Assembly: GCA_018398585.1 (NCBI GenBank)
Contig: JAGTTD010000005.1
Coordinates: forward strand, 38,566,750-38,630,749
Reading direction: 5' to 3'
DNA: 64,000 bases
Origin: Simmondsia chinensis
Lineage: Eukaryota; Streptophyta; Magnoliopsida; Caryophyllales; Simmondsiaceae
Under the pieces are notes generated by a model. That model did not search any database, had not been told where the DNA came from, and was given only the letters and a program-made list of their open reading frames with translations. A program made the position numbers and the translations under genes. Positions within the stretch are counted from its first letter, which is position 1, and the number at the start of each line of letters is the position of its first letter. Below, piece after piece: positions 1-64,000 of the stretch.

Positions 1-450
1 GGTAGGTGAGTACTTAAGCCAAGCTATTGAGGCTCGGCTAGTTTACATTTGGAGGCTCGGGTCAAAGATCATTGAGTTCAGAAACTTCAAGCTTGAGCTC
101 CATCTAGGCTAGGGTTCAACTTGGCTTGACTCAACTCGATTGAGCTTGAACCTAGTTGGTTAGTTGTGAACTAATCTTGGCAATTTACAGACTCATTTAT
201 GCTCAATCTAGGCTCGGGTAGACTCGCACTCGGCTCATTTAGTCAAACTTTGCTTGTATGGCAAAGTTAAGCTAACAAACTATTGTTGATAGACTCGCTT
301 AGGCTCGTGAACCTATGAGTTCGAGCTTCATTAGACTCTGACCTAGCTCGATAAGCTAAACCAGCTGACTCAACTCCCTTTAAGCTTAAAACGAGCAAAA
401 GTTTTTCAGCTTTATGACGATCCTTGCAAGCTGGCTCTACTTATTACACT
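1..450. mobile_element. GAGCTC-rich hAT-like MITE copy, cut by window start
   Basis: The segment is made of repeated GCTCG/GAGCT words and is similar in order and wording to the copies at 41003-41472 and 50570-51039, including the end motif ATGACGAnCC..GCAAGCTGGCTC before a terminal TACACTCC. The left end lies outside the window, so no target duplication can be tested. It has no coding potential. Assignment to the hAT class rests on better-preserved copies at 1619-2023 and 50570-51039, which have 8-bp duplications. Confidence 0.6.
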
Positions 451-599
451 CCATTTATGTCGGCATGTTAGAAAAGACTATTTTAGGGCCTATGGTATGC
501 GTTTTGGGCCCCAAAAAGATACAAATAGTCCAAGCCCACTAGGCATGGGTCATCACAGCTATGGATCCAAAAATTGGTTGATATTTATTTAATTGATAT

Positions 600-1375
600 A
601 TCCATTAATTGTTTAAATAGAATGAGAGGAGCTGTTACCCGAAATAACATGAAATTCAAAAAATATTTTTAAAAAAATATTTTTCGAAATGACATCAGGG
701 TTCATTTACCAGGTACTAATGCAACCGGATTCCAATAGAACTCCGAATTTAAGCATACTTGGGCGAGAGTAGTACCAGGATAAGTGACCTCCTGGGAAGC
801 CCTCGTGTCGCCAACCCTATAAGGTTGGGGGCCCTCGGAAACAGCCTCTCGGCAGGGTTACACCTTGAAGGGGTAAGGTTGTGTACATCCACCCCTCCTA
901 GACCCCGCTTATATGGGAGCCCTTGAGGCACTGGGTCTGTTGTTATTGTTGTTGTTGTATTTTTCGAAATGACACCCATATGGACCAACTGGATGTTACT
1001 TCATGTCTTTTCAATTTTCCTAAATTCTCGTAATCTTTTTAAAGAATACCTTCCCCTTGAGGATGGAGGTGTCCGATTGTGCATGCATATTTTGTGTTTT
1101 TTTTTTTTAAATTAAGTATTTTATATTTGTAAATTACAAATTAAATTGAATTAATTACTAAGTTTTTAATTCAAATTAAATCTATAAATTTATACTTTTC
1201 ATAATCATGTAGTACTAAGAATACCTACCAGCGTATAACCGTGTAAGAATAACTCTAGGAGACGTATTCTTTAAAAAAATTACAAAAATTTAGAAAAAAG
1301 GAAAAAAATGACACCGAGTCTACGTGGGTGCTAATTCAGGAAATATTTTTTGAAAAAACACCGCCAAATAGGCAA
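600..1375. repeat. Inverted-repeat element split by the first 5S-SINE
   Basis: Sequence at about 1008-1050 (TTTTCAATTTTCCTAAATT then TTTTTAAAGAATAC) is the inverted counterpart of 1261-1315 (GTATTCTTTAAAAAAATTAC then AAATTTAG). The flanks at 650-694 and 1335-1370 share AAATATTTTT(C/T)GAAA. This suggests a fold-back MITE that later received the SINE at 698-957. No coding sequence is seen; exact ends are uncertain. Confidence 0.4.
698..957 (+). mobile_element. 5S rRNA-headed SINE, copy 1 (complete, with TSD)
   Basis: Positions 709-811 read as plant 5S rRNA (CCGGATTCCAATAGAACTCC, then TTAAGCATACTTGGGCGAGA, AGTAGTACCAGGATAAGTGACC, CCTGGGAAGCCCTCGTGT, with small differences). A palindromic CCAACCCTATAAGGTTGG and the 3' domain (CTCGGAAACAGCCTCTC, AGACCCCGCTTATATGGGAG, TTGAGGCACTGGGTCTGTTG) follow, ending in TTG repeats. 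The copy is flanked by a 17-bp direct repeat, TATTTTTCGAAATGACA, at 678-694 and 958-974. That is the hallmark of LINE-mediated retrotransposition. It is not a functional 5S gene: the 5S part lacks both terminal stem strands and is fused to the tail. Confidence 0.9.
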
Positions 1376-1618
1376 TTAGAAGTATTTTGTGTCGGATATA
1401 ATAGGTATATGACAAAATTTCACACACATCATGCGTATAGGAAGTTTGGGGGTGAATTGCATGTAATAACAAAATTTAGGGGGTTGTTTTTTAAATTAAA
1501 AGTTGAGGAGGTGTGTAGAGTTAATTGAAAAGATCGGGTGTTATTCTATGAAAATCGAAAGTTGAGAGAATGTATTGTGTTTAATTGTAAAATTCACGAG
1601 GAGTTTCTATATTTTGCG

Positions 1619-2023
1619 TAGGGGAGTAAATGAGCCAAGCCAGGGCTCGCGATAAAGCTCGACTCGCTTTGAGCTCCAGTCGAACCGAGCCGGAGCCTAG
1701 TGAACCTCGAGCTTGTAGGCTCGTGATCCTAAGCCAGCTTTTTTCAGTAAAATATATTTGCTTACATATTGCCCAGTGAAGCTATATTAGAGCCTAGATG
1801 AGCCGAACTCAAGCTTAAACGAGCTGAATATTGCAAGCTTAATTCAAAACTCGCTGAGCTTAGATTGAGCCATGCCGTGCCCGAGCTTTTGATGAGCCAA
1901 GCTCGAGTTTGAACTTTCAAAGCTAGACGAGCTTCGAGCCGAGCTTAACGCTAACGAGACAAGGCTTGGGCTAAGCTTGGCTCAAATACCCCCCCCCCCC
2001 CCCCCCCCCCCCCCCTCCCCCTA
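1619..2023. mobile_element. GAGCTC-rich hAT-like MITE with perfect 8-bp TSD
   Basis: The element starts TAGGGGAGTAAATGAGCC and ends in a CCCCTA terminus, with GCTCGAGC-type words between. An exact 8-bp duplication ATTTTGCG lies at 1611-1618 and 2024-2031. TAGGG/CCCTA ends with 8-bp duplications are the known signature of hAT transposons. No transposase is present, so it is non-autonomous. The C-rich right terminus has expanded into a run of 27 C. Confidence 0.85.
1989..2021 (+). repeat. Poly-C tract (27 C, T, then 5 C)
   Basis: A homopolymer at 1989-2015 lies inside the right terminal repeat of the surrounding MITE. It looks like slippage expansion of the element's CCCC end. Length may be unreliable in sequencing. 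Confidence 0.9.
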
Positions 2024-2059
2024 ATTTTGCGTTAATTTCAATTGTACATGACTAAATGA

Positions 2060-2440
2060 ACACAATTGTCGGGTTACGTGTGAAGTCTGATTGTACTAGG
2101 CCTTATTTATAATGTCTAGGATTGAGTCAATTCTATTTAGGCCATGACACACTAAGATTTTAGTGTGGTGGTTCTATATATACACAGAGATATATATGTT
2201 ACTATTAGGGTTAAGAAGAGTTTGAGTAAGAATTAAGAGAATGATTAAGAGTTAAGAGACGTCTCATGTAAACTCTAACTATTATAGTGAAATTATTATG
2301 CTCCTCTCCGTGGATGTATGTTTCAACTGAACCACATAAATTCCGGTTTTCTCCCCATCCCCATATATTTATTATTGTTACTTTGATTTGTGGTTCAGTA
2401 TTTCCTGTGGGTGATCTTAATAAGTAGTATCGGGGCCCAT
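2060..2440 (+). mobile_element. LTR-retrotransposon remnant, probably copia LTR
   Basis: The segment has a TATA-like CTATATATAC at about 2175, an AG-rich leader, and a downstream part resembling copia U5 (GTGGTTCAGTATTTCCTGTG). It ends just before TAGTATCGGGGCCC, which resembles the initiator-Met tRNA primer site TGGTATCAGAGCCC. Neither a second LTR nor coding sequence follows, so it is a truncated or solo-type fossil. The left border is not clear. Confidence 0.45.
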
Positions 2441-2867
2441 CAACAATAAAATGTTCGGGATTAAATTAATACAATAGACAAAATATAAGGGATTAATAAC
2501 ATAAATTAACTTTAATTGCAGCTTTAAAAAGGACGGTGAGGGGCGCTGTGGTCGCCGGAACAGTGCATGACAACCAGCGGCGTATTGTTTTTAGGGCATC
2601 ATGTGATCAGCACGTGATGGCTTTCCTTCTACTGACATGTTTTTGCTTTTTGCCAGATCAACCAACATGTTGGAAAATTCATACATACAAATTGTTAAGA
2701 AAATTAAGAGTAAATTCCTTATTAATATCATGAGATTTAATGTATTAATTTTTTAGTTTAAAATATTATTTATACTTAATAAAATAATCTAAACAACGGT
2801 ATAAAAAATAAAAGAGGGATCCAGTTTACACCTTTACACTATGTTATTTGGACTATTTTATTAAATA

Positions 2868-3049
2868 AAAAAGTAATATTCTCCTTTTAAGGTACCCTGA
2901 AGATAGGCTATTTTCGAGAACCCCTAACCCGAGGGGTGCAACACGAGGACTTCCCCGGAGGTCACCCGTCTTGGTACTACTCTTGCCCAAGCACGCTTAA
3001 CTTCGGAGTTCTAATGGGATCCGGTTGCGTATTGGTATCCTCTTAGGTA
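2868..3049 (-). mobile_element. 5S rRNA-headed SINE, copy 2 (variant 3' end, with TSD)
   Basis: On the minus strand it reads GGATACCAATACGCAACCGG, then CCCATTAGAACTCCGAAGTT, AAGCGTGCTTGGGCAAGAGT, CGGGTGACCTCC and CCTCGTGTTGCACCCC: nearly full 5S rRNA. It continues GGTTAGGGGTTCTCGAAAAT and CTTCAGGGTACC, the beginning of the shared 3' domain, but then ends in TTAAAAGGAGAATATTAC plus T's instead of the TTG tail. An 18-bp duplication GGACTATTTTATTAAATA (2850-2867, 3050-3067) shows that this shorter form itself was inserted. Confidence 0.85.
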
Positions 3050-3180
3050 GGACTATTTTATTAAATATACATCAATTTTAGGATTAATATATTATTTTAA
3101 GCGTTTGTGGATTAAAAAATTAATACGCTAGCTCTCAGGGGAGTAAGATGTAATTTACCCAAAAATTAATGAATAAGCTA

Positions 3181-4434
3181 AAGGGCCGGTCTTTTCCAGT
3201 TTTCTAGGAAAATTTTTCTTGAAAATTGAAAAAAATGTTCAACGGTCCAGTTTTCTAATTGGGAAGTTAAGAAACAAATTTTCAGTTTTTCCTTTTTTTC
3301 ACAAATTTGAAAAACAGTTTAAAATTATTTTTCAAATTTTCTTCACAAAATAGGTACATTATTTTCTAACTTTTCCCCTACATCCTTACCATTTTCGAAC
3401 TACTCACTTATTTTATAATATTTTCTATATACCCCCATCTTCTCCTCCTCTTACATAAATGATCTTGGAGTACTTAAAGCTCAGCTCCCAATTTTAAAAC
3501 CGATAGATGATTTTCCAGGCAAAGGACAAATAAAAGGACATGCGAGTTGTTTAATTATAGACACTTATCTTTGCAGAATATGATAGAGCATGTTTTAGAG
3601 ATACTTAATGCTAGGTTCCTTTTTTTAAAAGCTATACCGAATTATCTGCTCATGTAAGGGTGTAAACGAACTGAACGTTCAATGAACTACTTGTGTTCAA
3701 AATTGATTAGAACTCGTTCGTATTCATTATAAGGGTTCGATAGCTTATTGAGTCGAGTTCGAGCAGGCTCAATAAGCTAACAGGCCGGGTTTGAATGCGG
3801 GGGGTTCAGTTCATTAACATTCATGAGCAGTTTGATAAAAGCTCGTTAAGAGGCTCATTAAAGGCTCAATAAAAGCTTGTTAAGAGCTCGATGATAGTTG
3901 GTACTGATTCAAAAGTGGTTGGATAATGACTCGATAGTAATTTCAAAAGCATCGGTAGAGAGCTCAACTTGATAGCAAGCTCCACTTCGTTTTAGACTCA
4001 ATTAGACTTGATAATGAGCTCGACTCGACTTGATAAGCCTAACGAGTCAAGCCGAGCCGAGTATCAGACACACTAGAATCTGATTAAATCAAGCTCGAAC
4101 AAGGGTTGGAAAAGTTCAATAAGAGCTCGGCTCGAATTTGAGCTCGTGAAGCCTTATCAAACTCGAGTTCGAATAAGGGGATTCCCAGCTCGGCGCTACT
4201 TGTTTACACCTTTACGTTAAGGTTAGGAAAGTTGATTCCTATATCGTGTTGTACATTATTTTGCATCATTTTCAATTTTCAGAAAATTGAAAATATGGAT
4301 CACTTGAACGCATTTTTCTGTTTTCTATGTTGCTAAATTAGAAAAGAAAAATTGCAAATGAAAAGAAAAAATGGAGAGGAAAAGAAAAATTAAAAATAGA
4401 AAAGGAAAATTATTTTCTGCTATAAAATGGGCCC
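3181..4434. repeat. Fold-back MITE interrupted by a hAT-like MITE
   Basis: The left arm (3183-3350: CGGTCTTTTCCAGTTTTC, then CAGTTTTTCC) and the right arm (4265-4434: GAAAATTGAAAA, then GAAAAGAAAAATTAAAAATA) are loosely complementary. Between them lies the GAGCTC-rich element 3655-4214. No coding capacity. Borders are approximate. Confidence 0.35.
3655..4214. mobile_element. GAGCTC-rich hAT-like MITE
   Basis: Ends are TAAGGGTGTAAACGAACTG and GCTACTTGTTTACACCTTTA, an inverted pair. The interior is built from AGCTCGTTAAG, GCTCAATAAAAGC and GAGCTCGAT words, with close relatives at 39593-40105 and 35560-35880. The flanking 8 bp no longer match, so it is older than the copy at 1619. Confidence 0.7.
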
Positions 4435-4439
4435 AAAGT

Positions 4440-5540
4440 ATTTATTGGTACAATCACCGACTTTTGGTAACCCCTCTAATCCAGTATTGTTTGGTACAAT
4501 TAATAGATCAGTGGACAGCTATTTATCTCATCAGGAGTCATGGTTGCATTAGTGTATATTACAGCGAGAACGTGCCCCAGCCATGCCTCCTAAGGAACAC
4601 ATGATGGTTTGATTTTCCAAGATGAGATTAAGATGCCGCGAAGGCACGACCAGTTTGACAACTTGACGAGCCTGAAGAATGATTCGTAGAGGAAATGTGT
4701 GATTGACTCATTCACCGAGGGTTTTCCTCCGAACCTAACACTCCTGATCGTGCCACCATCATCATCACAATCAATATCTTTATTCCTTCAAGTGATTCAC
4801 CTCAAAATCCACGGATCACGAAGGACGAGCAAAAGATGAAGAGACTTTTGACATTGTTTTTTGGACCACAAATAGGGAAGCCATATTCAATAGGTATGAA
4901 GAACCAGTTCATGAACTTTCTTCTCTTATGATCAATAATGAGGAGATACTTGTGATTGATGAGATTCTAGACCTTGCCCCGACATCATGGTTCCATTTCG
5001 TCCGCTATAACGGTGTTTGGTTAACTTTTCCTAAAACTCGACAATTTTTCACTATAAAATATTGCCGCAACAAATGATTACGACAATATACGTACGAGTC
5101 ATGCCAGTATACTATTAGTGAAAATTTATCAATTTACGATTAAAAAATGACTGGATTCCAATGAACCAAATGTATATTGAGATCATATGTCATGCCACCT
5201 TTTTCCCACAAAAATCACTTAAATGTTGACTAAGAATACCTGTGTATCATCAGGATTACGTTATATATTAGCATTTTCAATCAGATATTTGTCATGTTCG
5301 GGCAAGAAGTATCGTATTGATAGAATAACTTATCTTAAGGTAAGTAAGTGATAAAAATCTATGTCTCATGATATTTCATTGTATATAAAAATGTATGGAT
5401 GCCTAGGTGGCACCATGCGAGGGTAAGAATGCGTACGTCTTACCATCTTAAGATCCTGTCTTGCAAGAGTATCTTTGTACATAAAAACGTTCGTTAGTTT
5501 TTGATGTGAAATGGAGAAACTTGTCTAGAATAAAACAATG
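4440..5540. other. Unassigned intergenic DNA with one SINE-tail trace
   Basis: There is no gene here. The part at 4620-5050 looks weakly protein-like, with a short open stretch around 4935-5040, but I recognise no family and stops interrupt it. At 5400-5480, words such as GAGGGTAAGAATGCGTACGT and AAGATCCTGTCTTG look like a decayed copy of the 3' domain of the TTG-tailed SINEs. Around 5050-5380 are traces of the TATCACTTAGGTACC-type repeat also seen at 48340-48715 and 63740-64000. Confidence 0.35.
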
Positions 5541-5552
5541 GTTGACTGGCAG

Positions 5553-6236
5553 TAGGGATGGCAATTGGTAGGGTTCGGGTGGTGTTTACCTTCATTCAGA
5601 TCCAACTCAGAAAAAATTCTACCCAACCCAAATCCAAAAAAACCCATTTATTTCGTAAAAAATCAATCCAAATCCATTGAGTGGAATGGATACCCAACCC
5701 AAATCCATAACTCATTTAACATCAAGAACAAGTTATGACATTACAGTCTAATATTAATATATAAAACAATAATAATGCAATAACAATACTTTAAAAATCA
5801 ATATTTAGATTAGACAAATTGATAAACCTTACCTTTTTTCCATTTAATATTTGTAGTAATAATAATAATGCAATATTAAATAATCGTTCAAACACATTTT
5901 AACGACTAATATTTATGTATAGATTTGTTATATTATAGTTTTTACAAAGAATATTATAATGCTAAAACAAGCTCCAAAAATATTTTGTTGGAATATGTGG
6001 TTTGGCATGTTAAATACTCAAAATTTAGTAATTTTAAAATTTTATTCTATACTAAACATAATTTTGGGTCGGATTTGGGTTGGGTTTGAAGTCATCCAAA
6101 TCTTACTCGACCCAAAATTCATTTATCAACATCTAAATCCAAATTTATTTAAAACTCATTTTTTACATCTAAATCTATCGTAAGTGGATCAAGTTAGATA
6201 GATATTCAATATATTCGGATCTAATTACCATCCCTA
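5553..6236. mobile_element. TAGGGATGG hAT-like MITE with near-perfect 8-bp TSD
   Basis: Ends are TAGGGATGGCAATTGG and CTAATTACCATCCCTA. ACTGGCAG (5545-5552) and GCTGGCAG (6237-6244) form a 7-of-8 direct duplication. The interior contains GGGTTCGGGT, AACCCAAATCCA and similar words plus AT-rich filler. It has no transposase. It belongs to the same end-family as 29783-30230, 43058-43621 and 53774-54364. Confidence 0.8.
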
Positions 6237-6392
6237 GCTGGCAGCCACCAAGTAAAACCAACCTCAAGATGCCACGTGGAATTGCAACTTGACGTTCTGT
6301 TTTATATTTGCCGAAAGCGGGAAGTAGAAAGGATCAATCAACGTGCCACGTCTCAATGCCAATACGCCCCCCCCTCCCGCCTCTCTCTCCTT

Positions 6393-6660
6393 TTTTTTTT
6401 TTTTTTTTTTTGATAACTATTGGCATAGCCGAATTATAGACAGGCAGCTCGACAAAGTGAGCCATGGGCCACCCGTAAACGGTAATGGGTACAAACATGG
6501 ATCCAGATCAAATAGGAAAAATAATAAAAATACACACGAAATAGGGAATGCACGGGAAACAAAAACCACGAAACGGGGAAAACAGACAGAAACCAAAACA
6601 AGAAGGACAGCAGATGGAGCCGAAACAAAGACACACACAGCACCACCTGGACTTAAGCCG
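6393..6660 (-). mobile_element. 5'-truncated LINE 3' end (minus strand)
   Basis: A poly-T run at 6391-6411 followed by TGATAACTATTGGCATAGC and a C/A-rich stretch is the complement of a LINE 3' UTR ending in TTATCA plus poly-A. The GCTCGACAAAGTGAGCCATG part matches the family of tails at 14187-14345 (minus) and 40390-40650 (plus: GGCCTCGTCTGTACGAGC). Open frames through it are not genes. Confidence 0.6.
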
Positions 6661-7196
6661 TGTTTGATTTAGTTTTTTAACAGTTTAAAACTATTAAAAA
6701 GTTCTAATTAACTGTAGGACTTGTTTTGATTGATAGAAAACATCGTTTTACAAAACTGTTTTATAACTAAGTATAAAAAGATATAAAATTGGATCTATTT
6801 TATAGTTTATTTTAGAAAAAAATATTATTAAAAAACTATATTAACATTAAAAATCTTCACCACTATGACCTATTTTTGACTTGTTATCACCATGGTCACC
6901 TACCACCGCCACTTTTATGTCCATGAGTTGCTACGCTCATCACTCTCTACTACCATGATCAACAATTATCATGATTATCTTCTTCTTGCTCTGGTTTGAG
7001 TTATTTTATTAAGTCATATTTGTGATTATAGTAGGTAATTTTGTTTTTTTAAACTTGTATCCAAAACCACTTATTTTATAAAAAGATCTTTATGTGCTGC
7101 ATATTAAAATACTTCATTACAAAAAGATACAAATCTTATTGAAATAGATAAGCTGAAAAAGGGAAACTAAAATAAGTTGAACCAAACGCACCCTTA
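6658..7196. repeat. MITE-like AT-rich element with CGTGTTTGATT / AACCAAACGCACC ends
   Basis: The stretch begins GCCGTGTTTGATTTAG and ends AACCAAACGCACCCTTAGGC, a weak inverted pair of the kind found at ends of small plant MITEs. The interior is AT-rich and non-coding. At 7197 a second element of the GGCCTTGTTTAGTTGG type begins and runs to about 7430; it resembles 38337-38680 and 53176-53500. Confidence 0.4.
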
Positions 7197-7439
7197 GGCC
7201 TTGTTTAGTTGGTAGAAATACACACAAAATACGAATATTTTGGAAGTGGCCATTTGATCTCTTGTTTGGATAATAGAAAGTAGGCAGCGTACGAGAACTT
7301 AGGATTACTTAAGAATTCTGAAGCTTTATAAGTTTCAAACACCTATTTCATATGCACTCAAAAAATGAAAAAAAAAGTCAGCCAAATTCTCCATGGAAGT
7401 CACATAATATATAACGCATAGTTAACAATATAATTTAAG

Positions 7440-7560
7440 ATGGTTAACTGAAAACTTTTACACTTTTGGAGACCGTTTTCTGAAAAGTTAAAAATTTGTT
7501 GTAGTTAAGTGAAACACGACAACTTCTTAAGGCATTTTTTTTTCCGTAAAAAAAACCCTT
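7440..7560. repeat. Half copy of the fold-back MITE found in the PMI1-related intron
   Basis: Words such as AAAACTTTTACACTTTTGGA, GTTTTCTGAAAAGTT and TTGTAGTTAAGTGAAACA parallel 60440-60500 and the complement of 59970-60080. Non-coding. Confidence 0.5.
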
Positions 7561-7679
7561 TAACATATAGGGAGTTATTATTGACATGGTAAGCATTATT
7601 ATTACCAGAACAATGACATGATCCACAAACAATAAGAACCACAAAGTTGCCTTAAAAACTACAATCTAACTCTAGAGAT

Positions 7680-7832
7680 TTTGGCTTACTGGTTTGCTTT
7701 TCTATCTTCGTGAATGTTTTTTGGTTTGTGATTCTGTTCCTCGATATTTTTCAGGTTCTTTTAGGCCTCACTTATTCGAGTGGGTTATTTTATACTGTGA
7801 CTCTGTTGCTAATTATCAAAAAAAAAACCCTA
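7680..7832 (+). mobile_element. 5'-truncated LINE 3' end
   Basis: A T/G-rich leader ends with ACTGTGACTCTGTTGCTAATTATCAAAAAAAAA. The same AATTATCAAAAA terminus recurs in many places in this window and on the 1.2-kb LINE at 17534-18720, so it is read as a short LINE 3' end insertion. Confidence 0.6.
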
Positions 7833-7884
7833 CAATCTAATTCTAACAATAATAATTGTTGAGGATTCCACATATGAGCCTATG

Positions 7885-8065
7885 TAGTAGAATTCCACAT
7901 TGGAGTTGTGAGAGTGAAGAGATCTATTTATAAGTCTATTGGATTACTCCATCTATTACCAATTGATTTTAAGATGAAACTCCACTTGCATTTAAATGTG
8001 GATCTCGTATGTACCAACTCCGTAGATCGGACCTAAAGGCCCGATAGCTTAACATATTGAATAGA
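7885..8065 (+). repeat. About 200-bp dispersed repeat, copy A
   Basis: Motifs in order are ATTCCACATTGGAGTTGTGA, GAGTGAAGAGATC, ATTTATAAGTCTATTGGA, ATTACCAATTGATTTTAAGA, GTGGATCTCGTATGTACCAA and CCTAAAGGCCC. Two further copies, each split by a younger insertion, lie at 26241-26855 and 36059-36520. The length and the TATAAG-like motif would suit a small LTR or MITE; the class is not settled. The stretch 8066-8800 shows no recognisable gene. Confidence 0.6.
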
Positions 8066-8814
8066 TTCCAAATATAAGAAGTGGCATGCACACAAAATGG
8101 GTATCATGATTGGTCACATACATTGAAAACAAAGCAAAAGAGTGTTGGGAATCAAATGTGCATAATGTAAATGGGTGCACAACTAAGTGTCCCCCTCCAC
8201 TTCTAGAATAGGAAATATTTTTAATAATATAGTTTTAATTCCCACTTCCATAAAGGGAAAATGTGTTCTATACAATACATGTCCTTAGTTTAAACCCACC
8301 ATTTGTCATCATTACAACCTTATTATAGAAGATTCAATATTATTTTAATCAAGATTTTATTTTATGGGTTTTGTTTTTCTTGTTAAAATAATGTATGGGT
8401 TCTTTGTTATCCATATTATTATCATTGCAAAATCCTCAATGTTCAATGATTTGGTTACATTTGTCATGTTGGATCCTTGAGTTTGTTGATTCATATCCTA
8501 ATATGTCACAAATGAGTGGTGTAATAGGCTTAATCATTGACACTTGTTGCATCCCCCTAACCATATCCTTGAAAAGAAGAAAAGATCACATTCCATATGA
8601 AACTTCCCAACTTTCTAAAAGTTGTTTGGCAATAATGCCCGTACTTCAAGGTCGGTTCTGACATTTTTGAAGTTTCAGGTAAAATGTTTGAATGGATTTT
8701 TTCATATGTAATAATATTTTTCTTAAAATGTATTAATATTAACAATTTTTACTTCAAAAACTACAACTTCTAAAATTTGGGAGCCTCCTAAAATTTCTGG
8801 GCTCCAAACGCTTG

Positions 8815-9708
8815 TTTTGATTGGACCACGGCTAAATCTTGGTACGAAGGTGGAGGCTAATAATGGTGGTGACAAGGTGATTGTTGTTGAGGTGTTGGGT
8901 GAAGATACTATGCTTGAGGCTAGTTCTGGTGATGATCTTCTAGCTTATGCAAGCCATGAGCATATAGAATGCTCTGTGGAAATTAACTGCAATTGTTCTG
9001 ATCCAATGAGGGACCGTATTGCTGATTCTGTTAACCGTCCCACCCCTCTGCCTTCTAGTGTAATTGGTCATGCTCTCTGTCTTGATATGTCCTTTGTCGA
9101 ATCTTCCTCTGCCCTCGAACCGGCCCATTGTGCATGGGACTTGGGGAAAAAATTGGGCCTAAACTGTAATGGTCCTGAGCCTAACATGCACTGACTTTTT
9201 GCTCTATGGTGGGGTTACCCGAAAGAAGAAGAAGCTTCTAAAGACGAAGTCAGGCCATGCTTTGTCCCCAGTCAGACTTGATGTCATTGTTGCTCTATGC
9301 ATGGATTACGTGGAGCAGATGCGAGTTGAGTATCAACTGGAGTGCTTGTGGCAAGTGGTTCCCGTCATACAGAAAAGGTATAGTTCTCTGAGTATTGAAT
9401 AGAGTCTTGGAGTATTTGGTCCAGTAGGAGTTTGATCATGTTAGAGGGTGAGGAGTGGGTTCGGAGTGTTTCCATTTTGGAATGTACGGTTAAGTTTTGG
9501 TATATGTTTCTAGGCATCGTAGGACTTAGTACCTCAGGATTTGATGCAGGTGTAGGAATGTAGGTTGTTAGGGGTGTATTGCTTTTAGTTTTAGGAGATA
9601 CTTCTCTTTTTATTTTTGTCCCTCTCCTGCGGGCTTTCTCGTGCTCCGCTTCCGTGGATGTGCATGATTTTGTATTGAGAGTTTTCTCTCAAATTATCAA
9701 AAAAACCT
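8815..9708 (+). pseudogene. Internally deleted LINE: ORF1-like fragment joined to 3' end
   Basis: An open stretch at 8817-9194 (a Gly/Asp/Glu-rich, low-complexity linker-like peptide ending GLNCNGPEPNMH) resembles the tail of plant L1 ORF1 proteins. After several stops the sequence passes directly into a T-rich 3' UTR (CTGCGGGCTTTCTCGTGCTC, then GTATTGAGAGTTTTCTCTCA) and ends AATTATCAAAAAAACC. No endonuclease or reverse transcriptase lies between, so most of ORF2 is missing. ORF1 assignment is inference; the LINE tail is clear by comparison with 23510-23660. Confidence 0.5.
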
Positions 9709-9759
9709 TTAGGTACCAATATTGTTGTTTTTGAGGGAAACGTGTTTAATGGACACGGA

Positions 9760-10200
9760 TTGGGGGTGGTGTATATGAGCAGAATGGACATGAGTTTGAG
9801 CTTGCCAGGTTTGAGATTTGGCTCTTAAACAATCTAGCTCTGATTTGACTTGGATGGAAGCTTCGCAAAATTGGAAACTTTGTGCTCAATATCTTAACTT
9901 GTGATTATAGGCTTGCCTCTATTCGACTAGGTTCAAGATAATCTCATTTAGACTTGAACTGAGCTCAATTTAACAATAGAAGTTAATAATTTAACTCACA
10001 TAATAAGTACATTAACAGCCAAGAAAAACTCTCCAAATGACATGCAAAATGAGTGGGTTACATTCAACTATACCTAGAAATTGGGTTGGCTGGTGGGTTA
10101 GGGTAGGGTTGGGTAACATCGGCTCAGGTAATTTTGGATTAATTAGGTTATTTTAGATTAGAACCATTGGGTCATATAACCGAAAATAACTTTCATTGTT
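9760..10200. repeat. Decayed GAGCTC-type and GGGT-type MITE pieces
   Basis: 9775-9990 has degenerate TTGAGCTTG, GGCTC and ACTTGAACTGAGCTC words like the GAGCTC-rich MITE. 10080-10200 has GGGTTGGCTGGTGGGTTAGG like the TAGGGATGG family. Ends are lost. No gene. Confidence 0.4.
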
Positions 10201-10328
10201 TTGTCATCAGGTCATAACCGCAAATAATGTAAATTTTAAAATTCGATGATATAAAATATAACTATTAATAAGTGAAAAACAGACAACTATTACATTGAAT
10301 TCATCTAAGAAATAGTCATCTAATTCTA

Positions 10329-10490
10329 CAATTTTTTTTGGCAACGAGGGAGTGGAGTGCCCCAGCCACCCCTGGCCCATGAGAAGGCCCACAATCTCCA
10401 TGAGCAGGTAAGTGATGCGTGTATCCTCAGCCATAATCGAACTCCTGATTCCTGGGCGATGACCGCATGGGTAGGAGATGTCACCAAATG
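10329..10490 (-). mobile_element. Possible tRNA-derived SINE with A-rich tail
   Basis: On the minus strand the order is CTACCCATGCGG, GGAGTTCGATTATGGCTGAG (box-B-like), a GC-rich body and a poly-A tail (poly-T at 10331-10339). This is the usual plan of a tRNA-derived SINE. No duplication was found and box A is weak, so this is tentative. Confidence 0.4.
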
Positions 10491-10498
10491 AGACGCCC

Positions 10499-11008
10499 TA
10501 CTTTTTAGGTACAGTTTTAGAAAATCACTGAACTTTTCTAATTTTTCAAAATCACACCTAAAATTTTTAAAAAATTTCAATATTATACCTAATACTGACA
10601 CTGTTACCTTTCAGTCAAATGAAACGCCCCGTTTTAGGTAATAAATGCATTGAAATACCAAGTTTAACTTAATTTAATTAAATTATATCAGGTAATTTAT
10701 TTTTCAAATGTCAAAACTACCCCTCACCTTTGAATTTGTAAAATTGTTGAGAGTATGGCACACTGCTACAGCCTTTTGCCACAAAACAAATTTTAGAAGT
10801 ATTTTTTATTTGTAAAAGTATTTATAATTCATTGATAAAAAATAAGTTTTACTGAGGGTAGTTTGGTAATTTCATATTTATTTTAACATAAATTTTGACG
10901 ATGCCAGCATTGGGTGTAACATTGAAATTTTTTAAAAAATTTAGGTGTGACTTTAAAAAGTTAGGTCGCTTTTTAAAATCGCACCTAAAATGTAGGTGGT
11001 TTTCAGTA
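10499..11008. repeat. Fold-back MITE with about 85-bp arms
   Basis: The left arm (10503-10585: TTTTAGGTACAGTTTTAGAA, AATCACACCTAAAATTTTTA, AAAAATTTCAAT) is the reverse complement, with few changes, of the right arm (10918-11005: ATTGAAATTTTTTAAAAAAT, TTAGGTGTGA, TAAAATCGCACCTAAAATGT). The 330-bp centre is AT-rich and non-coding. Confidence 0.75.
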
Positions 11009-11019
11009 AAATAAAAAAA

Positions 11020-13300
11020 AAATCTTATTTATATTTAATACATGCCAAAAAAGCTGTTTAGCACAAGATGAGAGTCACCATTCACAAACATCATAGATTC
11101 ACAAAAATATATATGAAAAAAAAGGTAAAATATTTAGGATCGCGCAACCAAAGCCTTTTGAAGATCATCCTCGCTAAGAATAACACCGTAGCAGCTTGTC
11201 TTCCAAAACGTTAAAGCCTAGGGTAAGTATCACAGTGTTGCAAGCTTATGGCTGCGAGAGAAAGGAAAAGGGGCCAAGGAAAGAAAGGCGATTAGAGAGG
11301 AAGGGAAAGAATCAATAGGAAAATAAAATAATGATAATATTTTCTTTACAAAATCGGAACTCTGTAAATGAACAATCGACCCATCAGGTTAACCCGATCC
11401 TACCTAACTGACTTGATCTAACTCTAAATTTAGGTTATTTGGGTTCGGGTCGTATCAATTTGTGTCATCAAATTGTGACCCTTACCCTAACTTTCGTAGG
11501 CTTCGAGTCAAGCCATTAGGTCAGATCACTAATCAACAAGTGTTAAGCACTAATAAAGGACATGGAACAAAGTGAAAAAACCCTTTGAGCCAAAAACAAT
11601 AATGCTTCTCGATAGTTGGGCTAAAGTACTCGAGTTTGAGACATTACTATAGCTTTACCCACGAAGTCCCTCCTTTAGCGATATCTGAAAAAATACATGA
11701 AGCAGAATTGTTCGCAATTGTTCTCTACATGAAGGGTTTCTTTTGAAGGAAAATCAGCTATGGACTTCTTCCTCCAGCCTCTACCTCATAATCGTGCAAG
11801 ATGACATAATAAGGGATATATAGGATGAGGCACAATCTATTAGGGGCGAATTTGTACTATTCGTCTTCTCTAAGTCGTCAAGTATACCAATTTGTTAGAC
11901 AACACAAGCTTTACCGAATCACTAAGGGGCACGCAACTAATGTGTTCAGAGCAAGTCATAGGACGTTATTAGTATCAATTTTGTATAGGGACTTTCACGA
12001 ACCCAACGAGAAGTAGATCCCATATTTTTAGTGGTATATTGGTTCTCTATGATGGCTCACTTCATCACTTGTAATAAGAAGGTTTTCAAAGCAATGTCAA
12101 GAAGGTTTTCGACGTAGTGATGTCGCACAACATTAATTCTTGGAAGTCTAATAAATCCACGACTTGTCTAATTCCGTCACCTCAGATAGGAACATGCTAT
12201 TTGTGAGATGAAATCATTCTTGGAATTCCAAATTTCATCAACTAGGTGAAAAATGGAAACGAGCCAAGGTTTCAAGGTTGACCATTTGAAGACTGAGAAT
12301 CACCGCTATTACAAGATGTATCTCAGACTATTAGGGAATGCGAAGGTGAGTTTCATCTCATTATGGCTGTTCAAAGGCTCCAAGTGGTACGACTTGTAAG
12401 AAAAAGATGTTTGCACGATTCATTGCCAGAAGAATGAATAGCATAGAAACTAGTTATTATCAAGCTCTCATTAGTCTCTCTAGAATGGCCAACGAAGCCA
12501 GTAACTTTATCCTAGGATCAAGAACAAGGCTGCTCTAGATTCCTTTTACCTGATCAGAATATGGACAGCTTGAAGTAATTATTGCAACCTTGTAAAAGGA
12601 GCTGGTTGAGAAAGAACTCTTAGCTTTGATCATGCTGCCAAGCCAATACATCATCAGCAATAGGGTAGATATTTTCTTACTATAGGTCCATGTTTAGTGT
12701 AGCCTAGATCTTGGGTATTGATTAAGCCATGATGTCATCCTAGATTCTTTTGTGATGTAATACCATCCCAAAAACCCATAAGTTCTGTGATGGAGTGTTG
12801 TTGTGTGAAGATGGAGAAAAGTCGTGGATATTTATCATTTAAAGAACTGTGAACAATCCACCCATGTAGCCAAAAGCGTGTTTTATTGTCACGTCCAATG
12901 TGGTATCCCATCCCATACGTTATGATAGGTTGTGCGAGAACAAAATACTTGCCATTCTCTTTTACTAAAGGAGAATCAAAGTTTAAGTTGGATTTGTGTG
13001 TTACTGCTTTTCAGAATGGAGAATCAGAGTTTTAACTAAAGTCGATTTCCTATATTAACTTTGAATTTTTTGTTTTATTGAGTTCGAAAATTATAACGAG
13101 GATATGATTAGAATTTTTTTTAGTAGTATTTAATTCAATAAACAACTTGTGAATTCTCGAAGCATTGTTCTAGTTTTCCTAGAATTAAAACTAAGAATTA
13201 TTTTTCCCCTTGTATTGCTCGTTTCTTTGAGATATAATGAGAATCAACCTAACTTTTCCTTTAGAGTATGTTTTAGTAATTTTATTTAAAGAAAAGTCGT
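11020..13300. other. Intergenic stretch without recognisable genes
   Basis: 11370-11520 has GGGTTCGGGTCGTATCAATT-type words of old MITEs. 11560-12900 has slightly higher GC and several short open frames but no conserved motif in any frame; it may be a very old retroelement. I see no RNA gene here. Confidence 0.3.
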
Positions 13301-13321
13301 CGAGTCTTTGTTCATACTCAT

Positions 13322-13560
13322 TTTAATTTTTGCCTTGCAAACCTATTGAGTACCATTTTGTGTTTGAAGTTTTCGTTTTCGACAAAATCAAAACAAGATT
13401 TGGAATTGGTTTTTTTTTTTTTTTTGGATTGATTTTTGACTCAAACCAAGGAAAAAAAAATGAAAAAACCAAAAAATTCAGTTCGAAGATATGATTTGTA
13501 GTTTCTAGAAAATCAAAGATATGCAAGCGAAAAAAAAAGAAAGATACCTAGTAAAACAAT
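13322..13560. repeat. Fold-back MITE, TTTTGTTTTT/AAAACCAAAAA type
   Basis: The T-rich left half (GTTTGAAGTTTTCGTTTTCG) is complementary to the A-rich right half (ATGAAAAAACCAAAAAATTC, TTTCTAGAAAATC). Similar pieces lie at 34690-34860, 53490-53740, 55300-55500 and 61765-61960. Non-coding. 13560-14140 shows nothing else recognisable. Confidence 0.45.
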
Positions 13561-14186
13561 AAAAGTTTGACCTTAGTTTGGATGCCCTAAAGAATTTCCG
13601 ATTTAGCCAACTTATAATACACAGTTAAAAGAGCCTTCAAAAACCAAAAGATGACTTTCACCTCGGTAACAAGCTCTACTTCGTTGGATTGCAAATAAAG
13701 CCGAGTCTATTATCAAGCATCATATATCTTACCAAACTAATTTTCATTAAACAGCTTGTATCCCGACCAGCCAAGCTAGGTCATAGGTTTAAAGCTCGTC
13801 AATTCTCATCCTGCTATTGGTTTCCTTCTTTAGCGAACGCTGTTATACTACTTACGAATACAAAACGAAAAGAAAAACGAATCGAATAAACAAATTTAGA
13901 TATGGGATCATTCTATTGGTAATGGAGTTGAAAAGATGCAAAATAATAGAACAAAGGAACAATTCTTGAACACTAATTTGATTCTAAGGAGACTTAGATA
14001 TGGAGAATGTGAAAAAGGAGTGTAACACCCGCAAAGCACGCATTTAGAGTGATGGTTCACAATATTTGTCAATGATTCCTCACTCCCCCCTCTAACTTTT
14101 AATATCTTATGTTCATAATCTAAATATATAATTCAGTTATGTCTGTTTGAGGGGAAATAATCTTCAGAGAAACATAGAGAAAGCCT

Positions 14187-14345
14187 TTTTTTTCATTCTG
14201 AAAATTAGCGATAAGATCGCTATACAAGATAGGCCGCTCGACCAAAGCGAGCGTAGGACACCCGTAAGGAAAGGGGGACCAAAAAGGACAAGTGCAAACA
14301 ATAGTCTAACAAGAGAACATGAATGCAATATGAAATACAAATAGG
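14187..14345 (-). mobile_element. 5'-truncated LINE 3' end (minus strand)
   Basis: A poly-T tract is followed by ATTAGCGATAAGATCGC, GGCCGCTCGACCAAAGCGAG and GGACACCCGTAAGG. It shares order and wording with 6393-6660, including the ACCCGTAA word. The region 14350-15050 shows no gene. Confidence 0.5.
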
Positions 14346-15059
14346 GGTAACATACGTTAGAAGACTATAGATATTGAAAATAAAATAGGGTGTGTCAGGA
14401 TTAGATTGGCAGATGAGAGCACAACATCAAAATAAGGGTGGGTGGAAGGTAAATAAGCAAAGAAAGTCTATATAATAAATAATGAAGCAAAGAAAGAAAG
14501 AAAATGACATCACAAAAAGAAAATACATACGCATAAGCTCGAAGCGCAACATGGGCAAAATTAAGTAATGCTTGCCCAGATTTGCCCATGGTCAGCAACT
14601 GGGTGCTGCTACAAAAGGAATCTGAATCCAATCTATTAAGATGGTAGCTGTTCTGTTGTATATGGGAAATAACATCGGGAATCCAAGTGACACGAATAAT
14701 TGCAAGTCTATTTATGGGAAAAATTAGATTTTAGGAATTGGTTTTTAGTGTTTACTATTGTGTGGCACGCATTTTTTGACGGAAAAGATTTTTTTAGGGA
14801 AAAAGGTTTTCTCTTCGAAGGGTGGAAAACGACTTCCCTTTTAAAATGGGGAAGTCAACATTCCAAATCCTCGAAGTATTTATTAGTCCGAGTTTGGATT
14901 TAGATTAAAGTTACATTGTCTATAAGAAAGTATAGAATGTTCGATGGAGGATGTTTTCTTTAAAAATAAAAGAAGGAATATCATAAGGTAGGTACAAGTT
15001 TTACATTAAACCGAAATTCAAAATCTTTTTCAAAGGAAAATATTTTCTAGGCTATACTA

Positions 15060-15200
15060 CTGTATTTCAGCGGTTGGCGTGTTCATCAGCATTTAGGGGT
15101 TTTTGGGGCCTATTGTTTTATTTTGCTTTTTTCCAGCTCCTGCAGGCTTTTTCAGGCTACTCTGCGGGGTACGTGTGTGAGCTAAGATACTTCACCAACA
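15060..15200 (+). mobile_element. LINE 3' UTR fragment
   Basis: GTTTTTGGGGCCTATTGTTT, TTTGCTTTTTTCCAGCTCCT and GCAGGCTTTTTCAGGC match the order seen at 23530-23600 and 24680-24760, where the AATTATC tail follows. Here the tail is lost. 15200-16290 is AT-rich with no gene found. Confidence 0.45.
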
Positions 15201-16309
15201 GAGTACACAACATGATCAAAAAAAGACAAAATGAGAGATGGATCTCAAAATACCTTATATTTTGCAAACTAATCTGATACAAAATTAAATATTTGTAGAA
15301 AACGAATAAACTGAACATGACTAAAACGAGAGATTCGATTTAAAAATGGGATTGGTGATCAATAATTAAGTGGTAAAGCATATATACTTTAAGGTGCTTT
15401 AGCGCCGCATTAGATCTTGGCGTGGGGTTTGCTTTGTGAATTTCTGTTGACATTTCGTTGGCTCGTCAATTTTTTAAATATTTTGCAACTTTAAAATTTT
15501 TTTTTTAAGTTCCTCTTTTACTTTACTAAAGGAACCTTACTAACAAGCTTTATTTCTCAATACAGTTAAACAGAATGTAATACGTATGTGTATTATTTAG
15601 CTATACGTGAAAGCATTGGCCAATGATTCGTTACTGTAAAAAAAAAGAGTGAAGAATAATGTTAATCACAATAGCGGCACTAGAAATATAATGCATAGTG
15701 ACTGATATGGTACAATCAAGAATTTAAGAGTTGAAGTGATAAATTTAATACAATTATTTTTAAGTATCATTTATTTCTTTTAAAAGGGAAAAAACACGGA
15801 TATGTATTATACGTTAATCGTATGACTAATAACAAGAAAACACGTATTTTACCGTATTATTAGTAAATGTAATGCAAAGGCCCTTTTAAACAGGATAGTG
15901 CGGATACGAGTCCAAAATGTGTATTGTACACAAGTTTTACTAAAAGAGGTTTATTTCACTCTTTTGTGCGTTTACCTGTTTATTTATTTACGAGAACACT
16001 AAATATACCCAATTTATTATCTAATTTTTGTAGCTAATAAAATGATCGATATATGTCAATTTTGCAGATATGTTGTAGCTTTTACACTATCCATTTTGGA
16101 CTTTGATTCTATCTTTTGGATACTTATTTCTCACTATAGTTTTATGCAGAGGAATATACAAATCAATGTTAATACTACTTCTTATCTAAAAATATCTCAT
16201 GGGCTCCCGAACGAGTCCCTGAGTATCGAAGATAGAAAAGGTGTAATCCAAGAGTTGGAGTCAATGACGTAAGCACTACTAAGTTCGTAGGCTCCATTTA
16301 TGGTCTGGT

Positions 16310-16568
16310 TCTTTTCCTACCATTTTGTTTCGGTTTGTGCTATCCCCTGCATATGCGAGAGCCTTTAAGGCACTAGGTTTGTTGTTGCTGTTGTTGTTGT
16401 CGTTGTAGTATTTGGGGTATGGTGGGCGTTAATATATTTTTGTTTCTGGGTGTATTGGGTCGTTAGATACGATTGTCATAGGTGTTTCTTATTATTTTTC
16501 CTTCCCGCAATTTTTGTTTTCAGTTTTTTCATCACGAGTTTTTCTTACTACTTATCGCAAAAAAAAAT
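16310..16568 (+). mobile_element. TTG-tailed SINE 3' domain followed by a LINE 3' end
   Basis: CCCCTGCATATGCGAGAGCC, TTTAAGGCACTAGGTTTGTT and a TTG run (to 16407) are the 3' domain of the 5S-headed SINE family without its head. Directly downstream a T-rich stretch ends CTTATCGCAAAAAAAAATT like the LINE 3' ends in this window. Confidence 0.55.
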
Positions 16569-16786
16569 TAAAAATATCTCATGGTATTACCAACATTGAT
16601 TAGATTAAGAAACATATTAAATTTATACAATAATTTGGATATTTTCATGTCAGATCTTTCTAGAAATTAAAACAATTTTATATATACTCGAAAGTTGTAT
16701 ACATAGAAAAATGTTATTAGCTTATAAAAATGTAAATAATTATACTAATTTTATAATTGATTATTTTTATACTATATTGTTAAGTA

Positions 16787-17007
16787 GGGTTCATTTACCA
16801 TGCACTAATGCAACCGAATCTCATTAGAACTCCGAAGTTAAGCATGCTTGAGCGAGAGTAGTACCAGGATGGGTGACCTCATGGGAAGTTCTCGTGTTGC
16901 CAACTCTATAAGATTACGCCCTGAAGGGGTAAGGCTACGTAAACGCACCCCTCCCAGACCCTGCTTAAGCGGGAGCCCTTGAGGTATTGGGTCTATTGTT
17001 GTTGTTG
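16787..17007 (+). mobile_element. 5S rRNA-headed SINE, copy 3 (short form, with TSD)
   Basis: The 5' end GGGTTCATTTACCATGCACT continues into 5S rRNA: CTCATTAGAACTCCGAAGTT, AAGCATGCTTGAGCGAGAGT, AGTACCAGGATGGGTGACCT, TTCTCGTGTTGCC. The Pol III internal control region is almost intact. The stretch between the palindrome and the GGGGTAAGG word is deleted by about 40 bp compared with copies 1 and 6. It ends TTGAGGTATTGGGTCTATTG plus TTG repeats. A 19-bp duplication with one change, TATA(C/T)TATATTGTTAAGTA, flanks it at 16768-16786 and 17008-17026. Confidence 0.9.
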
Positions 17008-17089
17008 TATATTATATTGTTAAGTACATAAATTAATTAGATATTTAAATTAAATATATTTAGTATTTTTTTTTTGAATATATCACATG

Positions 17090-17256
17090 TTTGATTATGC
17101 ACACTCTGCTACCAACATGCTCACCAACCAATAAAAACATGCCGACCTCTATAACTTCATGTCTCGCTCTCTTAACACAACCACTGTTGTGGGTTGGTTA
17201 TTGCATGGGTCGGAATTTATCGGATAATTAGTTTACTCGTTAGCAAAAAATTATAT
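17090..17256 (+). mobile_element. Possible fragment of a tRNA-derived SINE
   Basis: The end TTATCGGATAATTAGTTTAC, CTCGTTAGCAAAAAA closely follows the 3' end at 55660-55708 (CCGAATAATCAGATTCCTCG, TTAGCAAAAAA), where a tRNA-like head lies upstream. Here the head is not clear. Confidence 0.4.
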
Positions 17257-17533
17257 ATATTAACATTTTTGAAAAATAAATAAGCTTTTTTTTTAATAAT
17301 TAAACCAAAAAGGTACAAGATGTAACATAAGATTGAAATTTTTCCGGCCTTCTTAATTTAGATATGTTCAATATTGTTCACAAAAAAGTTAAGACAAAAT
17401 CGACTTACGTTATCATTGGCTGAACTGAGTCAATTAGTTCTAAATCCGACTACATTTGAACATTCATCAGTTTAGTTCGGTCCGATTATTTTTAGGATTT
17501 AAAAGTATTGAAAGTATTGTTGAACGTGTTATT

Positions 17534-18720
17534 CGCCCATTAGATAATTCAAAAAGGTATGAAAGTCAAGTTGGGAGATGGTTCGCATCTGAAATTTTGG
17601 AAGGATATTTGGGTCTAGGACACTTCTCTCCAATCATGATTTCCAGATTTATTTCGAATCTCACTCCAACAGCAGAACTTAGTAAGCCAAATGGGTATGT
17701 GGGATGGGTTAGAGTGGAGATGGTTATTAAACTGGCAGCGCCGATTCTTCAGCAGAGAGGAGGATTAAGTGGCAGAATTCCATGAAGTACTAAATTCAGT
17801 CCAACCTATCAAAGAATCTAGCGACACTGCTTGTTGGCTTCATGATCCATCCTCACTGTACTCCACCAGCTCGTTCACAAAGGTAGTATGGTCCCGAGCA
17901 CTGTCAGTTGTGACTATTGATCACCTAATTTCTGGGGTTTGGAAGGGCTTGGCTCCACCAAAAGTGGAGTTGCTTGTCTGGATGGTTCTCCTAGGGAAAA
18001 TGAACACTAGAGAATGGCTATGGAAGTTGGGTATTGTTGGGGAAGAAGACAAGTGGTGTCTACTTTGTGAAGTGGAGGTAGAAAGTATTGATCATCTATT
18101 CTTGGGTTGCTACCGCTGCTGGTCCGTCTGGGGTAAATGTTTTGAGTGGTGTGGTTTGAAGTGGGTAGTGCCAGAGACGGTAAAGGACCTCTACGAATAA
18201 TGGCTTATGTGCTATGTTGGGGAAAAATTTCAAAAAAAGATTTGGATTACCTTGTTCTTCGTTGTCATTTGGGTCATGTGGAACACTAGGAATAAAGTCG
18301 TCTTTGAAAATGGCCGTTGTATCCAAAGTGAGGTCTTTTGGAGCATTAGAATGAGACCTGGGTTCTAGGTAAAAGCTTGGTGCCAGGAACTTCCATACTC
18401 TCCTAATGATATCGCGAGGAACATTGATTGGATCCGAACCTGGCCCGGAAATAGTATTTCACGGCACTGATCTGCGCTGCTACTGCTGGTACTAATCGCT
18501 GTTCAATGATGGTTGGCCTGACGCTGATATTGCTGTAATAGTATACAATTGTATGGTAGGGGCTAAAGGATGTAACTTTACATCTTACCTTACATTTTGC
18601 GTACATTTTGTTTTGTTGTTGTACCACTGATGTATCACTGGGCCCCAATGGCTAGTTCAGGCCTCGCGAAAGTGAGTGCGCTTGTCTTGTATCACTTCTC
18701 GGCGCTACTTATCAAAAAAA
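17534..18720 (+). mobile_element. 5'-truncated L1-type LINE with zf-RVT domain and 18-bp TSD
   Basis: The coding remnant translates as the C-terminal end of a plant LINE ORF2. At 17769-18200 are a Trp/Pro-rich linker (WKGLAPPKVELLVWM), LGKMNTREWLWKLG and the zinc-binding pattern CLLCE..SIDHLFLGC. Further down is VIWVMWNTRNKVVFENG, followed by a frameshift and stop. The 3' UTR ends CTACTTATCAAAAAAA. ATTGTTGAAC(G/A)TGTTATT at 17516-17533 and 18721-18738 is an 18-bp duplication with one mismatch. The frame breaks near 17760 and 18200, so it is dead. Confidence 0.9.
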
Positions 18721-18959
18721 ATTGTTGAACATGTTATTGACCACAATTTTTTGTCTTATCTGATATAATTTGATCTGATTCAAAAGTAGATCGATAAACA
18801 ACCCTATCCACTAACCTGTATTGTGTCTCAAATTTTTAGTATGAAATTCCAATTGGAGGTCTATAGCGGAACAGAGATATGGATTCTATTTGTTGGGTCA
18901 GGTCGTAATGTATTTGTAGGGCTTCTATGCAAATACAGAGAGAAAAACGCAGAGAGAAG

Positions 18960-19140
18960 AACTTGTAATCCTCCATTTCAGATCTAGTGAAGTTTCATCA
19001 TTTCGTTCTGGTTTTTTTCCTCACTTGAGAGTTTTCCACGGTTTTTCGGTAATTAGAGAGAAAATTCCTGATACAAAAGCCGGGAAACTAAGTGTGAGAA
19101 AGCCCACAAAAGTAGGACAAAAGAAACAAAGAGAGTTTTC
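18960..19140 (-). mobile_element. LINE 3' end fragment (minus strand)
   Basis: TTTTTCGGTAATTAGAGAGA, AATTCCTGATACAAAAGCCG and AAAGCCCACAAAAGTAGG are the complement of the CTCTCTAATTATC / GGCTTTCTC LINE 3' UTR words. 18740-18950 and 19150-19770 show nothing else I can name. Confidence 0.5.
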
Positions 19141-19779
19141 CATGTAAATCTTGGTGTATTTATTTCTCTTTGTCCCTTAATCTTCTCATTTGATTTTCAT
19201 ATTTGTTTTTGTATCTAAATCGAGCCCAGTTCTTTGAGTATTTTGCCTAACCGTATTAACAAAGAATATGACATGGAATGGAAGCGTGCAATGCAAAATT
19301 AGGGTTTATGGGCAAAAATTATGCTATTGGAATCGAATCCAATTCTTTGAATATTTCGTCTAGGGTTTGTATTCAAAAATTTTGGATGAGCCACACAATA
19401 AATTATAGTACTTATGGGCAAAAAAGAAACACTAAAACACAAAATTAAGTAGATGCCGCTAAACTATCTAGAAAATATAAAAGTGGCCCAAAAACACATT
19501 TAAGGCCCTTAAGGCTCAAAAGTGACGGTTATTTGAAGCTGCAGGCACAAATTAGCGCATTCGGCCCACCCGTTTAGGTTTCTAACGGTCCAACTGTTTT
19601 CAAAACTTTTTTGCTACTCGTTCTATATCAGAATAAAAAAAAAAAAAAGGATAAATGCAACCATGGGCATAAGAGAAGAGAAGAGATAAAGTGATGAAGA
19701 TGAAGATAAAAGGAGAAGGGTGCGGATTGGAGAGTCAAAATTGAGAAATACAAGATGCCTTGGTAAGTGGGATTTTCAA

Positions 19780-21345
19780 TAAGAAGATAACAGAAACTCA
19801 GAGACTTCTCTTTTGTGTATTCGCTTTTGTTTTCTGATAATTAGACAGTAAACTCTTAATATAAAACTGACGCACTCAACTGAAGTAGAGTTCAAAAAAA
19901 ATCCCACAAAAGCAGGGAAATAAAAGAGAAACATAGCGAAAAAACAAGAAATAAAATACCCTGAAAGCCTCAACACCTACACCTGTGTATGCGCCTTTTG
20001 AAGATAACAGAAGATCAAGGACATTTCCTTTATGTATTCACCTTTTTTCCCCGATATTTAGAGGGGAAATTCTTGATATACGTGTCCATTGAAGTGGAGC
20101 CCGAGAAAACACACAAGTAGAAAGTCAGAAGTAGAATATCCCAAAAATCTAGACACCTACACCTTAAAAAGATAAGAGAAGCTCAAAGACACCTACTTTG
20201 TGTATTTACTTTTTTTCCCCGATATTTAGAGAGGAAATTCTTGATATAAAAACTAACGTGTCTATTGAAGTGGGCCCGAGAAAATACACAAAGGCAAAAA
20301 AAAGATACGGTGCAAAGTCAGAAGCAAAATATCCCGAAAATCTAGACGCCTATAGTTACACCTGCACCTGCACCTTAAGAAGATAATAGAAGCTAAAAGA
20401 TACCTCCTTTGTCGATCTTTTGAGCCTCTTGGAGCCTCTTTAGGCTGCCGTCTTTTGTACTGAGCTTTGCTCAAGAATTATCAAAAAAAAAAAAAAAAGA
20501 TACCTCCTTTGTGCATTCATTTTTTCTTTTTTCTTTTTTTTTTTACCGATAATTGAGGGTAAACTCTCAATATAAAAACTAATGCATCTACCGAAGTGGA
20601 ACCCGAGAAAACACACAAAAGCGAAAAAAAAGATATAGTGGAAAGTCAGAAGCAAAATATCCTAAAAATCTAGACACCTACACCTACACCTTAAGAAGAT
20701 AACAGAAGCTCAAAGATACCTCATTTGTGTATTCACTTTTTTTACCGATAATTACAAAGTAAACTCTCAATAAAAAAAACTGATGCATCTATTAAAGGGG
20801 AACTTGAGAAAACACACAAAAGCAGAAAAAAGAATTAGTAAAAATTCAGAAGCAAAATATCCCCAAAATCTAGACACTTACACCTACACCTTAAGAAGAT
20901 TACAAAAGCTCAAAGACACCCTTTGTGTATTTACTTTTTCTTTTTTTTACTGATAATTAGAAAATAAACTCTCAATATAAAAACTAATGCATCTATTAAA
21001 GTGGAACCCGAGAAAACACATGCAAGTGGAAAAAGGATATAGTAAAAAGTCAGAAGCAAAATATCCCGAAAATCTAGACACCTACACCTACAGCTTAAGA
21101 AGATAACAGAAGCTCAAAGACACCCTTTGTGTATTTACTTTTTCTTTATACCAATAATTAGAAAGTAAACTCTTAATATAAAAACTGATATATCTATTAA
21201 ATTGTAACCCAAAAAAATACATACAGGTAAAAAAAGATACATTAAAAAGTCAAAAGCAAAATATATCAAAATTATAGACAGCTATACCTACACTTACACC
21301 TGTCCCTTAAGAAGATAACGGAAGCTCAAAGACAGTTCCTTTGTG
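19780..21345 (-). repeat. Tandem array of about seven LINE 3'-end units (about 200-215 bp each)
   Basis: The anchor AAGATAACAGAAGCTCAAAG recurs near 19782, 20000, 20166, 20379, 20694, 20895, 21098 and 21310. Between anchors each unit has TTTGTGTATT(C/T)ACTTTTT, GATAATTAGAAAGTAAACTC, TCAATATAAAAACTAATGCA, CCCGAGAAAACACACA, TCAGAAGCAAAATATCCCGA and TCTAGACACCTACACCTACA. On the minus strand this is the LINE 3' UTR ending in TTATC plus A's. The usual spacing is 201-218 bp; one unit is short (166) and one is longer by a 100-bp insertion. No coding function. Confidence 0.85.
20413..20494 (+). mobile_element. 82-bp LINE tail inserted inside the tandem array, with TSD
   Basis: CGATCTTTTGAGCCTCTTGG through TTTGCTCAAGAATTATC and a poly-A run lies in the opposite orientation to the array. 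AAAAGATACCTCCTTTGT is repeated exactly at 20395-20412 and 20495-20512. It is a very short 5'-truncated retrotransposition event that post-dates the array. Confidence 0.8.
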
Positions 21346-21667
21346 TGGATCATTCATATCATCATCACACACACCCTTTCTCTCTCTAGTTTCTCTCTCT
21401 TAACTAGGGCTCCACTATCTCATGATAATAGTAAAATATTATGCAAGAGGGCAGCACCATGCCTAACCCACATTTATTCCATAACAATAACAATGTCTCT
21501 TTTTTATATAATATATTTTATTCATTTATGTGTCTGATAAAAAGGGTGTCAGCTAATTCAGTTCTTAAAATCTTTAAAATATAGTATTCAAGATATGAGA
21601 ATGAATCATATCTTTAGGGTAAGAGTTATGAAATCTGGGTTGGATTGCCCCCTTGTTCAGCTTGTAT

Positions 21668-21895
21668 GTCTTTTTTTTTTTATAATTATAGAGAAAGTTC
21701 TCAATACAAACCGATGCATCCATTAAAGCGGGGTCCGAGAAAGGTTGCGCGAGTGGGAAAAAAAGCAAAACAAAACAAAAGAACCTAGAATCCATAGACG
21801 CCCAGAAACACATCTACACCTACCCCTGGGATACGAAAATGCCAAGTGGGTCACACCAATCCAAGCAAAAAACCCCTAAACATGAAAAAAGTATA
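21668..21895 (-). mobile_element. LINE 3' end (minus strand)
   Basis: Poly-T, TATAATTATAGAGAAAGTTC, TCAATACAAACCGATGCATC, AAGCGGGGTCCGAGAAAG and ACACCTACCCCTGGG match in order the units of the 19780-21345 array and 25605-25830. It is a separate dispersed insertion. Flanking DNA at 21350-21660 and 21900-22370 holds no gene. Confidence 0.6.
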
Positions 21896-22377
21896 TGTGA
21901 TGAAATAATGTAGAATTCACGGGATTTAACATAGTGATAACTATTGCACCTTGTTTGACGGTAATTAAGGGTTTGAGCTCATTTTACTCTCGGAAAATGT
22001 AATCAGTACCCTTTAAAGAAGAACATGAGATAAAATAAAGGAGTTGTTATCATCACGATAAAACTTGTTATTATCAGAGCAATGATGTGACTTACAAACA
22101 ATGAGAGCCACAAAGTTGCTTTGAAAATTACGATCTTATTCTAACAACAATAATTTTACCCTGGTAATAATATTACCATAAAATAATTAGATAATTAGCA
22201 ATTTTTTTATTTTTATTTTTTTGATTTTGGTTATTTTATTATAATAAAATAAAACAAAAGAGGAGATATGGGTGCACCGACTCAAGGGCCAAGGCTTCTA
22301 TAAAAAGGGCTAACTAGCAAACCATTCATCTCCACAACTAGCACTGTTTAGTTTCCTAATCAATTAAGCAGTGATTT

Positions 22378-22406
22378 CCTCTCTCTCTCTCTCTTTCTCT
22401 CTCTTG
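22378..22406 (+). repeat. CT microsatellite
   Basis: A run of CT dinucleotides with one TTT interruption. Confidence 0.9.
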
Positions 22407-22424
22407 TGGGTGCCCTAATTTTTT

Positions 22425-22575
22425 AGGGCATCGACCTCTCATCTGAGTCATTCGATTTGGTGTAATGGTTAGACTACCTGCCCCTGATCGTGAGATCTTG
22501 GGTTCGAAGCATACCTACCCCTTTGCTGGATCTTTATCTGGCCCTTGTTAGAACGTTGTTGTTATATATTATTAC
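22425..22575 (+). mobile_element. tRNA-derived SINE with TTG-type end
   Basis: GGTGTAATGGTTAGACTACC fits a Pol III box A and TTGGGTTCGAAGC a box B, about 30 bp apart. CTGGCCCTTGTTAGAACG and TTGTTGTTATATATT follow. The 72-nt tRNA fold cannot close (no 3' acceptor strand), so this is a SINE head and not a tRNA gene. No duplication was found. Confidence 0.55.
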
Positions 22576-22961
22576 CATCTAAAAAGAAATCTGCGTCTCA
22601 ATCATCATGATGGTTGTCATTATCACCGAATTACAAAGGGTAAAAACGGGTGGTGACAGAAGAGAGTGAGCACACATGGTGCTTTTCTTGCATGAAGTGT
22701 TTCCATGCTCGAAGCTATGTGTGCTCACTCTCTCTCTGTCACCTCGCCCCCTTCTTCTTTCTTTTGTATAGATGCATATATGCTTAAGTGTGTTATCTGC
22801 GATTCTCTATATAATTGTGATTTTTTTGTACTTAAATCGTATATCTATTTTTTTGTATAGATGCATGTCTGTTGTTGTTTTATTATTGCTTACATGTCTG
22901 ATATTACTTTATTTGAATCTTTTATATTGTTCTTTCCTTTTCTTTTCTTTTTAAAGTTGGA

Positions 22962-23068
22962 AGCCTTTCGGAAACAACCTCTTTTAAGTATAGCACCCTG
23001 CAAGGGTAAGAGGGCGTACATCTTACCCCCTCAAATCCTATTGTGGCGGGAGCCTTTGCGAGGAATAG
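22962..23068 (+). mobile_element. Decayed TTG-SINE 3' domain
   Basis: CCTTTCGGAAACAACCTCTT, CACCCTGCAAGGGTAAGAGG, GCGTACATCTTACCCCC and GGCGGGAGCC keep the order of the shared 3' domain; the TTG tail is lost. 22580-22960 holds only a weak inverted pair around GTGAGCACACATGG / AGCTATGTGTGCTCACTC (22665-22735). Confidence 0.5.
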
Positions 23069-23504
23069 AGAGAAATTCGAGATTTGGATTTGATTTTTCC
23101 ATGAAATTACTAGAACAATAGCCATCATTATGTCTTAATTTTATAAATATTAGCACTTCTTTTGGTTTTCTCAAAAATTAATATGCTGTGTTTTAGGGGA
23201 TTCAATCAGTTAGCTTTTTTATCAGGTGCATCTCTTTTTTAGTTGTTTTGCTTCTCTTCATTTTGGTGAGTTACATCGGGCCCATTCCTCACAGGCGTAT
23301 TGGCTTTTGTATTGTGAGTTCTCGTTAATTATGAGAAAAAATTTGATATACATGCTTGCAAAATTGTCAAGACCTTATAGGAAATATATGGCCATGGTAC
23401 AAAATTGTTGTTTCTTTTCCATAAATTCAATCTTCTACGTCATAAGCGGAGACATTTTTGTCTTAAAAATGTTTAATTCTACTTTTAAGGAGAAACTTGA
23501 AATA

Positions 23505-23656
23505 CGTAAGAGAGGTGTGTTTCTAGGCGTCTATAAATTTGTGGGCCTTTTGGTTTGTTTTGCTTTTTTCCTGCTCACACGGGCTTTCTCAGGCTCTACT
23601 TCTGTGGATATATTGGGTTATATTAAGAGCTTTCCCTCTAATTATCAGAAAAAAAA
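23505..23656 (+). mobile_element. LINE 3' end insertion
   Basis: GTGTTTCTAGGCGTCTATAA, GTTTTGCTTTTTTCCTGCTC, ACGGGCTTTCTCAGGC, CTTCTGTGGATATATTGGGT, GAGCTTTCCCTCTAATTATC and AGAAAAAAAAA form the best single example of this 3' UTR family. 23070-23500 and 23660-24660 hold no gene I can support. Confidence 0.65.
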
Positions 23657-24667
23657 ACTGTAAGAAAGTGTTTTTTTCTATTAAAATTCACTTTTTTGTT
23701 CGTCTGAAGCAAGCCTAAACAAGCACTTCATTTTTTTTTTTTTTTGATAATTAAACAAGCACTTCATATTCCTGTTCATCTCCTAGATCTTCGTATGATT
23801 TATTGTTATTCTTTCTTTGTTTTTTTTACCAATTACTATGTATTTATTTTCTTAATAAACCTAAAATTAAGTCATCTATGTTGCTCTAACCTTGATCATT
23901 TAACCAATATTTCGCATCTTGAGCTTCGTTTGTTGTTCTAACTACCTCGGTATAACTCAATTTAATGATTTTTAGCTGTCAGATGAATATCCAGGAAATT
24001 CATAAGGGATGCCTTCGTCCAGGAACCGACGAAGATAACAAGCTGACTGAACTCTAACCCGGAGTTTTAATTCAATTTGGGAGAAGTGCAAGATCGGGTG
24101 ATGGTGTGCTGGCTGCTAACAAGTGAGATTCTTACAAAAATTTATGGGCTCGAGAACATGTAATGATCTCTCTTAAAAGGAAAACAAAGGAGTGGATTCT
24201 CACAATTTTAGGGCATACTTTACATCATATTTTTTTTTGTTTGTTATTTTTAATTTTTAAGAAATTATACGGAGTGTTTTGCCTTAATTTTGTGTTGTAA
24301 TTGCTTTGACTGGAGGGGTGTGGTACTGGATGCTGGGTATATATCAGTCTGGTTCTTGGAGGTGTTTTTGTTATTTTCCATTTTCCTTACTTTGTTTGTG
24401 CCCTTTAGATTTTCCTTGAGAAATGTCGGTTTTTGTATCACGAGTTTACTCCCATTTTATTTTTTTTTATAATGAACCAATTACCCAAAAGTTTAAGTCT
24501 ATAGGTGAAGGCCCAGGTCGTCCTCTTACACAAATATCCGTTGAGCTTAAAACGTAGTTATTGCACATGCCTACCTCATACCTTATGCTTAAATTATATT
24601 AATATTGAAAGTGGGAGCTGTTAGGATTCGACTTGGCGCTTTCGTACCTCTGGGGTTGGTGTAGTTG

Positions 24668-24785
24668 TGTTTCTAGGCATCTATAAATTTTCGGGTCTTT
24701 TGTTTTGTTTGCTTTTTTCCCACTCATGTGAGCTTTCTAGGGCTCTGCTTCGGTGTATACACCGGCTTGTACTGAGTGCTTTATC
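24668..24785 (+). mobile_element. LINE 3' end fragment
   Basis: GTGTTTCTAGGCATCTATAA, TTTTGTTTTGTTTGCTTTTT, GAGCTTTCTAGGGCTCTGCT and CTTGTACTGAGTGCTTTATC parallel 23516-23640. A pyrimidine-rich TTATCT/CTTTAT simple stretch follows to 24885. Confidence 0.55.
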
Positions 24786-24984
24786 CTTATCTTTGTCTTT
24801 ACCTTATCTATCCCTATCCCATTCACATTCTTTTTCTTTATCTCTTATACCTCTATCTATACCCTTTTCTTTATCTCACCTTATATGTGATCGGTGCCTG
24901 TGCGGCATTCTTTTTTTTTTTTTTTTGTCATACTCATGCATTTGTTGCTTCTCCTGTTGTCAGGTCTTTGGCTGATTGTTGCGG

Positions 24985-25126
24985 ACCAGCTTTCCAGGCT
25001 GGGGGTCCTAGGAAACAGCCTCCCTTCATGGTAGCCCCCTGAAGGGAGAAGGCTGCGTACACCTACCCTCCCAGACCCTGCTTAGGCGGAAGCCCTTGGA
25101 GGCACTGGGTTTGTTGTTGTTGTTGA
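24985..25126 (+). mobile_element. TTG-tailed SINE, 3' domain well preserved
   Basis: CCAGGCTGGGGGTCCTAGGA, AACAGCCTCCCTTCATGG, CCTGAAGGGAGAAGGCTGCG, ACCCTCCCAGACCCTGC, TTAGGCGGAAGCCCTTGGAG, GCACTGGGTTTGTTG and a TTG run. No 5S sequence lies upstream; the 5' side (24900-24985) is not recognised. It is either a head-less insertion or one with a different head. Confidence 0.7.
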
Positions 25127-25604
25127 TTCGAACATGTGACCTCTTTATTATCAAGGCTCTGCTACCATGTCATAAAATCAATTATCCCAAAAACTCTAGC
25201 TTATGGATGAAAGCTAGGAATCGGTTTTATACTCTAACAGTTTTCAATTTTTATCAAGTTCGGGAAAACCGAAGAAAATAATGCAAGAAAGTATTAAAAA
25301 AATGATCCCAAATGGTTTATTGGGATCAGAAATTTAACAAAACTGGAATATTATTTGTATTTTTAATTTTTCTGTATTGACTGAAACCCTATACCAGTAC
25401 GGTCTCTCTCTTTTTTTTTTTTTTTTTTTTTCTGTGTATGAAAACCCTAGAAGATAAGAACAGTAATCCATGACCCAGAATTCGATGCTCGTTTGTTTAG
25501 CATAATTTGTTCTTATTAACGTACAATCATGTATTAATTTAATTTAGTTACTGATATGTACCTGGGATTTCAATTATATCTGATTGAAACTATCCAAATC
25601 ATTT

Positions 25605-25830
25605 TTTTCGATAAAGAGAGAGAACACTCTCAAAATAAGCTGGCGCACCCACTGAAGCGGCACCCTAAAGGGACCGTAAGAGCGGGGAAAAAGCAAAACA
25701 AAAGAGACTTGAAAATCAAAATATGCATAAAAACACACCTACACCAACTCTTGGGGAAAGAAAACGCCTAGAGAACACCCAAACTAAGCCAAAAGAACAC
25801 CTAAACATGAACAACGAGCACCACCCAGAT
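25605..25830 (-). mobile_element. LINE 3' end (minus strand)
   Basis: TTTTTTTCGATAAAGAGAGA, GAACACTCTCAAAATAAGC, CACCCACTGAAGCGGCACCC and ACACACCTACACCAACTC correspond to 21668-21895 in the same order. Confidence 0.6.
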
Positions 25831-25886
25831 CATATTTGTTAACGTTTTGGAATTTATCACTATAGTAGAAGTAAATTTCAGAAGAA

Positions 25887-26235
25887 AGTATGGTTAACGC
25901 TTTTTTGGTTATTATTTGGAAAATTTGGACGACGAGGAATAGAATCATTTTCGAAGGCGCTCGTTGGGATATCAAGGACATCAAGTGCTCAATTAAGATT
26001 AAATTAGGCTTTTGGGTGAAAGCCTGGTGTGACTCACTTCTGTACTATCCAGTAGACTCAGCGCGAAACATTCGGTGCTTCAAAGCTTGGTCGCGGACAT
26101 TGTAAACCATGGATATCTTATGGTTTTTTTTGCTTTGTGTTTTTCTTAAGTCTTTACATTGTATTTTTTGGGTCCCCTAAGTCGGGACGCAAGCTTCCTG
26201 TATTCCGAGCTTAGCCCGGTATTTATCGAAAAAAA
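25887..26235 (+). pseudogene. LINE ORF2 C-terminal fragment and 3' UTR
   Basis: The frame at 25890-26105 reads FLVIIWKIWTTRNRIIFEG, then LGFWVKAWCDSLLYYPVDSA. This is the same C-terminal peptide as in the 17534-18720 LINE (VIWVMWNTRNKVVFENG, VKAWCQELPYSPNDIA), so it is a related, more truncated copy. The tail ends TATTTATCGAAAAAAAA. Confidence 0.75.
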
Positions 26236-26240
26236 ATACT

Positions 26241-26855
26241 GGAATCCCACAGAGGAGTTGTGAGAGTGAAAAGATTAATTTATAAGTCTAGTGAGTACTC
26301 TAGCTAAAGCCAATTGATTTTAGGAAGGAATCCACTTGGGCTTACATTTTTTTTTCCTATAATTAGACACAACGTCGCGAAATAAGTAGACTACTCGCCA
26401 AGCGAGGCCTAAATTCAACCTTAAAAACACGTGGACCAAAACATCTAGCACAAAAAACAAAGAAACAGGATGATACAAAAATGCCCAGACCAACAAGCAC
26501 TACACAAGACTCAACACACGACAAAACCAGACAGCGAAAATAAACCCAACCAGAAACAAAGAAACAGGCTAAGCAACTCGTAAAAACAAAAGGAACGGGA
26601 ATACGGCAAAAGAGCAAACTCATCGCATCTTCATCTTCTATAGAGCATGGTTTTCACCATAGGTGTGGATCGAATCCTTCAAAATCAAGGCCTAGCCTTT
26701 TTTTTCATAGGATATCATCCCAGCAAAATCAAGGCCCAGCCAAGTGTGTGGATCGAATCCACACATTTGGGCTTACATGTGGAGCTCTTGTGTATCAACC
26801 CTAAGGGTAGGGCCTAAAGGCCCAATGAAATTGTAACATCTCATATACGAAGTCT
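26241..26855 (+). repeat. About 200-bp dispersed repeat, copy B, split by an insertion
   Basis: The left half 26241-26347 (GAATCCCACAGAGGAGTTGT, GAGTGAAAAGATTAATTTAT) and right half 26767-26855 (TGGAGCTCTTGTGTATCAAC, GGGCCTAAAGGCCC) match copy A. TTGGGCTTACAT at 26336-26347 and 26767-26778 is a 12-bp duplication around the insert 26348-26766. Confidence 0.7.
26348..26766 (-). mobile_element. Retroelement 3' end inserted in repeat copy B
   Basis: Starts with poly-T then CCTATAATTAGACACAACGT, the minus-strand form of a LINE tail, followed by CTCGCCAAGCGAGGCC and a C/A-rich body. The 12-bp flanking duplication supports target-primed insertion. Confidence 0.6.
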
Positions 26856-26879
26856 AGGTGGAAAAACTACTTTATATAC

Positions 26880-27780
26880 CCCTTCTCTTTTGACCAGGTA
26901 AAGTCTTGTGAGCTTAGAGCGGGCATGGTGGGCCATACACGCACTTTGAACCAAACTTTTATTTTTACGACCAATGCATCTTTAGTCGTTACAACAGAGT
27001 TGAACTTTTCATATAAGCTCGAGCTTCAATTATCCATCTTTGGCAGAATTCGAGGATACAAGCTCGAGATCATGTACCAACCTTAGGTCGTTACTCTAGT
27101 TGTGTATCCTTGGCCAATCTTGAGGGTGCATGCTCAAGCCAGATGTGTTGCCTAGTAGCCATTGAACCGGGCTCAAGCTCAAGGCTGCAAGCTTGAGCTC
27201 GAGAGACGCATCTTGACTTTCTATATCTGTTATTTCCTTAATTAAGGCCGATATATTTACTCCTCAATATCCACCCACTATCCCTATTGAGGGTGGATTT
27301 TCCACCCACTTTCCATAGCTGACGGTTGCTTGAACTAGCAAACTTTTACCTATGAATCAATGCCTGCGAGCATTGATTGACACACTGAAATACACAAAAA
27401 CACTCCTTCCTCTTCTCCAAAAATAAACTTTCTTCTCTTCTTTATTAAGCAAGTTGAAGCGTGCTCCAATCAATCTTCCTTGAGTACACTATTGAGGTTG
27501 GTGTCGTGTTAACCCTAGAGGTTGGAGTGCCCATGGTCCCGTTGTACCTATGCGGGGGCATAAACGACTTAGGGAAGTGGAATTAACTACAACACGACAA
27601 TTATATGGTTTAATCTCTTTTTTCTGCTCTCTGTAAATTCTGTCATTTTTTTATTCGTTTCGATCAACCTCGAGGTCCTATTTTTCGTCCCTGAGACCAT
27701 ATTGTTGTAGTTTGAGTTCACTTTTGTTTGCATTAAAGTTATATTTTGGTTGCTCAATAACGTCATTTTCCAACGATTAT
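26880..27780. other. Unassigned spacer, possibly LTR-like at 27230-27600
   Basis: 26990-27210 carries AGCTCGAGCTTCAATT-type words of old GAGCTC-rich elements. 27230-27600 has a CT-rich leader and a GTTGGTGTCGTGTTAACCCT stretch that could be an LTR 3' part, but no paired LTR or primer site was found. Confidence 0.3.
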
Positions 27781-27802
27781 ATACTAAGATTTGAACATTT
27801 AT

Positions 27803-28037
27803 ATACCAACACGCCGTCACTAGATTCCATTAGAACTCCGAAGTTAAGCGTGCTTGGGCAAGAGCAGTACCAAGAGGGATGACCTCCTATAAATTCCTCA
27901 CCCTCAAGTTTGAAGGTACTCGGAAATAGTCTCTCTTCAGGGGTAATACCCTGAAGGGAAAAGGTTGCGTACATTTCTCCCCCCCCCCCCCCCCCCCCCC
28001 GACCCTGCGGGAGTTCTTGAGGCACTGGATATGTTGT
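27803..28037 (+). mobile_element. 5S rRNA-headed SINE, copy 4 (diverged, with poly-C)
   Basis: ATACCAACACGCCGTCACTA, TTCCATTAGAACTCCGAAGT, TAAGCGTGCTTGGGCAAGAG and CAGTACCAAGAGGGATGACC are 5S-like. GGTACTCGGAAATAGTCTCT, TACCCTGAAGGGAAAAGGTT, GACCCTGCGGGAG and TTGAGGCACTGGATATGTTG form the tail. The start keeps the older 5S form ATACCA(G)CAC rather than the GGGTTCATTTACC start of copies 1, 3 and 5. Target duplication is unclear. Confidence 0.8.
27979..28000 (+). repeat. Poly-C tract (22 C)
   Basis: The homopolymer replaces the CCACCCCTCCCAGACC-type segment of the SINE 3' domain, so it arose by expansion of an existing C-rich word. Confidence 0.9.
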
Positions 28038-28519
28038 GTATTACATATATGTCTTCATGTTTCAATGTATACTGTAACATATATCGATGTTTGAAAAATA
28101 TCTATCAGGTATCATATGTTGAATTTCGATAGTTTGTCACGGGAAATGATGAAACTGAACAAGATCTCAACAATATTTATGTATCCTGCATTAGATTCAA
28201 GGGTTTCTAGCCAAAAAGTATTGACAAGGCACATTATTTCGGAAAGGTCCCCAGCTGCCATTGGAATTTGGAAAATTTTTATCATGAGATGGTGAATTTT
28301 CACTTTAGAATACTCATATGTCTCATACATATTATTTTATTCAAGTTTACATCATATTGTTCGGCTGAAAATTAGCTTAATTATGACACTAATACAAAGA
28401 GTTCGGACAAAGAGTACCCAGATAGTAAAATTTTTAAATTTTATTATGCTTTGTCAGTGTAGATATTAGGATGTCGGGATACATAGATGATAAATGCTCA
28501 AGTATCAGGGTATCTAAGT

Positions 28520-29110
28520 GATAAATGCAACAACCACTTTTGCAGAATTCTCGCCCCCTTATGGGTTATGTGGAAGAGTCGTAACAAAATGGTCTTTCAG
28601 GGGTTAATGCCTGATCCATGCCATGGTCCTGTTGGAAGCGCAAGTGAAAAGTGGAAGTTGCTTAATTAGGTAGATCGGTGCCAAACTTATCCTTAGGAAA
28701 CTAGACATAGGAACATAGGAACATATCCAGTGCCTCAAGGGCTCCCGCTTACGCAGGGTCTGAGGGGGCGGATGTACGCAGCCTTCCCCCTTCAGGGTGT
28801 TAACCTGAAGAGAGACTGTTTCCCAGCCTTAGGAAACTAGACAATCAGGTAAATAACATGAATGTGTGTAGCGGACTTCACAAGAAATTGATTGGGTGAA
28901 TCTGAATATCGATGGATTTAGGAGGTGTTTACGACGAAGATGGTCAGTGTATTATTCATCATATTGGAGTTCTGTATGAGATGAGATTCGTAAGGATGAG
29001 CTATACTCAAGCTCTAGCTACACACCTGACTTAATATTTCTTAGCTCAAAAGAAGTGGGGAGCTTGAATGGTTATTGTTCCAGAGAGGTGATCACAAAAA
29101 ACGATAAGAG
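28520..29110 (+). pseudogene. Decayed LINE ORF2 C-terminus and RNase H, split by a SINE
   Basis: At 28550-28600 the frame reads PLWVMWKSRNKMVFQG, the usual LINE C-terminal motif. After the SINE, 28880-28930 gives DWVNLNIDGF, which resembles the start of the RNase H domain of plant LINEs. Stops and frameshifts are frequent. The RNase H assignment is by motif only. Confidence 0.6.
28708..28826 (-). mobile_element. Head-less TTG-type SINE with 17-bp TSD and variant tail
   Basis: On the minus strand: GCTGGGAAACAGTCTCTCTT, CACCCTGAAGGGGGAAGGCT, GCGTACATCCGCCCCCTCAG, ACCCTGCGTAAGCGGGAGCC, TTGAGGCACTGGATATG, then TTCCTATGTTCCTA in place of TTG repeats. CCTTAGGAAACTAGACA is repeated exactly at 28691-28707 and 28827-28843. 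Only 119 bp long and without 5S or tRNA head, yet bounded by a clean duplication. Confidence 0.85.
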
Positions 29111-29774
29111 GGAGAGACGTATAATCGCCCACTTTGGATGAGGCCTGCCATGGAGAGAGAGAATACGTGGTCTGAGGGCCCCCCTCGCCCCCATCATATA
29201 GAACATCGGTCAACTAGGACACCCAGTTCGTGGGTGCCCGGTCTGAGGGGCCAGCATTCTGGGCACCCAATTCGAGGGCGTCCCTTTTTGGGTCACGGGT
29301 ATCTGAGCGAGTAAATACTGGGCTAGTATTATAAACAGCGGGAATATTTAATTGCTTGGAATTAAGTTTTAAAGAGAGTTTTTAATTTCATTAAATTCTC
29401 ACAAACCCTGGACAGAGTTTATATAGGCATACATAGGAGAAACCCTAATCACTTCAGAATAAATTACCAAATGGGCTTAGACCTTCACTCGAGAAAGAAA
29501 CCCTATTGGCATGATCTTTTTCTCCTTAGACTTGGTTCATAACAGTATAAAACCGGGCTTCATACCAGATATCGAAATGTATTAGAAAACATTTATACAT
29601 TGATTATTCTTAGATCTTACTTTAATGATGCATTTTACATGGTTACATCGGACCACATATTTCATCTTTGATACTTACATTTATTGTATCTCCATGAAAG
29701 CTAATGTTTTGTATAATTGAAAAAATTTATGCTTTGGTGATTAAAGTGGAAGTGGTCCATTTGTAGCTTCACAC
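29110..29774. other. Unassigned spacer, possible LTR remnant
   Basis: 29340-29470 (ATTTCATTAAATTCTCACAA, GAGTTTATATAGGCATACAT, AACCCTAATC) resembles a minus-strand LTR leader, but no primer site or partner LTR was identified. Confidence 0.25.
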
Positions 29775-29782
29775 TGGAACCT

Positions 29783-30230
29783 GAGGATGGCAATGGGACG
29801 GGACGGGTACGGAGCGGGACTTATCTATATTCATACTCGCTGTTCAAATTCATACCTATACTTTTCCTATTACCCGCCACGGATATGAAGTGGATACCTA
29901 TACTCCCCTTCCCAAAATTACTAGGTGGTATCCATACCCGCTCTGTACCTGCCCTAATTATTTAATATTATTTTTAAAAATTCAATTGTATTTTTCTATA
30001 ACATTAATTAAATAATTTAGATAATTTAATTTAAGCACGTATTTTTTAATTTGAAAATTAATTAGATATAAAATAGAGCGGGGATGGTAGATATAAGGTG
30101 AGGCGAGACTGGTATGGAGCGGGGAAGGGCAGGTACAACATTATACCCTACTCACCCCATACTCGCTACCTGCCTCAATTATACCCATACCTGTGAGTAA
30201 CGGGTTTTATCTATCCTATTGCCATCCTTA
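29783..30230. mobile_element. TAGGGATGG-family hAT-like MITE with perfect 8-bp TSD
   Basis: Ends are GAGGATGGCAATGGGACGGG and CTATTGCCATCCTTA. The exact 8-bp duplication TGGAACCT lies at 29775-29782 and 30231-30238. The interior holds CGGGTACGG and TACCCGC words with an AT-rich centre. Non-autonomous, no transposase. Confidence 0.9.
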
Positions 30231-30727
30231 TGGAACCTCAAGCCCACTCTTTTCTCGTGCTATGAACAAAATTATTCACTTGCACGATTAAAAATACTAA
30301 TTTGAGATAGTTTATTACTAAATGTTAAAACATAAAATCATTTATGCGTTTTTACCCATCTATTTAAACTTTTGAGATTGTTTAATTTTTAATATTATTT
30401 AATAACAAATAAGTGGAAGTGGTCCACAAATAATTCCAAGGTAATCCTTACTAATATTATTTTTTTATTCAATAATATTTCATGTCGACTTCCAATATAA
30501 GTATTCTCCATAATTAATTATTCAAAAATTGAATAGAAGTAGCAAATTCCAATGATTTAATTTATTAATATTTTGGGATTCCCACCACGTTGTAAGTTAA
30601 TTCCAATTTCACTTGTAAAGCTTTGATTTGCTGTTAAGTTACTTGTTCTTGTTAAACTTCTATTGCTTTTCTAGTAGATAAGCTTAGTTAGGGCAACATA
30701 ATTGGGGTCCATGATTAGAAATTTATT

Positions 30728-30863
30728 TCTCAGGTTAGGGGTTCTCGAAAATGACCTTTCGTTAGGGTATTAGCTTGAAAGGGTAAGGGTGCGTACATTC
30801 CACCCCTCACAGACCCTGCTTACATGGAAGCCCTTGAGGCACTGGGTCTATTGTTGTTGTTGT
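30728..30863 (+). mobile_element. Head-less TTG-tailed SINE with 16-bp TSD
   Basis: TCTCAGGTTAGGGGTTCTCG, AAAATGACCTTTCGTTAGGG, GGTGCGTACATTCCACCCCT, CACAGACCCTGCTTACATGG, AAGCCCTTGAGGCACTGGGT and TTG repeats. TGATTAGAAATTTATT is exact at 30712-30727 and 30864-30879. The start GGTTAGGGGTTCTCGAAAA equals the segment just after the 5S part in copy 2, so this copy begins where the 5S head ends. Confidence 0.9.
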
Positions 30864-30879
30864 TGATTAGAAATTTATT

Positions 30880-31505
30880 GGTCTTTGGCTTCAAGATTTG
30901 GTGCGGTACGGAAATGAAAAGTTCGAATTGAGCATGCAAATTCGAAAATCAATATTGAAATCCATTGAAAAGAGTGTAAAAACTAAGGTTTGTCTTCGTA
31001 AATTTGGGAATGAAGATTAGAATCATCTATAGCTACTACTTATTGGCAAACAAAGAGAAACCCTTATATGCAAAATTAAAAAAAAAAATCCCAAAATACG
31101 AAATTATGAAAACGCCCTTAAATTATGCGGAAAACATAAAAGTGACCTGAAAACACGTTTAAAAGCTGAATTTGAGAAAAACATGTGAGGCCAAAGGTGA
31201 AGCGTCTTAGGTTGCATGGTTCATTGCAATGGCTTCGTTTTGACGGGTTATGGGTTGTAACTCCTTACAGATAAAAAATTATGACCGTTTGAAATTGGTT
31301 GCACAAATTAGTGCTTCCGGCTTACCTGTTTGGGCTTCAGGCGGTCCAACTATTCCAAAACTCTTCCACTAATCATCCAAAGAGTAATAACATCGTCAAA
31401 ATATTAAAGTACAAGTCTAAGGACTAAATTTCCTGGTTAGTTTTGTCAGAATATTTGTCATGTCCTTTGTTTGGTATTTTGACCATTATAGATCCTAATC
31501 ACTGC
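30880..31505. other. Spacer with no gene identified
   Basis: AT-rich and non-coding. Parts (31070-31340) echo 19290-19620 in wording (AAATTATG..CAAAA, AAACACGTTTAA, GCGGTCCAACT), so an old dispersed repeat is shared by these two places. Confidence 0.35.
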
Positions 31506-31508
31506 TAC

Positions 31509-32150
31509 TTTTTTCGATAATTAGTAAAAAAAGTCACGATTGTTAATAGGAGCACCCACAAGAGTAAGGCCCGGGAATATATGCAGAAAAGTGTGTAGTA
31601 AAAAAGATCATTACAAGAATATCATAAAAGATACCAGAAGCAAAATTGAAAATTAGAAGATATTGGAAGACCTCACCAACATTGGGTAAGATACAATACA
31701 GTAGGAAAAAACGGACTAACACTCCACTAGTATAATAACAAAAGAAGTACAAATTACAGAAATAAACTACCTCCGTAAGGAAAATCCCACCGATTATTAT
31801 TCCGATTTACTGTTCACGTGCTCTTTACGTGATGTCCTACGTCATACCTCCCGTCCTAAAGTTTACCCTTGTCCTCAAAGCTGAAAGTGTGGGTACTTTT
31901 GCCTTTTTTCTATAATTACAGACAAAGTTGCAATATAAAATGCGCACCTTGTACAAACAAGATCTGAGTCAACCTGTAAAAGTAGGGTTGAAAGCAGAGA
32001 CAAAAATAATACAACAGAGTACAGACCTAGAAAACAGGATTATGGGCTTTTGGCATAAATGTAAGCGCGGGTGATCAAACTAGCTTTTGGCACACAAATG
32101 GATCCGGAGTCAACCCTTGGAAGAAAATTTTCCAAGACTATTCAAAATTT
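31509..32150 (-). mobile_element. Two LINE 3' ends on the minus strand
   Basis: 31509-31750 starts TTTTTTCGATAATTAGTAAA and 31905-32150 starts TTTTTTCTATAATTACAGAC. Both continue with AATA/AAAA-rich and CACC-containing sequence as in the minus-strand tails elsewhere. They are separated by about 150 bp of unassigned DNA. Confidence 0.5.
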
Positions 32151-32269
32151 CAGTACAACAGGATCACACAATAGCCCAGATGGGATGCCCGGATGAACTG
32201 TGCCGGAGGCGGACACTTAATTAGCGCAGAATCCTTTTTAACAATGAATTGCAAATGGTAGAAGACCTC

Positions 32270-32945
32270 AATGCACTGTTTTCTTGAAGTCCCGATACCT
32301 GATACCTTATGTGATGCAGCCTGTGCTAAGCTTGGCGGGTCCTGTGGCGGATACAAGTTGGCGGGTACGAGTAGTGGGTATGGAAGCATCACTGATAGGT
32401 ATCCAAGTCCAACGCAGCCGCCAGTGGGTTAGCAGCAAAATCCAGGCGGCGAGGTTGAAGGAGGAATGTACCCATTAAGACTTGGGGAGGCAGACTCAAC
32501 GGGAGGATGCCACCGTGTACTCAAGGCTGGCGGGTTTCAAGGTGGAGTGCAGGCTTGGCACAAGGACGGCTTGGCGGGACGTTGGATTCAATGAGGAAAA
32601 GGGCCAGATGGGGTTGACAGCGGGATTCGGGGGACGACGGCCGAGATTTAGGGACCAGATTTAATTCCCTTCCGTTTTAATTCTATTTCTTTCCTTATTT
32701 GTAGCAAATTTAAATTATTTCTTTTTGACTTCTCCACTATATAAAGGGGATAATACTAGGGTTAACGGTAGTTGATTATTTAAATTTTAAATTGTCATTT
32801 GATACTCTTTTCTCGAGTTGTGAGAACTGAGCCTATTTTTTCCTCTTTACTCTTATTATCAGTTAATAAAATTAAAAAAAAGGCCGTTGAATCTTTTCGT
32901 ATCCCTATTTTCTCACTATCGAGCTGCATCATTATGGTATTGTAC
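32270..32945 (+). mobile_element. LTR-like remnant with upstream GC-rich piece
   Basis: 32730-32930 has CTCCACTATATAAAGGGGAT (TATA box), a pyrimidine-rich leader, CAGTTAATAAAATTAAAAAA and CACTATCGAGCTGCATCATT followed by ATGGTATTGTAC, reminiscent of a tRNA-Met primer site in decay. 32280-32660 is GC-rich with short open frames of unknown family. No reverse transcriptase is present. Confidence 0.4.
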
Positions 32946-33224
32946 TCTCAGTTGTAGGGGGAAAAAATATCACAAGATAATTATGGGCAAAAACTAAAAG
33001 GCGTGTAGTAAAATGGGCTTGGGCCATGAAGTGCTACGTTATAGACTTGTAGTAAAATGGGCTTCAAGTCATCTATTTGGGCCTTATGTTGATACCTGTT
33101 GGATGGCACCTTTGGTGTTCATCAAATGGGGCTTACATCTTGGGCCAGTAACAGAAACTTGGGCTTCGTTATCTTTATGTTAGAGAATAAAATTATTTTT
33201 GGGCTTTCATCCATCAGCTTAAGC

Positions 33225-33440
33225 TTTTGGGATAGATATTTGCTTGATATGGTATCAGAGCCTCATTGACCAAGAGGTCACAAGTTCGAATCACAAGGCA
33301 TATGAGGTGGGCCCTGTGCAATATCCATGCTTCAAGCCCAATTAGCATTCATGTGAGGAGGCATGTTACAGTGTGAAACTATTGCTGCGCCTTCAACCAT
33401 CAACTTAAACTTTTAGAAATCACGAGCTAATAGCGCAACA
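33225..33440 (+). mobile_element. Primer-binding-site-containing retroelement fragment
   Basis: TTGATATGGTATCAGAGCCT contains the exact TGGTATCAGAGC motif complementary to plant initiator-Met tRNA. It is preceded by CATCAGCTTAAGCTTTTGGG, a phrase with a decayed partner at 49420-49445 and 33400-33420. This suggests a small non-autonomous LTR element, but LTR borders cannot be placed. Confidence 0.5.
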
Positions 33441-33868
33441 TGCACAAAGGTTTTTCGTGATTCGTTTCAAAGAAAACTTGTTTCTGCATTGTAGTGTTTT
33501 CTTGCATGATTTAAAAAATTATTTTTCAATGATCATCTCATATTTTATTATAGGATGATATAAGTAGTAATATAACATATATGAGAAATAATAAAAAATA
33601 TAAAACAAAATTAACTAAAAAGTTATAAAATAGGAAAACTATCTCTTAGATACCTTAAAGTTTGAGCATTTATTACCTAAATGCTTTACTATTTTAATAT
33701 ATATACCTGAACATATCCTAAGATATGAAATTATTATATAGCTATACCCTGTGTCAAATAGGTCATGTCTGATTTATTTCGATTCGAAACTTGGGTCACT
33801 CAGAAAAGCGACTTCTCCATCTTACGAAGGAAGTTATTTTCCACCAAAGGATATTATTCTTCATTAAA

Positions 33869-34638
33869 GCTCCGTTTGTTTCAAGGGAAGTACTCTTTCC
33901 CCGGAAAATGTTTTCCTTTGGAAAACGTTTTCCATGGAAAATGTTATTCCCATTGTGGTTTTATGTTGTTTGTTTCAACGGAAAATATATTTTCACATTT
34001 TGGTATTCCTTGTTTGTTTTAAATGAATAATCTTCTAAGAACTCAGTTATAAGACTCAGTTATAAGACAATATAAGTAGAAATATAATATATTCAAAATT
34101 ATCTAGACTTTATGTGGTTGCAAAATTATTACTAAGACACCCTTATGTTTAAACATTTATTACATATCCTAACATTTAAATATATATAATGACGTACCTT
34201 GAATTTGAATATTTTATTACTCAGGTACCATATATCAAAATTTGATGAATTTTTGCAACAAACTAACCAAATACAAAAGTACTAATATGATACATAATTA
34301 CGATAATATTTACAAGCTATGTCAATGGTCTTAGCAAATTACGATAAAAAGTTCATCGTATATTGATGTAAACTACCTAAATATGGCCGAAATCATATGC
34401 CGTGTTAGCATTTTTTAGCAAAAATTTTAATAAGAATACTTATATATTGTTAGAATCATGTTTTTGGATACTTGGAATGATGACTTCCCCTCTTTTAATA
34501 GGGAAGTCATTTTCCCTCATTTGAGGGAAAAGGTTTTCCTTTGGGATAACATTTTCCGTCACCAAATTTACGCCAAACAACGGAAAAGGGGGAAACCACT
34601 TCCTAGAATGTGGTTTCCCCCCAAAACAAACGGAGCCA
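33869..34638. mobile_element. Terminal-inverted-repeat element GCTCCGTTTGTTT / AAACAAACGGAGC
   Basis: The 13-bp ends GCTCCGTTTGTTT (33869) and AAACAAACGGAGC (ending about 34637) are exact inverted repeats. Sub-terminal words GGAAAATGTTTTCC and GGGAAAACC extend the arms. Open frames inside are non-homologous. A TATTACCT(A/C)AATA-type repeat lies in the centre. Confidence 0.6.
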
Positions 34639-35029
34639 AAGTCTTTTCTGTCACAAAATGGAAGCCAAATAAAGGAAAAAAGAAATTTTGGTTCTTAGAA
34701 TCAAATTTTTTTTTTTTTTTTTTTTATGGTTTTTAATGTTTTAGAAATAAAAAATTTATATTTTGAAAATGATTTTTTCTTATTTTTAGATTTTTTTTAA
34801 ATATTTTTCAAGTTGGAGAAAAACTCAAAACTGGAAAAAAAAAAAAAAATTATTATTTGACTGACTGAATGAATCTTGCTAACAATTTCTTCTATAAAGC
34901 TGCAATTATAACCTATGCTATTTCATGATCTCCTCCGTCTCAACAAGCCTTCAAACAAAATGTCGATAGATCATCTCTTGGGAAGTCATGCCCCGTCAAC
35001 TATTGGTTGGGCCTTTAGTATTGGGCTAT

Positions 35030-35500
35030 GATACCACCTGCTAGGACCACCATACAATACCGAAACCCTAAATCGAAATAGCAATCACAACGAATGGGAA
35101 TTGGGGAGTAAATTAAAATATCAAAATTTACACAGTTCAGCCGAAGCCTACATTCATGGAAGAGAGCACAATAAATCCACTATAACATTGAGAATTTATA
35201 CAAGACATCTCAACTCTCAATCCTAATGGTAACATATATAACCTTTGTGTATGTATGGGGCCAACACACTAAAAACTCTAGTATGTCATGGATCTAAATA
35301 AGATTGCCCCGATCATCTACTTTATATACAAGACCTAATATAACCCGGCTCCACACATAATCGAGCACTTAAAAGATTTTGGTTGGAATCTCTAGTGTTG
35401 ATTGCAAGTTCCCACCCCTCAAAGAAAGGGATAATGAAGGGGAGAAACAGGATAAAAATAAAACGTAAAGTGCAAATCTACAGCTGAGAATGAGATTATC
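35030..35500 (-). mobile_element. LTR-retrotransposon remnant, minus strand
   Basis: On the minus strand GTGGTCCTAGCAGGTGGTATCATAGCCCAA lies at 35023-35052: an LTR-like end followed by TGGTATCATAGCCC, one base from the initiator-Met tRNA primer motif. The presumed LTR body extends to about 35400 and includes GTATATAAAGTAG as a possible TATA. No coding part is present. Confidence 0.5.
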
Positions 35501-35559
35501 CTAAAGGGAACTCCGCAGGAAGACTAGTTCGGACACGGGGATGCATGACTCGTTCACAA

Positions 35560-35885
35560 TCTCAAACAATTTGATAAGGGCTCAAGAATAGCTCATTAAA
35601 AATTCTTATGAGCTCGATAAGAGCTCACTAACCTCGTTAAAGTCTTGTGATGTACTGGTTAGGGCGAAATGCTCGTAACAGTTGGTATTAACTTGAATAG
35701 CTCAGCTCAGTAGTGAGCTTGATAGCAAGCTTAGCTCACTTATGATCTTGGATAACGAGCTTAAATTGGCTCAATCATTCTAATGAGTTGAGTATCGAAT
35801 ATACTAAAATCTCATAAACCGATCACAAATAAAGGTTTGAAATCTCGATAAGAGCTCAGCTATTCTATCAAAATTCTTGGCAATG
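35560..35885. repeat. Partial GAGCTC-rich hAT-like MITE
   Basis: CAATTTGATAAGGGCTCAAG, GAGCTCGATAAGAGCTCACT and GCTTGATAGCAAGC match the interior of 3655-4214 and 39593-40105. Both termini are missing. Confidence 0.55.
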
Positions 35886-36058
35886 GGTTGTTGGTAATCA
35901 AAATCAAGGAATCAACAAATGGATCCTCCAAATTTCCCGTTTAGCTTGGCGGTCTATTATTCTACTCGTCTCTTTTTTCCTCATAGTAATGACTAAATTT
36001 TTAAATATTAATTTTACGTGATTGTCACGATTTTATCATATTTTAAAGACTCCACATG

Positions 36059-36520
36059 TAAGACTAGTAAGAATCCCACATAAGAGTTGTAAGAGTGAAA
36101 GATCAATGTGTAAGTCTAATGAACTACTCTACCTAATGCCAATTAGTTTTCGGATGAAACCCTACTTGAGTTTATACGTGGATCTCATCTATACTAACTT
36201 CATGAGTCGGGTCTACAGATCTGGTGAAATTTAACAACAACAACAACAGACCCAATGCCTCAAGGGCTCCCGTCTAAGTGGGGTCCGAGGGGATGGATGT
36301 ATGCAACCTTACCCCTTCAGGGTGTAACCCTGCCGAGAGATTGTTTCCAATGACCTCCAACCTTATAGGGTTGGCAACACGAGGACTTCTCATGAGATCA
36401 CCCATCTTGGTACTACTCTCGCCCAAGCACGCTTAATTTCGGAGTTCTAATGGGATCCGATGTATTAGTGCCTGATAAATGAACCCTATCTGGTGAAATT
36501 TAACATCATATACAATGATA
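36059..36520 (+). repeat. About 200-bp dispersed repeat, copy C, split by a 5S-SINE
   Basis: AGAATCCCACATAAGAGTTG, TAAGAGTGAAAGATCAATGT, CTACTCTACCTAATGCCAAT and GTGGATCTCATCTATACTAA match copies A and B. The repeat resumes after the SINE with TGGTGAAATTTAACATCATA. It is thus older than the 5S-SINE. Confidence 0.7.
36237..36486 (-). mobile_element. 5S rRNA-headed SINE, copy 5 (complete, with TSD)
   Basis: On the minus strand: GGGTTCATTTATCAGGCACT, CATCGGATCCCATTAGAACT, CCGAAATTAAGCGTGCTTGG, GCGAGAGTAGTACCAAGATG, GGTGATCTCATGAGAAGTCC, TCGTGTTGCCAACCCTATAA, GGAAACAATCTCTCGGCAGG, then TTGAGGCATTGGGTCTGTTG. ATCTGGTGAAATTTAACA is repeated at 36219-36236 and 36488-36505. It lies 220 bp upstream of the proline-rich protein start codon, in opposite orientation. 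Confidence 0.92.
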
Positions 36521-36599
36521 TGGTCCCCTAAATACCTTGCCTTACCTCCAAGAAGCATCTAAATGGAATAAAAGAGGAGCAAATTACACGCATGTTAAA

Positions 36600-36610
36600 G
36601 TGTATATAGT
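36600..36610 (+). promoter_or_regulatory. Possible TATA box of the proline-rich protein gene
   Basis: GTGTATATAGTATG about 105 bp before the ATG fits a plant TATA box with a short leader. The assignment is by position and motif only. Confidence 0.4.
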
Positions 36611-36708
36611 ATGCTACTTTGCTTAGTCTTATCATATTCTTACACACATAAAAGCACGCCAAGTTTTCACATTTTACCAAACTTTACACTATTTTTCATT
36701 CAAATCTC

Positions 36709-37215
36709 ATGGATTATACACAAAATTTAACAAAATCTACCCGAAAAATTTGGAAAACGAGCGTCATAGCAACCATGATACTCGTGATTATCATGGATGC
36801 TCGAGTGACATGTGAGGATCAGAGTGCCATGCAAAATGCAGGGCAGCTCTGTAACGATGCATGTGCTAACGGGCTAGCCATGTGCTCACCTCCGCCTACC
36901 CCACCAACACAGAGTTGGCAACCGTTACTTCCTGCTCCACCGAACTCACCGTACTCTTACTACTATTCTCCACCGCCAGAGGCCCATCCCCATCCGCCAC
37001 CGCCATCGCCATCGCCTCCACCACCGCCACCGAAGGGCAAGTCTGCCCCTCCTGCTCTTCCTTACGTGATTACAGGGGAACCCACGACACCAGCCAATGG
37101 CGGAAACCCGTACCGATTCTACTATGTCTATGACTCTCAGGGTTCTTCAAATTCACTTCCAACCAAGTTTCTTATAGTGGTGTTTTCCCTTTTTGTTATG
37201 CGTTTTTACACATAA
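36709..37215 (+). CDS. Small proline-rich, extensin-like protein, probably GPI-anchored
   Basis: A 168-residue single-exon protein. Residues about 15-32 (VIATMILVIIMDARVTC) form a secretion signal. A three-cysteine segment follows (LCNDACANGLAMCSPP, about 48-62), then a Pro/Ser-rich middle with SPPP, SPPPPPP and YSYYYSPPPE, the SP-type motifs that are hydroxylated and glycosylated in plant extensin-like wall proteins. A Gly/Asn/Tyr patch comes next, and the last 20 residues (KFLIVVFSLFVMRFYT) are hydrophobic after a small-residue stretch (GSSNS), which suits a GPI-attachment signal. The ATG is the first in frame after the TATA-like motif. It cannot be a full extensin because it is too short and lacks long SPPPP arrays. 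Its role in the wall or plasma membrane is inferred; I do not recognise a named orthologue. Confidence 0.75.
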   Translation: MDYTQNLTKSTRKIWKTSVIATMILVIIMDARVTCEDQSAMQNAGQLCNDACANGLAMCSPPPTPPTQSWQPLLPAPPNSPYSYYYSPPPEAHPHPPPPSPSPPPPPPKGKSAPPALPYVITGEPTTPANGGNPYRFYYVYDSQGSSNSLPTKFLIVVFSLFVMRFYT

Positions 37216-37790
37216 GTTCAAGCATTTACATTTTGAGAGGTTGGCACAGTGGTAACGACTTCACTTTCAGTAGTAACCCAGAAAAAGAGTTCATCAGTCT
37301 GTCTGCCCATATAGTCCTTACCTTTTTACATCAAATATTCATATATTAGCTATAGTCGAGGTGACTATTAAACGTGTCATGAGAAATTTCGGGAATTCTT
37401 TTTTTTTTTTTTTTTTTTTTTTTGTTTTTAGATTGTGTTTTGGCACATAATTTGTACATTTTGTCATGGAAAGAAAATTTTTATTTATTGGGCTTGATGT
37501 TTGTTGTGTTGTTAATTTGCTTTGGAGCACCGTCATATAATAGCTCATAATACTAAAAGAGTAAGCTTGTGTATTATTCACAACATGATTAATAAATCAC
37601 TAGTTTACGAAAGATTATACGGTGTATGCTAAAGAAATGTAGGAGATAGGTATAAAATTTGAATTGAGCTTTGATGGTGATGACTCTACCACAATGAGTC
37701 AGTTCGCGAAGATAAGAAAAATAGAAGGAATTTGTTGTAAAGAGGATCAAGAAAGAGTAAGCTGTCGAATAAGGTGAATCGAAGGTATCT
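37216..37790. other. 3' flank of the proline-rich protein gene
   Basis: 37230-37320 contains GAGGTTGGCACAGTGGTAAC, which resembles a tRNA-type box A, and ends near GTCCTTACC; it may be an old tRNA-derived SINE. A poly-T run lies at 37399-37422. No gene otherwise. Confidence 0.3.
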
Positions 37791-37794
37791 GATT

Positions 37795-38138
37795 AAAGTG
37801 TATTAAGCGTCCATTCTGGTTTGTCCTTGTTAATCGTCGTCATCCTATTGGGGTCTATCTTGGGTGTTTTGGCCTTTCTTGGCCTCGTCGTTTTGTTTGT
37901 AATTGGGGTAGGCCTTCTTGGGTGATTTTTTGGAGGTAGCTCATTTCCGTGATCTTTTGATGCTTATTTTTGGTGTCTTTAGCCTTAGCTTGCCCTTGGC
38001 AAGGTGTTCGTTTGTTTTGGTGTCTGGTTGGGGGCAATCTACTACCCCATGTGTTTTGGTTTTTAGTTTGTCTTTGATCCTTGTTCTGCACCATCATGCT
38101 TTCTCAAACTTGTATTTAAATTATCAAAAAAATAAAAG
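37795..38138 (+). mobile_element. LINE 3' end
   Basis: A T/G-rich 3' UTR-like sequence (CTTTCTTGGCCTCGTCGTTT, GTTTGTCTTTGATCCTTGTT) ends with AAATTATCAAAAAAATAAAAG. The open frames crossing it are low-complexity translations of UTR. Confidence 0.5.
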
Positions 38139-38336
38139 ATTATTATTGAACAATAAAGAAAGTTTATCAATTACATACGACATTTTAATATATCCAACGA
38201 GATATCTTTACATTTTAAATTTTATCACATAAATATACTTTGACAGAATTCAGTGATTATTTATTGAGTGCAGCGAATTTTTACGCAAAATGCCAATGTC
38301 ACAAACCCAAAGGTGACATCTATATACTCAACATTC

Positions 38337-38680
38337 TCAGACTTCGTTTGGTATGTGGGAAGTAAAAATTCATAAGAAGTACGAATTTTGCCTCTTGTTT
38401 GGTTGGTACGATGTAGGTAGAATGTGGGACATGAAAATTGCTCAACAATTTTTAATTCCTTCAAAGCGTAGGAAATAACTTACCTAACCCCCTCCCCAGG
38501 TAAGTTCTAATTCCTTCATTTATAACTAATCTTACCAAGAAAGTTCTATTTCTCATCTTGACAATCAAATATTTTTTATCTACTCCATAAAAAGTTCACC
38601 CGAAAATTAAATTCACATAAAATATAACTTTTCCTAAAAATTTAATTTATGTAACAATCAAATGACGGCCTTAATAGTCA
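38337..38680. repeat. MITE-like repeat, CTTCGTTTGGT..AAATGACGGCCTT type
   Basis: CTTCGTTTGGTATGTGGGAA, AAGAAGTACGAATTTTGCCT and CTTGTTTGGTTGGTACGATG parallel 53176-53300 and 7197-7330 (TTGTTTGG..GAAGTGG..CTCTTGTTTGG). Non-coding. Confidence 0.5.
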
Positions 38681-38933
38681 ACGAGCTTAACGTTCTTTTC
38701 CATGTACTGTTGTTGCCCTTCCTTTTGTGAACTTCAAGAATCTCATTAAAGTCCCCAAAGAGTAGTAAAGGTGACATCCAACACATTCAAGGTATTTATG
38801 TCCCGTACTTATCATGAGTGTTTTCCGGCTAAACTCATATAACTAAAACACAATTTTAAGCGACCAAACTTCATACTCACATAGGTACACCTCATTGATC
38901 ATGCCTTTATAGGTCCATTTAGCTAGGGGAGTA

Positions 38934-39406
38934 AAAGAACCGAGTTTGATCATGAGGCCTCGCAAGTTGGCTCGTCATAAAGCTCGAAAAGCTTAGTTCT
39001 TTTCAAGCTCAAGTTCAGCCGAGCTGAGAGAACCGACTTATTTAGCTTATCAACTTGAGCCCGAGCCTAGTGAAGCTCGAGAGCCTAAACAAGGATAAAC
39101 AAGCACATTTTAGTATAACTTATCGCCTAAATATGTCCAACCAAGTAAAATTTGAGTCTAAAAGAGCCAAGTCCTAGCCTAAACAAATCTAAACGAGTCT
39201 AGATTAAGTTTAAAAGAGCCTAAAAAGTACAAACTTAGTTCATAACTCACTGAGCAAGTTTGAACTCAACCAAGCCCGGGCCTATAACGAGCCAAATTTA
39301 AGCTCGAAGTTTCCCTGCCCGGCGAGCTTTGAGCCGAGCTACATGTAAACGAGCTAAGCCTCGAGTCTAACAAGCTTGGGCTCAAGTCGGCTTAAATTGA
39401 CCCCTA
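38934..39406. mobile_element. GAGCTC-rich hAT-like MITE
   Basis: Starts TAGGGGAGTAAAAGAACCGA and ends CGGCTTAAATTGACCCCTA. The interior is rich in AGCTCGAAAAGC, CTCGAGAGCC and CGAGCCGAGC words. AGGTCCATTTA upstream and AGGTCCATTAA downstream form an imperfect direct repeat, slightly displaced from the left end. Confidence 0.75.
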
Positions 39407-39592
39407 GGTCCATTAAGAGCATTTACTAAACCTCCTTTTCCTCAAGTCACGGCTCACCAAGCATTACATTCGGGATAAAGTATTTCACTTTAGTGTTTAC
39501 AGTCACTCAAATGACAGATTTTTCCTCATTAAACTCAAGACTTACAGTTGTACCAAGTACTGCGTCGAGGGTCCATCATTGGTAGGGGTGTA

Positions 39593-40105
39593 AACAGAAG
39601 GATATTGGATGAACTACTCATGTTCAAAATTGATTATGGCTCGTTCATGTTTAATATTGGGGCTCAATAGCTTCTTGAGTCCAATTCGAGTAGGCACGAT
39701 AATCTTAATGAGTCCAGTTTGAAAAGGGGGTACTCGACTAATTAACGTGCCCGAACAATTTGATAAAGGCTCATTCGGGCTCAATAAAAGCTAGTTAAGG
39801 GCTCGTTAACATTTAATATTAGCTCAAAAATGGTTTAATGATGACTCAATAGTAACTAAAAACAGCTCGATTCAATAGCGAGCTCTACTTGGTAACAAGC
39901 TTGAGTTCAATTCAGCTCAATAACGAGCTCAACTTGGCCAATAGGCAGAGCCAAAACGAGTATCAAACACACTAAATCTTATTGAACCAGCTCAAACAAA
40001 GGTTTGAAAGCTCGACAAGAGCTTAGCTCACACTCGAGCTCAATCAAATAAGACTTATCGAACTCAAGTTTGAACAAGGGGCTGCTCTGCTCGTTTAGAC
40101 CGTTA
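39593..40105. mobile_element. GAGCTC-rich hAT-like MITE
   Basis: Starts TAGGGGTGTAAACAGAAGG and ends GCTCTGCTCGTTTAGACCGTTA. The interior (GATAAAGGCTCATTCGGGCT, AATAACGAGCTCAAC) aligns with 3655-4214. No matching 8-bp flanks. Confidence 0.7.
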
Positions 40106-40389
40106 AGGAAGACAACATTTATCCTTTTTGTTTTCTTTGTTAAACATCATCCACAAGAGAACAATTATCAAAAACAACACCCAAAGTACTTCCAAAAAGG
40201 TACTATAGTGGATCTTTCAAACCACTTGACACAAAAGAGTTATGGCCAAACACTAAAGTACTTAAAAAACTTTTCTGCTTTGCCCCATTCCCTATAACAC
40301 TTGTTCCCTTCCTTCTAATCATAACACTATCACCACTTATTAAAATCACAGATTAAATTGTTATTGTTAGAGTAAGATCGTAGTTTTTA

Positions 40390-40652
40390 AGATAAATTTG
40401 TACCTCCCATCTTCAGTTTTGGTACGGTTGGTCGTTTTCCCCTTTTCTCTGCCCGTCTCATCTTGTGGTGATGTATCCATATAGTACCTGTTTGACTTTT
40501 TTTCTCTTACCTGTTTATTTTTGTTTTGTCCTTATTTTTTGACTGTTTTTGTCTTTGTTTCCTGATTCTCGCTTTGATGCGGGTTGACTATGGCCTCGTC
40601 TGTACGAGCTGTCCGTTTTTGTACTGCAACCGTGTTGCTAATTATTAAAAAA
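40390..40652 (+). mobile_element. LINE 3' end
   Basis: GTACGGTTGGTCGTTTTCCC, GGTTGACTATGGCCTCGTCT and TGTACTGCAACCGTGTTGCT end in AATTATTAAAAAAAATTG. It is the plus-strand counterpart of 6393-6660 and 14187-14345. 40653-41000 is AT-rich spacer. Confidence 0.6.
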
Positions 40653-41002
40653 AATTGCTCGAACAATTAATAGTTTTTGTACAGATAATAACAACTCCAA
40701 AAAATATTTACATGCACTTTTTGGGATAGCAATTTACATACATACATGTTATAATAAGTCACTAATGCAAATGCCAAAAGTCACTAAATAATACATATAA
40801 TTTATTACTGTTTTTAACGATGGTAAAAGGTACACCAATACTCTAACAAGGGCAACTGACATTTGAAAAATGGGAAATAAGCTTCGAACTCGAGAACACA
40901 TGTTTGGACGGAGGGTAGCCTAATCACTATACTAAACTCAACGGCTCAATTTAATACTTATCGTCCTATGTATTGAATTTACTACAATCTGAGGACTCTA
41001 AT

Positions 41003-41472
41003 AGGTGTGTGTATAAGATTTGAGTTGAGCACAAGCTCGTCAAGCTCGGGCAAAGCTTGTCAATATGTAGCTCGGGTTGCGCTCAAAGCTTGCTGAGTTT
41101 CGAAACTCCGAGCTTGAACTTAGCTCTTCATAGGATCGGCCTCGACTTGGCTCGATTCAGCCCGAATCCAACTCACCAAGTTTCAAGCTAATGCCCATTT
41201 AAGCTCTATCTAATCTAGTTTACACTCGAGCTCAGCTCATATACGCTCATACTAGGCTTGATGGGGCAAATTTACGCTAATAAGTTGTATTGAAATAGCC
41301 TCATTTACTCCCATTCAGGCACGCAAGACTATAAATTCAAGCTTCACTTAGACTTCAGAATCATTTTATTTAACTAAATGAGCTGACTTACCCAACTTGG
41401 CTCAAACACAAAACGAACCGAGTTTTTCAAACTTTACGATGAGCCAGCTCACGAGCCCTCACTTGCACCCCA
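41003..41472. mobile_element. GAGCTC-rich hAT-like MITE abutting and entering the SCL23-like CDS
   Basis: The interior matches the family, and its right end (CTTTACGATGAGCCAGCTCA, CGAGCCCTCACTTGCACCCC) matches 50995-51039 (CTTTACGATGAGCCAGCTCG, then CTCTCATTGACACCCCTA). The element end therefore lies at about 41472, inside the open frame of the GRAS gene. Target duplication is not visible. Confidence 0.8.
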
Positions 41473-42647
41473 AGCTCCCAAGCAGAGGCAGTGAGCAAAG
41501 ACAAATCCTTCCACCCCAACTTCAACCTCCCATTCTCCTCCACCAAAGTGTACCCTTTCCATGGCCCCATCCCCAGCAACAACCCCGCTTGTGCAGCCGG
41601 ACTACCTGCCAGCGAAAACGGGCAAAAACCGACCTGACCCAACTCATCCCCCCATCTCCCCACCGACTCAAAATCACCACCGTCCATCCTCCTCTTACAC
41701 CCACCAACGGCCAGGATGTTCCTGATCTCGCATCCCAACAGCTCTTGCTCTATTATATGCCGTTGGATGCACTCCTTTTCTAGTCCTTCCCCTACTGCAT
41801 CAAACAAGGCTGAGTAGTAATGTAAAGCATCTACGAATCTCGCCAAAAACGATGTCGTTTTAGTCAAGTCCTGTTCCACCATTGTTATCACCTTCGGTTT
41901 TATAGATTTCAATGCCTTCAGAGTCCCAAGATCCGACCCGGTTATGTCATACAACCAGTGGTGCATACAATGTACTACAATAGCCTCACTGGGGTCAACC
42001 CGAAGTCTAGCCGGGTCAGCTAAATTCCCTATTTTACCCTCCAAAGGGAAGAACTCAAAGGGTAAACTTAGAGAAGTGGCGAACTCCGCGAGTCTTCTCC
42101 CCGTTTGGAGAAGAAGATCCATGGATGGTCCGAACCCAGTGACCCGAATTGAACTGGGTCGATTACTCCTTGATGCAAGGATGTGGAACAATCCTGGCCA
42201 TTGAAGACCCTGCATGATATCCAAATCAATGACGTGGATTAAATCCTCACCGTCCAATGCTTCATAGATGGCTTGGTTTGCAGTGAAGTGAGAGAATTTG
42301 ATCAAGGGTGTGATTGAATTGTACAACTGCAAGGCGCCATGAAATCTGCGCAAGTGGGTTGCGCTTAAAGTGAGAGAATCGAGGACCCCATTTGGAGGAA
42401 CAATGGAGAGGAGAGAGAAGAAGACGCGGTGGCGGAGGGCGTCGGAGAAGTAGGCGGCGACGCGGTCGGCGGGGGAGCCGAAGGGGGAGGAGAGTGCAGC
42501 GAGCGCCGGGAGGAGGTCGGCGGCGCCGGTGAGGTTGTCAGTTGACACGCAGTCGGCGCACCGGAGGACGAGCCGGAGAAGCTCGAGGGCGCGGCTTGTG
42601 TCGGCGGCAGGGTCATCTGCTGCCCCGGCGGGGGAGGTGGTTGACAT
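41427..42647 (-). CDS. SCL23: GRAS-family transcription factor, SCL23-like
   Basis: A 406-residue intronless protein of the SCARECROW/SCL23 branch of plant GRAS regulators, nuclear proteins that control endodermis and bundle-sheath fate together with SCARECROW and SHORT-ROOT in Arabidopsis. Domains in order: Leu-rich region I (about 19-80, ALELLRLVLRCADCVSTDNL), VHIID motif (136-150, LIHVIDLDIMQGLQW), Leu-rich II (SLSLPFEFFPLEGKIGNL, about 192-210), PFYRE-like region (about 220-290) with VEQDL and HYYSALFDA, RVER-like region (QELLGCEIRNILAVGG, 301-316) and the SAW motif (GRLKLGWKDLSLLTASAW, 373-390). The length fits SCL23 rather than SCARECROW, which has a long N-terminal extension. The N-terminus is short and GC-rich. 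After SAW the family normally ends within about ten residues; here ELGVQVRARELAHRKV follows, encoded by the adjoining MITE. Whether the product is active cannot be judged, but all core motifs are intact. Confidence 0.9.
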   Translation of the reverse strand: MSTTSPAGAADDPAADTSRALELLRLVLRCADCVSTDNLTGAADLLPALAALSSPFGSPADRVAAYFSDALRHRVFFSLLSIVPPNGVLDSLTLSATHLRRFHGALQLYNSITPLIKFSHFTANQAIYEALDGEDLIHVIDLDIMQGLQWPGLFHILASRSNRPSSIRVTGFGPSMDLLLQTGRRLAEFATSLSLPFEFFPLEGKIGNLADPARLRVDPSEAIVVHCMHHWLYDITGSDLGTLKALKSIKPKVITMVEQDLTKTTSFLARFVDALHYYSALFDAVGEGLEKECIQRHIIEQELLGCEIRNILAVGGCKRRMDGGDFESVGRWGDELGQVGFCPFSLAGSPAAQAGLLLGMGPWKGYTLVEENGRLKLGWKDLSLLTASAWELGVQVRARELAHRKV

Positions 42648-43057
42648 GAGGGGTGGGGATGAAAAGAGGGGGAGTGCTAGGACAGAGAGAAGGGAGATGG
42701 TGCATGATTGAACAGGGGAAAGGTGAAGGTCTTTTTGGAAAAAGATTATAATTTTAAGATAATTTTTTTATTTTTATTGTTAGTAAGTTATATTATTGGT
42801 CTGATAGTAATATAATAACAACTTCTATTTGGGAAAAATCTAGTTGAATTTTAGTGATACGAATTAAATCAATTAATTCAACTTATAGAGAGTAGTATAT
42901 TTGTGTATAACTCATATAACATGGATAAATATATAGAAATTTACAAGTAAAGGTAAAATTTATACCGTAAGAGAGAACGGAGAGGGAAATTGAGAGAGAA
43001 AGAGGGCCAAAAATAGAGAGAAGAGACACTTAAATGATTCATTCTACACTCCTTCTT
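42648..43057 (-). promoter_or_regulatory. 5' region of the SCL23-like gene
   Basis: About 410 bp of AT-rich DNA separates the start codon from the next MITE. On the minus strand, AAATTATAATCTTTTTCC near 42740-42760 could supply a TATA element. No other motif can be argued. Confidence 0.3.
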
Positions 43058-43621
43058 TAGGGATGGCAATGGGGCGGGTAAAATCCGTTACCCGTGGGTA
43101 TCCGCCCCGTTTGGGGCGGGTATGGGTATAATGATGCGGGTAACGGGTACGGGTAGGTTACACATTTCAATACCCGTCACGGGTATGGGGCGGGTACGGG
43201 TATAGGCTTGTACCCGCCCCACCCCGCCTCGTACTCGCATGTATCCGCCCCTCTCTTCCCCGTACCCGCATATCCCTGTTGTGTTATTTTATATAAAATA
43301 AATTTCTCAGGCAATTTATAATTATGAAGTCATGGTTATTATTAAAGGAAAAAAGAAAAGAATTTTATTTGTAAAAAGTTGAACAATTGATAGGTAACAA
43401 GGTGGGTACGAGGAGCAGGAATGGGGCGGGTAATGGGTACCCGTTAGGTTCCCCGCGGGTAATGGGTATGAATTTGTACCTGCCGGGACGGGTACGGGTA
43501 CCCACTTTATTCCTGTGGCAGGTAATGGGGCGGGTACGGGGTATAGAATTTGTGTGGCGGGTACGGGGTATGGAGGAGGTGCCCCCTGTACCCGCCCTGT
43601 CCCATCCCATTGCCATCCCTA
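43058..43621. mobile_element. TAGGGATGG hAT-like MITE upstream of SCL23-like gene
   Basis: The ends TAGGGATGGCAATGGGGCGG and CATCCCATTGCCATCCCTA are near-perfect inverted repeats that extend inward as GGGCGGGTA / TACCCGCCC arms. The interior is dense in CGGGTACGGGTA. The flanking 8 bp do not match. The CG-rich arms make it a likely methylation target (inference). Confidence 0.85.
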
Positions 43622-43760
43622 ATTACGAAGGCTCCTACATATAAAGTTAGAAAAAAATATAGTTACTAATAAATAACTTACCTTATTTATTAATATCTAA
43701 ATTATCTCTTATTTAATCTTTAATATTATCATATGGGTGGGTTAACTAAGAATTGTAAAT

Positions 43761-43768
<8 letters not shown>

Positions 43769-43820
<52 letters not shown>
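43769..43820. repeat. AT dinucleotide microsatellite (about 52 bp)
   Basis: An uninterrupted AT run. The surrounding 43622-44500 is AT-rich and holds no recognisable gene. Confidence 0.95.
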
Positions 43821-43822
<2 letters not shown>

Positions 43823-44526
43823 GAGGAGTTATTTTACCATTGTTAATTAGTTTCGAAATAAAATTTTAATTGGTTTATATCACATTTAGATTGAGATTGA
43901 GATTATAAAAAAAAAATACTAACATATAAATTTAATAAATTACTTAATTTAATATTAATTAATTTTAAAATAAAATATTATTTATATTTATATATAAATC
44001 CCATATATACACGTTCCTGTGTCTCAAGTCTAAATGCTTGGTGCAATCTAAGGGAGAAGAATTGACAAATCAAACGAAGTGGGGAAGAGGATGAGACAAT
44101 AAATATGTGAGCAGAATTTCCACTTTTGCAGAGCCACAAGGACAACGATTGATTTTACAGTTTCCCCTTCTTTTATTATTATTTTACTCGTGTTAAAATA
44201 TATAATTATCATTAAACATTTATTTATCGATTTAAATTTTTAAAAAATTTAGTTCTTTAATATAGTATTATAGTTTTGTTAATTAAAAGGTCATAAATTT
44301 AAATTTTAACTGTTTTAATTTTAATATTATAAATAATTTAAGCAAAAGGTATAAAGTAGACTTATATACTATTCATGCTTTAGACCTAATTGGCCTTCGT
44401 GTGAGGGAGTATATCAAATTATAAAACTATTCTTGAACTTTCACCTATTAACTTAAACTTTAGCGAAAGTTGATTATTTGACAATCGGGACTGGGACTGT
44501 TGTCAAATAATTTGACGACTCGATCT

Positions 44527-44652
44527 TCAGGATGGGGGTCCTCGGAAACAGTCTATCTTTCACCCGGAAGGGGGAAGGCTGCATACATTCAACCCCCAGA
44601 CCCTGCTTCGTGCGGGAACCCCTGTGGCACCGGGACTGTTGTTATTGTATTT
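44527..44652 (+). mobile_element. Head-less TTG-tailed SINE
   Basis: TTCAGGATGGGGGTCCTCGG, AAACAGTCTATCTTTCACCC, GGAAGGGGGAAGGCTGCATA, CCCAGACCCTGCTTCGTGCG, GGCACCGGGACTGTTGTTAT. The flanks ATTTGACGACT (44512) and ATTTGACAACT (44650) may be a short diverged duplication. No 5S head. Confidence 0.7.
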
Positions 44653-44681
44653 GACAACTGGGTTTGAAAGAGGGGTGAGGT

Positions 44682-45202
44682 TAGGGATGAACAAAAATCG
44701 GTCCAAATCGATGCCCCGGACCGGATCGACCCGGTCTTCGGTTATAATATATGGGCTTAATCGTTATTCAGTCTTCAGTCCGGTCCAATGCAAGACCGAA
44801 AAACACAAAGACTGAACCGAATACCGATTAACATTAATTTTGCTTTAAATATTTTTGGTAAATAGTTTTAATATATAATTAATATATGCTATATATATCT
44901 AAAAATATTAAATCTTAGAAAATTAAATATTTATTTTTTTACTATTTAATATTATATAAATATTTTATATAATTATCATTAAATTATAGATATTGTGCAA
45001 ATCATATTTTACCTATATTTTTTTTAATTTTTAGCTTTCATATGAAAATATTTTTCTTCTTATAACTGCATTTCCTAAATAAAAAATTGGCCAGTCCAGT
45101 CCGGACCACCACCCCAGTTTTAATCAATCCGACCCTCGGTCTCATAATTTGATATAGTTTGATCTTCAGTCCGGTCCAGTCTTAGACCGATGTAGACCCC
45201 TA
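44682..45202. mobile_element. hAT-like MITE, ACCGGTCC-rich, with 7-of-8 TSD
   Basis: Starts TAGGGATGAACAAAAATCGG and ends AGTCTTAGACCGATGTAGAC, CCCTA. The flanks GGTGAGGT (44674-44681) and GGTGTGGT (45203-45210) differ at one position. The interior arms contain CCGGACCGG and CAGTCCGGTCC words around an AT-rich centre. Confidence 0.75.
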
Positions 45203-45219
45203 GGTGTGGTTTAAACGTA

Positions 45220-46430
45220 ACGACCCAAATAAAGTAGTCAAGTATAGAAATTAAGGAGATGTGAAAAAAAAGAGGAAATAACATGTTAAATTTAGGAAAA
45301 TTATAACTTAGGTTGAACCAAACGATGTAACTCGGCCTTCGTTTATAGAGAGACCATCACAAGCTTTTTTATTAGGGCGTTTATTTATAGAGCTTTGCTT
45401 CTCACTCTCGAGGTAGGCCCATTTACTCCTTAGGGCTGCCCTATTTATTTCTGATGGCCCAAACACCCATTCGAGTTATATCATATAATAACGGTATTAT
45501 ACTACTCACACAATTTGATATAATGATATAGATAGGTTAAATGTGTTGAAATTGGATTGACTCTATCCAATTACCCAAACAGACGTATCAACCAAATCTT
45601 AATTTGGTTCCTAAAACCCTAACCCTAACTTGCAATCTTGTCGTATTTGTACCTTGTCATCGTGTCGTGTAAGATTTTGTCACCACTTACACACCTACCT
45701 AACAATGCAGATTAATACCGGTTCTGGTAATCTAGTTGAGAGCATAGTATGTATTTTTGCCATTTAAAAATGCAATTATATATGATTGCTAATAATATAG
45801 TAAAATGCACGTGTTTTTTATATTAGCCGAATAATACATGTTTTATAACATATATGCTTTTTTTTTCAAATAAAAAATAAAAGATCAGCTAAAACTAATC
45901 ATATTTATACTTAAATCAAGTGCCCATATTTTACTTTTACAAAATTTGTTACTTCGACTTTTATGTTACTTTTTTATTATCTATCATACTTCTTGCAAGC
46001 CGAATTATAGGTAGCACTTAGAAGTCAAAATTAATATAATTAAATTCATTTATACTCTATTAGTATTTTAAAAGGAGTTATTATAAACATTAAATGCAAT
46101 ACTATATATTATTTTTGGGTTATTTATGCCAAAGGTCTCAATACTTTATTTATTATGTTAATTTAATTCTTATATTTTTAATTGTGTCAACTTGTATAAG
46201 TAATTTTGTTTAAGCAAATTGTATAAGTGATATTGTATCAACTTGATTCTTGGAGAAAATTTTATGTTATGTTATGTTATATTCTGGATGAAATCTTTAA
46301 TAGTTCAGCCATGAGTCCATGATTGGATTTGTAGTGACTTATTTTGCATCTAATATGATTATATCATTAAAAATTAGGTCATTAATTTAACTTCAAATTT
46401 GTTTGGAAAAAATTTTAACTTCAATTTGAT
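45220..46430. other. AT-rich spacer without genes
   Basis: 45560-45700 carries GTGTCGTGTAAGATTTTG-type words also seen around 47290 and 47810, so an old MITE fragment is likely. Nothing else is supported. Confidence 0.35.
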
Positions 46431-46451
46431 ACAACAAAAACAACTACAGTC

Positions 46452-46568
46452 TCAGTGCTATAAGGACTCCCGCATGGCCAGGGCCTGGGGGTGGATGTAC
46501 GCAACCTTATCCCTTTAGGGTGCTACCCTCAAGAGAGACTGTTTTCGATAACCCCCAACCTGAGGAGC
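46452..46568 (-). mobile_element. Head-less TTG-type SINE, minus strand
   Basis: On the minus strand: GGTTGGGGGTTATCGAAAAC, AGTCTCTCTTGAGGGTAGCA, CCCTAAAGGGATAAGGTTGC, GTACATCCACCCCCAGGCCC, GGGAGTCCTTATAGCACTGA, ending in GTTGTTTTTGTTGTATC. It shares the full order of the 3' domain. No 5S head is visible. Confidence 0.7.
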
Positions 46569-46893
46569 GTGTCATCATGTAACCATAAAGACTGAAAGCA
46601 TGAAAACAACTTAGTATTAGATCAATACATAACACAAGCCAAGTGTACGAAGCAAAACTCAAGGACAATTTTGGGAAAACATGGAGGGAGGTGACTGCAG
46701 ACAAATAGTCCACTAGTCAAGACACTGATACACAAATAGAAGCTCCAATACGAGTTTGCCAAAGAAGAAGTCAAGCCACCTAGAAACACTAGTGCAAGCA
46801 GTCAAAGGTACTCTGCTCTAAGCCGCTACATCGGCTACCCTATGCTAGCTCTCCACCGAGTTCTATCTAAGGCCATCTCCTCTCGAAGGGATG

Positions 46894-47262
46894 TAGAGGT
46901 GTATTTGAGCCGAGTCAAGCCCGAGTTTGTCATACTTGAGGGGTAGCTCGAGTTGGGCTCGAAGATTAGAAACGTCAAGCTTGAGCTTAGTTCTTCAAGA
47001 GCTTGGGCTTGGCTCAGCTCGGCGAGGTTTCGAACTAAACTTGCAATTTTTAGGCTTATTTAAGCTTAATCTAAGCTTGTTTGGGCTCAGACTTAGCTCG
47101 TTTAGGCCTGAACTTGACTTGATTAGACATATTTGAGCTAATAAATTATATTAAGTTTGGCTCGTTTAGGCTCATTAAGCTTATGGACCTATAAGCTCGA
47201 ACTTCATTAGACTCAAGCTCGACTCTTTTATGACGAGCCGACTCAGCTCATTTATACACTTA
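46894..47262. mobile_element. GAGCTC-rich hAT-like MITE
   Basis: Starts TAGAGGTGTATTTGAGCCGA and ends CAGCTCATTTATACACTTA. The interior holds GCTTGAGCTTAG, AGGCTTATTTAAGCTTAATC and TTTTATGACGAGCCGACTCA, closely parallel to 50570-51039. Confidence 0.75.
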
Positions 47263-47274
47263 ATTGAAGTATAA

Positions 47275-47830
47275 GTATTAAATTAAACCTGGCAAAATTT
47301 GACACGACGCGATAACACGGCACGAACACTACACCAAGATAGCAGGTTTGGGTTGGGTTTTTGAAGTAAGGTTGATTTTGGGTCGACCCATTTAACCCGT
47401 TTAGGTATTTGGATTTAATTTGGGTTCGACCCATTTAACCTATTTTTAACCCGCTTGTCCTGTTTATATAATTATGTTAGATATTTGAATGGTCCATTAT
47501 TGTTACTATATATAGATTTTGGGTAATGTATTTCACATAAGATAATTTAAATATATTTAGTAATGTTAATTTGATAGCTTATTATAAATACGTCAGGTAT
47601 TTTAGTACTAGTATCAACCGTTAGGTGTATTATTGACATGCTTGTAAGCTAGAAAAATGCATTAATGAAAAAAAAAATATCAATATAATTAAATGGGTCA
47701 CTAGTGGATTACCCGTTTAATAATCGGGTTGGGCTAGGGTTGAGAGTTCCTCACCCGTATAATAAAAGGGTCGGGTTCGTGTTGACTTCATTTCTAAGAC
47801 CCTTCACATAATACGAACACGAATACGACA
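47275..47830. repeat. MITE-like repeat with GACACGACGCG / ACGAATACGACACAC ends
   Basis: AATTTGACACGACGCGATAA, GGGTCGACCCATTTAACCCG and TTAATAATCGGGTTGGGCTA, ending in ACACGAATACGACACACTTT. The plan is like other plant MITEs with GACACGA ends; its class is unknown. Confidence 0.45.
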
Positions 47831-48036
47831 CACTTTCTAGATTAAATTAACATAATAAATAAAATATATAAATTTTTAGTGTAATTAACGAACTTCTAAT
47901 CAATTTTTTTATACATCGAGCCAAATAATATACCAACGTATTAAATTTCGTTTAATTAATTTCATGCCCTAATGTTACAAGCAATGGTAGAGAGAAGGAA
48001 CGCCTGAACGCGGAGGAGAGGGAAAGCAAGCAGGAG

Positions 48037-48871
48037 ATGGCGATTCAGCGAGACAAGAAACGAAGTTCTTCTTCTACTTCTCCTTGTGCTGATCTACGTA
48101 CTGCTTACCATAATTGCTTCAACAGGTTTGTCTTTGATTCAAACCATTGAGACAAAAAAGATGAATTAAATCTGTGAAATTTCGATCAAACTAGGGTTCC
48201 TAATTGGTGGTGTTCATGTTTGTAGATGGTATTCGGAGAAATTTGTGAAGGGTCAGTGGGATAAAGAAGAATGTGTCAATGAGTGGCAGAAATATAGAGA
48301 TTGCCTTGCTGTATGTCTGATTTTAACTAATTTGATTTATACATTTTGGAAGGTTTGATCATTTATCACTTAGATATTGTGACATTTCAAGTATACATAA
48401 CCGGGTACTTTAAGGTTCAACTATTTTATCACTTAGGTACCTTGAAGTTTGTCAACTTGGTACCGTTTTATTGAAATTCGAAAGATCTTTGATGAAAAAT
48501 ACTGATAAAGTAGGACATGATTTCGATAATGTGTAAGTGTCTTATGTAAAATTTGATGATATTTTACAAAAAATGCTAAAATAATACATAATTTTGACAA
48601 TATATAGATAGTTTACATTGAGATTCTGTGAATTCTTATTGTAATTGCTAAATTTTTGTCATATATCAGGTATCTGGGTGATAAATCCTCAAACCTCAGA
48701 GTGTAGAAGTGATAATTTCCCCTTCTTCTAACAAATCTTAGGTTTTTTTTTTTTCCTTTGCTTGTTTGTGCTTGGTAGAAACACTTGGATGATAAGCATT
48801 TAAGTCGGTTCCTGGAAGCTGAGAGTCTTGGGATCCCTGATTCTGTTGATGGTGCTGATTCTTCCAAGTAA
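48037..48871 (+). CDS. TRIAP1/Mdm35-like twin-CX9C protein, three exons
   Basis: Exons are 48037-48125, 48226-48310 and 48779-48871 (89, 85 and 93 nt), with GT..AG at both introns and the frame kept. The 88-residue product begins MAIQRDKKRSSSSTSPCADL. It has two CX9C units, CADLRTAYHNC (about residues 17-27) and CVNEWQKYRDC (about 46-56), which in the Mdm35/TRIAP1 family form two disulfides in the mitochondrial intermembrane space. There the family partners PRELI/Ups proteins in phospholipid transfer. WYSEKFVKGQW between the two units is typical of the family, and it ends HLSRFLEAES plus an acidic tail. A plant relative is the uncharacterised Arabidopsis protein At4g33100 (from memory). The coding parts are too short to be seen as one open frame. 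Function is inferred from the family. Confidence 0.88.
48340..48715. repeat. Dispersed repeat inside intron 2 of the TRIAP1-like gene
   Basis: The words TTATCACTTAGRTA, GGTACCTTGAAGTTTGTCAA, GTAGGACATGATTTCGATAA and AAATTTGATGATATTTTACA recur in 63740-64000 and in part at 33640-33780 and 34190-34440. It accounts for most of the 468-bp intron. Confidence 0.6.
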
Positions 48872-48949
48872 TTGTGTGTTCTTCTATTTGCATTTTTGGT
48901 TCTTTAACTTGTAGTTTCTTCACATGCTTTAAGAAAGAGGAAAGTCGTT

Positions 48950-49262
48950 TTAATGTTATTATCTATGGTGAAGATTGCGATTCTCTAGAGTATTCGGTTA
49001 GAAAGGAATGCTAGGATTTTTAAAACCAGCATATACTAGTTAGTTTTTACAGGAAAAATGGGAATTGTTTGGACAAAGAGTTTTGAGGGTTTTGCTAACA
49101 TAGCCTTAGTTGATTTGCAAGGAGATTGGAAAGGGCTTTATGCTCTTAGTTCATCGTTTTACATCGCTGCACATTTGTAATCTTGAGGACATTTTGTTCT
49201 CTACTCTTTGTACATTCTCTTTCCTTTAATATATCTATTTTTTTGATAAAGTAAATATATTT
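48950..49262 (+). pseudogene. LINE ORF2 C-terminal fragment
   Basis: At 48975-49030 one frame reads AILWSIWLERNARIFKT apart from a stop, the conserved C-terminal motif of L1-type plant LINEs, followed by a T-rich 3' part ending TTTTTTTGATAAAG. 49263-49790 shows no gene. Confidence 0.5.
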
Positions 49263-49789
49263 TTGCAATCATTTTTGTCTTTGTTTACCATGATTGAGAT
49301 GGGGTTTTTTTTGTTGAGAATAACTATCAAATTATTGCCCTTTCCACTTTCCTTGTGTTATCATACCATACTCTAAATTTGAAGTTGAAGTCCCTAAAGA
49401 GTATAAAATCATTATGAGGCTTTTACCTATTGGCTTAAGCTTTTGGGGTAGTTGGTTCCCTGAAACCATAAGACTGCTTTGGGCAGATCTAGATTGAGAA
49501 ACAATTAGCTACATTCATGATACAATGGCTGAAGTATGAGATAATAATCGAGATACTGTGGTTTTGCGAGGAAGATTGCTTGAATCCTAGATGGGCACAA
49601 GCATAAATGGTTGTAAGCTGCTTAAGCTTGGGCGTGCACCACAAAAACTAAGGGGATTCCAAGGGTTCAAAAGTGAGGTTTGCTTATCATAGTTTCATCA
49701 AGATTGCACTTCTGAATTGTCAAAAGAGAATGTGCTTCACTAAAAGATGAATTTGGAGAAAGCTATAGGCCTGAACTTAATCCTAGAGG

Positions 49790-50040
49790 GATGCTTTTTT
49801 TTGGCAACTGGGTAAAGAGAGGGGTAAAGAGGAGGAGGGTAAAGAGGAATAAATGAGTTATCCTTGTTGACAATTGGGTTAAGGGGGTAAGGGTAAAGGA
49901 CGCTATAATTGAAATAAGTGCCAAATTGTCCAAATTTTATTAAAACTTTACTCTCCCCTCTTTACCCTCTAATTGTTAAAAAATTTTGCCAAACAGGGGT
50001 TAATTCTCAGCCCCCATTACCCTTACCCCTCCTGGGTTGA
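49790..50040. repeat. Small inverted-repeat MITE, GGTAAAGAGAGGGG type
   Basis: Left: TTTTTTTGGCAACTGGGTAA, AGAGAGGGGTAAAGAGG. Right: CTCTCCCCTCTTTACCCTCT, AATTTTGCCAAACAGGGG. The arms are complementary. Non-coding. Confidence 0.6.
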
Positions 50041-50560
50041 GGTCCACATTAGCTAATCATTATTTTGCTTTAAAGAGGAGTTTAGATTGGTCTGAGTTGA
50101 TTTCTTAGTTCTTATCTAATTTTGAGAACTCCTGTGTTTTGAGGAAAATTTATCCCTGTAACTGCTAATGATGATGAAGTAGAATAGACTCTTAATACTT
50201 ATGCAGTTTGCAAGCATACTTGAAGAATTATTAAGTGTTAAATCTATAACTTAGCAGATATGAGGATGAGTTAAATTCAAACTTTTAAGACTGATTGATT
50301 GCTAGGAAAGTTGAGTTCTGAAATTGTCTTTAGATTAGAATATATCTTTTAAACATCTATTTCATGGGGCACTGGACTGTTGTTGTTGCTATAAGAACCA
50401 TAGTTATACAAGAAAAGATCCTGACATAATTTTCTATTTAGCAGGGGTCCTGATTAGCATTGTCTAGGTTTTGCTAGGCAGTAATAGCTTCCTTTTCTGC
50501 ATCGCTAAACCTTTCCACTTTTGATGATATGCACTCAATTCTCAAAAGCTTGCTCCACAT
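50041..50560. other. Spacer with a TTG-SINE trace
   Basis: GGGGCACTGGACTGTTGTTG at 50367-50390 is a minimal remnant of the SINE 3' terminus. No gene is seen. Confidence 0.4.
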
Positions 50561-50569
50561 TGACTCAAC

Positions 50570-51039
50570 ACGGGATGTATATAGCCTGAGCTGAACTGAG
50601 CCCAATCTTGTTATGATGGAGGCTTGTCTCTCTAACATTTAGCTTGGCTTAGGTCTAGCTTGAAGCTTGTTGAGCTTGGAAACTTCAAGCTTGAGCTTGG
50701 CTCGTCATAGGCTCGGCTTAGTTCAGTTAAGCATGAACCCAGCTCGGCAAGCTCTAAGCTAACCTTTCCATATTTAGGCTCATTTATGCTTGACCTGGGC
50801 TCGTATGGGCTCGAGTTAGGCTCATTTACACTTGAACTTGGCTCAATATGACATATTTAAGCTAAAAATTTTATTAAGATAGGTTCATTTAAGCTGGTTT
50901 AGGCTTGCGAGTCTATGAGCTCGAGCTTCATTAGACTCAGGCTAAAAAAGTCCGCTCGCCTCGGCTCAAGCTCGAAACAAGCTAAACCTTTCAACCTTTA
51001 CGATGAGCCAGCTCGCAAGGGCTCTCATTGACACCCCTA
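50570..51039. mobile_element. GAGCTC-rich hAT-like MITE with perfect 8-bp TSD
   Basis: The exact duplication GACTCAAC lies at 50562-50569 and 51040-51047. The right end is TCTCATTGACACCCCTA and the left end has mutated to ACGGGATGTATATAGCC. The interior (GGCTCGTCATAGGCTCGGCT, TATTAAGATAGGTTCATTTA, CTTTACGATGAGCCAGCTCG) is the best internal reference for the copy that enters the SCL23-like gene. Confidence 0.9.
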
Positions 51040-51049
51040 GACTCAACTC

Positions 51050-52430
51050 ATTATCTCTTTCCTGCTCACTAGTCTGCTACTCTAACCGAGTCCTTGCACT
51101 TTCTACTGTCAACCCTATATTGGTGGATGATGCGTATATTCACTGGATGCTGAGATTGAAGAAACAAGGGAAAATTAGAGCAACAATAAGAAACCGCACA
51201 TAGAATTTACGTGGTCAATTGGAAATCCGACCTACATCCATGGACGATTATGACTAGGGAAATCACTATGAATTCGAAGATTAGAGCCATCTTAGACACA
51301 TTTTAAAGCACCTTTGTATAACCAAAAACCTAGACCACTACCCCGAATTGAACTCTCAATAATATAGGTTATAATTATTAAAACCCATATGTATGTGCCT
51401 ATATGGTGAGTTATCTAATAAACTAGACGAACTTTTGGCCTCCTATAAAAATATTAGTGCCTGTGAAGAATCAAGTTAAGAATGAAAAGCATGCTTTAGC
51501 CTACTATTTGCATTGCTATTTATAAAGAGTACAAAGTATTTGTAATGTTCTTGCTTTTTAGGGTTGGAACAATTCGAAAACAGTTTCCCTTCAGGGTACC
51601 ACCCTGTAGAGGTAAGACTGTGTAACTTTCACCCTTCCCAAACCCTACCTTGGCGATAGGCATAGATTTGTTGTTGTACAGAGTACTGGAAATATAAAAA
51701 CACCCTTAATCTTGATAGGAAAAGGTCTAGACCTAGATAGAGAGATGCAAACAGGAATACTGATCTAGATCTATATCTTGATCTAGATATATGTATATAG
51801 ATAGTTGGATATATCAGTAATAGTGCCTTATATTTCTTCTCTCTTCCTCCCGTTCCACAACCCTAGGCCCCGTCCTCTATGAACGCAATATATGGATACC
51901 TTTGTCTTAAAAGAAACTTTCATTGCTTATCTTCTTCATCCATATAATTTGGCAAAAGATTGTAGCAAGCAGTTTATTTCTGAACACCGGTATAAGGTGT
52001 GAACAAAGCAGACAAAATTTGCAGAACCCACAAACATCCAAAAGAGTCGAGCAAAATCACACGGAGAAGACGAAATGCATCACCCGAACCAAGCTGAACT
52101 ATGCATCCGTTTAGAATGAAAGAGCCCTTCACATTTTAACTTCATGAGAAATGTTCACGACTCCAAGGATCATAATAAACCGCATCCTTAGGAGCTGAAA
52201 TGAAACAACAAAAATTACAACAATTTGGGCTTAATTATCACAAGCTAAGCTCAGCTACATAGATCAAAGTACATTACTGCATTCTTATCATGTATATCTT
52301 CGTTACACTCCTTTGTAAACAAGATTGTCAGCAAGAGCTAAAAGCTTCGTATGAATTCATCCCAGTTTTGTGGCAGTGTACTGTATCATATCTATATTAT
52401 TCATCAGTGAAGCTAATTAATTATCAGATA
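51050..52430. other. Spacer with a SINE 3' domain at 51558-51678
   Basis: 51558-51678 (+) has AGGGTTGGAACAATTCGAAA, ACAGTTTCCCTTCAGGGTAC, CACCCTGTAGAGGTAAGACT, GTGTAACTTTCACCC and TTGTTGTTG: the shared 3' domain without a head. A CTAGAT-rich simple stretch lies at 51755-51800. 51900-52430 has no recognisable gene. Confidence 0.5.
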
Positions 52431-52439
52431 ATGTCGGTT

Positions 52440-53165
52440 TGAGCCAAGTATCATTTGTCAGCAGTGGATACAAATTTCATGACTCGTGTCGTCTCCTCCC
52501 TTCTTGGATAGATTGGAAAATTCAAGCAACTACCAGTCAAAGATCAGTTGATGCACGTGCTTGGGACGTGCCACCACTGGGGCATTTCAAATGGAATGTT
52601 GGTGGAGCTTCAATAGGCAAGCCTGGAAGAGCAAGCGTCAGAGGTGCTCTTAGAGACCGCAAGAGCGAGTTTCACAGTACATTAACAGTTTTAACTCGAA
52701 TTATGCATGTATTTCAACCAACCTTCAGGTATTGGAGATTGTTTACGTTAAAAAAGTCCAGAGTGGATAATCATAGAGTCCGATTCTAATCAACAAGTTG
52801 AATGCATGGATATGATGTCTAGCTTTGATGACCTTTCAATAGTTTGTATCATAACAACAACAGACTCAGTGCCTCAAGGGCTCATGCCTAAGCGGGGTTT
52901 GGGAGGGGTGGATGTACGCAGCCTTACTCCATCAGGGTATAACTCTGCCGAGAGGCTGTTTCGGAGGACCTCCAACCTTATAAGGTTGGCAACACGAGGA
53001 CTTCCCAAGAGGTCATCTATCTTGGTACTACTTTTGCCCAAGCACGCTCAATTTCGGAGTCATAATGGGATCTGGTTGCATTAGTACCCGGTAAATGAAC
53101 CTTTATAGTTTGTATCATAAAGGAGACAAATTGAGGAGCAGATATACTAGCTAAGCAAGGCGAGA
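52440..53165 (+). pseudogene. LINE-type RNase H fossil, split by a 5S-SINE
   Basis: The frame at 52439-52789 contains WDVPPLGHFKWNVGGASIGK and GRASVRGALRDRKSEF, the usual opening of the RNase H domain of plant LINE polyproteins (PPxGxxKxNxDGA.. pattern with D changed). Beyond the SINE, ADILAKQG at about 53138 is the conserved end of that domain. Frameshifts and a G-for-D change at the first catalytic position mark it as inactive. It is not a host RNase H gene. Confidence 0.7.
52855..53104 (-). mobile_element. 5S rRNA-headed SINE, copy 6 (complete, with TSD)
   Basis: On the minus strand: GGTTCATTTACCGGGTACTA, ATGCAACCAGATCCCATTAT, GACTCCGAAATTGAGCGTGC, TTGGGCAAAAGTAGTACCAA, GACCTCTTGGGAAGTCCTCG, the palindrome CCAACCTTATAAGGTTGG, CTCCGAAACAGCCTCTCGGC, GGCTGCGTACATCCACCCCT and TTGAGGCACTGAGTCTGTTG. 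The exact 16-bp duplication ATAGTTTGTATCATAA (52839-52854, 53105-53120) interrupts the RNase H fossil. Confidence 0.93.
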
Positions 53166-53175
53166 GTTCATGCTT

Positions 53176-53740
53176 TTAAGCCTTGTTTGGTTGCAGAAAA
53201 GTAGAGGTAAGAAGTACGAATTATGGAAGTGGTCATTTGGTCTCTTGTTTGGCTGCCGGGAAGCAGGCAGAATACGTGAGGTGGAGATTATTTAGCAATT
53301 TCAATTCTTTCAAAATATATAAAGTAGCCCTCGAGGTAAGTTATAATTACTTAGTTTTTAACTAGTGTCTCCGCAACAGTTTTATTTCTCGTCCTGATAA
53401 CTAAACACTTTGTACCTATGTCCTAGGAAGTTGATACAGTAATTGAATTCTCGAAAATACAATTTCTAAAAGGAATTTAATTCATGTAGTTTAAGGGTTT
53501 GTTTGGCATCATTTTATATTTGAAGTTTCTAGTTTATTGCAAAATTTATATTTTTGGCTTTAAAAATGATTTTTTTGTTTTCTATTTCTTGTTTTTAATT
53601 ATGACTCGAATTAGGAAGAAACTAAAAATAAAAGAACCAAAAACAAGAAAATTAATTTCAAAATATGGGATTTATTTTTATAAAAAAAAAAAGTTACGAA
53701 TAGAAAATAATATCAATTAAACGATTTTGTTTTAGTCTTG
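53176..53740. repeat. Two adjoining TTGTTTGG-type MITEs
   Basis: 53176-53490 (CCTTGTTTGGTTGCAGAAAA, GGAAGTGGTCATTTGGTCTC, TTGTTTGGCTGCCGGGAAGC) parallels 38337-38680 and 7197-7430. 53496-53740 (GGGTTTGTTTGGCATCATTT, T-rich then A-rich halves) parallels 61765-61960 (GGCCTGTTTGGTGTCATTTT). Both are non-coding. Confidence 0.5.
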
Positions 53741-53773
53741 TAAATTTGTAGCGTTGTGTTGGATTCATATATG

Positions 53774-54364
53774 TAGGGATGGCAATGGGCCGGGTAAAAC
53801 CCACTACCCGCGGGTACCTGCCCCGTTTGGGGCGGGTACGGGTATAAGTGGGGCGGGTAGTGGGTACGGGTTCGGTGTACCCGCCCCGTACCCGTCACGG
53901 GTATGGGGCGGGTACGGGTATAGTTTTGTACCCGCCTCGCTCCGCTCCATACCCGCCCTGCTCAACCTCATACCCGTCATACTTGGTTTATTTTGTACAT
54001 AATTAACCTTCAAATTAAAAAAATACGTGTTTAAATTTAATAACCTAAATTGTTTATCAATGTTATAAAAAAATATAATTGATTTTTAAAAGTAGTATTA
54101 AATAACTAATATGATCCGGTATAGATAATCATTTTCTACGCACATTAGAGAGGGTACGGGGCGGGTAATGCATACCCGTTGGATACCCGCGGGTAATGGG
54201 GCGGGTACGGGTATGAGTTTGTATCCGCCTGGACAGGTACGGGTATCCACTTTATACCCGTAGCGGGTAATGGGGCGGGTACGGGTATAGAATTTTGGTG
54301 GCGGGTACGAGTATGGAGGAGACACCCCCTGTACCCGCCCCGCCCCGCCCCATTGCCATCCCTA
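53774..54364. mobile_element. TAGGGATGG hAT-like MITE with perfect 8-bp TSD
   Basis: Ends are TAGGGATGGCAATGGGCCGG and GCCCCATTGCCATCCCTA. The exact 8-bp duplication CATATATG lies at 53766-53773 and 54365-54372. The arms are filled with CGGGTACGGGTATA and TACCCGC repeats around a 200-bp AT-rich centre. Open frames in both strands here are only translations of these repeats. Confidence 0.93.
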
Positions 54365-54372
54365 CATATATG

Positions 54373-55300
54373 TGTTATTTAGAAGGCTTTAGTGAAGGAG
54401 CCGATACAAACAAGAACAAGGATCCAGTGCATTTGTTTTCATAAACGCATATATTTTGCTATAGTTAGCAACTTTTAAATTATTTATATGCATATAACTT
54501 TACAAAATGGATTATAAACCTCTGTTCTTGATGTGACGCAATATACAAGCTATCTTGTCATTATCAAAAAAAAGAAAAGAAAAATAGAGGCCATCTCGGT
54601 GTTGCATGTTAATTGATCAAACCGAAGGTACCAACTAGATCAGTTTGTAAAGTTTCTAGAAGTTGTTGTCCAAGACCTAAAACCAAAACATTTGTGGAGA
54701 GGGATTTAAGGGAATTTTGGGGAGCTAGCCCCTTTTGCAGCCCTTGTGGTTTTCTTACTTGCGTTAAAAAAAATTTAGAGGCCCTATATTTTATGCCTTA
54801 ATTTTTAAAGCCTTAATTGTTAATATTATTAAGTTTTATAATTAAAGTTTTTATAATAAGTTGTATTATTATTATGCTGTTAAGAGAAATTTTATTTATT
54901 TATGAAGGGTCTCGTTAAAAAACTCACTTAGGATCCCGAAATTGTCAAGACTAGTGTTGCAAGGAATAGTTTCATGTAGGTCCCAATTCAACAGTTATAA
55001 TGGAGTCTTTCATAAATATTATTTTTTTTAAGCAACATTAACACTAATTAAATGAATAAAAACTTTATAATATAAGGGCTCAAAAATTTGGGAGCCCTAA
55101 GCAGTACGATCTTGGCTGGACCTATCAAGGGCCTTGTCAAATTTCACGATTAACATTCCGAATGTACCAAAATGGCATGGTTAGTGATGACTATTGATGT
55201 TCTCCTTACCTTCTAAAAGAAAAAAAAGGTTAACTTTGAGTGCTTGTGGTTCGTTGTCTTACATAAATAGTCTCATATCTAATCAAATTTATTTGATATC
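54373..55300. other. Spacer with no gene identified
   Basis: AT-rich. 54630-54800 has a short open frame without recognisable motifs. A GGGCTCAAAAATTTGGGAGC stretch near 55075 resembles 8775-8800. Confidence 0.3.
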
Positions 55301-55500
55301 GTTTTTTATTTTAATTTTGGTTTTGGAAATTGAAAATCATATTTTGTAAAAAGTTCTTTCTTCTAATTTCTTCTTTTCAATTTTTACAAGAAAAAACCAA
55401 AAACCAGAAAAGACTACTTTTAAAACTAATTTTTAGTTTGGCAAAAATTTAAAAGCAATAAAAAAAAAAAAAAAAAAAAAATCAAACATGCCCTAAAACG
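55300..55500. repeat. Fold-back MITE, TTTTGGTTTTGG / CCAAAAACC type
   Basis: Left half AATTTTGGTTTTGGAAATTG; right half AAGAAAAAACCAAAAACCAG and TTTTTAGTTTGGCAAAAATT, ending AATCAAACATGCCCTAAAAC. Same group as 13322-13560 and 61765-61960. Confidence 0.5.
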
Positions 55501-55529
55501 CTTAGATGAAAATGACATGGGCCACTCAC

Positions 55530-55710
55530 CAAGGTTGTGCTCTAGTGGTATGAGGCAATTGAGGAGATAGAGTGTTGCTGTAGATCAAAAGGTTTGGAAT
55601 TCGGTTCCTCCCTTAAACCTCTCTCTGAAGAATCCTTGACTTAACTGACTCTTTGGTGTGTGGATCGCCGCATGAGTTACGGTCTACCGAATAATCAGAT
55701 TCCTCGTTAG
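55530..55710 (+). mobile_element. tRNA-derived SINE with CTCGTTAGCAAAAAAA end
   Basis: TTGTGCTCTAGTGGTATGAG is box-A-like and GGTTTGGAATTCGGTTCC a decayed box B. The body ends ACGGTCTACCGAATAATCAG, ATTCCTCGTTAGCAAAAAAA. The same terminus occurs at 17215-17250. Target duplication was not located. Confidence 0.55.
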
Positions 55711-55919
55711 CAAAAAAACGGCGCAGGCCTTAGGAACAGCTTAATTGGGCATTAGGTTTGAGCTGACAAAATAGAGCCTTCCAACGGTAACATTCAATTC
55801 AAATTGGGCTTCAAACGGTAAAGCCCACATTTGAAATTGCATTCTAATCCAATGCAAATTGGTTCCTGCTCGGTATCAATGGCAATCAACGGGCACAAAC
55901 TCAATGGCAATTCAAATTG

Positions 55920-56238
55920 GGCTTCAACGGGCTCATCGTTCATACTCATATTCGTCACCTAAATTTATATCTATACCTGTCCAGTTATCCGACATATATA
56001 ATTGAATAATAGATACCATATTCATACTAACGGATACAAACTCATATACATAATCGCCTCATTACTTGCGGGTATCCAAAGGGTCTTTAATACTAACCAC
56101 ATACTCGTCCCATACCCATCCCAGTATATATACCAAAAATTATCCATACTCGCCCTCATTCATTATATACTTCTCTTATTTAGAGTTTAATAATATATTG
56201 TTATAGCATTTATAAATAAATTAGATAATTAAGTTAAA

Positions 56239-56275
<37 letters not shown>

Positions 56276-56572
56276 TTTAATTGTCAATTAGATACAAATT
56301 GAAGTGGGTGTGAGACAGGTATGGTGGGTATAAATGAGACAAGGTAGATATAGTATAACATTACACTTGTACTCGCCTCATACAAACAATAACAACCCAG
56401 TGGTTCACAAAGGTTCTCGCGAAAGCATGGTCTGGGAGGGTATGTTGTATGCAATCTTACCCTACAAAGTATTACTCTGTAAAGAGATTATTATTAATAT
56501 CCAATCGATACTCGCTACTCAGCTCACTTGCACTTCATACCCATCCAAATAAAACGAATACCAACAAATAAT
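55920..56572. repeat. Decayed TAGGGATGG-family MITE with a nested SINE 3' domain
   Basis: TATCTATACCTGTCCAGTTA, GCGGGTATCCAAAGGG, ATACCCATCCCAGTATATAT and CTCGCTACTCAGCTCACTTG are degraded arms of the CGGGTA element. At 56385-56490 (minus strand) AGAGTAATACTTTGTAGGGT, AAGATTGCATACAACATACC, CTCCCAGACC, CACTGGGTTGTTATTG is a TTG-SINE 3' domain inserted in it. An AT microsatellite lies at 56243-56271. Confidence 0.55.
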
Positions 56573-57098
56573 AAATTTTAGGTTATTTACATTTTAGTAC
56601 CACATCGTTTTTGAAACTAATAAAAAGGACTCTGACCTTTTTGAATTAATAAAAATGATCCTAAATTTTTGTCATATTAATAAAAAGGTCCTTCTTCAAT
56701 GTGATGACATCATTTTCTATCAACAGATCTGATGTGACAACTATTTTTTTTAGTAATGCTATAATAAAATGATAAAAATACCTGTCAATACCATAACTAC
56801 TATTTTATAAGCATGAAATTCAAGATATTATATTGTGTATAAACTATCTGTTTTAACTTAATTTGCTTAAAAATATGGTTATTGAAGAATATTTTTGTCA
56901 TTTTAGTATAACATTAATAGAAACATTGTTGACATGTGAACTGTATTAACAGAAAATGACGTCGTCACACGGGATAAGGGTCTTTTTATTAATACAATAA
57001 AAAATTAAATGCCTTTTTAATAATTCAAAAACAACATGCTCCGTTTTATTATTTTTAAAAATATTAAAATACTAAAATATAAATAATCTTAAATTTTA
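56572..57098. repeat. Fold-back MITE with long arms upstream of the PMI1-related gene
   Basis: The left arm (TTTACATTTTAGTACCACAT, CGTTTTTGAAACTAATAAAA, GATGTGATGACATCATTTTC region) is mirrored by the right arm (AGAAAATGACGTCGTCACAC, TTTTTATTAATACAATAAAA, ACAACATGCTCCGTTTTATT) for roughly 200 bp per side. Non-coding. It ends about 540 bp before the start codon of the next gene. Confidence 0.7.
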
Positions 57099-57244
57099 CC
57101 TACTTTATTATCATCCCTAATTGTTATTGTGTTAGTCAACTTTGTTGACCTACCAAAGTTTCCTCAAGTCGACCAAGAACAACTACTGAACAAAAAGAAC
57201 ACAAAATCTCTCAACTTTCAGGCAAATGATTTGTTCTTCAAGTT

Positions 57245-57249
<5 letters not shown>

Positions 57250-57275
<26 letters not shown>

Positions 57276-57276
57276 T
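57250..57276 (+). repeat. TC microsatellite in the likely 5' leader or promoter
   Basis: An uninterrupted CT/TC run about 365 bp before the start codon of the PMI1-related gene. Pyrimidine patches of this kind are frequent near plant transcription starts. Confidence 0.85.
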
Positions 57277-57640
57277 CCTGTCAAATACTCGATTACCCAT
57301 TAATTATCTAACCCAAATTTGTACCTCTAACCCTATTTCATTGCTTTTTATTTCATCGGTAATAACGAAGAAGCTTCTCAAAAGTGGAAATCGCCAAAAT
57401 CTGTAAGAATCTGTGTCTGTTACTCTCATGCGATGCAAGAGCACATTAAAGTTATCTTTTTTTTGCTTTTGAGTTGATATTATCATCACAAAAAATGATG
57501 TGAAACTACAATCTTATTGAGGCAATAACAATAACATTTCCCCTTTGATTTTGTTTGCTGTAGTGTGAGATTTTGATTGCAATAGGGAATATGTATGTGA
57601 AAGTAGATTGATTTTACTGGTGGATTGTGCTTTGTTTTGG

Positions 57641-60600
57641 ATGGAGAAGAAGATGTTACCGAAGTTAGAATTTGGGAACCCAGATGAGAATGATTCAAAT
57701 AATGGGCATTTGTTGCGTGACATTGAAGAGATAAGTAAAGCCCTTTATTTGAAAAAGAACCCAAAAAATGTTTTGATTTCTTCATCCAATTTTGGGTTCA
57801 GATCAGCAGAAAAATCCCATTTAGATGGTTTCAGATCAAGCCCAAGTTTGAGTTCGAGTTCAAGTTTAGTTGATGATAAATGGTTGCCTAAGGAAAAGAA
57901 ACAGTCAATTTGGACGTGGAAACCTCTCAAGGCATTATCCCATATAAGGCATAAAAAGTTCAGTTGTTCTTTCTTTTGCCATGTTCATTCCATTCAGAAT
58001 TTGCCTTCCGATTTCGATGGTCTTAGTATGAGTGTGCACTGGAAGAAGGGTGATATTCTGAAAACTCTTCCGATGAAAGTTGCTAATGGATTGGCTGAAT
58101 TTGAGGAAACATTGATGAAAATATGTACAGTTTATGGTACTAAGAATGGGCCCAAGAATTTTGTCAAGTATGATCCTAAGCTCTTTTTGCTTTACCCTTC
58201 TGTGATTGGAGCAGGAGAATTTGATATTGGGAAGCATTGGATCGATTTGACGAGGTTGCTTCCTCTTACAATAGATGAGTTGGAGGAAGATAGGTGCTCC
58301 GGGAAGTGGTCAACGAGCTTTAAGCTTGCGGGCGAGGCCAAAGGTGCTATATTGCATGTTAGTTTTGGATTTGTCGTATTGAAGGATGGTGTGTTTGAAT
58401 TACGCAATGATGTGAAATTACTCCATTTCGTGAACTCGAAAAGTAATGAGTTCAGCACATCAAACGGTGACACCGATTCTATCTATGGAAAGAGAAATAG
58501 CTCGCTAAGGCGGGTGGGGAGTGTTCCAAGCCGCTTACACAATGCTTCTCTTGATACATCTCAGTGCCTAGATGTGAAGACTCTTCCTCAAGGTTGGCTT
58601 AATCGTAGCTGTGATTTTTCTAGTGCTGTTGATCTCTTATATCGAAAGCTTGAACAGGAGAACATTGGTGGGGCAGTAAAATTGGATTCCTGTAAATTGG
58701 TGTCTGACTCGTTCCGTAGTTCTTTAAAAGATGTCGTTGTGAATGAATCTGACGATGATGATGATTTTACAGTGATCGAGGATGGGGTAGAATTAGAATG
58801 CTCCTCAAAGGAAGAGTTGAAATTAGAACAATCTTCAGTGAGTGGTCTTGATGTCTCTTCTGTAGAAGTAATTGACATTAAACAGATCTTTAAGGATGAA
58901 GGGGTTGCATCAGATGAGGAGACAAAGCTTAATGTGAAAGGTTCGGTCGCTGGTGGTTATATGAATGATAGTCAAACGAATAATCACGGTTATGTGTGCA
59001 AAATGGAATCAAATATGGAAGAATCTGTCCTGGATTTTCATGACATGATCATTTCAGAACTTTCAGAATTGGAGTTGCCAATGGATGAGTGTGAATTTAT
59101 CAGAAACAAAATCCCCGAGGACCTTGAAATAAATTCTCAAGGAATCACAATGGCGAGATCATTGAGCTTAAATGACAGAGAAAATGCCGTTGCAGATGAG
59201 TTTCTTCGTCTCGTGCTACATGACAATAGTCCATCTCCCTCATCTCCCAATAGTGATTCAGAGTCCCCAAGAGAGCGTCTTCTAAAAGAGTTCGAAAAGG
59301 ATGTGATTGCAAATGGCAGCTTCCCTTTTGATTGTGATGCACAAGCAGAGGCTGAATCTGAATCTGATCACACGGTTTCAGGTGTCTCATTTTCAAAGGA
59401 TTTTTTTATGGGAGTTGAACTTTCTCCTATCCTCCTATCTGAGCAAAGTGCTAATCCGCCATCAAAAACTAAAACAAAGGCAAAAATGCTTGAACGCTTA
59501 GAGACCCAGTCACTAATGCAAAGATGGGGTTTGAATGAGGATGCCTTTCAGAGATCCCCGAAAAACGCCACTGGTGGATTTGGGAGTCCAATTTTTGTTC
59601 CTCTTAGTGAACCAATGGAGTTGCCACCTCTTGGAGAGGGATTAGGCTCACTTCTTTCAACGAAGGATGGAGGTCTTTTGCGGTCCATGAGTTCCAGGCT
59701 CTTCAGAAACGCGAAGAACGGTGGTACTCTGATTATGCAAGCTTCTAAACCTGTTGTGCTACCTGCACAGATGGGTTCTTGTGTCATGGAGATATTACAG
59801 TGTATGGCGTCAACTGGCGTGGAACAATTGTCTGAGCAAGTAAAGAAGCTGATGCCTTTGCAAGAGGTTTCTGGTAAGATAGTGCAGCAACTTGTATTGG
59901 AGGGTTCAACTGGTGTAAATTTGTCAGAAAGGTATCTGAACTGGTTACTTTTTCCCACTTCATTAGTTAAAAGGGCTTTTTTTTTGTTTTTAACAAAAAT
60001 CACCTTTATAAGTAGTCATTTTTCACTTAACCACCACAACTTTTCAGTTGTTTCAGAAAACCACCTTCAAAAGTATAAATATTATCAATCAATTGCCTAC
60101 ATTAATGCCATTAGGATTCCATCTGAGTTACACATGTTATTTTGCTTAGGTGATGTATAAAATTGGAGAAAACATAGAACTTGTTGGTTTTAGCTCAATT
60201 GATAAAGGATTACACTACTAAGGTGGCTCTATGCGCATGTTCGAATCTTTGTGCACACAAGCATCTAGTATGATTCGAACCTGTACATACAGACCATTTA
60301 AGGGTATATTGCTTTATTAAGTGAGCTCATACCTACATGTGTGCTTATCTTCCCTTTTTGGTATAAGAAAATGAAAAATTACACATCTAACCTCCACAAA
60401 AAAACTAATGGTGTCATTGTAGGTGGCTGATAGAAAAAATTTAAACTTTTGAATATGGTTTTCTGGAAAATTGGAAAGTTGTGGTCTTTTAAGTGAAACA
60501 TGTCTACTTCTAGAAGTGCTTTTATGTAAAAATTCCCAGTTAAAATTCAATTTTAGAATTTACTTGTTAATATGCTTTAGTTCTTTGCTGTGCAGATCTC

Positions 60601-61583
60601 CTTTTCCATGGCATGAAGGCGATATCAAGTCAGAATCCAAGGGATCTTCGCATGTTCCAAGCTGTAGCAATGCTGATTGTAGTTCCTCATGCACTGACAA
60701 GCAAGAACAGTACAAGTCCATCAAAGATCTCACTCCTTTTGTGATGGACAATATCGAAGTCCTTTTAATTGAAGGTCTAAGGATACAATCTGACACGTCT
60801 GATCTAGAGGCTCCTTCAAGCATTAATCTTAATTCTATAAGTAGAGTACAGAGGATTATGGATTCTGATACATCTTTGGAACCGGATGTTAGCAGTAACG
60901 GTGATAGAATTGAAACATTGATGGATCTTTCTATATCACTAGATGAGTGGCTGAGGCTGGATTCTGGGGATTTTGATGGTGAAGATAATATCGGAGACCG
61001 TATCGTAAAAGTCCTAGCAGCGCATCATGGCAAAACGAGTGTTTCTTCTAATAGAAACTTCACGGGAGATAAAGATGGTGAAAATGAATCGGGTTTGTTG
61101 GGAAACGAACTAACAATAGCTTTAAGAATGCAGCTTAGAGACCCACATCGAAATTATGAACTAGTTGGTGCCCCAATGCTTGCTTTCATCGTCGTAGAGC
61201 GGCTCTACATAGAGGAGAATCAATGTAAATGCCCCGAGACTCAAGATGAAATTGCTACAAAGCGCATTAACAGTTTCAAAATTCATGAAGCTCATGTTGC
61301 AGGATTGAATTCAGGGCCTACTAATGGAGATTTTTGGGCCACCCAAAGACAACAACAATCAGGATCAAGATGGTTGCTTGCTAGTGGGATGAACCAGAAC
61401 AGTAGTTGTCAGAATTCAAACTCAAAGGCGATATCTCGACTATCCTCGAAAGTACTGAGGAAATCTCGATATGGGCACCGTTTATGGAGCATTTCTAGTG
61501 GTTTCAACGGCGCTGGAGCTGAATGGAACAACTCGATTGAACACGAAGCTCTTATTCGGAATCCGGACATTGTTTATTTCTGA
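57641..61583 (+). CDS. PLASTID MOVEMENT IMPAIRED 1-RELATED-type protein (NT-C2 domain), two exons
   Basis: Exons are 57641-59931 and 60596-61583 (2291 and 988 nt). The donor AAAG/GTATCT and the acceptor TGTGCAG/ATCT keep the frame, giving 1092 residues. The ATG at 57641 is preferred because the frame upstream has only TTG before a stop. Features: a SIWTWKPLKALSHIRHKKF lead-in and NT-C2 (EEIG1/EHBP1-type) domain at about 100-250 (FSCSFFCHVHSIQNLPSDFD, GLAEFEETL); an acidic linker (DDDDDFTVIEDGVEL) before about 400; a conserved block near 690-765 (LIMQASKPVVLPAQMGS, ILQCMASTGVEQLSEQVKKL, PLQEVSGKIVQQ); and in exon 2 IEVLLIEGLRIQSDTSDLEAP, LRMQLRDPHRNYELVGAPML and RNPDIV at the end. PMI1 family proteins act in the cytoplasm and plasma-membrane periphery in actin-dependent chloroplast and nuclear positioning. 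This longer form matches the PMIR group rather than PMI1 itself (family knowledge). No frame break was found. Confidence 0.9.
59963..60547. repeat. Fold-back MITE filling the intron of the PMI1-related gene
   Basis: The left arm (AACAAAAATCACCTTTATAA, TTTTTCACTTAACCACCACA, ACTTTTCAGTTGTTTCAGAA, AACCACC) is the inverted form of the right arm (GGTGGCTGATAGAAAAAATT, GGTTTTCTGGAAAATTGGAA, AGTTGTGGTCTTTTAAGTGA). It makes up about 88 percent of the 664-bp intron. A half copy lies at 7440-7560. Confidence 0.75.
60185..60312 (+). mobile_element. Possible tRNA-derived SINE nested in the intronic MITE
   Basis: GGTTTTAGCTCAATTGATAA is box-A-like and ATGTTCGAATCTTTG is box-B-like, about 35 bp apart, in a tRNA-Lys-like order, followed by CAGACCATTTAAGG. 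No cloverleaf closes, so it is not a tRNA gene. Confidence 0.45.
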
Positions 61584-62205
61584 AGAATCCAAGTGATCAA
61601 AAGAAAATGCATGACATTTTATACGGCAATTTTATCAGGTATTTTGTTTAGTTTCACTGTTCTATTTACAGTATTGAAGACACGGTATATCTGTATAGAA
61701 TTGGTACCGAATATATGCTGCTGGTGGAAGTATGTGCAGCTTGCTTAGTAGAAAACTAGTAAAAATCTTAGGGCCTGTTTGGTGTCATTTTCTGTTTGTA
61801 ATTTTTGGTTTTCTACCTTTAGGTTTTTTCCTACTTTGAGTGAAAATTGAAAACAGGAAACCAAAAACGAGAAAAACTGGCTTTCGAAACCTTGTTTTTA
61901 GTTTCTTAGAAACCAAATACTACAAATAAAAAACGATACCAAACATACTCGTGGTAACTTATACATGGGCATAGTTTAGGATGGATGATTTTGTGTGATA
62001 GATGTAAATGGATCAACAAATTTCAGTGATGATGTTATTTATCTCCATAAGCAGATCACTGTTTGCTCTTATGTAGTTAATTGATTACGCAAATTTTTTT
62101 TATAGTGAACTAACGATGAAAACTTCTGCAGATGATCTAATTTATCTATGTTTGCTTTTGACCCAGAATACCTGTTAAATTTGGCAGATTCTTCTGTTCA
62201 TCCTC
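61584..62205. other. 3' flank of the PMI1-related gene, with a MITE at 61765-61960
   Basis: 61765-61960 starts GGGCCTGTTTGGTGTCATTT and ends ACGATACCAAACATACTC, an inverted pair. The interior has T-rich (TTTTTGGTTTTCTACC) and A-rich (GAAACCAAAAACGAGAAAAA) halves. The first 180 bp are probable 3' UTR; no clear poly-A signal can be chosen. Confidence 0.5.
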
Positions 62206-62212
62206 CTTTACA

Positions 62213-62519
62213 TGGGGGTGCTGGCTTGGCTCGGCTTGTCAAATGCTCAGGCTCAGCTGAGCTCGAACCTGGCTCGGTGAGCTTCAAACTAAACATTCAA
62301 TTTTTGGACTCATTTACGCTCAATCTAGGCTCATTTCATCTCAGGCTTGGCTCATTTAAGCTCTAGCTTGGCTTAGTAGGCTCAGATTAGGCTTGATTTG
62401 ACATATTTAAGCTAATAAATTTTATTAAGCTAAGGCTCGTTTAGACTTGCGAGCCTACGAGCTCGAGCTTTGTTGGTTCGGGCTCGGCTCGGTTCAAGCT
62501 TGGCTCACTTACACCCCTA
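62213..62519. mobile_element. GAGCTC-rich hAT-like MITE
   Basis: Starts TGGGGGTGCTGGCTTGGCTC and ends TTGGCTCACTTACACCCCTA. The interior (GAGCTCGAACCTGGCTCGGT, ATATTTAAGCTAATAAATTT, GAGCTCGAGCTTTGTTGG) matches the family. The 8-bp flanks do not match. Confidence 0.75.
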
Positions 62520-62642
62520 AACTGCTTAATAGTTTAATTTGAGCTTTGAAAATTATTAAATCCCTTTCTGTAAGATAGTTTCTGAAGTCATTAAATTCTT
62601 TGTTTAGAAGTACTTTGTTGATTGGTCTAGGTAAATCCACGT

Positions 62643-62690
62643 GGATATTTTGTAACGTTGGTTTGAGGATATTTTGTAACGTTGGTTTGA
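62643..62690 (+). repeat. Two-copy direct repeat of 24 bp
   Basis: GATATTTTGTAACGTTGGTT plus TGAG occurs twice head to tail. A recent local duplication in spacer DNA. Confidence 0.85.
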
Positions 62691-62699
62691 GGCTCCGAA

Positions 62700-63735
62700 A
62701 TTGTCAGGGTCGGCCATGTGGTGCTCACTCAGCGCCAACTCCATGGGATTGGTAGGGGCTTGATGAATTTAACATGGCATTAAAGCGCGTTGTTGATAAT
62801 TGGCAATTGCTTAACACATCGAGAGCTTTTGGGCTTAGGCCTTCCTCGACTCAAGGGGTACACTTGATCGATTGGGCACGTGGAGGCTATGTCTTAGCGT
62901 CCGGTTGGGAGAAGATTAACTAAAATTACTTTCTACGGTTCCCGGCAGGGATGCGTACATTTCACCCCTAACCTTGCTTTGGCGTGAGCCTTCGAGCACT
63001 AAATTTGGCAATGTTGGTTCCTAGGCCACGGCTTCCTCTTAGGGTTTCAGATAGAGTTCCTATTGATTGAGTGAGTTGTTTATCCACTAAACAACCTTTT
63101 GAGAAGACCGAGACAAGAATCACTAGCTACATACCCTTCTGCACTTTGTCTCAAGATCAAAGATCTCTCCACTTGTTGGGCTTTCTGTGTGGAGCCTCAT
63201 TTTATGCTATTATGGGCTTAGTCCATGGAGCGAAAATGGACTGGCAGATGCCCTTTGACTCTCTATGGGCGTCCGGTGGCGAAGCCCCGGGGAAAAATCA
63301 TTTGGGCCTTGATTTGGGCCCAGATGGAGGCCCAAGCCCATTTTGGCAATTTTAGTTGGAGAAATTAGAGCTTCCTTTTGTGCGCTTATTTAAATCCTGT
63401 TTAGGATTTGAAAGAGTAGAACGAAATTGGAAGAACTTTCTGTAAAACTTCCAAAGCAGTAAGCTATCCCAGCAACTTCATGGACACGGGCATTTTAAGC
63501 CGACCTAGGTAAATCTTGCGTGTTTGATTTTATGCTTTAGTTAAATCTTTCGCTGTGTTTAGCGATTGCATTGGCTAACAATATCAAGGAGTCGAATCAT
63601 TAAATTTTTTCTTATAAATAAATATAGAATAAATTTCAGTTAAATAAAACAATATAGTACACTCCAGTATGAACAATGTCAATTATGTAATAGTTGGTTG
63701 GATATGTAGCGGGCATTGTGTTAGGTAAAGAATTT
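62700..63735. other. Spacer with SINE-tail and LTR-like traces
   Basis: 62935-63010 has TACGGTTCCCGGCAGGGATG, CGTACATTTCACCCC and TTGGCGTGAGCC, a decayed TTG-SINE 3' domain. 63400-63590 (GAAAGAGTAGAACGAAATTG, CATTTTAAGCCGACCTAGGT, CGCTGTGTTTAGCGATTGCA) resembles the end of an LTR but has no primer site I can confirm. The open frame at 63071-63355 has no recognisable domain. Confidence 0.3.
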
Positions 63736-63739
63736 ATTA

Positions 63740-64000
63740 GATTTTAGGGAAATTATCACCGAGGTCTGGGGATTTATTATTTACGCATCTTGATATTGAT
63801 ATATATAATGAGGTATTTTAAGGTATAAAAGATTATCACTTAAGTACCTGAAGTTTTAAGATTTTAGCACCTTTTAGCGAAATTTGATATATTTTTGTTG
63901 AAAAATGCGAAAGTGAAATATGATTCCGATATTATGTGAGTATTTTCATTAGAATTTGATGATTTTTAACCAAAAGCCGCTAACACGAAACATGATTGTG
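63740..64000. repeat. Dispersed repeat shared with the TRIAP1-like intron, cut by window end
   Basis: GATTATCACTTAAGTACCTG, TTTTAGCGAAATTTGATATA, GTGAAATATGATTCCGATAT and AGAATTTGATGATTTTTAAC correspond in order to 48410-48590. The element continues beyond the window. Confidence 0.55.

Follow-up and report, generated by a model that had tools for sequence, protein, structure and literature searches.

A dispersed repeat family with a 5S rRNA head and a TTG-ended tail, a likely SINE, in the genome of Simmondsia chinensis

The window analysed here is the whole stretch C22:38566750-38630749 (64 kb) of the Simmondsia chinensis assembly. It holds six copies of an element that begins with 5S rRNA sequence. 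In a tree of 39 rows, the SCARECROW-like 23 gene at 41430-42677 (-) clusters with Opuntia and Spinacia (support 100/99); its branch is long and was flagged as unsure by the tree program. A PMI1-related gene lies at 57569-61583 (+), and its part at 57668-60154 has its best named matches in Spinacia, Chenopodium, Ancistrocladus, Bienertia and Rumex, at 47-50% identity. The best spinach matches of the two genes, SOVF_107360 and SOVF_107400, carry near-consecutive locus tags, which suggests conserved gene order. A LINE remnant with a zf-RVT domain lies at 17769-18197 (+) and is not RTE-like as far as seen, and a cluster of diverged direct repeats, ~65-83% alike, extends over 19780-21346.

In all six copies a 5S-derived head is joined to a common tail that is not 5S. 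The sequence-only reading had proposed this fusion, and Rfam together with the identity among sister copies bears it out in six of six. Five of the six sites exceed the gathering score of the Rfam 5S_rRNA model when the whole window is searched. The copy at 698..957 (+; Rfam match 696-816, 46.8 bits) consists of a head at ~698-818 and a tail at ~819-957 with TTG repeats at its end, and is flanked by the 17-bp target duplication TATTTTTCGAAATGACA. At 2868..3049 (-; Rfam match 2943-3038, 58.2 bits) the 3' half of the tail is missing, and a T-run end abuts an 18-bp duplication. The copy at 16787..17007 (+; 16784-16905, 59.4 bits) has a 19-bp duplication with one mismatch and, according to the alignment, lacks ~33 nt from the start of the tail. 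The copy at 27803..28042 (+; 27797-27910, 42.4 bits) has no target duplication that could be found at its edges, and the copy at 36233..36486 (-; 36369-36490, 64.4 bits; the copy at 36237 below) has one of 18 bp. At the sixth site, 52853..53104 (-; the copy at 52855 below), the 5S part at 52984-53104 reaches 31.9 bits, below the cut-off of 38, with E values of 5.7e-05 when searched alone and 0.012 in the whole window; along its length this copy shares 84-85% identity with those at 698 and 36237, and it has a 16-bp duplication. Duplications of 16-19 bp thus accompany five of the six copies, as had been claimed, against a baseline in which the 95% level of random sites is 8-10 and a few random draws on repeats scored higher. 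The six heads align with a reference 5S sequence at scores of 104-160, the maximum for shuffled heads (200 per head) being 24, and chance resemblance is therefore excluded. The head had been put at ~100 nt and proves longer, since the whole 5S (nt 1 to ~119) is present in the copies at 698, 16787, 36237 and 52855.

The claim that the six copies form one family holds for their common tail and has to be divided at the 5' end. Subfamily A, to which the copies at 698, 16787, 36237 and 52855 belong, starts with GGGTTCATTTACC and ends in TTG repeats, (TTG)n. The copies at 2868 and 27803 align with a second subfamily, B, which starts with ACCWAAGAGGGYACCAAC, differs from A in this changed 5' end and mostly has a T-run at its end. 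Four B copies outside the window end in a T-run (L012, L018, L040, L045); in the window it follows the shortened tail of the copy at 2868 and was not seen at 27803. Isolated A and B heads are both predicted to fold with a closed 5S-like helix I made of different base pairs. In the full-length A RNA the predicted probability of helix I is 0.01, and another hairpin wins. Runs of more than 20 C occur inside the tail in the B copies at 27803-28042 and L012:377-595.

A 256-nt consensus of the four subfamily A window copies was searched against the assembly (831,394,711 bases, i.e. 831 Mb, in 35 contigs) and gave 6,364 first-look candidates, 40 of which were scored. These best 40 of 6,364 are near full length and 92-95% identical to the consensus, and they lie on 21 of the 35 contigs. 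The same 5S/tail junction is found in 40 of 41 match rows, the remaining row being partial. The 30 top-scoring loci, which include the window copy at 698 (locus L012), were fetched, and this selection is biased to young copies because it was made by score. In 23 of the 30 fetched copies a duplication (score >=11) is present and the 5' end lies no more than 3 nt from 5S +1; no such duplication was found in the other seven. The duplications of the genome copies vary from 11 to 21 bp and, in the same 23 copies, abut the 5S +1 end on one side and the TTG end on the other, so as to enclose head and tail together. Recurrence of the fusion, which the sequence-only reading had named as support, is thereby established; 5S and tail do not stand in separate contexts without a shared junction, though the tail does occur alone as well. 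In the prokaryote and viral contigs scanned, junction and tail have 0 matches. Seventeen 10-kb stretches taken at round coordinates contained three copies with 5S sequence (L045, L054, L057) and six tail-only copies, one of which is a short fragment. Extrapolation from these three copies gives ~15,000 5S-bearing copies, with a Poisson range of ~3,000-43,000; with six copies in 64 kb, the window is several times as dense as this sample.

The head was compared with the 5S genes of the host, as had been proposed, and the consensus head aligns with them end to end. All eight main-array 5S genes fetched are identical. The consensus, with the 5S at its 5' end, has boxes A, IE and C at their customary limits, which is the arrangement of SINE3-class elements; box A and IE match the host gene exactly, and box C differs at two sites. 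There, A and T are found in each of the three host 5S types examined, G and C in subfamily A and also in the reference 5S sequence used for the shuffle test, and A and C in subfamily B. The A head was probably captured before the present 5S genes took their form, or from a variant of them. The single copies (four in the window, L054 and L057) differ from the consensus by 7-12%, and 105 of their 130 changes are transitions. Differing positions number 54 of 565 in the heads and 75 of 709 in the tails; with rates this similar, head and tail of inserted copies decay at about the same pace, and the promoter is retained in the consensus.

The possibility that the 5S lies inside the LTR of a Cassandra-type retrotransposon, or in solo LTRs of one, was considered and rejected as highly improbable. 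Cassandra, with 5S promoters in its LTRs, is widespread in plants (PMC10853983, PMC10886601), and the present family does share with it, as a plant retroelement, an internal promoter of 5S type (PMC10853983), but here the 5S is terminal and without LTR, beginning no more than 3 nt from the duplication in 23 of the 30 fetched copies, and the element is therefore not Cassandra. In the fetched loci the copies are not flanked, as they would be in an LTR pair, by a second equally oriented 5S unit, and none was seen paired around a primer binding site; most further copies within 1.5 kb consist of the tail alone, and the 3' end is (TTG)n. In addition, LTR elements typically make target duplications of 5 bp, against 11-21 bp here. 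With the 5S at the extreme 5' end, the reservation of the sequence-only reading that the fusion might sit in a Cassandra LTR falls away. Less credible still is a chance neighbourhood of 5S pseudogenes or orphons with an unrelated repeat: 5S orphons occur in many genomes and one near-native 5S was found outside the arrays, on contig C29, but this candidate is refuted by the junction common to 40 of 41 rows and by the shuffle scores, and the duplications enclose head and tail jointly.

The element is ~255 nt long, of which the tail makes up ~135 nt with TTG repeats at the 3' end. Alignment of a TS-type tail of tobacco with this tail scores 59, the maximum in 500 shuffles being 21. The TS SINE pairs with an RTE-clade LINE (Ohshima 2013, PMC3747384), and the RTE LINEs of plants terminate in (TTG)n or (TTGATG)n (PMC3747384). 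Since the scan for reverse transcriptase motifs in the window and the fetched loci returned eight frames, mostly Copia-like and none RTE-like, mobilisation by an RTE-clade LINE is something that we infer, from the TTG end and the fit of the TS-type tobacco tail. The RTE model leaves the T-run with which B copies mostly end unexplained. RNAalifold applied to 14 tails gave nine pairs, three of them with a two-sided change, a weak result with an unfavourable covariation term.

Taken as a repeat of ~255 nt dispersed over 21 contigs with target duplications of variable length, and with a head derived from a Pol III gene, 5S rRNA, according to both Rfam and the alignment with the host gene, the family shows these two features of a SINE. 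Given the observed fusion, duplications, consensus promoter boxes, presence on at least 21 contigs and even decay, we consider it likely that this is a dispersed 5S-headed SINE family whose members would be transcribed by RNA polymerase III and reverse-transcribed by a predicted RTE-clade LINE. RNA polymerase III would read the element from the 5S internal promoter, giving transcripts predicted to begin at GGGTTCATTT, and the LINE would recognise the tail and reverse-transcribe the RNA into new sites.

Plant SINEs derive from tRNAs (PMC9033089), and SINEs with 5S promoters are cited for animals (PMC10853983); these sources agree with the earlier statement that nearly all known plant SINEs have tRNA heads and that 5S-headed ones are best known from animals. 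SINEs with 5S heads are reported in animals and in Aspergillus, and those with RTE tails are known in animals (PMC3747384). AnnoSINE admits a 5S class, and the part of its description consulted names no plant case. Among the papers listed by the literature searches, none described a plant 5S-headed SINE. A close design is that of the springhare SINE Ped-1, whose 5S head is followed by an RTE-clade LINE tail (PMC3747384); Ped-1, however, belongs to a rodent and has a BovB tail, whereas here the 5S is that of a plant, the TTG-ended tail is a plant one and the RTE partner is a predicted one. HaSE3 and other SINE3 families of moths also have a 5S head with boxes A, IE and C, and HaSE3 has its body and tail in common with HaSE1, which is tRNA-headed and has a tail similar to that of an RTE LINE (PMC3272025). 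Unlike in the insect, no tRNA-headed sister was found in the window here, ARAGORN (bacterial code) returning 0 tRNA genes. The tobacco TS SINE has the same (TTG)n end and shares ~100 nt with an RTE LINE (PMC3747384); a tail of TS type aligns with the tail here, but TS has a tRNA head. The Angio-SINE superfamily is defined by a 37-bp 3' Angio-domain (PMC9033089). A 5S-headed family numbering thousands of candidates in one plant genome would demonstrate that plants, too, have made the change to a 5S-type promoter that is known from animals and a fungus. As the parent 5S genes, two subfamilies, headless copies and one apparent fusion are found together in one genome, the acquisition of a SINE head becomes directly testable.

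The headless copies, in which the tail stands alone, number ten in the window (nhmmer, profile of four A copies, E <= 2.3e-4). Those that start at the 5S/tail junction include 30730..30862 (+), with a 16-bp duplication 4 nt upstream of the tail; 24991..25125 (+), with no duplication found; 46436..46572 (-), with none at the element edges; 44527..44648 (+), with a weak duplication of 10/11 bases; and two old copies, 22949..23065 (+) and 51556..51676 (+). A B-type copy at 28718..28830 (-) has its 5' end within the tail and a 17-bp duplication. A shorter copy lies at 56386..56492 (-), a tail 3' end only at 16344..16392 (+) and a diverged fragment at 62944..63006 (+; 15.1 bits, E 2.3e-4). In seven of the ten the start falls on the junction (model position 114-124) and unrelated DNA lies upstream; the upstream DNA of six tail-only copies showed no kinship with each other or with 5S. 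The segment 25126-25200 (-), directly after the copy at 24991-25125, carries what we take to be a resemblance to a tRNA-type A and B box. A miR156 precursor (22653-22742, +; Rfam 91 bits) lies ~200 nt upstream of the headless tail at 22949-23065.

With A and B profiles together, 67 copies were found in 331.6 kb (window and loci), 62 of which were kept after edge and 3'-end filters, the copy at 698 being counted twice (window and L012). A duplication score >=11 is reached by 39 of the 62. Nine of these 39 are 5' truncated; in five of the nine the truncation point falls at model position 113-123, with the junction at ~120. Fourteen more tail-only rows lack a confident duplication. For truncation at the junction, the seven copies scored with the A model give a binomial P of 1.4e-5, for an interval chosen after looking. 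The two tail-only duplications of 16-17 bp are like those of headed copies, which points to one machinery acting on the tail.

Stalling of the reverse transcriptase at the 5S domain and a separate headless RTE derivative both fit these copies, and the tail tree decides for neither. The second reading has nearly even odds of being right: tail-only copies would be a separate bipartite non-autonomous RTE, made of the 5' and 3' ends of a LINE, in front of which the 5S was added later. A bipartite-LINE model was reportedly proposed by Kojima in 2018. The start of seven of the ten window copies at 114-124, with unrelated DNA upstream, agrees with it, as does a tree that places no tail-only copy inside the headed ones with support, but the headed copies do not form one clade in that tree either (AU p 0.105). 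Also against it, some tail-only copies have B-typical letters (the one at 28715 ends like B), the start of the one at 30732 resembles the headed copy at 2868, and the few nucleotides between duplication and tail resemble the 3' end of 5S. How a head might be added is illustrated at C29:34924734, where a full 5S, carrying three changes relative to the main array, stands before a short linker and a B copy. The 9-bp duplication TATATTAAA lies outside the 5S and B pair, on both sides. The simplest reading is a single insertion in which the template was switched from SINE RNA to 5S rRNA. Two adjacent insertions, a 5S retrocopy and then a B copy, are rather unlikely. In their favour, this is a single case with a TA microsatellite on its upstream side and a duplication of just 9 bp; against them, the duplication encloses the pair, a search around the B copy by itself found no flanking repeat of more than 5 nt, and 9-nt edge matches occur in 36 of 200,000 sampled site pairs (six of 5,440 AT-rich ones).

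Extended from this one locus to the family, the template-switch reading would allow a 5S head to be added when the reverse transcriptase passes from SINE RNA to 5S rRNA during insertion. The boldest version, which we offer tentatively and hold to be doubtful, is that this is the first plant 5S-headed SINE family, that its reverse transcriptase still makes new heads by jumping onto 5S rRNA, and that folded 5S may stall the same enzyme to leave headless copies. Mammalian LINE-1/5S rRNA chimeras likewise combine 5S and a retroelement in one insertion, with 7-17 bp duplications in 20 of 27 (PMC13174262). In those chimeras the 5S is typically truncated and antisense, whereas at C29 it is full length, in sense orientation and joined to a SINE.
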